A DNA stretch of 26,750 nt, from positions 1 to 26,750 of IMG/VR virus record IMGVR_UViG_3300027856_000157. One strand, 5' to 3'. Within the stretch, counting starts at the first letter, position 1. Each line of letters starts with the position of its first letter. The translations under genes were made by a program, and so were the position numbers. The DNA is from a virus. Of this stretch, positions 1 to 26,750 are shown one piece after another. The notes under the pieces are model-generated. The model saw nothing but the letters and a program-made list of their open reading frames with translations, was not told the origin of the DNA and made no database searches.

Positions 1-1185
1 GGACGCGTATTCGCTGTTACTCCTACAAAAATGTACGAGATATTTAAGAATGGTACATTTAAAGAGTTAGGTGACGTTGACTTTAGAAGTAGAGTTTCAA
101 TGGAGGACAACGGCATTCAAGTTGTTGCTGTAGATGGTTTTAAAGGGTATTACTTTGATGCAAGGGATAGCAGAGTTAAAGAAATAACTAGCGAAGCTTT
201 TTACCCGGCAACAACAGTTACATACCAGGATGGTTATTTTCTGTTTGATAGAAAGGGAACTGGTCAATTCTTCATTTCTGAGCTTCTTGATGTGACATTT
301 GATCCTCTTGATTTTGCAACCGCTGAAGGTCAACCTGACCCACTGGTAGCAATACTTAGTGATCACCGTGAAATATTCTTATTTGGAACGGAAACAATTG
401 AGGTTTGGTATAACTCAGGAGCTTCAGACTTTCCTTTTGAGAGGCATCAAGGCGCATTTATTGAGAAAGGATGTGGCGCTCGCTATTCAGTAGCTAAGCA
501 AAACAATACTGTTTATTTTGTCGGTTCTGACCTAATGGTTTATCAAATGACTGGATACACTCCAATCAGAATAAGCACACATGCAGTAGAAAAAACACTG
601 AAGGGAGTTAGTCTTGATGATGCCTTTGCTTATACATATCAGGATGAAGGTCACTTGTTTTATGTGCTAACAATCCCAAGCAAAGATATTACCTGGTGTT
701 ACGACATTTCAACTGGTGCCTGGCATGTTCGCCAGTCTTATCAGTTTGGCCGTCACCAGTCTAACAATGCAATCTTTTTTGACTCAAAAACTTTGGTTGG
801 TGATTTTCAGAATGGTCGCATTTATCAAATGGCCGGGAACTTTTACACCGATGACGGCGAGCCTGTTATTCGTGAGTTCGTTCTTCCAACTGTTAATAAT
901 GGTCGAGAGTTCTTAACCGTTGATAGTTTAGAGTTTGATATGGGCACTGGTGTCGGGCTTATTAACGGCCAAGGTAATGATCCAGAATTGCGCGTTTACT
1001 TCTCAAAAGACTCAGGAAAGACATACAGCGAAAGCTTTAAGCGTGGTCGCATTGGTAAAGTGGGTGAATACTTAACAAGGGCGAAGGTTAACCGTTTTGG
1101 TGCTGCTAGACAGTTCACATTTAAGGTAGAAATATCAGATCCTATCGCTATAGACATAGGGGGGGCGTGGATCGAAGTCAGATGA
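1..1185 (+). CDS. P22 gp10-like tail accessory factor (packaged DNA stabilisation protein), 5' end missing
   Basis: The reading frame is open from base 1 with no stop before the first ATG at 31. The residues before that ATG (GRVFAVTPTK) read as normal protein, so the gene begins outside the window. At least 395 residues are visible against about 470 in P22 gp10. The repeated short beta-rich blocks (for example DGYFLFDRKGT, GTETIEVWYNSG, NNTVYFVGSDLMVYQMTGYTP) are typical of the gp10 family, which forms the beta-propeller-like hub ring that plugs the portal and retains packaged DNA. The order of the following genes matches P22 (needle, gp14, gp7, gp20 and gp16 positions), which supports the call. 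It is the first visible gene of the late virion operon and is followed by a hairpin terminator. The family call is confident; the start is not in the window. Confidence 0.85.
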   Translation, partial: GRVFAVTPTKMYEIFKNGTFKELGDVDFRSRVSMEDNGIQVVAVDGFKGYYFDARDSRVKEITSEAFYPATTVTYQDGYFLFDRKGTGQFFISELLDVTFDPLDFATAEGQPDPLVAILSDHREIFLFGTETIEVWYNSGASDFPFERHQGAFIEKGCGARYSVAKQNNTVYFVGSDLMVYQMTGYTPIRISTHAVEKTLKGVSLDDAFAYTYQDEGHLFYVLTIPSKDITWCYDISTGAWHVRQSYQFGRHQSNNAIFFDSKTLVGDFQNGRIYQMAGNFYTDDGEPVIREFVLPTVNNGREFLTVDSLEFDMGTGVGLINGQGNDPELRVYFSKDSGKTYSESFKRGRIGKVGEYLTRAKVNRFGAARQFTFKVEISDPIAIDIGGAWIEVR

Positions 1186-1191
1186 TATAAT

Positions 1192-1226
1192 AAGGGCGGT
1201 AGTGTTATCAGCACTGCCGCCCTTTA
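1192..1226 (+). terminator. Rho-independent terminator-like hairpin after the gp10-like gene
   Basis: A 13-bp arm AAGGGCGGTAGTG (1192-1204) pairs with CACTGCCGCCCTT (1212-1224) with one T-G wobble around a 7-base loop. It starts 7 bases after the gp10 stop. The following tract is only weakly T-rich (TATCAAATTATT), so termination may be partial. Its position between gp10 and the homing endonuclease suggests that it either limits transcription of the inserted gene or arrived with it. Confidence 0.6.
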
Positions 1227-1251
1227 TCAAATTATTAATTGGAGTAATAAG

Positions 1252-1755
1252 ATGACAAGTGAAATTTTAACTCAAAACGAGCTAAAGAGCATACTTAAAT
1301 ACAATAGAAATACTGGCGAGTTTATTAAAAGGTTTTCCTCTGGAAGCACAAAGAAGGGAAGCATTGCTGGAACGGTCCAAAAATCTGGTTATGTTCAGAT
1401 AGAAATTAACGGTAAAGGCTACAAGGCTCACAGGTTGGCGTGGCTTTATGTGACGGGGGCGTTCCCAAGTGATCAGATCGACCACATTAACCACATTAGA
1501 TCTGATAATAGCTTTGTAAATCTTAGAGAGTGCAGCAACATTGAAAACTCAAAGAACGCAAAAATGCCAAAGAATAACACAAGTGGCTTTGTAGGAGTAA
1601 ACTTCAGTAAATCCGTTGGTAAGTGGCATGTAAGGGTTGGTGTAGACGGTGTCCGTGTTCACGTTGGTTATTTCGATTTAAAAGAAGATGCTGTATTAGC
1701 TAGAAAAAAAGCAAACGTAGAATATGGCTATCACGAAAATCACGGGGTTAGGTAA
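1252..1755 (+). CDS. HNH homing endonuclease with AP2 DNA-binding domain
   Basis: This 167-residue protein has an HNH_3-type nuclease core at about residues 57-100: H60 in YKAHRLAW, the DHIN motif at 77-80, and N90 in FVNLRE. A C-terminal AP2-like domain follows at about 110-165 (TSGFVGVNFSK, KWHVRVGVDG, GYFDLKEDAVLARKKAN). This HNH plus AP2 arrangement is typical of free-standing phage homing endonucleases, which cut a target allele lacking the gene and spread by repair. A GGAG ribosome site lies 7 bases before the ATG. The stop overlaps the next start (TAATG), so the downstream fibre gene may be translationally coupled to it. P22 has no gene between gp10 and gp26, so this is an insertion in the virion operon. 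The family call is secure; whether the nuclease is active, and its target, are unknown. Confidence 0.85.
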   Translation: MTSEILTQNELKSILKYNRNTGEFIKRFSSGSTKKGSIAGTVQKSGYVQIEINGKGYKAHRLAWLYVTGAFPSDQIDHINHIRSDNSFVNLRECSNIENSKNAKMPKNNTSGFVGVNFSKSVGKWHVRVGVDGVRVHVGYFDLKEDAVLARKKANVEYGYHENHGVR

Positions 1756-2456
1756 TGGCTGATAATAAAACTGAAAACCTGGTATCTAAACCGCCGCTTC
1801 AAGTTAAGCTTATCGACCAGAACGGGCTTATGGCTCGCGCCTGGTCTGTTTGGTTTCGTGATCTGTACCACCGAGTTGCTTACAAGGGTGGCAATTCTAT
1901 TGATGAAAACATTGAAGATATAGACCAGCTTGTTGCTGCTGTTGAGGCTAATATAATTTCCATTGCGGAAAACAAAGAAGCAATTGAAACAAATGCTTTA
2001 GCTATTGCTCAGAATGCTGAAGACATTGCCGTAAACTCAGCGGCTATTGTTCAAAATGCTTTAGCTATTGCTCAGAACACTGCAAACATTACAGCAAACG
2101 CACAAGCAATTGTCTTACTTGCAAATAGTCTTGACGCTCACGTTAACGCAAGCCAGGCTCACAACTCTAACGGTGATGTAGTTGGCTTTAATGATACGGC
2201 TACAGAGTCAACGGTTGGCCTGGTTGCTAGAATGGATTCCATTTCTGACGCGGTAGATTCAACGGTTAATATTACTACTGCCGATATTGGGGCAGCTCCG
2301 ACAGCTTACGATCAGGCTTACACGCAATCAGTAACCGACTTGACGAACGAAAACAAAGCGGCAATAAATCAACTGGCTTCAGACCTTAACGATGCTATTG
2401 CGGTTCTTAATAACTTATTGGCAGAGAGCAAAACCTCCGGCCAGATGACAACTTAG
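1755..2456 (+). CDS. Coiled-coil virion fibre protein in the tail-needle (gp26) position
   Basis: The protein has 233 residues, the same length as I recall for P22 gp26, and sits where gp26 follows gp10. Residues 10-42 (PPLQVKLIDQNG, ARAWSVWFRDLYHRV) form a short N-terminal block seen in many podophage structural proteins, possibly the virion-docking part. Residues 70-118 are seven unbroken heptads with the pattern I-x-x-N (I70/N73, I77/N80, I84/N87, I91/N94, I98/N101, I105/N108, I112/N115). This is the asparagine-in-core pattern of trimeric coiled coils found in tail needles and fibres. A second helical stretch closes the C-terminus. It overlaps the HNH stop by one base (TAATG). The role as a needle that plugs the gp10 ring is inferred from position and coiled coil, not from clear sequence identity; a different tail fibre is the alternative. 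Confidence 0.55.
   Translation: MADNKTENLVSKPPLQVKLIDQNGLMARAWSVWFRDLYHRVAYKGGNSIDENIEDIDQLVAAVEANIISIAENKEAIETNALAIAQNAEDIAVNSAAIVQNALAIAQNTANITANAQAIVLLANSLDAHVNASQAHNSNGDVVGFNDTATESTVGLVARMDSISDAVDSTVNITTADIGAAPTAYDQAYTQSVTDLTNENKAAINQLASDLNDAIAVLNNLLAESKTSGQMTT
1991..2077 (+). repeat. 24-bp exact direct repeat inside the coiled-coil gene (63-bp period)
   Basis: Bases 1991-2014 and 2054-2077 are identical (they begin AAATGCTTTAGC and end GCTCAGAA) and are offset by 63 bp, which is exactly 21 residues or three heptads. Both encode the segment NALAIAQN. Exact identity at the DNA level, including third codon positions, points to a recent internal duplication or exchange in the coiled coil. 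Confidence 0.8.
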
Positions 2457-2468
2457 TAAGGTAGACTT

Positions 2469-3029
2469 ATGGAAGAAACAAACACAAAACTTGAAGAGTC
2501 TAAATCTCTTGCCATTGTTGCGGCGGTATCATCGGTTGATATTGCTGAACGCCGTGGGAAAATTAACGCTCTTGAGTTGGCAATGCTTCAGGAAGAGCAA
2601 GTTCCTATTGATGTTAACCACCGCTTTAATGGTGGCATTTATGCGCGTGAAATTACAATTCCAAAAGGAACTTTGCTAACTGGTAGAATCCATAAATTTG
2701 ATCACTTCGATATTATGCTTAGTGGTGATATTTCTGTTTCAACCGATACCGGGGAAGTTAAGCGCCTTACTGGTTTAAATATCATGGAAGGCAAAGCTGG
2801 CAAGAAGCGAGCAGGGTACGCGCACGAAGATACACACTGGATCACGTTCCACTGTTCAGAAGAGCGTAACCCTGAAGAAATGTATGAATTTCTAACTTGC
2901 GGCTCATTTGAAGAGCTGGAAGAGTTTAACTATTTACTTGAACAAGCAATGAAGCAAATTGAGCATGATGAAGCTGTATTAACTGAATGCGCTAAAGCTA
3001 TCGTTGATAAGGGGGATTTATGTCAGTAG
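2469..3029 (+). CDS. Cupin-like phage protein (gp14 position)
   Basis: A 186-residue protein with an N-terminal helical part (1-45), a central cupin-like beta domain (about 48-130) and an acidic helical C-terminus. The central part carries NHRFNGGIYAREITIPKGT, then TGRIHKFDHFDIMLSGDISV, then GYAHEDTHWITFH, with histidines at 51, 75, 79, 119, 123 and 128. This block belongs to a cupin-like family common in podophages and other phages, usually annotated as hypothetical or cupin. The regularly placed histidines suggest metal binding. It lies in the place of P22 gp14, a small head-completion and ejection-related gene, but I see no sequence link to gp14. A TAAGG ribosome site precedes the ATG, and its 3' end overlaps the next gene by 10 bases. 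The fold call is moderate; the function is unknown. Confidence 0.6.
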   Translation: MEETNTKLEESKSLAIVAAVSSVDIAERRGKINALELAMLQEEQVPIDVNHRFNGGIYAREITIPKGTLLTGRIHKFDHFDIMLSGDISVSTDTGEVKRLTGLNIMEGKAGKKRAGYAHEDTHWITFHCSEERNPEEMYEFLTCGSFEELEEFNYLLEQAMKQIEHDEAVLTECAKAIVDKGDLCQ

Positions 3030-3709
3030 TTGCAGCGGCTGTTATTGGCTCTGCTGTTGTTGGTGGGGTGGCATCTTACCAGTCTGGTAAGGCGCAAGAG
3101 AAAGCGGCAAAGAGCGCGGCGGCTTCACAAGAAGCAATTGCTGATGAAAACGTGGCACTTCAGCGTGAATTAGCAAACCAGCAACGTGAAGACTTTGCGC
3201 CGTGGCGTGATGTTGGTGAGCAAGCATTAAATCAAATGTGGGCTGGTGTTCAGTCTGGTGAGTTTGAGGTTGGTGATATTGATGTAACCAAGGACCCTGG
3301 TTATCAATTCAGAATGGATCAGGGTATTGAGGCGCTTGATAAATCGGCGGCGGCTCGTGGTAGACTGCTTAGTGGTGCTCAGCAAAAAGGTGTTACTGAT
3401 TATTCTCAGAATGTAGCAAGCCAGGAATACGCTAACGCTTATGCTCGTGAGGCTAATGAGAAGGCGCGCAAGTACAATATGCTTTCAGGGTTGTCTTCTG
3501 GTGGCCAAGCTTCTGCTGCTGGACAAGCTCAAGCGACTAGCAACCTTGCAGGCACTACCGGAAATATTCTTTCTAACCTTGGCACATCACAAGCTCAGTC
3601 TGAATATGCACAAGGACAGGCCAGAGCTGGCGCTTATCAAGGCGTAGCTCAATCGGGAAATCAGGCAGCACAAAACTGGTTAATGTATAAAACTTTGGGG
3701 GCTTCGTAA
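3020..3709 (+). CDS. P22 gp7-like DNA transfer (ejection) protein
   Basis: The protein has 229 residues, matching the length I recall for P22 gp7. The N-terminus (SVVAAAVIGSAVVGGVASYQSG) is a hydrophobic, Gly/Ala-rich segment typical of proteins that cross or insert into the cell envelope during ejection. The body contains DPGYQFRMDQGIEALDKSAAARGRLLSGAQQKG followed by a YANAYAREANEKARKYNML stretch, which is the signature of the gp7/injection-protein family. The C-terminal third is Gly/Ala/Ser/Gln-rich with low complexity. A strong GGGGGA ribosome site lies inside the end of the upstream gene, whose stop it overlaps by 10 bases, and its own stop overlaps the next ATG (TAATG), so the cluster is tightly coupled. 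It probably travels in the capsid and helps form the DNA conduit across the envelope. Confidence 0.75.
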   Translation: MSVVAAAVIGSAVVGGVASYQSGKAQEKAAKSAAASQEAIADENVALQRELANQQREDFAPWRDVGEQALNQMWAGVQSGEFEVGDIDVTKDPGYQFRMDQGIEALDKSAAARGRLLSGAQQKGVTDYSQNVASQEYANAYAREANEKARKYNMLSGLSSGGQASAAGQAQATSNLAGTTGNILSNLGTSQAQSEYAQGQARAGAYQGVAQSGNQAAQNWLMYKTLGAS

Positions 3710-4587
3710 TGGCAGCTAATCAATATGGTATCGACTTGGGCGAGATATACCGAACCAAAGCAGCGGTTGAAGGTGCTCGCACTCAAAATAAATTATCCGG
3801 TTTAAAGCTTGGTGAAATGGAACGTGAAATTTCAGAGCGGCCAGCAAAAGAGGCGGCTGCTACTGAACGTAAAAACTTGCTTACTGGACTACGCCAAAAA
3901 GCGGTTGGTGGTGATGTTAGCGCACAGCAACAATTATTAGCCTTGGATCCTGAAGGTGGTGCAACGTTCATTGATGCTGTAACCAAGATGGATGACCGCA
4001 AGATTAAAGCAACTCAGCGATCAGTTGATGAAATGGGCCAACTTTCCGGGTACGTGCTTCAAGGAAAAACACCTGAAGAACAGGCTAGGCGTTATCAGCT
4101 AATGCGCCAGGGCGTTTCACCTGAAGTGCAATCAAAGCTACCGGAGCAATATGATCCGCAATTCATGGAACTGTCACTATCTAAAGCTATGGCAATGGAT
4201 AAGCTACTTGAAAACCCTAAAGCTATTCAGGTAGGTGGCGAAGATGTTGTTTATAAGGCTGGCCGAGAAGTTGAGCGCAAGACTCGCCCGGTTAAAACTT
4301 CCGACAATGGTTCTGATGGTGGTGGTGTTAAGTCGGCTGATGAAAGCTTGATGTATCGCCAGTCAGTTGAATTGCTTGGCGGTCTATTTGATCAGGCTGG
4401 CAATATTACCAATCTCGATCCTACTGTTAGAAACAAGGTCCAGGGTATTGCTACCGAAGCAACTAACATTTTCCGTGAAGGTGGTGTAACTCGATCACAA
4501 GCCGTTAAACAAGCGGCTCAGAAGTTTGGGCTTGAAGTTCCTGACGCTGGTAGTACAGTTGATAATGACCCTTTAGGCATTCGATGA
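3709..4587 (+). CDS. Putative internal virion/ejection protein (gp20 position)
   Basis: This 292-residue, mostly helical, charged protein has no catalytic motif that I recognise. The N-terminal 60 residues are predicted helix (GARTQNKLSGLKLGEMEREI). The middle includes TPEEQARRYQLMRQGVSPEVQSKLPEQYDP, a pattern seen in podophage proteins encoded between gp7-like and giant gp16-type genes. A Gly/Ser/Asp-rich linker at about residues 195-208 separates it from a C-terminal helical domain ending in PLGIR. It starts inside the stop of the gp7-like gene (TAATG) and is followed by a hairpin before the giant gene. Position and composition suggest an ejected internal protein like P22 gp20, but P22 gp20 is considerably longer and I see no direct similarity. 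Confidence 0.55.
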   Translation: MAANQYGIDLGEIYRTKAAVEGARTQNKLSGLKLGEMEREISERPAKEAAATERKNLLTGLRQKAVGGDVSAQQQLLALDPEGGATFIDAVTKMDDRKIKATQRSVDEMGQLSGYVLQGKTPEEQARRYQLMRQGVSPEVQSKLPEQYDPQFMELSLSKAMAMDKLLENPKAIQVGGEDVVYKAGREVERKTRPVKTSDNGSDGGGVKSADESLMYRQSVELLGGLFDQAGNITNLDPTVRNKVQGIATEATNIFREGGVTRSQAVKQAAQKFGLEVPDAGSTVDNDPLGIR

Positions 4588-4593
4588 TAAACG

Positions 4594-4614
4594 AGCCCTT
4601 TAATTAGGGCTTTA
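4594..4614 (+). terminator. Short palindromic hairpin before the giant gene
   Basis: AGCCCT (4594-4599) and AGGGCT (4606-4611) form a perfect stem with a TTAATT loop, followed by only three T residues. It lies between the 292-residue gene and the giant gene. It is weak as a terminator and more likely attenuates or trims the message ahead of the very long gene. Confidence 0.4.
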
Positions 4615-4630
4615 ATACAGGAGAGCCGCC

Positions 4631-7600
4631 GTGAGCGAGTTCATACAAAGCTTTAGAGAACAAAACCCTCAATACAATGATATGGCTGATGACCAACTGG
4701 TTACAGCTCTTCATGGTAAATACTATTCAGACATTCCCATTGAACAGTTCAATCAAAAAATTGGCTTTCAAGTCGCACCGATTGACCCGGCCGTTAGTGA
4801 TCCAGTAGCAGAGCAAGAGCCTGGTTTAATCGCACAACCAAGACCACAAGATCCTGTTTCACCTATGACTGGTTACGGTGCCTCTTCAGATATTCCACAG
4901 CAACAACCTGTTGACGGCTTTACTGGTGCCGCAATGAAGGCACCTGAAGAGCAAAGCATGTTAGAGCTTGTTAGTGGCAAGCTTAAAAACTGGGGCGCTG
5001 GCGCTGGTGAGCGAGCTGGTGACGTTGGTGGCGCATTACTTCAGACTATTGAAACGGTTGGTTCTGGACTTGAACAGAAGTTTCCTATGGGCGGCCTTGT
5101 TTGGGAAGATGGTGACATTATCCCTTCTGTACTTGGTCCTGAAGAATGGGCTAAGCGAGAAGCTAAACCGATCCTAACTAAAGGTGCTGACGTTCTTAAA
5201 GGTATTGATCTTGGCTATCAAGAAAAAGTCGGATGGGAAGACGTTAAAAAGTCATTCTCTGAAGGTGGTCCATTGTCCGGTAGCGCTTATGCTGACGTTT
5301 TAGAATACGGTCTTGAACAAGGCGTTAAGTCGGTCCCTGATATGGTGGCGGCTATTACTGCTTTGCCTGCTTACATCTTTGCCCGTTCTGGTGAGATTGG
5401 TGAACAGAGAGCCCAAAACAAAGGTAAGGAAAGTGCTGAGCTTGAAGATGTTCTTGAAGCTGCGCCTTTTGCTGTTGCCGCTTCATTGCTTGAGCGTATC
5501 GGTGCCAAAGGTATCACCCAAGCTGGAAAAGAAGAGATCGGAAAAGAAATCTTGAAAGCTGGCATTAAAGAATCAACCAAGCGTGTTGCTGCTGCTGGCG
5601 GCAAGGCCATGACCAAAGAAGCGGCCACTGAAGCAATTCAGGAAGGCATGATTGAATATGTTGGTGAACGTTACGGCACTGACGTTGCGATGGATTGGAA
5701 AGAGGCACTTGATCAGGCTGCGGCTGGCGCTGTTGCTGGTGGTGTATTTGGTGGCACTGGCGGCGGTGTTATGGCTACTGCTAACGAGATCAATTATTCA
5801 CCTGAGAAGGTTATCGCTAAGCAGCTTGAAAAAGATATTGAAGCTACTGAGGTTGTAGGCACTGAGCAAGCGGCTATTGAAGCGCTATCACCTGAACAGG
5901 CTCAAATCCAGAAAGAGCAAAAACCGCAACAAAAACAAGAACTTAAAGCAAAAGAAGGGGAAGCTAAACCTGATCCAGTAAAGCCAGTTGCAAAGCAAGA
6001 GTTTGAAATTGATAAGGCTCAAACCACTGAGCAAGATCCTGTTGCGCTTGAGCTTCCTGAAGAGAAGCCAGTTAAGCAACAAATCGTTGGCAAGGAAGTT
6101 GTTGAAGCGCCGATTGAAGAAATAGCGATTAGCGAAGACGTTCCTCAATTCAAAGAAGGCGCTAACGTTAAAGGTGTTGTTGAGCCATTGGGCGGCAAGT
6201 TTGAAAGAACTGGCGTTGCTCCTGTTCAAATATGGGTCCGTGAAGATGGTCGCAAAGAGGTGATCAGCGGTCGCCACCGTTTAGACTTAGCTGAACGTAG
6301 TGGAGAAAAAACAATCCCGGCTCAATATCATTATGAGTCTGAAGGTTTCGGAGCAGATCAGGCGGCTGTGCTTGATGCCATGCTTAATATTCGTGAAGGT
6401 CAAGGTAAGGTAAAAGATTATGTCGATTTCATCAAAGCAACAAAACCAAGAAAACAAGAAGCAGAGTCACAAGGAATACTGGCAAGGCAGACGGGCAAAC
6501 GGGCTTTCACAATCGCAACTGAAGGAAGTGATGCGCTCATTACCAGCCACCGAAACGATCAGCTAACTGACGAGGCCGCAACTCGCATAGCTGAAGCAGC
6601 ACCACGTAATGAAAAGCTTCAAGCTGTTGGTATCAAGGCCATTCAAGAAGGTAAGACTATTGCTGTTGCTGAAAACATGGTTAAAGCCGTTAAAACCATG
6701 ACAGACGAAACCGCACAGCAAAGTGGTGATCTGTTTGGTTTCGATGACTCTGCTATGGTCGAGGCTGAAAACCTGGCGAAATCAGCAGTTAAGAAACAAA
6801 ACGAAATTCAAAAAACTTTGTCGGCGGTACAAGGTGCAGCTAAGCGACCAGAGTTAGCCGCTAAAGAAGGCGTTGACGTTAAAAACCCTGAAGCTATTAA
6901 GGCCCGTATTGCTGAACTGAAAGAGCAAAAGCGTGATTGGCAAAACTGGCACACTAACCCTAAGTTAACCCAAGAGCTTAAAGCTCAACCTGAAAAGGCG
7001 GTAACTGATGAGAAGCCAGCGATCACGGAAGAAGCTAAAGCACCAGCACCAGAGCCTGCGGCGCAACCTTCACCTAAAGAGAAGGATAACTTTACCAACT
7101 GGAACGCTAAAGATAGTGAAGGCGGTCCGGCTGAGCAGTCATTCACTCGCGGCGAATATGCCAAGGCAGTAAAGAGCGACAAGGATAAAACTTTCTTTGA
7201 TGGTGGTGAAATCGAAGGAATTTCTCAAGCCAAGCAGCAAGCAAAGATTAAAGGCGTATGGCATGACTTTGGTTCTATCGTTAAAGCTGATAAGCCAGAG
7301 CCAATTAAAAAGCCAACTAAGCCAATGTCTGAAGTTGTCGAGTCTGTTAGCAAGAAGAAAGGCAAAGGCTTGACTGATGCTGATAAAGTGCCAGCGCCTA
7401 AAGCAGACTACGCCACTGAGCCAGCTCAAGCTTATCGCTCTTTTATGGAATCGGTAGCCAATCAAACCGCTACTGTTGCCGAAATTAAAGCCGATGCTGA
7501 AAGCCTGGTTAAAAACAAGGACGCTATTATTGCCAAGATGAGTGATCGCAAGTTCACCAAGGCAATGCTTCAGCAAATAACTCACTCACCACGGTCTGAT

Positions 7601-10600
7601 CTCAAAAAGCCTCAAATGGTTAAGAGCGCTTATGAGTCAATGCTCGCGGCTCACGTTATGGGTGATGCTACGTTTACCATCTTCGGCGGCTCTAAAACCT
7701 ACGAACAACAAATGATGGAGAAAATTAACAAGCAGACTCAAGCTGATGTTGACGCCGCTTATGAGAAGCAACGTGAATACCGAGCTCAAATGAAGCAGCG
7801 TAAAGACGAGTTTGTTAAATCGCTATCTAACCCGGAAACCTTACCAGAGTTTAAAGAGTTCATCCGTGTTCGCGGTAAAGACAAAATGAGCCCTGAGCAG
7901 TTGGCTGCTTATGACGAGCTTGTTGCTGAATCAATGGCAGAAGTTAAGCCTGAAGTTGTCAAAGCTGAAGCTGAAGCCGTAACCACTGAGAGAGCTCAAA
8001 CCAAGCACACTAAAACGGGTGCGGATCTGTTTGTGGTTAAAATGGTTGGCCGTGTACCTAAAGAGCAATTCAGAGAGTTAAGCGGAAAGGCTAAGCAGTT
8101 AGGCGGCTATTACTCTTCTTACTCAAAAGGTGACGCAATACCAGGATTCCAATTTAAAACGGTTGAAGCGGCTGATCAGTTTGAACAGTTGCTATCTGGC
8201 AAAGATGTGGATAAAAGCGACTTCGCAGAAGCTAAAGCTGAAGTGAAGCAGTCAAAGAATGCTGACAAGCTTCTAAATATGGCTGAAAAGATGGAAGCCA
8301 AGGCCACGGAGGAGATTAACCGACCAAGACAGGCTAACACATCAAGACGCGCTTCAATGGCCGCTAACGCCACTGAGAGAGCTGAGAAACAACTCGCTTT
8401 AGCTAAGACGGTTCGAAATATCGCGGTCAAGCTTCAGGAAGGTGAACTTAAACACCTAGGCCAAATGAGCCAGGTTACACAGCTTGAGGAGTTAATAAGC
8501 ATACAAAACAGAGCTATACCGAATGATTTGTATGAGAAAGGTTCATTTGATGGTTACACCATTAACAGGCCATTGAAAGAGGGCGTTACCGTTGAGGATT
8601 ATATTGCTAACGTTAAGTACCCATCAATAGAGGTTTACGGTTCAAATATGAAATCGTTATCAGAGAAGCTATCTGGTAAGAAGGGTTTCATGCGAATTTC
8701 AAAAGAAATACTTAAACTACCAAGCGCAAAGGCTAGGGGTGATTGGAAAGTATTAAATGACGTTCAATACAAGAAACTTTATGAGGCCGTTAAAATTGGT
8801 TTTATCAATGAGTATGATATTGGTGGTTTCGCTGTTGATAGGCATAAAACAATAGGCAGACTTGAAAAGCTAGGCATCACAACAGAGGAGCAGTTACGCG
8901 CCGCCATTCGTGAGCTTGATTCTCTTCGAGTGGCCAAGCGACAAGAGGACCCAGTTAAAAAACTAGAGCGTGATTTGGTTGGTAAGAAGATTGAAGGCTT
9001 CTTTCCTACGCCTACGCCATTAGTTGATCAGATGATTGACTATGCAGACATTAAACCAGGGCATGAGGTTTTAGAGCCTTCCGCTGGTAAAGGTAACATT
9101 GCAGATCAGATCATGGTTTCCGCGCCGGATGCCTCTCTTGATGTTGTTGAATACAACACTTCTCTTGCTTCATTGCTTGAGGTGAAAGGCTATAACGTTG
9201 TTGGTAATGACTTCCTTGAATACTCCGGCAAGCAGTATGACCGCATTGTGATGAATCCACCGTTTGAAAACTTCCAGGACATTGACCATGTAAAACATGC
9301 TTATGACCTGTTGAAGCCTGGTGGAAAACTTGTGGCTATCATGGGTGCTGGTGTGAAGAACTCGCGCAAGAAGGCGGTTGAGTTCCGTGAATGGATTGAT
9401 GATGCTGGCAGTTACATTGAAGACTTACCAGAAGGGAGCTTTAAAGGCTCAGAGCGTTCGACTGGCGTTAATACTGTAATGGTGACGATTGAGAAAAACG
9501 ACACTAACACGCTTAACTATAAGAAGGATGACAGCAAAGTTTCACCTACACCTGAAGACGGTGAACGTGTATTTCATGCGCCTGGTCATAACTTCATTGG
9601 CATGTTCCGTTCAACTGGGATACCTGAGCGCCGTGACTTTGTAACCATTGAAGGCCGAAAGTTAAAGATACCTGATGCGCCGCAACGCATTGAGCCGATC
9701 ATGAGCAAGTTGATTAAGATAACTGGCCGCCGTATTTACTTTGGAAAAATTAAAGGTAAATCTGCTGAAGGTTTCTATCGCCCCAACGTTGGCGAGATCA
9801 GAACGCGCCGCAAGAATGACGTTGAAGTATTAGCGCATGAAATGGCCCACTACCTTGATGTGTATTCAAATATCACTTTGCCTAACTTCCAAAAGCTTTA
9901 TAAAGATCCAAAGTATTCTAGTGAAGTGGCGGCGCTTAGCTATACCGATGCTGATCCGAAGATTGAAAAAATTGAAGGGTTCGCTGAGTTTGTTCGCCTA
10001 TGGCTAACGAATGCCAATGAAGCACAATTGAGAGCGCCTAAGTTTTATGATGCGTTTACCAATGAGTTAGCGCGTGATCGCAAGCTGCTTAATCCTATGC
10101 GTGATATGCAGGACCTAATGCACAAGTTCTACTTCCAGGGACCAGATAAGCTAGGCCAAGCGTTAATTGGTCAAGACGTTTCATTCAAGCAGCGTTTTAA
10201 CGAGTGGGCTTATCGCCGTGACTCGCGTATTCGTCAGCAAGTTATCGACCGTTTCCATGCAGCTAGAAAGGTTGAGCAAGAGCTAACCCGTAAAATTGGA
10301 ACCGTTGAAGAGTCAGCTTGGAAGCAATTCAGAATTGCTAATGGTGGTGCGGAAGGTATTTCTGATTACATTCTTAACTATGGCACCGTTCAATTTGACG
10401 AGAAAGGCGATCTGAAGCGTAGCGGTAAAAGCTTGCATGAAGTTATGGAGCCAGTAAAAACAATCAAGCTAAAGACTGAGCATGAAGGTGATCAGAAAAT
10501 TGATTTACTAATGCGTTATTTTGCTGGCCGCCGAGCGTTAGAGCTTCACCGCCAGAAGCGTGAAAACCTAATCCCTAAAGAAACCGCTAAGGAATGGGCT

Positions 10601-12838
10601 CGCCTTGGTAAAGATTACCCGGTGTTTGAATCTATCCAGAAAGAATACCAACAGTTTAACGATCGCATGATGGATTTTTACGAAGAGGCCGGAATGGTTA
10701 CACCTGAAGGCCGTAAAACCATGAAGTCAATGAATAAAGACTATGTGCCTTTCAACCGTATCCGTGATCAACTTGCTGGTGGTAAAGGTTCGGCTAGTGC
10801 CGGGTTCCAAAAACTTAAAGGTGGCACCGCTAACCTGAATGATATTTTAGTAAATATTCAAGACGGCATAACGGCAAACGTCCGATCAGCATTAAACAAC
10901 CGAGCCAAGCAAAGACTTTATCAATACATTTCAGGTCATAAAGACGGGGCAATTTTTGCAACCAAGATAGCGCCGGACTCTAAACCTGTTCAGGTTTACG
11001 CTGATGAAATGCAAGCTAAGATCAGTAAAGTGCTTGAGGCTAACGGAATTAAGATAGAAGGCGATCTTGATTTAGCCAGTAAAGAGCTGCTTACTTTCTG
11101 GCAACACGGTGTTGCGCCTCGCGTTAATGAGTCGGGCAATATCGTTGATTCAGTGATCATTAATGGCAAGCCTAAGTATTACGAAGTTCAAGATCCATTA
11201 CTTCAAGAAATGCTTATGTCAATGAACCCTGAAAGCTATAGCTCATTTATGAATGTGATGTTCGGTGTTAAAAACTTCTTTACCCGTACCATTACGCTAG
11301 GAATTGAGTTCACCTTGGCTAACCTGGTGCGTGATACGGTTGGCGCGACATTCCTTAGCAAGAATAACTTCAAGCCGTTTATCAGTTCGTTCCAGGGAAT
11401 GTATTCGTTTTTAGCTAAAGACAAATATTACCAGGACTTTATTCGCTCAGGCGGTGGTCACTCTAGCCGCCTTGAAGGTGCTACTCGTGACAGCCAGGCA
11501 AGACGAAGAGTCAAGCTTGATGAATTTGGCGTTATGACTGGGCCAGAAAGGTTGCTAAGCAGTATTGATAATTTAGCTAGTGCTTTTGAATATGGCACTC
11601 GCATTGGTGAATACAGACTTGCCAAGAAAAACATGAAGTCTGATATGGACGCTGGTTTTGATGCGAGAGAGATCTCCACTGACTTTAGTGTTCTTGGTGC
11701 TAACAGGTTCCTGACTGGCTTCATTCGCACAGTTCCGTTCCTAAACGCGATGGTTCAATCACTGGATCGTGTATTTAGAGAAGCGGCAGTAAGCAAGCGT
11801 TATGACGGGAACCCTACGGCTATGGCTATGAAGGCGTTTCTTGGTATTACGGTGCCGACTCTGATCCTTTATTTGGTGAATAAAGATGACGAAGATTACA
11901 AAGCAATACCGGATTACGAAAAAAGAACTAACTGGCATATTAAAATCGGTGACGGTCAGTTCGTTAAAATTCCTCGTCCTTATGATGTTGGTTTTGTTTA
12001 TGCAACGATGTTTGAGTTATTTGCAAAGTATGTAGAGGATGACAAGGGCAAAGAGTTTGCTGATGGGATGTTGTGGACCATGACGCAGATGTACGGAATT
12101 GATGGCACTCCGGCCATGATGACAGGATGGTGGGACCTGGTTAGAAATGAGAAGTGGACAGGTGCACCAGTTGTTCCGCAATCACTTTCTGATGTTGAGG
12201 CTCCTGAACAGTACACCTCAAACACAAGTGAAACCTTTGTTCGTATGGGCGAAGCTTTAGGCATAAGCCCTATCAAGGCTGAGCACATGTTTAAGGCGTA
12301 CACTGGCTATCTTGGTGGGTACTTAATGGCTGGCACTGATCACCTTCTTTGGGATGAATCCAAGTTTGGAGAGAAGCCAGATCGTAAGTTGTCGGAAAAT
12401 GTATTTTTACGCCGCTTCCTTACTCCTGATGTTCGCCCGGCAACAGCAAACATGGAGAAGTTTTTCAACCTTAAAGAGCAGTCTGATAAAATAGTTTCAA
12501 CCTTCAAGCAAACCGTTGACGTTCGCAGACAAATAAAAGGTCAGAGCGGTACTGGTAAGTTTAAGGATGACAAGTTTTACGGGTTGTCAGGCAAAGAGAA
12601 AGAAGTTCTATTTGGCCTGAATGATTCTATGAATCAGTTAATTAAGCTAATGTATGGTAAGGAAGGGATTAAAACCGCTGAGCTGAAAATTAAATATGAT
12701 AAAAATTTGTCTGGCGCTGAAAAGCGTGAACAAATGGATAAGCTATGGCTTGCCCGTAATAATGCGTTTAATAAATACTATCAACAAGCTAATCAGGCTC
12801 TACAAAAAGCCAGACGAGAAGCTAAACAGGAGAAATAA
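4631..12838 (+). CDS. Giant polyvalent ejection protein: ParB-like, adenine methylase, HExxH protease and LPD38-type domains
   Basis: The gene starts at GTG with AGGAGAG five bases upstream and encodes 2735 residues at the P22 gp16 position. Visible parts: an N-terminal virion-type head (1-45); a Gly/Ala-rich, partly hydrophobic section ending near 382; a ParB-like domain (about 500-690) with GRHR at 547-550; charged helical linkers; a polyvalent-protein helper domain near 1125-1195; a Rossmann methyltransferase (about 1457-1625) with FFPTPTP at 1457, EPSAGKGN at 1482 and the catalytic NPPF at 1542-1545; a zincin-like motif HEMAH at 1736-1740 with EGFAEF ending just after E1786; a long helical region; and an LPD38-like region (about 2195-2600) with one apolar helix (2403-2419). 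Such polyvalent proteins are known to be packaged and ejected to counter host defence. Packaging here is inferred from family and position. Confidence 0.85.
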   Translation: MSEFIQSFREQNPQYNDMADDQLVTALHGKYYSDIPIEQFNQKIGFQVAPIDPAVSDPVAEQEPGLIAQPRPQDPVSPMTGYGASSDIPQQQPVDGFTGAAMKAPEEQSMLELVSGKLKNWGAGAGERAGDVGGALLQTIETVGSGLEQKFPMGGLVWEDGDIIPSVLGPEEWAKREAKPILTKGADVLKGIDLGYQEKVGWEDVKKSFSEGGPLSGSAYADVLEYGLEQGVKSVPDMVAAITALPAYIFARSGEIGEQRAQNKGKESAELEDVLEAAPFAVAASLLERIGAKGITQAGKEEIGKEILKAGIKESTKRVAAAGGKAMTKEAATEAIQEGMIEYVGERYGTDVAMDWKEALDQAAAGAVAGGVFGGTGGGVMATANEINYSPEKVIAKQLEKDIEATEVVGTEQAAIEALSPEQAQIQKEQKPQQKQELKAKEGEAKPDPVKPVAKQEFEIDKAQTTEQDPVALELPEEKPVKQQIVGKEVVEAPIEEIAISEDVPQFKEGANVKGVVEPLGGKFERTGVAPVQIWVREDGRKEVISGRHRLDLAERSGEKTIPAQYHYESEGFGADQAAVLDAMLNIREGQGKVKDYVDFIKATKPRKQEAESQGILARQTGKRAFTIATEGSDALITSHRNDQLTDEAATRIAEAAPRNEKLQAVGIKAIQEGKTIAVAENMVKAVKTMTDETAQQSGDLFGFDDSAMVEAENLAKSAVKKQNEIQKTLSAVQGAAKRPELAAKEGVDVKNPEAIKARIAELKEQKRDWQNWHTNPKLTQELKAQPEKAVTDEKPAITEEAKAPAPEPAAQPSPKEKDNFTNWNAKDSEGGPAEQSFTRGEYAKAVKSDKDKTFFDGGEIEGISQAKQQAKIKGVWHDFGSIVKADKPEPIKKPTKPMSEVVESVSKKKGKGLTDADKVPAPKADYATEPAQAYRSFMESVANQTATVAEIKADAESLVKNKDAIIAKMSDRKFTKAMLQQITHSPRSDLKKPQMVKSAYESMLAAHVMGDATFTIFGGSKTYEQQMMEKINKQTQADVDAAYEKQREYRAQMKQRKDEFVKSLSNPETLPEFKEFIRVRGKDKMSPEQLAAYDELVAESMAEVKPEVVKAEAEAVTTERAQTKHTKTGADLFVVKMVGRVPKEQFRELSGKAKQLGGYYSSYSKGDAIPGFQFKTVEAADQFEQLLSGKDVDKSDFAEAKAEVKQSKNADKLLNMAEKMEAKATEEINRPRQANTSRRASMAANATERAEKQLALAKTVRNIAVKLQEGELKHLGQMSQVTQLEELISIQNRAIPNDLYEKGSFDGYTINRPLKEGVTVEDYIANVKYPSIEVYGSNMKSLSEKLSGKKGFMRISKEILKLPSAKARGDWKVLNDVQYKKLYEAVKIGFINEYDIGGFAVDRHKTIGRLEKLGITTEEQLRAAIRELDSLRVAKRQEDPVKKLERDLVGKKIEGFFPTPTPLVDQMIDYADIKPGHEVLEPSAGKGNIADQIMVSAPDASLDVVEYNTSLASLLEVKGYNVVGNDFLEYSGKQYDRIVMNPPFENFQDIDHVKHAYDLLKPGGKLVAIMGAGVKNSRKKAVEFREWIDDAGSYIEDLPEGSFKGSERSTGVNTVMVTIEKNDTNTLNYKKDDSKVSPTPEDGERVFHAPGHNFIGMFRSTGIPERRDFVTIEGRKLKIPDAPQRIEPIMSKLIKITGRRIYFGKIKGKSAEGFYRPNVGEIRTRRKNDVEVLAHEMAHYLDVYSNITLPNFQKLYKDPKYSSEVAALSYTDADPKIEKIEGFAEFVRLWLTNANEAQLRAPKFYDAFTNELARDRKLLNPMRDMQDLMHKFYFQGPDKLGQALIGQDVSFKQRFNEWAYRRDSRIRQQVIDRFHAARKVEQELTRKIGTVEESAWKQFRIANGGAEGISDYILNYGTVQFDEKGDLKRSGKSLHEVMEPVKTIKLKTEHEGDQKIDLLMRYFAGRRALELHRQKRENLIPKETAKEWARLGKDYPVFESIQKEYQQFNDRMMDFYEEAGMVTPEGRKTMKSMNKDYVPFNRIRDQLAGGKGSASAGFQKLKGGTANLNDILVNIQDGITANVRSALNNRAKQRLYQYISGHKDGAIFATKIAPDSKPVQVYADEMQAKISKVLEANGIKIEGDLDLASKELLTFWQHGVAPRVNESGNIVDSVIINGKPKYYEVQDPLLQEMLMSMNPESYSSFMNVMFGVKNFFTRTITLGIEFTLANLVRDTVGATFLSKNNFKPFISSFQGMYSFLAKDKYYQDFIRSGGGHSSRLEGATRDSQARRRVKLDEFGVMTGPERLLSSIDNLASAFEYGTRIGEYRLAKKNMKSDMDAGFDAREISTDFSVLGANRFLTGFIRTVPFLNAMVQSLDRVFREAAVSKRYDGNPTAMAMKAFLGITVPTLILYLVNKDDEDYKAIPDYEKRTNWHIKIGDGQFVKIPRPYDVGFVYATMFELFAKYVEDDKGKEFADGMLWTMTQMYGIDGTPAMMTGWWDLVRNEKWTGAPVVPQSLSDVEAPEQYTSNTSETFVRMGEALGISPIKAEHMFKAYTGYLGGYLMAGTDHLLWDESKFGEKPDRKLSENVFLRRFLTPDVRPATANMEKFFNLKEQSDKIVSTFKQTVDVRRQIKGQSGTGKFKDDKFYGLSGKEKEVLFGLNDSMNQLIKLMYGKEGIKTAELKIKYDKNLSGAEKREQMDKLWLARNNAFNKYYQQANQALQKARREAKQEK

Positions 12839-12839
12839 C

Positions 12840-15368
12840 ATGGCAGTCGCAATGATTGGTCCGAAGTTTTACGCTTGGGACAGAAATGGCAAGCCTCTAG
12901 CCTTTGGTAAGCTTTATACCTACCAGGCTAGAACAAACGTTCCGAAACCAACCTACCAATCTGAAGACCAGATTATTGAAAATACCAATCCGGTCATTCT
13001 AAACGGTGAGGGTTACGCCAATGTGTATTTGAGCGGCGCTTACAAAATGGTACTCAAAGACGATAAAGATAATGAAATATGGTCCTCTGATCCCGTAACT
13101 TCAGCAAGCAATGAGGAGTGGGTTAATTGCGTAAGCGCATCATATTTAGGAGTTGATACGTTTTCAATTGCAGGTAATTTTGTTGATAAATACGACAAGG
13201 GGAGAGCTGTTAGGTTATCAAATTCAGTTAGTTATTTTTATTCAACAATAAAAACGGCCTCTTACGCAGGTGGGGAGACTGTAGTTGTTGTTTCAGATCC
13301 TATAGTTCCCGTTGATCTTGCTTCGTCTTGCGTTTCAATAGTCGGTTTAAAAAGTACAAATAATGATGATAGATATTCAGTTTATTTTGATACAGTCAAT
13401 GACATGGTTAGTAATACAATTGGCGTTAACTTTAAAGATGGAATGAAAATAAAGGCTAATGGGTTTAACCAGTCGTTTGATTGTAAAGAGATTAAATATG
13501 ACGTTGTCGTTTCGACAAAATACACCGTAGACGCTGAAGGTATATTGTATTTCCGTCTTGATAATGGGTTGTATGCTGAACTCTCAGATAGAAGTTACGC
13601 ATCTACAAATCAAGCCGGAATTTTTGGCGATGAAACTGAATACCAAACAACGCACACATATAAAAACACCACGTACCAAGTAACAAAATTCACTAAAGAA
13701 AAATCGGTATCTTCCTCTTTAGAGGTGTTGATAAACAATGTAACTACTACTGAAATAGACGATGGTAATTATTATTTGGGAAATTTAGTTCGAATTAATA
13801 ACTCGCATAAGAGAATAAATTCAAACTCAAAATACACTAACAACCTAATTCACAATGCGATAGTTGTTGCTGATGGGGTTAGCGATGTTAAATTCTGTTC
13901 GGTTGGATTTACTGGGGAAATTATAGATCCACCAGTGCCACTGCCAATCACTTCTAATCCAGGCTTACAGCTTGACCCTGGTTACGTATGGTTTCAAGAC
14001 TATGCGCTTTTAGGGTACGGTGAAGCTGCAGTACAAGCAGAGGCAAACACATCTGAAAACATTGGTAGCATTGAGTTTAGCAACTGTCGTTTAATTGGTC
14101 GCGCCAACGGGTACGCAATGGATCAATCAACGGTCAACCGATTAAGAAACGTGTTCCAGTATAATGAGGTTACAAATATATGGTATCACGGTGTTGGAAC
14201 AAGAACGTGTGAGAGCTCGCTTGTTGAAAATAACGTGTTTACAAAAACACAAGTCGGGCTTGCTTATGACTCATCAACAGGATCGAAAAATTCACAGTTC
14301 CTAAATAATGTAGGCAAAGAGCTATCTGGCTTCTTTAAAGCTGAAAGCCTTGCAGGGTTTGCAAACGAGACGTTCACAGCAACGGGCAACAACATGTCAT
14401 CAGCATCTGCTGGTAATCAGCTCAGTCAATACATTTGCCGATTAACAGGAACTTACTATAATGTTTATAACAATGATTTCAACTGGTTTGATGACAAGTC
14501 AAATGTAAGCGCAGGCCTAGTGTCTTTATCTGCTGGTCAAAATAACTTTAAAAACAACAGGATCCTAATCAGCGCAAGCGTGGCACCTGTCGCGGTTTTC
14601 ACTGCATTACCGTATCACGAGGAGGGATTTACATTTTTTAATGTTGATGTGGACGACAATACGATTGAATCTAACGTGATACTACCTGTTATTCTAAACA
14701 TAAGAAATACTGGTGCAGTCTCCACATCAGACCACATGAAATTTACTGATAATAAGATTCATGGAAGCTTTCTCGTTGGAGTTACCTCTGAGCTGACATA
14801 CCCGTTAACCATTGGTGTTTTATCTGTAACTAACAATAAAACAACGGGCGGCGACTTCTTGAAAATACTAAGTGGTGCATTAACAACCACAGACATTGAG
14901 GTTAACAACAACAATCACAAATTTGATAGATCTGGAACCCTTGTAAATTTACAGCATGGTGAAATATCAAATGACGCGAGCGTAATCGGAAATGTAGCAG
15001 GGCATAAATTTGGCTTTTCTGGGTCTGATGTTGACCCTACATCGTTTGTTGAATGTCGGGTTGCGAATTTTGGTACTGATTTATTATTACAAAAGAACGT
15101 GATCGAGGTATCCAACACTCTTGCCATAATTACAAATGAACTGCCTCTTAGGGTTTCAATCACTAATAACGACTGGACATTAACAGGAACAAGCTCAAAT
15201 TCAAACAAGCTTTACTACCCCTCAGTTACTCAATATTTATCGGCTGGGAACACGCTACTTAACAGATCTGGAACCCCTGTTGTAGAAACCGTGGGAACAT
15301 TTAACTCAGAAAGAAAGGCTTTTGTTCCTGAATTTACGGGGTCAACGTATACAATAACCCAGATTTAA
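12840..15368 (+). CDS. Tailspike with P22-type head-binding N-terminus and beta-helix body
   Basis: I chose the ATG at 12840 because AGGAG lies eight bases upstream, just before the stop of the giant gene. Earlier in-frame starts would overlap that gene by over 140 bases. The protein has 842 residues. The first 100 (AWDRNGKPLAFGKLYTYQA, then PVILNGEGYANVYLSGAYKMVLKD) resemble the head-binding domain that plugs tailspikes of P22-like phages onto the tail. The rest is a long run of short Asn-rich strand-turn units (SNCRLIG, VENNVFTKTQ, LNNVGKELSG, VDDNTIESNV) typical of right-handed parallel beta-helix spikes that bind and often cleave surface polysaccharide. No catalytic residues can be assigned by eye. 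Its place as last gene of the virion operon matches P22 gene 9, and a terminator follows. It determines host surface recognition. Confidence 0.75.
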   Translation: MAVAMIGPKFYAWDRNGKPLAFGKLYTYQARTNVPKPTYQSEDQIIENTNPVILNGEGYANVYLSGAYKMVLKDDKDNEIWSSDPVTSASNEEWVNCVSASYLGVDTFSIAGNFVDKYDKGRAVRLSNSVSYFYSTIKTASYAGGETVVVVSDPIVPVDLASSCVSIVGLKSTNNDDRYSVYFDTVNDMVSNTIGVNFKDGMKIKANGFNQSFDCKEIKYDVVVSTKYTVDAEGILYFRLDNGLYAELSDRSYASTNQAGIFGDETEYQTTHTYKNTTYQVTKFTKEKSVSSSLEVLINNVTTTEIDDGNYYLGNLVRINNSHKRINSNSKYTNNLIHNAIVVADGVSDVKFCSVGFTGEIIDPPVPLPITSNPGLQLDPGYVWFQDYALLGYGEAAVQAEANTSENIGSIEFSNCRLIGRANGYAMDQSTVNRLRNVFQYNEVTNIWYHGVGTRTCESSLVENNVFTKTQVGLAYDSSTGSKNSQFLNNVGKELSGFFKAESLAGFANETFTATGNNMSSASAGNQLSQYICRLTGTYYNVYNNDFNWFDDKSNVSAGLVSLSAGQNNFKNNRILISASVAPVAVFTALPYHEEGFTFFNVDVDDNTIESNVILPVILNIRNTGAVSTSDHMKFTDNKIHGSFLVGVTSELTYPLTIGVLSVTNNKTTGGDFLKILSGALTTTDIEVNNNNHKFDRSGTLVNLQHGEISNDASVIGNVAGHKFGFSGSDVDPTSFVECRVANFGTDLLLQKNVIEVSNTLAIITNELPLRVSITNNDWTLTGTSSNSNKLYYPSVTQYLSAGNTLLNRSGTPVVETVGTFNSERKAFVPEFTGSTYTITQI

Positions 15369-15383
15369 AAAGAATTAACATTT

Positions 15384-15410
15384 AAAGGCAGAAATGATCT
15401 GCCTTTTTTT
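15384..15410 (+). terminator. Terminator between convergent operons
   Basis: AAAGGCAGA (15384-15392) and TCTGCCTTT (15398-15406) form a perfect 9-bp stem with a 5-base loop, followed by an unbroken T tract to 15410. It ends the virion operon after the tailspike. Read from the other strand it also has T-rich sequence after the stem, so it may end the minus-strand replication operon after ninG as well. Confidence 0.85.
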
Positions 15411-15416
15411 ACTCTA

Positions 15417-16079
15417 TTATTCATTGAGTTGCTTTTCAAGCTCTCGGATTTTTGAATTTAATTGCGTTCTAAATTCCTCTAGATCTCCCCAAGCCCACTT
15501 AACTGGTTCGGAATGAGTCTCGCAATAGTCAATTATTGCCTGTCCTTCTTCTTCACCAAACCTATCAATCAAACCTTGCTTGTACCCCCTTGTTGTTTTA
15601 GTGCCGGATATATCACCGGATAAATTCATATTGCATCGGTGGTTATGTTGAAGGAATGTATTTTTTCTGTCATAGCGCAAACCAGACTGAGCGCCGCGAG
15701 TTTTAAAGTGACCGCAACACCACTGATCACCACCAATAGGGCGGCCACAGCTAATACATTCAGGCTCTAAACCTCTTTCTTTAAACCACAATTTTTCCTC
15801 AAGAACGCGCATCTTGTTAAATGCCTTCTGAGTTAAACCGTGTTGCCACTTCAGATCACGCCTTTTTGCTTCCTTGCTGGCTGCTCGTGATGCTTTATCA
15901 TCTTTCGCTTGCGCTTGCTTAACTATCTTCTTCGACTTACTTACAAGCTTGCTGGTTTGCTTTGTGGCGTAATCGTATCGGCAATTTTTATCACAGAAAA
16001 AACCGATAGGCGCAACTATTCCTTTGTCGGCTTCCTTATATTTTTTACAATAGGTACATCTTCTTTTTGCATTTGCCAC
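15417..16079 (-). CDS. ninG: NinG (Rap) recombination protein
   Basis: A 220-residue protein of the lambda NinG/Rap family, a structure-specific Holliday-junction and D-loop endonuclease that aids recombination. The N-terminus has a zinc-type cluster (C8-x2-C11, C29-x3-C33). A Lys-rich helical region follows (45-75). The family core contains CISCGRP (C108, C111), WCCGHF (C121, C122, H124) and LQHNHRCNMNLSG, an HNH-like region with H145, H147, C149 and N150. Its start is GTG, overlapping the TAG stop of the DUF1367 gene (TAGTG), so it is probably translated by coupling; no good independent ribosome site is visible. It is the last gene of the minus operon, matching the nin region of lambdoid phages, and it complements the Erf/exonuclease system encoded by the opposite operon. 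Confidence 0.9.
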   Translation of the reverse strand: MANAKRRCTYCKKYKEADKGIVAPIGFFCDKNCRYDYATKQTSKLVSKSKKIVKQAQAKDDKASRAASKEAKRRDLKWQHGLTQKAFNKMRVLEEKLWFKERGLEPECISCGRPIGGDQWCCGHFKTRGAQSGLRYDRKNTFLQHNHRCNMNLSGDISGTKTTRGYKQGLIDRFGEEEGQAIIDYCETHSEPVKWAWGDLEEFRTQLNSKIRELEKQLNE

Positions 16080-16516
16080 TAGAAAAAGCTCATTAGTTGG
16101 TTGTAGGTATTATCATCGGCAGTTTTGAAAACATGCTTCATTGCCGATCTGATAAGCGCGTTATAGCAATCTTCAAATTCTTCCTGGCTCATTGACGAGA
16201 ACGAAAGCGATTTTGCTTCAACCCTAACGTCACCGTGAATACTAACGTGCTGATCATAGAACCCGGCCAACACAGTTAAGTGATTGCGGAAAACGTCAAA
16301 CTGCTTAGTTTCGCTTTGAAATTCGTTGTCACCTTTCCAGTAGTTAAAGCAAAAATTGAAGAATGCGAAAACTTTACGGTGAAACTTTGGGTTTCTGGTT
16401 AGCTTGATCTCAATGGTGTACTGCTCGCCCGTCTTGAATTTATTAAGCTTTTCCAGTTCCATATCTGAAGCCGGGCAAAGAACGCCGCCCGGTTGCTTTA
16501 TCATTTCAACTTTCAT
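16079..16516 (-). CDS. DUF1367 family protein
   Basis: I set the start at the ATG at 16516 rather than the GTG at 16525, because AGG lies eight bases before the ATG but abuts the GTG. The protein has 145 residues. The N-terminal pattern IKQPGGVLCPASD, then KTGEQYTIEIKLTRNPKFHRKVFAFFNFCFNYW, is the hallmark of DUF1367, found in many lambdoid phages beside nin-region genes. The biochemical function is unknown to me. The 5' end overlaps the upstream small gene by 11 bases and the 3' end overlaps the ninG start, so the three form a tightly packed unit. Its association with NinG suggests a role in recombination or late replication, which is inference from neighbourhood. Confidence 0.8.
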   Translation of the reverse strand: MKVEMIKQPGGVLCPASDMELEKLNKFKTGEQYTIEIKLTRNPKFHRKVFAFFNFCFNYWKGDNEFQSETKQFDVFRNHLTVLAGFYDQHVSIHGDVRVEAKSLSFSSMSQEEFEDCYNALIRSAMKHVFKTADDNTYNQLMSFF

Positions 16517-16748
16517 CGTCTTCACCTAGCTGTTCAATGAGGCTGTCACCGATAAGCTCAAGCATCCAAGTACAGTTATTATCTTCAGCCACTAACTTTA
16601 TGAGCTCGTACTCTTCCGGCTCGCATGGATAGCAATCTTCTGGCGGTCCACTATAGAAACCTGGTGAAAATGGTGTATGATTAAACGTAAGCACTGCTTC
16701 TACTTCAGTGCCGTTTATATCCAGTGTCACCGTTTTTGTGTATTTCAT
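16506..16748 (-). CDS. Small acidic hypothetical phage protein
   Basis: An 80-residue acidic protein with AAGGAAG as ribosome site before the ATG. The first third is beta-like (KYTKTVTLDINGTEVEAVLTFNH). A Pro/Cys patch follows (PEDCYPCEPEEYE), and then an acidic helical end with a third cysteine. I do not recognise a named family. Small proteins with a YPxEPxEYEL-like patch are common in lambdoid nin-type regions, which agrees with its place between the adenine methylase and DUF1367. The spacing, ribosome site and overlap with the next gene support it as a real gene. Confidence 0.6.
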   Translation of the reverse strand: MKYTKTVTLDINGTEVEAVLTFNHTPFSPGFYSGPPEDCYPCEPEEYELIKLVAEDNNCTWMLELIGDSLIEQLGEDDES

Positions 16749-16775
16749 GTTATTACTTCCTTTTCTACTTTGAAC

Positions 16776-16807
16776 TGACCTAGCCGTTTTGGTTAGGTCA
16801 TTTTTTT
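16776..16807 (+). terminator. Terminator-like hairpin pointing against the operon
   Basis: TGACCTAGCC (16776-16785) pairs with GGTTAGGTCA (16791-16800) with one wobble and a GTTTT loop, followed by seven T residues (16801-16807) on the + strand. The surrounding genes are on the minus strand, so the T tract is placed to stop antisense transcription. It overlaps the stop codon of the methylase gene. On the minus strand it remains a stable hairpin without a U tract. Confidence 0.6.
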
Positions 16808-17363
16808 ACTTCTCATAAAAGCCAGGTCTAAAGTCGTACTCAATCACTCTTGAAGGTGCTTTAAGTCCTATCGGTGTGATTATGCCAACCGCACAACTAA
16901 ACTTAGGACCTTGCTCCTTCCCGTTTTTATCCAGGAACTTTGAGCCGTCCGGACTTAAAAATTTAAGTCTGAATGGCATTTCAATGAACGTGTCACAAAC
17001 TTCTTTAAGCTTTCGGCGATAAGCCACTTCAGGGTTATTAGGAATGATCATGGCCGTTGTTGTTCCATGCTGTTCACATTGATCAACCGCCCTTTCAATG
17101 AATGGCATTACATTTGAAAATGGTGGATTACACCATGCCAGTGTAGGGCCGTAAGCATTACCAACCCAGGGGGTAATGAAACAATCCCGATCTTCTTCAA
17201 GGGTAAAGTAGTTTTTAGCCTTAGCTGTTTTTTTAAGGCAACACACATCAAGGTCGAACTCGTTACCCACAAGAGACTCAATTGAACGAATCAACCAAAA
17301 AGGCGTTTGCCCCAGGTCTTTTTCATTTTCAGGAGTGTTTGAATTATTGTTATCTACTGCCAT
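16806..17363 (-). CDS. Phage DNA N6-adenine methyltransferase (Dam-type)
   Basis: A 185-residue protein of the phage Dam-like family. It starts with the short variable N-terminus, then DLGQTPFWLIRSIESLVG and FDLDVCC, the usual cofactor-side motif order of this family. The catalytic motif NPPF lies at residues 79-82 (LAWCNPPFSNVMPFIERA). Later blocks TTTAMIIPNNPEVAYRRK and IEMPFRLKFLSPDG are also family features. The expected reaction is transfer of a methyl group from S-adenosylmethionine to adenine N6 in DNA, protecting phage DNA from host restriction or marking it. AAGGGA precedes the ATG. It is transcribed with the replication genes, so it acts on newly made DNA. A second, unrelated-looking methylase domain sits inside the giant ejection protein. 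Confidence 0.88.
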   Translation of the reverse strand: MAVDNNNSNTPENEKDLGQTPFWLIRSIESLVGNEFDLDVCCLKKTAKAKNYFTLEEDRDCFITPWVGNAYGPTLAWCNPPFSNVMPFIERAVDQCEQHGTTTAMIIPNNPEVAYRRKLKEVCDTFIEMPFRLKFLSPDGSKFLDKNGKEQGPKFSCAVGIITPIGLKAPSRVIEYDFRPGFYEK

Positions 17364-17380
17364 TTTTATTCCCTTACTGG

Positions 17381-17743
17381 TTAGTGGTTACAGCGACAAT
17401 CATCACAAAGAGGACGGCCGCAAACAAATTGCCCGGCGTGACTAAATCCATGAGTTGCGACTTTTCCACAACTGCATTTTTCTTGGTGCTTCTCACACTG
17501 TCCGTTATCAAGGATCTTGGTAGAGCCACATTCACCCTGCCAAGGGGCGCAATAAGTACAAGCTGGCCCTGGCATCTTGTGATCTTGCTTTTGCTGCGTT
17601 AACTCTTCAGTGATGATCTTCAACTGCTTCTTTCGGATAAGTCCGGCGAACTCAATTGAATAACCAACCTTGCCAAGCACCATTGCAAAGGCGGCGTTAA
17701 AGCCTTGCTGGTAGCCTTTTTTAAAGCCTCTTGAATAACTCAT
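17381..17743 (-). CDS. Cysteine-rich small protein, probable zinc binder
   Basis: A 120-residue protein of no named family. The first 50 residues are helical and basic (YSRGFKKGYQQGFNAAFAMVL). The second half carries about a dozen Cys and His residues in close pairs: CTYCAPWQGEC, CEKHQEKCSCG, HGFSHAG, CGRPLCDDCRCNH. This spacing suggests one or two treble-clef or ring-like zinc sites. Its ATG overlaps the stop of the upstream DUF6475 gene (ATGA), so the two are coupled. Its place among replication genes suggests a nucleic-acid or protein adaptor, but I cannot assign a role. Confidence 0.65.
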   Translation of the reverse strand: MSYSRGFKKGYQQGFNAAFAMVLGKVGYSIEFAGLIRKKQLKIITEELTQQKQDHKMPGPACTYCAPWQGECGSTKILDNGQCEKHQEKCSCGKVATHGFSHAGQFVCGRPLCDDCRCNH

Positions 17744-18333
17744 TTTTGTTCAATCCCTTTTCTGTTTCGGTATTCGTTCAAACCATCCATCAAAGACTTA
17801 ACGCCTTGCTTAGATTCGGCCTTGTGTTCTGATAGCTCAATTAAACCAGGTAACTTACTTGGCAAAGCTTCCAAAGGTGTGCGCTCGTAGCAATCGTAAG
17901 AGCTAACGAACTCTTTCTTCTTCCAAACAAGTTGATCATAGGTACACATGCAAAGCGCTCGCCATCCACCGATAGCTTTAACAGCCGCAATAGCTTGCTT
18001 GTCTTCCAGCTCAAGAGTGCCATAGCTACCAATGCGGCTAATCTCTCTCTCAATGCAAGCCCAGGCCATTTCTGCGCGGTCTTCAACAAGTTGCTGCTGC
18101 TCCTTAACTGAACCGCTGATGTTACGAATAAGATCCGCTGGCTTAGGGAAGAAGGTCCCGGCCTGATCAGTGTTCTTAATGTGCATCGACATTGCGCCAG
18201 AAACCTGCTCAATGCTTAGGTCCTCAAGTGCGTTAAAGTAAATTCTTAACAAAGGCTTAGTGATCTCCTTGCCGTAAAGTTCGCCAGCACCAAGCATAAG
18301 CTCGTGGAAGCTGTTCTTATCTGATTCTTGCAT
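17740..18333 (-). CDS. DUF6475-type replication-module protein (helicase-loader position)
   Basis: I placed the start at the ATG at 18333, which overlaps the upstream stop (TAATG) and has GGGAG seven bases before it; the TTG six bases earlier has poor spacing. The protein has 197 residues. The pattern GAGELYGKEITKPLLRIYFNALEDLSIEQVSGAMSMHI, then GTFFPKPADLIRNI and IGGWRALC, fits the DUF6475 family seen directly downstream of O-like initiators in phages. By position it matches lambda P, which recruits the host DnaB helicase, but I see no sequence link to P. A helicase-loading or accessory replication role is inference from context. Confidence 0.7.
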   Translation of the reverse strand: MQESDKNSFHELMLGAGELYGKEITKPLLRIYFNALEDLSIEQVSGAMSMHIKNTDQAGTFFPKPADLIRNISGSVKEQQQLVEDRAEMAWACIEREISRIGSYGTLELEDKQAIAAVKAIGGWRALCMCTYDQLVWKKKEFVSSYDCYERTPLEALPSKLPGLIELSEHKAESKQGVKSLMDGLNEYRNRKGIEQK

Positions 18334-19136
18334 TACCAATCTCCCATTGTGTTATTAATGTTTTTCTGAGTAACCTGGCTAAACTGCTGCTGTTCAGGTT
18401 GAACGTTATCGGCAAAGAAGCTTTCAAGCTTTTCCCCGGTGCGACAAATTAGCTCAATGTCGTTAAAAGGTTTCTGTCTATCGTTTTGCCCCATTGAAAA
18501 CGGATCATTACGACAACCATCAATAGCCTGTTTGATCTGATCAACCGTATAGCCTTCTTTCAACCTGGCCTTGATAGCTTTATCGCGTTTAGCGGTTAGC
18601 TTGCTGGTAGAAAGATTTTTACCCATAACGTCACACCAGTATGTGAACAAGTCGAAAGCAGGGTTAGCTTTAGCTGACGGAGTAGTTATTACTTCTTTAC
18701 TATCTACTCTACTCTTATCTACTCTACTCTTATCTAGTCCCTTTTCTGTCACTGGTTTTGTCACACTTTTTTTGTGACATTGTTGTGAGTTGTCGCGTGA
18801 CTTGCGCTTTCTCTCTGCATCGGAGGCTCGTTTCTTGGCTCCTTTGCCTAAGTGCCTTTCAAAGTTAGGAACGCAAAAACCGGACTCTGTTTTATCAAGC
18901 CAGCCAACTGTCACTAAAGCTTCCGTTAAACCTGTGACACCTGTCAGCCTATCAAGCAGGACTTTTGTCACAAGTGGAGCGTGACCATTTTCGGAATTAG
19001 AGTCGAACCACGACCAGACTCTTATCATTTTCCCGGTGATAGTGTCTGGATCTTCAATATCAAGAAGGGCGGCAAGCTCTAAAATTTCCGGCTTGTCTGG
19101 CGTTCCCTTTTCGATTTTTATCCAGAAGTCAGCCAT
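18333..19136 (-). CDS. O-like phage replication initiator
   Basis: A 267-residue protein with two domains joined by a polar linker. The N-terminal 95 residues (FWIKIEKGTPDKPEILELAALLDI, then ITGKMIRVWSWFDSNSENGHA, then VGWLDKTESGFCVPNFERH) form a winged-helix-like DNA-binding domain found in phage replication proteins. The linker (about 96-155) is Lys/Ser-rich and holds the repeated KSRVD KSRVD. The C-terminal domain (155-240) is helical. It starts inside the stop of the Cro-like gene (TAATG) and is followed by the DUF6475 gene, the same order as cro-O-P in lambdoid phages without cII. The gene body contains an unusual cluster of TGTCAC words that may be the origin to which the protein binds, as in lambda O. 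Confidence 0.75.
   Translation of the reverse strand: MADFWIKIEKGTPDKPEILELAALLDIEDPDTITGKMIRVWSWFDSNSENGHAPLVTKVLLDRLTGVTGLTEALVTVGWLDKTESGFCVPNFERHLGKGAKKRASDAERKRKSRDNSQQCHKKSVTKPVTEKGLDKSRVDKSRVDSKEVITTPSAKANPAFDLFTYWCDVMGKNLSTSKLTAKRDKAIKARLKEGYTVDQIKQAIDGCRNDPFSMGQNDRQKPFNDIELICRTGEKLESFFADNVQPEQQQFSQVTQKNINNTMGDW
18701..18730. repeat. 15-bp perfect tandem repeat in the O-like gene
   Basis: TATCTACTCTACTCT occurs twice in tandem (18701-18715 and 18716-18730), followed by a partial third copy (TATCTA). It encodes the doubled KSRVD of the linker. It lies directly beside the TGTCAC cluster and next to an AT-rich stretch (18681-18700), so it may be part of an origin; it may also simply be a linker repeat. 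Confidence 0.75.
18747..18985. other. Candidate replication origin: cluster of TGTCAC/GTGACA words
   Basis: Eight GTCAC or GTGAC words lie within about 240 bp at 18748, 18760, 18774 (inverted), 18797 (inverted), 18910, 18934 (inverted), 18967 and 18981 (inverted). Six of them extend to the hexamer TGTCAC. Two face each other as a perfect hairpin-like pair, GTCACA (18760-18765) and TGTGAC (18773-18778). They fall in different codon phases of the O-like gene (V-T, C-H, K-S-R, G-H), so repeated amino acids alone do not explain them. Lambda O binds iterons inside its own gene, so this is a reasonable origin candidate; no binding is shown. Confidence 0.45.
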
Positions 19137-19339
19137 TACTCGCCCTCGCTAAGAGCGATAAACTCACTGACTTCCATATCTAAAGCTTTGGATAGCTTTG
19201 TTAGGGTTTCAGGATTTACGCGCTTTTGGTTCTGCATTGCGTAAAGTCTTGCGCGACTAACGCCAAGCTTTTCAGCAAACTCACCTTTCTTAATGCCCTT
19301 TTTAGCCAGGGCGATGTTTAAAGACTTTTTGATATTCAT
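19136..19339 (-). CDS. Cro/XRE-type HTH regulator, first gene of the replication operon
   Basis: A 67-residue protein that is almost entirely a helix-turn-helix of the XRE/Cro-CI class: EFAEKLGVSRARLYAMQNQ at about residues 20-38, with family features RVNPETLTKLSKALDMEVSEF following. There is no room for a separate cleavage or dimerisation domain, so it resembles Cro more than a full CI repressor. GAGAGG precedes the ATG. It is the promoter-proximal gene of the minus operon and its stop overlaps the O-like start. It probably binds the GTGTTGA words in the adjacent divergent control region and represses one or both early promoters; this target is inferred. Confidence 0.85.
   Translation of the reverse strand: MNIKKSLNIALAKKGIKKGEFAEKLGVSRARLYAMQNQKRVNPETLTKLSKALDMEVSEFIALSEGE
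19150..19157 (-). promoter_or_regulatory. Possible boxA antitermination element
   Basis: On the minus strand the sequence CGCTCTTA is identical to lambda nut boxA. It sits at the 3' end of the Cro-like gene, just ahead of the O-like gene, where lambda has nutR. It is also part of a small inverted repeat (TCGCT/AGCGA, 19146-19158). No convincing boxB hairpin follows, and no N-like protein was recognised, so the support is positional only. Confidence 0.25.
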
Positions 19340-19368
19340 GTTAACCTCTCATTGTGTTGATGTAGTAG

Positions 19369-19397
19369 ATAGTAAGTGATATTTTTTTCATTGTAAA
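19369..19397 (-). promoter_or_regulatory. Early promoter for the replication operon (pR-like)
   Basis: Read on the minus strand: -35 TTTACA (19397-19392), 17-base spacer, -10 TACTAT (19374-19369). This fits sigma70 spacing. It drives the Cro-like gene and the replication operon. Its -35 box is three bases from that of the opposite promoter. Confidence 0.6.
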
Positions 19398-19400
19398 GTG

Positions 19401-19429
19401 TTGACATTAATTTTTGTCACTGCTAAAGT
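19401..19429 (+). promoter_or_regulatory. Early promoter for the recombination operon (pL-like)
   Basis: A perfect -35 TTGACA (19401-19406), a 17-base spacer and -10 TAAAGT (19424-19429), ending 25 bases before the first ATG of the + operon, which has a GGAGG ribosome site. A GTGTTGA word overlaps the -35 box. Confidence 0.7.
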
Positions 19430-19454
19430 TCAATAATCAACACGGAGGCACAAC

Positions 19455-19646
19455 ATGAAGAAGGCAAGTATGAAGGTTTTAGCAGTAATGTCGGTGGTGG
19501 CGCTTTTATGTCTTGTAGGTCAAATGGACTATGAAGACGCAGTAAACCAGGAAGCACACTATTGCGATATGGTTGAAGCCGGACACTGGCCAGCATTCAA
19601 TAAGAATGTTTCCTGTGATAATTCGTTCAAAGTAGAAGGTGAATAA
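19455..19646 (+). CDS. Small early protein with N-terminal hydrophobic segment
   Basis: The first gene of the + operon, 63 residues, with GGAGG seven bases before the ATG. Residues 7-22 are hydrophobic (KVLAVMSVVALLCLVG), giving a membrane anchor or signal peptide; no good lipobox is present. The rest (DYEDAVNQEAHYCDMVEAGHWP, ending with C54) resembles a small phage family that carries a HYCxMVxxGxWPxxxxxxC pattern, with C37 and C54 as a possible pair. I do not know its function. As the first early gene with a membrane segment it could act on the host envelope or on superinfecting phage, but this is speculation. Confidence 0.65.
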   Translation: MKKASMKVLAVMSVVALLCLVGQMDYEDAVNQEAHYCDMVEAGHWPAFNKNVSCDNSFKVEGE

Positions 19647-19647
19647 A

Positions 19648-20106
19648 ATGGATATTAAAAACAAAGGTGATTTAATCCAGGCGTTCGTTAATAAGTCTGA
19701 AGAAGTTCAGCGCTTAAATGATCAGCTTGGCGCGGCAGACTCACAACTTAGTGATCTGTATGAAGCTATCGCAACAGATGAAAATCTGATGGAACTTGTT
19801 CATGCTGGTGGTATTGCTACGGCTGGCGGTGAGCTAATCATTTTCAATAACAGCAGTGAAGAGCTTGTTATCTGCAAGTGCATTTCAAGTTATACCATTA
19901 AAGACGAGCTCAGCGCTGAACAGCTTGGTATCGTCAATGGTTACAAGACTGTTAGTGATGCTTGGTTTAATGCCGCTAAGAAAGAGCTTGAGTATTCAGA
20001 AACAACACTTGAGAAGCTTCTTGATAAAGTCGGCAAAGAAGGTTGCAAGTTATCTGAAGAGCAACTTGAAACACTTACTAAAGCTGAGGGTCGTGGCAAT
20101 GAGTAA
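19648..20106 (+). CDS. Hypothetical early protein with coiled-coil ends
   Basis: I chose the ATG at 19648 because GAAGG lies eight bases upstream; an in-frame GTG at 19639 overlaps that ribosome site. The protein has 152 residues. It begins with a helical stretch (DLIQAFVNKSEEVQRLNDQLGAADSQL), has a central beta-like part (GGIATAGGELIIFNN, SEELVICKCISSYTI), and ends with a charged helix. No family is recognised. It follows the small membrane protein by one base and overlaps the Erf gene by eight bases, so it is co-expressed with the recombination genes. Confidence 0.6.
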   Translation: MDIKNKGDLIQAFVNKSEEVQRLNDQLGAADSQLSDLYEAIATDENLMELVHAGGIATAGGELIIFNNSSEELVICKCISSYTIKDELSAEQLGIVNGYKTVSDAWFNAAKKELEYSETTLEKLLDKVGKEGCKLSEEQLETLTKAEGRGNE

Positions 20107-20854
20107 CGGCGAATTAGTTACAAGTGATCAGCAATCATCACTTCCGGTTATGGCACAGCCGCACATGCGCCTAATTGAAATTGCAGTGAATAACGGCGCT
20201 GACATTACTCAGCTTGAAAAGCTTATGGATCTTCAAGAGCGCTATGAAGCAAACCAGGCTAAGAAAGAGTTCAACGCTGCAATGTCTAAGTTTCAGGCAA
20301 TGCTTCCGGTAATTGAAAAGCTTGGCATTGTTGATTACACAACTTCAAAAGGTCGCACGTTCTACCAGTACGCCAAGATTGAAGATATTGCTAAGGCAAT
20401 TCAGCCAGCGTTAAAAGAAACAGGCCTGTCTTACCGCTTCACGCAAAGCCAGGATAACGGAATTATCACCGTTCGCTGTATCGTTACGCACCAGAGCGGC
20501 CACTCAGAATACAGTGAGTTGGTATCTTCCCCTGATATTAGCGGCGGCAAGGATCAGCTTAAAAGTATCGCTTCGGCAATTTCATACCTTCGCCGTTATA
20601 CATTGACTGGTATCTTGGGGATTGTTGTCGGTGGTGAAGACGATGACGGCGATTCTGTTCAGTACGATAACCAGGAACAGCAAAAGCCTGTTAACTGCTA
20701 CCCGGATGAAGAATTTAATAAAAACTTCCCGGCCTGGTCTAAAAAAATAACTGATGGTAAGCACACAGTTGACTCGCTACACCAATTCTTGACTAAGAAG
20801 AACATTATCCTTAGCCAAGACCAATACTCAAAATTACAACAAGTAGGAAAGTAG
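20099..20854 (+). CDS. erf: Erf-family single-strand annealing recombinase
   Basis: I chose the ATG at 20099, overlapping the upstream stop; a far upstream in-frame start at 19856 would overlap that gene by 250 bases. The protein has 251 residues. The ERF core is clear: KKEFNAAMSKFQAMLP, then GIVDYTTSKGRTFYQYAKIEDI, IQPALKETGLSYRF and IASAISYLRRYTLTGILGIV, followed by an acidic GGEDDDGD patch and a C-terminal helical domain. Erf of P22 binds single-stranded ends and anneals them, allowing circularisation of the injected genome. The adjacent exonuclease gene would produce the single-stranded tails, so the two form an annealase-exonuclease pair like lambda Bet and Exo. Confidence 0.92.
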   Translation: MSNGELVTSDQQSSLPVMAQPHMRLIEIAVNNGADITQLEKLMDLQERYEANQAKKEFNAAMSKFQAMLPVIEKLGIVDYTTSKGRTFYQYAKIEDIAKAIQPALKETGLSYRFTQSQDNGIITVRCIVTHQSGHSEYSELVSSPDISGGKDQLKSIASAISYLRRYTLTGILGIVVGGEDDDGDSVQYDNQEQQKPVNCYPDEEFNKNFPAWSKKITDGKHTVDSLHQFLTKKNIILSQDQYSKLQQVGK

Positions 20855-20855
20855 A

Positions 20856-22613
20856 ATGCAATTATTCAAAGTAGAACAAGGTACACCGGAATGGCACGAA
20901 CTTCGTGACACTCACTTAACCGCTTCTGATGCTTCGGCAATGATGGGCGCAAGCAAGTACAAAAGCCGCACTCAGCTAATGAAAGAAAAGAAGTTTGGTG
21001 TTAAGGAGAAGATCACTCCGGCTAAACAATCGCTTTTCGACAAGGGCCACGCAGCAGAAGACGCAGCTCGTGATCTTCTTGAGGTTGATATGCTTGAGTC
21101 ATTCGCCCCGGTTGTTGGTGGTATCGAGATTGACGGCTTAAAGCTACTCGCTTCACTGGATGGTCTATCAGAAGATCAGCAAATGGTATTCGAGCACAAG
21201 CTTTGGAATGAAACGCTTGCTGAAAATGTTCGCAATAACGTGCTTGAAGATACTCACTACTGGCAGTTAGAGCACCAGCTTCTTGTATCCGGCGCTGAAA
21301 ATGCTTTGTTTATGACTTCAGACGGCACAGCAGATAAACGCGAATACATGCACTACATTTCAATCCCTGAACGCCGTGAGCAGTTAATCGCTGGATGGAA
21401 GCAGTTCAATAAAGATCTCGAGTCTTTTGAAATGGAAGCTAAAAAAGAAGTTGTTGTTGCTGAAAAAACTAGCCTGCCAGCTATTTCATACAGCGTAACA
21501 GGTACAGAGATCACCACTAACATTGCTATGTGTCTTGACCAAATCAAAACAATGGCCAGTGAAGAAATGAGCAAGGTCCTGGAAACAGATCAGGACTTCG
21601 CCGACAAGGACCAGCTTAACAAAGATGTTAAGAAGGCTCGCGCCGGGCTCAAAGATATGATCGCCAAGGTTCGCGGCGAGTTTGTTAGCTACTCACAGTT
21701 TGAAGAAATCGCTCAAGAAATGGATGGTGTTCTTCAGCAAATGCAAAGCCACGGAGAGAAGCAAGTTAAGCAAGCCAAAGAAGCTAAGAAGCAAGCTATC
21801 TGGACTGAAGCCGATAACAACCTTCGTCAACATATCGCTGAATGTGATGATAAATTAAAACCAATGCTGTTAGCTGGCATCATGGGCGCGTTTACTCCTG
21901 ATTGGGCTGGCGCAATGAAGAACAAGCGCACCATTGAAAGCTTAACCAATTCTGTATCTGAAGAGCTGGCTAAGTGGAAGGTAGAGATTAATCAGGTAAT
22001 GGACCGTGTTGTTCCTAACCTTCAATACCTTCGTGAACATGCAGCGGATTACAAATTTTTATTCTCTGATGCTCAGCAGCTAGTTAACCAGGACGCTGAA
22101 CCATTTCAGGCGATAATCAAATCACGCATTGCTGATCACAAGCAAGCTGAAGAAGAGCGACTTGAAGCTGAACGCAAGCGCATTCAAAAAGAAGAAGAGG
22201 AAAAGGCTCAACGTGAAGCTGAAGCCAAAGCAGAGGCAGAGCGTGAACGTATCCGCAAGGAAGAACGCGCCAAGGCTCAAGCTGAAGAGCAAGCTAAACG
22301 TGAGCAGGAAGAAACTGACCGTTTACAGCGTGAAGCAGAAGAGAAGGCTAAGCAGCCAGAGGATTCTACTCCTGAAGTAACTGAAAGTGATTTCATTTCA
22401 GAGGTTCTTTCTAATAACGAAGCCATTAACCCAGGACTTAAAAAGTTCACCGTTCAAGTTGAGTGGTCCGGCTATTCTCGTGGTTACTCAGTTTATGAAG
22501 TTGAAGCTGAAGATGAAGAAGCAGCTAAAGAACTTTATTCTAAAGGCAGTAGACTTGAGCATGTTGTTGTTCGTGATGACACTGAATCTCAAGAAGTGAA
22601 TATCATTAAGTAA
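20856..22613 (+). CDS. YqaJ/lambda-exonuclease-type nuclease fused to a long coiled-coil (DUF1351-like) region
   Basis: The gene starts one base after the Erf stop with AGGAA upstream, and encodes 585 residues. Residues 1-190 are a YqaJ-type PD-(D/E)XK nuclease: QGTPEWHELR at 8-17, TASDASAMMG at 22-31, E68 in KGHAAEDAA, D102 in LASLDGL, the E-x-K pair E113/K115 in FEHKL, and the Q137/H140/Q141 helix. The rest of the usual exonuclease ends near 200. It continues with a helical region (about 200-420) resembling DUF1351-type phage proteins, a highly charged Glu/Arg/Lys coiled coil (about 425-510), and a small terminal beta-alpha domain (KKFTVQVEWSGYSRG). The nuclease presumably resects 5' ends for Erf. 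Being about three times the length of lambda Exo makes this a notable fusion; the boundary and the DUF1351 assignment are approximate. Confidence 0.82.
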   Translation: MQLFKVEQGTPEWHELRDTHLTASDASAMMGASKYKSRTQLMKEKKFGVKEKITPAKQSLFDKGHAAEDAARDLLEVDMLESFAPVVGGIEIDGLKLLASLDGLSEDQQMVFEHKLWNETLAENVRNNVLEDTHYWQLEHQLLVSGAENALFMTSDGTADKREYMHYISIPERREQLIAGWKQFNKDLESFEMEAKKEVVVAEKTSLPAISYSVTGTEITTNIAMCLDQIKTMASEEMSKVLETDQDFADKDQLNKDVKKARAGLKDMIAKVRGEFVSYSQFEEIAQEMDGVLQQMQSHGEKQVKQAKEAKKQAIWTEADNNLRQHIAECDDKLKPMLLAGIMGAFTPDWAGAMKNKRTIESLTNSVSEELAKWKVEINQVMDRVVPNLQYLREHAADYKFLFSDAQQLVNQDAEPFQAIIKSRIADHKQAEEERLEAERKRIQKEEEEKAQREAEAKAEAERERIRKEERAKAQAEEQAKREQEETDRLQREAEEKAKQPEDSTPEVTESDFISEVLSNNEAINPGLKKFTVQVEWSGYSRGYSVYEVEAEDEEAAKELYSKGSRLEHVVVRDDTESQEVNIIK

Positions 22614-22619
22614 TTAACC

Positions 22620-22639
22620 TGGCGGTGTAACAACCGCCA
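22620..22639 (+). other. Intergenic hairpin without U tract
   Basis: TGGCGGT (22620-22626) and ACCGCCA (22633-22639) form a perfect 7-bp stem. No T tract follows, so it is more likely a message-stability or processing element than a terminator. It lies between the exonuclease fusion and the DnaQ-type gene. Confidence 0.5.
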
Positions 22640-22666
22640 CCACTTAAACCAAAGTAGAGATATAAC

Positions 22667-23224
22667 ATGAAAACGATTTTTACATACGACACTGAAACAA
22701 CTGGCTTGCCTAACTGGAAAGTGCCAAGCGATTCACCTGAACAGCCTCACTTAGTTCAATTGGCTGGTGTTCTTTCTAACGCTGAAACTGGCGAAGAAAT
22801 TCAATCAATGAACGTGATCATTAAGCCGGACGGTTGGGAAATTCCTGAAGAAGTAACAGCGGTTCACGGTATCACGACTGAATACGCGCTTGAGTATGGT
22901 ATCCCTGAAGGAATGGCCGTGGCAATGCTTCACATGATCCGTGGTGACGCTGAACGAGTAGCGTATAACAAGACTTTTGACCAGCGCATTATTCGTATTG
23001 CAATGAAGCGCTATATGTCTGAAGAGTGCATTGAAAAGTGGGCGGAAAAATCAGACCACCACTGTGCAATGCGAATGGCTCAAAAAGAGCTAGGCGGTAA
23101 AAATCCAAAGCTTGTTGATGCTTACAAAGCTATTTGTGGCAAAGACTTGGTAAATGCTCATAGCGCAATGGCTGATACACTGGCAGCGCAAGAAATCTTT
23201 TTCAAACTTAACTCAGGAGAGTAA
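22667..23224 (+). CDS. DnaQ-type 3'-5' exonuclease (DEDDh)
   Basis: A 185-residue protein with a complete DEDDh set: D8 and E10 in YDTETTG, D105 in AYNKTFDQRI (with N101), and H165 and D170 in AHSAMADTLA. The VHGIT motif (67-71) is also typical of DnaQ-like proofreading exonucleases. The expected reaction is removal of nucleotides from 3' ends of single-stranded DNA. No polymerase gene is visible in the window, so it probably trims ends for the Erf/YqaJ recombination system or proofreads with a host polymerase. The ATG follows an AGTAGAG site after a hairpin-bearing gap. Confidence 0.9.
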   Translation: MKTIFTYDTETTGLPNWKVPSDSPEQPHLVQLAGVLSNAETGEEIQSMNVIIKPDGWEIPEEVTAVHGITTEYALEYGIPEGMAVAMLHMIRGDAERVAYNKTFDQRIIRIAMKRYMSEECIEKWAEKSDHHCAMRMAQKELGGKNPKLVDAYKAICGKDLVNAHSAMADTLAAQEIFFKLNSGE

Positions 23225-23226
23225 TC

Positions 23227-23634
23227 ATGGCAGATCGCAAAACAAATGTAGCTGACTTTATCGGTGAATGTAACGCTGGAATTATGATTGAAAAGCTTGC
23301 ACTAGCTTTAAGTGATGCGGCACTAGCTCAAATCACTCACGGTATCGGCAGCAAAAAAGCGAAGGTATCACTTGAATTTACCTTTCAACAAATGGGTGAT
23401 AACGATCAGGTTATCGTTTCTCACAAGCTATCAACCAGCAACCCAACTAAGCGCGGTAAGAAGTTTGAAGAAGATATTACCGATACAGCTTTCTTTGTTG
23501 GCAAAGGTGGCAAGCTAACCATCAACGCACCAGAAGAAGACGACAGCGGCCAGTTCAACCTAACGCATGAAAATGTTGATAAAGAAACTGGTGAAGTACA
23601 GCAACACTCAAACGTTCGCCGCTTGGCCAACTAA
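23227..23634 (+). CDS. Conserved phage protein, unknown function
   Basis: A 135-residue protein starting three bases after the DnaQ-type gene with AGGAGAG as ribosome site, so the two are probably translated together. The pattern DRKTNVADFIGECNAGIMIEKLALALSDAALAQ, then SHKLSTSNPTKRGKK and FFVGKGGKLTI, is shared by a phage family commonly found beside YfdQ-like and exonuclease genes; I know no assigned function. The middle is beta-rich and the C-terminal 35 residues are acidic, then polar. A single-strand-DNA or annealase accessory role is possible from context only. Confidence 0.6.
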   Translation: MADRKTNVADFIGECNAGIMIEKLALALSDAALAQITHGIGSKKAKVSLEFTFQQMGDNDQVIVSHKLSTSNPTKRGKKFEEDITDTAFFVGKGGKLTINAPEEDDSGQFNLTHENVDKETGEVQQHSNVRRLAN

Positions 23635-23642
23635 TTAAAACC

Positions 23643-23660
23643 GCCGGGTTAACGCCCGGC
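23643..23660 (+). other. Intergenic hairpin without U tract
   Basis: GCCGGG (23643-23648) and CCCGGC (23655-23660) form a 6-bp GC stem with loop TTAACG. A TTTTT run comes only 10 bases later, so it is a poor terminator. Confidence 0.5.
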
Positions 23661-23693
23661 AAACCTTAAATTTTTATTAGAGAGTAAATAACT

Positions 23694-24515
23694 ATGTCAA
23701 TGACTAAAGAAGCAATCCAGCACCTTGAGAAAACTGTTCTACTTGCAGGCGTAAACGCTTCACTTTCTGAAGTAAAAGCTCAATCACCACTTATCGCACT
23801 GCCTGAAGGCGTAAAGCTTTCTGATCTTGAAGGTCACATGGAGCACCGTACTTCTTACCGCTTCAATTTCTCAACCAAATCAATCAAAGACTTTGGTGAA
23901 TACTGCAAAGAGTTCGACAAAGAAGGCGCTAAGTGTTTTGTTAACTCTGATCGCATGTATGCAGAAACCATCTTTGACCTTGGTACAGAAGATAAGCCTC
24001 TTCACCAGCGCCACAACTCAAAGCTTCAACTTGATAAGACAGCAGCGTTTAAAGCTATCCTTTGCGTAAATGGCGATCACATGAGCCAGAAAGCAGCGGC
24101 TAACTTTGTTGAAGACTGGGCCGACAATATCAAGGTGGTGAACAGTGACGGCGAGTCTATGACCAACAGCCAGGCGGCCAAGCAATTGCGTGAAATCACT
24201 ATCGAGCAAGTTAGTAACCGTGATAGCAAGGTTAGCGACTTCGGCGAGTCTATGAGCGAGTTTGAGAAGATTGAAGCTAAGAACCAGGACAAGATCCCGG
24301 CAACGATTGAATTTACTTGCCAGCCTTACCACGGCTTAGCTAATCGAGCGTTTACCGTTCGTGTATCAATCCTAACTGGCGGCCAGAAGCCTGAAATCTG
24401 CTTCCGTATCATTAAGCTTGAAGCGCAAGAAGAAGATATGGCTGAAGAGTTCAAAGAAATTCTGGTTGAAATGTTCAAAGACTCTGAACTAAAAACATTC
24501 ATCGGCGAAAGCTAA
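23694..24515 (+). CDS. YfdQ-like DUF2303 protein
   Basis: A 273-residue protein matching DUF2303 (E. coli prophage YfdQ): SPLIALPEGVKLSDLEGHME near the start, SIKDFGEYCKEFDKEGAKCFVN, ETIFDLGTEDKPLHQRHNSKLQLDKTAAFKAIL, FVEDWADNI, and a C-terminal beta part (FTCQPYHGLANRAFTVRVSIL). The family occurs widely in phages and prophages near recombination genes; its biochemical role is not known to me. Its place between DnaQ/Erf genes and lysis genes, with the 135- and 111-residue conserved proteins alongside, suggests they form a module. It lies between two intergenic hairpins. Confidence 0.82.
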   Translation: MSMTKEAIQHLEKTVLLAGVNASLSEVKAQSPLIALPEGVKLSDLEGHMEHRTSYRFNFSTKSIKDFGEYCKEFDKEGAKCFVNSDRMYAETIFDLGTEDKPLHQRHNSKLQLDKTAAFKAILCVNGDHMSQKAAANFVEDWADNIKVVNSDGESMTNSQAAKQLREITIEQVSNRDSKVSDFGESMSEFEKIEAKNQDKIPATIEFTCQPYHGLANRAFTVRVSILTGGQKPEICFRIIKLEAQEEDMAEEFKEILVEMFKDSELKTFIGES

Positions 24516-24532
24516 GATTAACTAACCAAGTT

Positions 24533-24559
24533 GAACTATCTGGAATTTCCGGATAGTTC
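24533..24559 (+). other. Intergenic hairpin without U tract
   Basis: GAACTATCTGG (24533-24543) pairs with CCGGATAGTTC (24549-24559) with one wobble around an AATTT loop, an 11-bp stem. It sits between yfdQ-like and the next gene, with only two Ts soon after, so it is a processing or stability element or a leaky terminator. Confidence 0.5.
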
Positions 24560-24578
24560 ACTTTAACAAGGAAATACC

Positions 24579-24914
24579 ATGCAAAATAATGCACCACTTG
24601 ATAAGGGCCGTGTTGCTGTAGTAGTTGAGAAGTATCCAACCAATCAGCTTGATCAGAACAACCAGCCTCAAATGAAAAACCGCTATGCCACAGTAGGACG
24701 CGCAACTCTTTGGCCTAACAAGCAAGGCTCTAACATGCCTAACATTGAAGTTGAGCTTGATACTATGCCAGTAGGTCAAACTGGTCCGGTTAAAATGTAT
24801 ATCTTCTGGAACTCTGAAGATAACCAGAACCAAGCGCCTCAACAAACTGGCGGTTATCAACAACAGGCAGCGCCACAGCAACAAGGTGGTTACGGCCAAC
24901 AGCGAGGCCGATAA
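24579..24914 (+). CDS. Conserved phage protein with Gln/Gly-rich tail
   Basis: A 111-residue protein with AAGGAAA before the ATG. The globular part (RVAVVVEKYPTNQ, KNRYATVGRATLWPNKQGSN, IEVELDTMPVGQTGPVKMYIFW) is beta-rich. Residues 83-111 are low-complexity Gln/Gly (QQTGGYQQQ, PQQQGGYGQQRGR). This layout recalls single-stranded DNA-binding proteins with a disordered tail, but the acidic DDIPF-type tip of bacterial SSB is missing and the tail ends in basic residues. The family is common in phages beside yfdQ-like genes. A single-strand-binding role is a hypothesis only. Confidence 0.6.
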   Translation: MQNNAPLDKGRVAVVVEKYPTNQLDQNNQPQMKNRYATVGRATLWPNKQGSNMPNIEVELDTMPVGQTGPVKMYIFWNSEDNQNQAPQQTGGYQQQAAPQQQGGYGQQRGR

Positions 24915-25153
24915 TGGGAAAAGTTTTAGACTTACTCAGTAAAGGCGCAAGCGCTCCGGCTGGTGACGTTACTCACGTTAACGAAGCCAAAACAGCAGAA
25001 GAAGCGCTTGCTGTACTTTCAAAAGAGGCAAGAAAGGCATTGCGTGAAACGGGACTTTGGAACCAAGAGTTTCACGGTAATGAAATCGTAGCGGTGATCG
25101 CCTGCTTTATTGCGGCGAAAGCAGAACTGGATAAGAAGAATGAAAGTAATTGA
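24914..25153 (+). CDS. Small hypothetical phage protein
   Basis: A 79-residue protein whose ATG overlaps the upstream stop (TAATG). It has a short N-terminal helix (KVLDLLSKGAS), a polar part, and two helices (AEEALAVLSKEARKALRETG, GNEIVAVIACFIAAKAELDKK), the second fairly hydrophobic. No family recognised. It overlaps the following small zinc-type gene, so it belongs to the same operon. Confidence 0.6.
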   Translation: MGKVLDLLSKGASAPAGDVTHVNEAKTAEEALAVLSKEARKALRETGLWNQEFHGNEIVAVIACFIAAKAELDKKNESN

Positions 25154-25337
25154 GCGCGATAAAAAACGTAAGTCGTGTTTTGGTTGTAAGCATCTTGAAG
25201 TAAAAGATATTTGGCGTGGAATGCACACGGCATCTTGCGGCTTAACTGACGGTCTTTTAATTCCTCACGAATGGACTGGTGAGGTTGTTGTAATAAACGG
25301 TATTGGTGATTTCTGCAAAGGAAAAGAAGTTGAATAG
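25140..25337 (+). CDS. Small four-cysteine phage protein
   Basis: I chose the ATG at 25140, which overlaps the end of the upstream gene and has GGATAAGAAG before it; an in-frame ATG at 25110 would lie further inside that gene. The protein has 65 residues. Four cysteines in the pattern SCFGCKHL, ASCGL and DFCKG suggest one zinc site. Such small four-Cys proteins are common in phages of this type; the function is unknown. Confidence 0.6.
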   Translation: MKVIERDKKRKSCFGCKHLEVKDIWRGMHTASCGLTDGLLIPHEWTGEVVVINGIGDFCKGKEVE

Positions 25338-25518
25338 CGTTATCAAGGTTGTATTCATGCCTAAACGGTTAAAAGCCAAAAGGCATGAATACTTAATTAA
25401 CACCGACAACTACAAAACCGCTGAAGATATAGCAAGTAAGCGGTTGTTCTTTGATGGTCACAGCAAGAAAGACTTCAAAGAGGTTGTTATGGCTCAAGTT
25501 CAAGTATTTGATAAATAA
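25330..25518 (+). CDS. Small basic hypothetical protein (TTG start)
   Basis: No ATG fits the operon spacing. The TTG at 25330 has AAGG eight bases upstream and overlaps the preceding stop (TTGAATAG), giving 62 residues; a TTG/GTG at 25303-25306 would lengthen it by up to nine. It is basic at the N-terminus (MPKRLKAKRHEYLI) and has a helical C-terminal half. No family recognised. It ends seven bases before the endolysin start. Confidence 0.5.
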   Translation: MNSVIKVVFMPKRLKAKRHEYLINTDNYKTAEDIASKRLFFDGHSKKDFKEVVMAQVQVFDK

Positions 25519-25525
25519 GGTATTT

Positions 25526-26086
25526 ATGAAAAAAGTAGCTTTAATTATCGGCCACTCAGCTAAAAGCCCAGGGGCCACAAACAAAACTTACGGCACAAGC
25601 GAGTTTGAATTTAACGGGCCGCTTGCTCATTCGGTGGCTGAAAAGCTTATCTTGGAAGGTTACGAGCCAATCATTATTTATCGTGACTGCTCATACTCAG
25701 CACTGCCAGGTAAGGTAAATCAAACTGAAGCTGATATTGCTGTTTCATTCCACTGCAACGCCTTCAATGAGAAATCAAACGGCTCAGAAACGCTTTACTA
25801 CAAGCACAGCTCAAAAGGTTTCTTGCTTGCCTCGTGCATTCAAGAGCAAGTTGTTAAGTGTTTGGGCCTTAAAGATCGCGGCCTTAAACCTTGCGTAGCT
25901 TCGCACAAAGGTAAAGCTGGTGATCGCGGCGGTCTTCTCCTTCAGAAAACTTCAATGCCTTGTGTCATTGTCGAGCCGTTCTTTATTGATAGTGACGCAT
26001 CATTAGAGTTGGCTAATCACAAGTTTGAAGAGTTGGCTGAAGCTTATGTAACTGGCATTAAGCAATTCATCAAGGGGGGCGCATGA
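25526..26086 (+). CDS. N-acetylmuramoyl-L-alanine amidase endolysin (Amidase_3)
   Basis: I chose the ATG at 25526, after an AAGG site; an upstream in-frame start would overlap the preceding gene by over 60 bases. The protein has 186 residues and is a stand-alone Amidase_3 catalytic domain: zinc ligands H10 (IIGHS), E26 or E28 (TSEFEFN) and H76 (SFHCNA), with catalytic E150 (VEPFF). It cleaves the bond between N-acetylmuramic acid and L-alanine in peptidoglycan during lysis. There is no signal peptide or cell-wall-binding domain, so it should depend on a holin for export. The next gene overlaps its stop (ATGA) and encodes a 3TM holin, which completes a lysis cassette. Confidence 0.88.
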   Translation: MKKVALIIGHSAKSPGATNKTYGTSEFEFNGPLAHSVAEKLILEGYEPIIIYRDCSYSALPGKVNQTEADIAVSFHCNAFNEKSNGSETLYYKHSSKGFLLASCIQEQVVKCLGLKDRGLKPCVASHKGKAGDRGGLLLQKTSMPCVIVEPFFIDSDASLELANHKFEELAEAYVTGIKQFIKGGA

Positions 26087-26592
26087 GTTTCTTAGCAAAG
26101 ATAACTGATGTTGTTGGTGGATCATTGTTTGGCTCAGTTAAAGAGCTGATCACCGATTACTTTCCACCGGATATGTCGCCAGAGAAAAAGGCAGAGCTTC
26201 AGCAAAAGATTGATGAAATGGAGTTCAAGAAGCAAATGGCTATCCTGGAAGCCGCGGCTGATGCTGAAAAAACGCTTAACCAACGAATAGCAGAGCAAGA
26301 AGGAACAGCAAGCGACCTTAAACAGTTGCCGATAGTTGGCCGGATAGTTTTGTTTCTTCGCGGTATGCAACGCCCTATGTGGGGATTCTTTGTTATGTAT
26401 CTGGATTATGAATGGTTCAGCAATCCTTCAACAAAATTTCTAGGCAATAAGTTAGTTCAAACGTTCTCAGAACAGCAGCAGACAGCGCTTATTGTGATCA
26501 ATCTATTGGTATTGGGTTTCTTATTTGGTGAGCGTACCGTCAAGAACCTTGAGCCACTAATCATAAAAGTGTTTGGAAAGTCAGGTAAATAA
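26083..26592 (+). CDS. 3TM-type holin
   Basis: A 169-residue protein overlapping the endolysin stop (ATGA). It carries the family signature near the start (KELITDYFPPDMSPEKKAEL, residues 20-39), then a long amphipathic helix, then hydrophobic segments at about 83-106 (with a Trp-rich core, RPMWGFFVMYLDYEWF) and 134-152. This matches the phage and gene-transfer-agent 3TM holin family. It would form the inner-membrane hole that releases the amidase. A second, different holin follows. Confidence 0.75.
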   Translation: MSFLAKITDVVGGSLFGSVKELITDYFPPDMSPEKKAELQQKIDEMEFKKQMAILEAAADAEKTLNQRIAEQEGTASDLKQLPIVGRIVLFLRGMQRPMWGFFVMYLDYEWFSNPSTKFLGNKLVQTFSEQQQTALIVINLLVLGFLFGERTVKNLEPLIIKVFGKSGK

Positions 26593-26601
26593 GGTAATTT
26601 A

Positions 26602-26639
26602 GTCGCTTGAATGATATACTTATTAAAATGTCAAGCGAC
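26602..26639. repeat. 9-bp inverted repeat between the two holin genes
   Basis: GTCGCTTGA (26602-26610) and TCAAGCGAC (26631-26639) are perfect inverse complements separated by 20 AT-rich bases. A -10-like TATACT (26615-26620) lies in the spacer. It could be a hairpin with a long loop, or a two-half-site operator over a weak promoter. Confidence 0.6.
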
Positions 26640-26654
26640 AATTAAACCTATATT

Positions 26655-26750
26655 ATGGACAAACATATGCCACAGGATACTTTAAGTTTTATACAGCGCC
26701 TACAGGAGTACGGGATACTCGGTTATGCGTGGATACTACTCGTAAGCTTT
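26655..26750 (+). CDS. LydA-type phage holin, 3' end outside the window
   Basis: The reading frame from the ATG at 26655 (or the ATG at 26667) runs open to the window end, at least 32 residues: MDKHMPQDTLSFIQRLQEYG followed by ILGYAWILLVSF. The MPQDT start, the short amphipathic head and the first hydrophobic helix match LydA-type (Phage_holin_3_3) holins. Ribosome site support is weak for both starts; the family usually begins at the MPQD methionine, which favours 26667. A class II or III holin downstream of a 3TM holin gives a two-holin lysis cassette. The C-terminal part is not in the window. Confidence 0.65.
   Translation, partial: MDKHMPQDTLSFIQRLQEYGILGYAWILLVSF

Follow-up and report, generated by a model that had tools for sequence, protein, structure and literature searches.

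Introduction

Phage polyvalent proteins were described as a class by Iyer et al. in 2017 (PMC5512222), and N6-adenine methylases of the type considered below, TP motif included, are among the domains that they are reported to carry. The same source states that P1 DdrB is cleaved before packaging and that the N4 virion RNA polymerase (vRNAP) is packaged uncleaved. N4 gp50 is described as being ejected together with gp51 and gp52 (PMC12633501). In CsCl-purified virions of Burkholderia phage JC1, gp69 was reported with 51 unique peptides and 15.6% coverage, gp67 and gp68, encoded upstream of it, were also detected, and an LPD38 domain was recorded in gp69 by the JC1 authors (PMC9144972). P22 encodes gp7, gp20 and gp16 in this order, with 229, 471 and 609 aa.

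The window analysed here is a virus record of 26,750 bases (IMGVR_UViG_3300027856_000157) from a marine, P22-related phage of the Shewanella X14 / Vibrio 1.211.A / Thalassomonas BA3 group. A preliminary description, made from the sequence alone, had placed a 2735-residue protein in its gp16 ejection slot, with a ParB-like domain, a methyltransferase, a zincin-type motif and an LPD38-type C-terminus in one chain. We refer to this product as the giant protein.

Gene order and the ejection slot

The genes of this region run in the order gp10-like head closure gene (phrog_578), HNH gene, 233-aa gene, phrog_12032 gene, gp7 homologue, 292-aa gene, giant gene and tail fibre/spike gene. An AGGAG lies 7 nt upstream of the start of the giant ORF, and at the 3' end its last codons contain the AGGAG that serves the next gene. 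The features used below are the following.

3020 to 3709, plus strand: gp7 homologue (DNA ejection), phrog_598
3709 to 4587, plus strand: gp20-slot protein, 292 aa, phrog_36852
4631 to 12838, plus strand: giant gp16-slot protein, 2735 aa, GTG start, no internal stop
4631 to 4771, plus strand: N-terminal tag, aa 1-47, common to otherwise unrelated proteins
4772 to 6064, plus strand: variable linker, aa 48-478, dN/dS 0.17-0.46 and identity 44-90% in six pairs
6065 to 6970, plus strand: ParB-like stretch, aa 479-780, invariant GRHR at 547
6971 to 7330, plus strand: hypervariable spacer, aa 781-900, 23-28% identity in L036/L024
7331 to 8800, plus strand: conserved cargo region, aa 901-1390
8801 to 9520, plus strand: predicted gamma-class N6-adenine DNA methyltransferase, aa 1391-1630, with FPTP, PSAGKG (1483) and NPPF (1542)
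9521 to 10168, plus strand: zincin-like region, aa 1631-1846, HEMAH at 9836-9850, EGFAEF at aa 1782
10169 to 12835, plus strand: C-terminal module, aa 1847-2735, about 890 residues, LPD38 at 11888-12406
11698 to 12838, plus strand: stretch of the giant gene with remnants behind a DNA-transfer-type gene in 1.184.A and L127
12840 to 15368, plus strand: tail fibre/spike gene, phrog_26190, directly downstream of the giant gene

P22 gp7 matches phrog_598, the family of the gp7 homologue in the window, and the giant gene directly follows the gp7 and gp20-slot genes, as gp16 does in P22. The intact ORF and the P22-like gene order thus bear out the assignment to the gp16 slot, and the statement that the protein is over four times the size of a gp16 of about 600 residues holds as well (2735 against 609 aa, a factor of 4.5). 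In hhalign comparisons, no significant profile similarity is found between the C-terminal module and P22 gp16 (probability 0.1-0.2), and the gp20-slot protein is colinear with P22 gp20 at a level that is not significant (probability 2.4, E 0.02). Therefore, the slot is positional. A search of the whole giant protein against the phrog families does not match phrog_770.

Two further observations concern the surrounding genes. The HNH endonuclease gene (1252-1755; phrog_99, HNH_3) follows the gp10-like gene, and 1.184.A has about 20 bases in its place (window 1187-1736, L005 11284-11303). At 19856-22613, an ERF single-strand annealing protein is followed by a YqaJ/RecE-like exonuclease; this recombination module may aid mosaic exchanges.

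With the giant protein as query, tblastn finds some similarity in 268 phage records, 19 of which cover at least 80%, and one scan of IMG/VR gives 34 loci. The giant protein had been presented as an oddity of one phage; these 19 records and the description of the class in 2017 (PMC5512222) speak against this. Its close homologues, in Shewanella phage X14, Vibrio phages 1.183.O, 1.211.A, D478 and FGH, V. crassostreae phages and Thalassomonas phage BA3, are 77-95% identical over 84-100% of its length. Several homologues are annotated as DNA methylase and others as hypothetical. The slot is the same in 1.211.A and BA3, the two maps read. At 18 of 20 loci of the gp20-slot protein, a tagged giant protein or its cut beginning follows; the remaining two have a 1894-aa untagged giant protein (L140) and a DNA-transfer-type protein (L127). 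The first ~196 residues of the gp20-slot protein are constant, and the remainder is altered where the giant protein is exchanged.

The C-terminal module and the zincin-like region

The LPD38-type C-terminus of the preliminary description is confirmed by Pfam with E 5.6e-46 at aa 2420-2592 of 2735. The profile of the whole module has relatives in at least 576 IMG/VR stretches. The best 80 of these loci contain 63 complete ORFs of 906-4167 aa (61 distinct sequences), the 906-aa ORF being a broken frame of a contig already counted as L019. In 61 of the 63, the module ends at most 60 residues from the C-terminus. Upstream of it, NPP[FYW] occurs in 22 of the same 63 ORFs, and HExxH occurs anywhere in 38 of them, some of both by chance in such long chains. 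LPD38 is also present in 6 of 274 bacterial genomes of one class, versus none of 14 controls.

The module profile matches JC1 gp69 (4515 aa) with E 2.2e-50 in a small set; the two proteins are distant, their best BLAST piece being 18% identical. The detection of gp69 in virions is the strongest evidence that the giant protein could be packaged, by way of this distant homology. Our literature searches turned up no proteomic study of virions from this phage or from a close relative, and the term 'mass spectrometry' is absent from the X14 paper (PMC9011153).

Comparisons of the module with P22 gp16, P22 gp20, the 819-aa family described below and the N4 gp50 C-terminal domain give hhalign probabilities of at most 0.4. 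An N4 gp50 match (E 0.0014, one target) disappeared with a deeper profile and was dropped. A PDB profile search with the module gives nothing credible (best E 0.03). The AlphaFold models of the two halves of the giant protein are poor (mean pLDDT 50.7 and 53.8), and Foldseek with the C-terminal one finds no match at E 0.001 or better.

In the zincin-like region, HEMAH at aa 1736 or close variants, together with the downstream EGFAEF, are kept in all 10 aligned rows. Fold comparison yields lethal-factor-type structures (Z 5.5, rmsd 2.6-2.8, 88-89 residues aligned), and unrelated helical structures score equally well. Hence the zincin-type motif claimed earlier stands as a conserved HExxH...E pattern, and the fold match is weak.

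The methylase and the ParB-like stretch

The methyltransferase claim is well supported, and we predict an N6-adenine activity of the TaqI/EcoKI type. Pfam matches MTS at aa 1478-1573 (E 1.4e-5), and the methylase part of the predicted model superposes on M.TaqI with Z 14.6 and rmsd 3.0 over 151 aligned residues, in a model that is poor overall. The top Foldseek matches of the methylase model are a type I M subunit and M.TaqI, and the methylase profile matches P1 DarB with E 5e-7 in a set of about 50 proteins. The three motifs FPTP, PSAGKG and NPPF are unchanged in 10 of 10 aligned relatives, L032 being outside this alignment. Neither a helicase nor an RNA polymerase domain appears among the Pfam matches of the giant protein up to E 1. 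Methylase, zincin motif and LPD38 all lie within the one ORF, in agreement with the several domains in one chain of the preliminary description.

The ParB-like domain fares differently. The stretch was likened to ParB by its GRHR motif. This motif is invariant in 9 of 9 aligned rows, and this part of the claim stands; searches of Pfam, PDB profiles, phage and plasmid proteins and P1 DdrB give no ParB family match, and the low-confidence model of the stretch (pLDDT below 50 there) gives no match to a ParB fold. Among the named domains, Pfam matches LPD38 and the methyltransferase, and ParB is without a match. P1 DdrB itself matches the stretch weakly (E 0.005, one target), outside the GRHR motif.

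The ParB-like stretch is found in only six phage records (X14, 1.211.A/B, D478, 1.183.O) and in three bacterial relatives from unannotated contigs (L329-L331). In the Gayadomonas genome (L331; G003:C7:940226-940705), it lies in a giant frame running towards an LPD38 match, which sits in an untagged open frame of 3648 aa; the two frames are probably one protein. The giant protein of a Methylophaga MAG (L330 4027-12606) starts with EFxxKAAPLNPxxSxxxLxxYW, a different short motif, in two copies; this may be a second type of N-terminal tag.

The N-terminal tag

The first ~47 residues of the giant protein follow a consensus around RxxxPQYxDMxDxxLaxALHxKyYsDiP, which we call the tag. It occurs at the extreme N-terminus (alignment start at or before residue 11) of 106 of 5698 ORFs, 105 of them at E 1e-10 or better and 73 distinct by their first 200 residues. 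These figures are not a frequency, since most loci were fetched as motif carriers or close relatives; the position of the tag, not its count, is the informative part. In the 105 tag carriers of more than 250 aa, the sequence past residue 70 sorts into 11 groups with no detectable similarity to one another. The shorter complete carriers have 339-927 aa, and Pfam on 10 group representatives gives no family above the cut-off.

Some tagged proteins have surroundings like those in the window. In L106, a tagged 828-aa protein follows phrog_34170/12032, gp7 (phrog_598) and a 512-aa gene, in the order of the window. A phrog_578 gene lies upstream in L081 and L117. In L080, the upstream 1609-aa protein matches endolysin, tape-measure and 'tail injection transglycosylase' families.

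Among named phages, 21-22 records contain the tag. It is present in 13 of the 63 complete module carriers (best 80 of at least 576 loci) and missing from P22 gp16, from VvAW1 and JC1, and from the proteins of 1.184.A and 4_4512, so it is a requirement of neither the slot nor the class. The 274 bacterial genomes of one class contain no tag, in a search that had no positive control.

Cargo exchange and selection

In some relatives both ends of the giant protein are present and the part at about 438-1623 is not. L038 and L041 retain residues 1 to ~437 and 1624-2735, with nothing of the sequence between; such cargo-free giants have about 1700 aa. In L032, ~1054-1464 is absent, and what remains of the methylase is only 32% identical to that of the window. 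In this remnant (about aa 930-1090; frame 6001-12576), FPTP, PSAGKG and NPPF are all gone, with zincin and C-terminal module intact; by its motifs, L032 appears to be a natural catalytic knock-out inside an otherwise well-kept giant protein. Methylation would therefore be dispensable in at least one relative.

Other relatives vary within the cargo. L023 and L033 have ~320 extra residues around 784-924, with a SprT-like match below the cut-off, and BA3, L021 and L022 have other sequence at ~480-900. In L036 and L024, the regions flanking the hypervariable spacer are 73-85% identical. Between the window and 1.211.A, dS is 1.13 in the linker versus 0.25 in the adjoining ParB-like stretch, a sign of recombination.

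We calculated dN/dS in six pairs, four close (L028, L026, 1.211.A, L025) and two more distant, and every region measured is under purifying selection. Among the large regions, constraint in the four close pairs is strongest on the zincin-like region (0.006-0.03), the C-terminal module (0.036-0.051) and the ParB-like stretch (0.03-0.06). The methylase gives 0.15-0.23 in these pairs and 0.09-0.14 in the two more distant ones, near the values of the other regions.

Exchange of the slot protein

Vibrio phage 1.184.A (L005) shares the backbone of the window, including phrog_26190 of the tail fibre gene, and the similarity ends at window 4296, inside the gp20-slot gene. What follows is a 419-aa gp20-slot protein (first 195 residues phrog_36852), an 819-aa protein and two remnants of the giant gene. 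The first remnant corresponds to window 11706-11834 (87% identity, E 2.6e-38) and the second to window 12654-13130 (giant part 12654-12838); they are joined through a 13-base overlap, and the second holds the ribosome site of the tail fibre gene. L127 has the same exchange at nearly the same junction, with a 247-base relic of 97.6% identity up to the contig end, and the near identity of the junctions suggests that they possibly derive from one inherited event. The frame of the L127 relic (6824-7070) stays open for 84 codons, as far as the contig reaches, and could yield an expressed short LPD38 piece.

With 29.7% identity over 81%, the 819-aa protein resembles a 'DNA transfer protein' that Aeromonas phage 4_4512 encodes after its gp7 (phrog_598) and gp20 (phrog_917). 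Neither the 819-aa family (hhalign 0.6) nor the 4_4512 protein shows detectable similarity to P22 gp16, so that 'gp16-type' denotes position and annotation here; Pfam gives no family above the cut-off for the 819-aa protein. From these alignments, the giant protein and a protein of ~820 aa appear to have taken each other's place, each with its own C-terminal part of the gp20-slot partner, and the relic in the 1.184.A lineage implies that the giant protein was there first. Since relatives exchange it with a DNA-transfer-type protein, the giant protein is probably injected too.

According to the X14 authors (PMC9011153), 1.184.A is the only one among 11 genomes without the methyltransferase. The phage has a separate annotated DNA N6-adenine methyltransferase gene at L005 21746-22303, which might make up for the loss.

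Discussion

We propose, with a probability of roughly 0.65, that the giant protein is the third ejection protein (gp16 slot) of this phage and a polyvalent protein with fixed delivery ends and exchangeable cargo, whose methylase acts on the entering DNA. The ejection position given in the preliminary description agrees with the P22 synteny, the slot exchange in two relatives and the distant homologue with the same C-terminal module in virions. We infer from the synteny, the exchange with a DNA-transfer-type gene and JC1 gp69 that the protein is probably ejected, and its packaging in the virion is very probable.

The N-terminal tag of ~45 residues and the zincin-like region with the LPD38 module would be the delivery parts, building the giant protein into the particle, and the middle (about 438-1623) would be the exchangeable cargo, here the ParB-like stretch and the N6-adenine methylase. 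At infection, the giant protein and the gp7 and gp20-slot proteins would exit the head together, before the DNA or along with it, and the zincin may cut the cargo loose. The ParB-like part perhaps holds the methylase to the entering DNA, its putative substrate, and modification of this DNA would blunt host restriction. We put the anti-restriction role forward as a suggestion that falls a little short of even odds; the delivered anti-defence device of the preliminary description is thus supported in part, by the slot and the several domains in one chain.

The main task of a packaged and ejected giant protein could instead be mechanical, namely a trans-envelope channel or DNA entry as for P22 gp16 or the N4 ejectosome, with the methylase and ParB-like parts as secondary passengers. 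This is a serious possibility, though clearly less probable than the proposed delivery of a working methylase. It accommodates the cargo-free forms of ~1700 aa, the kept ends and degenerate methylase of L032, the occupation of the slot by a DNA-transfer-type protein, and the stronger constraint on the C-terminal module and zincin than on the methylase in the four close pairs. However, FPTP, PSAGKG and NPPF are kept in 10 of 10 rows (L032 not included) at a methylase dN/dS of 0.09-0.23, the ParB-like stretch is as constrained as the C-terminal module in close pairs, and a methylase recurs, with a helicase, in VvAW1. The methylase motifs and the ParB-like constraint imply that both parts are kept for use in most relatives.

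Instead of processing its own chain, the zincin might be an effector that is injected to act on proteins of the host, and we consider this similarly possible and similarly short of the favoured alternative. N4 vRNAP keeps its HExxH domain and yet is reported to be packaged unprocessed (PMC5512222, PMC12633501), consistent with such an effector. The zincin stays with the C-terminal module where other cargo is lost, however, and its retention in cargo-less forms fits a role in the module's own life; processing was also proposed by Iyer et al. (PMC5512222). That the giant protein is not packaged, and works late inside the cell as a methylase or regulator on progeny DNA, is improbable: the X14 authors place the homologue in a transcriptional regulation module (PMC9011153) and several relatives are annotated as DNA methylase, but the gene sits among ejection genes, exchanges with a DNA-transfer-type protein, and encodes an LPD38 module common to the virion protein JC1 gp69 and a tag common to proteins in the same slot.

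Returning to the proposed ejection protein with exchangeable cargo, we tentatively suggest, at rather less than even odds, a plug-in delivery chassis in some P22-like and related podophages. The tag and/or the zincin-LPD38 module might bring any chain set between them into the head and then into the host, and the cargo, or the whole slot protein with the C-terminal part of its gp20-slot partner, might be swapped as cassettes. To a specialist, the new points would be the exchanged slot with the relic left behind and the N-terminal tag common to otherwise unrelated proteins; we met no description of either in the open-access literature, as judged by titles and abstracts. A gene filed under 'DNA methylase', 'hypothetical' or 'transcriptional regulation' thereby becomes a likely injected protein. 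The relatives offer natural experiments, with the slot exchanged and with the cargo present, degenerate or absent between fixed ends, and the choice of head contents by P22-type phages and the freedom of their cargo become testable.

Comparison with known systems

Judged by its domains, the giant protein belongs to the phage polyvalent proteins, a kind already known, and homology to JC1 gp69 points to its delivery. As in that class, unrelated enzymatic domains and an LPD domain are combined in one chain, encoded among late virion genes. The gp1 of Vibrio phage VvAW1 (3640 aa, 'DarB-like antirestriction') occupies the same slot and has the zincin and the C-terminal module, with 37% identity over 1651-2730. 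It differs in having no N-terminal tag and a cargo of Eco57I-type methylase and ResIII/SNF2 helicase. JC1 gp69 likewise has the C-terminal LPD38 module and a methylase and is placed after two virion proteins, but it is much larger (4515 aa), carries a lytic transglycosylase and a COG4646 methylase-helicase in addition, and has no tag.

P1 DarB contains a related N6-adenine methylase (profile E 5e-7, about 50 proteins), and the delivery of a methylase with the DNA, as discussed for P1 (PMC5512222, PMC9144972), matches the role proposed here. Unlike DarB, the giant protein has no SNF2-type helicase in its chain. Its C-terminal module matches DarB and DdrB at chance level (E 0.07-0.6) and P1 DarA in a weak and short manner (E 0.005-0.007, three-protein set). 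The proteins of P22 (gp16), 1.184.A and 4_4512 share its slot after the gp7 and gp20-slot genes, whereas they have 609-832 aa, no profile similarity to it and no tag.

N4 gp50, the virion RNA polymerase of 3500 aa, stands in the same small-medium-giant order of ejection genes, and its layout of enzyme, HExxH domain and large helical C-terminus (PMC12633501) is that of the giant protein. The cargo of gp50 is an RNA polymerase, and the two C-termini have no significant similarity; by analogy of layout, N4 gp50 can be regarded as the nearest well-studied parallel to the giant protein.

Follow-up and report, generated by a model that had tools for sequence, protein, structure and literature searches.

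A conserved palindrome inside YdaU-type initiator genes points to a candidate phage replication origin

Within the window, by which we mean the whole 26,750-nucleotide stretch analysed (positions 1 to 26,750 of IMG/VR virus record IMGVR_UViG_3300027856_000157), an operon headed by a Cro/C1-type HTH regulator carries a gene for a 267-residue protein and, next to it, a putative replication partner (Table 1). Residues 1-131 of the 267-residue protein matched phrog_2509, 'replication initiation protein', in a profile search (E = 5.2e-46), annotated relatives go by the names YdaU, DUF1376 or primosomal protein I, and in several family members a DnaC-like gene follows the initiator gene. In the window, the product of the following gene gave a DnaD_N match in Pfam that was weak and below the cut-off. 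The gene had been termed O-like in the initial annotation; unlike lambda O, its product had no match to the lambda O Pfam family, and what stands of that label is that the C-terminal half matched, less strongly, an 'O-like' PHROG (E = 1.8e-11). On these profile matches, we class the protein as an initiator of the YdaU/phrog_2509 type and not as a homologue of lambda O. Modelling of residues 1-126 with AlphaFold2 produced a winged helix that leads into a basic helix (residues 100-118), for which the best structural matches were winged-helix proteins, including CAP, ORC/Cdc6 and the plasmid initiator 4pta/5kbj, all of them weak (Z ~5). A Foldseek search of the model returned no match at E <= 0.001, and no solved homologue was found by sequence search. 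RepA_N-type plasmid initiators (PDB 4pta, 5kbj), a family known to have its origin within the rep gene, may share a winged-helix initiator fold with the protein, the structural match being weak (Z ~5); no sequence similarity to them was detected.

Table 1. Genes, coding segments and DNA elements at the initiator locus (window coordinates).
Feature	Position	Strand	Remarks
Cro/C1-type HTH regulator	19136..19339	-	Head of operon; HTH_26, E = 4.2e-10
Replication-initiator gene, YdaU/phrog_2509 type	18333..19136	-	267 aa; proposed origin in first half
N-terminal winged-helix domain code (residues 1-99)	18840..19136	-	AlphaFold2 pLDDT 81.9, pTM 0.68
Basic helix code (residues 100-118)	18783..18839	-	Candidate specificity helix
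Dyad I1, GTCAC-N9-GTGAC	18967..18985		Inside DNA-binding-domain code; codons frozen in 11 relatives
Isolated half-site Im	18934..18938		Val-Thr-Gly position; follows the arm type of the group
GTGAC word	18910..18914		Retained in closest relatives only; probably incidental Val-Thr
Isolated half-site	18797..18801		Lys-Ser-Arg; in 15/15 close relatives
Dyad I2, GTCAC-N9-GTGAC (TGTCACA-N7-TGTGACA)	18760..18778		In linker code
Extra GTGAC	18748..18752		Due to a 12-bp duplication found only in the window
Most AT-rich 60 bp of gene	18686..18745		70% AT; gene 57%
Purine-rich 5-bp-period array, GGACTA(GATAA GAGTA GAGTA)x2 GAT	18702..18740	-	Encodes DKSRVDKSRVD; proposed strand-opening or helicase-loading element
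Next operon gene, putative replication partner	17740..18339	-	DUF6475, Pfam E = 1.6e-9

Eight GTCAC/GTGAC words fall within 18747-18985 (starts at 18748, 18760, 18774, 18797, 18910, 18934, 18967 and 18981), six of them TGTCAC, as counted in the initial annotation. Across the whole window TGTCAC occurs 16 times against 11.0 +/- 3.5 expected, without global enrichment, so the excess is local. Synonymous-codon shuffling did not reproduce the cluster, giving means of 2.17 words when the protein was kept and codons were drawn at genome usage (p = 1.5e-4) and 3.57 when the gene's own codons were permuted (p = 6e-4), while the six TGTCAC compared with 0.82 (p = 5e-5) and 1.75 (p = 1e-4), respectively. 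The earlier expectation of about 0.1 per hexamer was too low, as given the protein TGTCAC is expected about once or twice, and the claim that the words occupy different codon phases applies to three of the eight, the other five being in phase 0 and encoding Val-Thr. The unit is also not the hexamer but the palindrome GTCAC-N9-GTGAC, into which four of the eight words pair as dyads I1 and I2, 207 bp apart; these are the two exact copies in the whole window, against 0.01 expected. The remaining words comprise two isolated conserved half-sites (18934 and 18797) and two probably incidental occurrences (18748 and 18910), and the 12-bp duplication at 18748 is absent from the near-identical phage 1.211.A and other relatives.

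The AT-rich stretch adjoins dyad I2 just outside the cluster as it was originally delimited, and within it lies the array, with 15-bp units at 18705-18719 and 18720-18734 and a self-match at a lag of five bases of 0.73, compared with 0.44 in synonymous shuffles. This property extends to the family, with a 5-bp self-match of 0.67 over 158 linkers against 0.46 in synonymous shuffles, and the DNA after I2 is on average AT-rich (0.57 vs 0.46 for the gene) and purine-rich (0.71 vs 0.57). Initiators with unrelated N-domains carry 7-bp AACCANN arrays in their linkers, encoding NQEPLTT heptads, and these were found in type B (L011, L012, L005 and L014), type C (L010 and L013) and PGA (L015) representatives. 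Since a DNA repeat whose period does not divide by three gives a peptide repeat of as many residues as the period has bases, the peptide repeat is a by-product, and for AACCANN, too, the DNA repeat looks to be primary over the peptide repeat.

Comparison with relatives places the dyads, half-sites and array under selection at the DNA level. Among 15 relatives with the window's N-domain, GTCAC was the most over-represented of all 5-mers (95 vs 36 in synonymous shuffles), with words overlapping it ranking next and 5-mers from the adjacent array after them. In 11 diverged relatives the codons covering words and array were identical while the rest of the N-domain drifts (Mann-Whitney, p = 4.7e-6 over the words and 1.3e-6 over the array), so that the words are retained over synonymous sites, as the initial reading would have it. 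The relatives are mosaic: among them, similar C-domains follow at least five unrelated types of N-domain, and the two parts meet in the linker. Phage 1.211.A and the window share an N-domain and have exactly two dyads each, both in the initiator gene, whereas nine sister phages that combine a similar C-domain with an unrelated N-domain have no GTCAC-N9-GTGAC in the entire genome; presence of the dyad therefore goes with the N-domain.

In the YdaU-like (phrog_2509) family, initiator genes contain the palindrome GTmACGC-N5-GCGTkAC, usually in two copies that start at nt ~150 and ~350-410 of the gene and lie mostly 189-247 bp (about 190-250) apart. The I1-I2 distance shows weak helical phasing, for which a period of 10.5 bp gave no sharper signal than one of 10 or 11 bp, and which is confounded by the codon period. 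The arms are of two types, GTAAC/GTTAC and GTCAC/GTGAC, and both arms and the isolated half-site switch together. From the compensatory arms GTCACGC-AACAA-GCGTGAC, seen in L004 and at I2 in L043, a dyad with the other arm was predicted beforehand for the wider family and then found, as GTAACGC-N5-GCGTTAC at both places, the DNA-binding-domain code and the linker. In 172 non-redundant genes, a set selected in part by the pattern itself, 78 had two AAC-type dyads, 36 had two CAC-type dyads and none had both types, with at least one complementary dyad in 163. A set of 47 genes found by protein gave at least one complementary dyad in 41, and its GTxAC-N9-GTyAC sites were complementary in 68 cases and non-complementary in four. 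Arm base 3 formed an A-T pair at 223 of 333 sites and a C-G pair at 99, with 11 mismatched. The palindrome is read in all three frames (codon phases 230/31/22), encoding peptides such as GNAPSVTK, MSRSERDK and VTPAALPK, and the half-site at 18797 corresponds to the left arm of a frame-shifted palindrome (S-R-S-E-R-D) in other family members. The half-site Im reads GTTAC in 44 of 45 genes of the GTAAC group and GTGAC or GTCAC in 10 of 10 of the GTCAC group.

Pattern scans located the palindrome to the same genes. Scanning for GTAACGC palindromes returned at least 120 stretches and, among the matches listed, 99 had a site in a family gene and all 49 paired sites were in family genes; for GTCACGC palindromes (at least 120 stretches), the corresponding figures among the matches listed were 45 and 22 of 23. 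A scrambled-palindrome control returned 68 stretches, none in family genes and none paired. Most family phage records hold one to three copies. The exceptional paired locus, L330 (13579-13660), has three GTCACGC palindromes at 25-bp spacing with half-sites ~12 bp apart, followed by an ACAAG 5-bp array, on an 18.3-kb fragment in which no family gene was detected; by its sequence, this combination apparently lies outside an initiator gene and may be the same candidate origin in free-standing form. At L312:2095 and L340:7956, a palindrome lies amid at least ten further GTCACG half-sites, outside genes recognised by the family profile. Rac 442/2 and 673R7 each have a third palindrome, immediately upstream of ydaU (L021, upstream of 1201; L023, upstream of 2001). 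The genome-collection scan with the patterns used found no relative, and plasmid records held two family members only, neither telling which gene drives replication.

The protein positions that best separated the two arm groups were residues 110 and 106 of the basic helix, in an analysis that left out residue 52 because it is encoded by the palindrome itself. Residue 110 is V or Q in one group and K or Q in the other, and residue 106 is T or G as opposed to A, D, S or G. On supported branches of the tree the arm group switches four times or more, and after correction for the tree the coupling ran in the same direction in 3.9 (residue 110) and 2.8 (residue 106) of four independent pairs and in the opposite direction in none, pairs too few for significance.

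We favour, at a probability of about 0.75, the reading that the cluster is the initiator-binding part of a phage replication origin situated inside the initiator's own gene, in which the dyads would be bound and the adjacent array opened. The N-terminal winged helix and basic helix of the YdaU-like protein would bind I1 and I2 as a dimer, the single half-sites between them would also be occupied by the initiator, and dimers on the two dyads could loop the ~200 bp between them. The bound complex would be expected to destabilise the adjacent AT-rich, purine-skewed array of 5-bp period, by analogy with lambda, and helicase may then be loaded at the array by way of the C-terminal domain and the partner gene downstream, as with lambda O and P. 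In lambda, the iterons are inverted repeats situated mid-gene in O, an AT-rich tract adjoins them, and unwinding needs no more than two iterons and that tract (PMC7466680). The locus resembles lambda ori in carrying its putative origin elements, here recognised as sequence elements, within the initiator gene, in having inverted repeats as sites (here dyads with covarying arms and predicted binding) and in the AT-rich stretch adjoining them. It differs in arm sequence, in the 5-bp period of the array, in having two dyads ~200 bp apart instead of close tandem iterons, and in the position of one dyad inside the DNA-binding-domain code. The initial annotation's comparison to lambda ori is supported by the inverted-repeat sites inside the initiator gene and the AT-rich stretch alongside, from which we infer origin activity.

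The dyads could instead be operators, at which the initiator or another phage regulator binds the gene for transcription control while the origin lies elsewhere. Palindromic sites are typical of operators, the third copy in Rac 442/2 and its relative 673R7 sits just upstream of the start codon, where autoregulation is possible, and a conserved intragenic operator would give most of the same features, such that sequence alone cannot separate it from an origin. The sites nevertheless lie deep in the gene, the array beside I2 is AT-rich and itself under DNA-level constraint, and the gene is an initiator by family, leading us to regard a purely regulatory role as improbable; autoregulation could coexist with origin function. 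An action of the inverted repeats in mRNA, as stem-loops tuning translation or decay, is less probable again: the AAC-type palindrome would fold as a 7-bp stem with a 5-nt loop, but unpaired half-sites are conserved as well and follow the arm type of the group, the arm base correlates with basic-helix residues, and no G-U occurs among the position-3 pairs.

Mosaic relatives with junctions in the linker would also suit a recombination or module-exchange site, a short conserved DNA favouring swaps of initiator modules. Exchange sites should be shared, however, and the palindrome occurs with a single N-domain type and is missing from the mosaic sisters; the covariation of its arms with the protein would also be left unexplained, and we give this explanation very little weight. 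Least credible, to the point of being negligible, is constraint on the protein only, with repeated Val-Thr and a charged linker conserved as amino acids. Five of the eight words do encode Val-Thr, but synonymous shuffles and codon freezing refute this as the sole cause, one palindrome encodes different peptides in three frames, and the word at 18934 is retained, shifted by 1 nt, in L045 and L047-L052 while Gly-Val-Thr becomes Met-Ser-Gln. Chance or amino-acid repetition alone is ruled out by the same shuffles, codon freezing and three-frame palindrome.

Proteins of the same YdaU/phrog_2509 family occur in Rac 442/2 and in phages ZX5 and TL-2011b. In Rac 442/2, ZX5 and others the palindrome has GTAAC arms, in contrast to the GTCAC version and Phg_2220_C-like C-domain of the window's lineage. 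The oriJ of the Escherichia coli K-12 Rac prophage is an active origin (PMC3945230). It is similar in that its prophage also has a ydaU gene, with an encoded C-domain like the one in Rac 442/2 YdaU, but K-12 ydaU has another N-domain and TGTTCAAAC repeats of its own. The proposal that K-12 oriJ is the GTmACGC palindrome was rejected, as the K-12 ydaU sequence has a different N-domain and lacks the palindrome, and oriJ consequently gives no direct support to the origin reading. The linker of K-12 ydaU (L426:5120-5977) contains the TGTTCAAAC repeats together with inverted TGTTTGAACA, which are candidate sites of oriJ. Our literature search found no paper on ydaU or DUF1376 origins and no description of the palindrome site, and the terms iteron and inverted repeat are absent from a paper on Stx-phage replication types (PMC8044961).

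Should the origin reading be true, the origins of phages with this initiator type would become predictable directly from sequence; to our knowledge, origins are unmapped in most phages. The sequence signature and its two-letter specificity switch would place a candidate origin within ~300 bp across a large phage family, and odd linker repeats such as DKSRVDKSRVD, EEKRREEK and NQEPLTTNQEP would be explained as by-products of DNA elements. Coevolution of origin and initiator also becomes directly testable, at two positions of the protein and one base pair of each half-site. More tentatively, and with somewhat less than even confidence in the whole, we propose that residues 106 and 110 set base 3 of the palindrome (GTAAC or GTCAC), that residues and base have changed together four times or more, that YdaU-type origins may be predicted from the initiator gene alone, and that sub-codon arrays (5-bp here, 7-bp AACCANN) could be a general second origin element, common in design to unrelated initiators.

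Further observations were made elsewhere in the window. One TGTCAC (19415-19420) lies in the region of divergent promoters that separates the HTH gene from the rightward operon. At 12696-12838, a 2735-residue ORF shares 143 bases with the 890-residue ORF that follows it in another frame. The start of the Erf gene contains GTAACGGCGAATTAGTTAC (20103-20121), which is also present in X14, 1.184.A, 41E34.2 and 24E30.2 regardless of initiator type and is probably conserved coding sequence.
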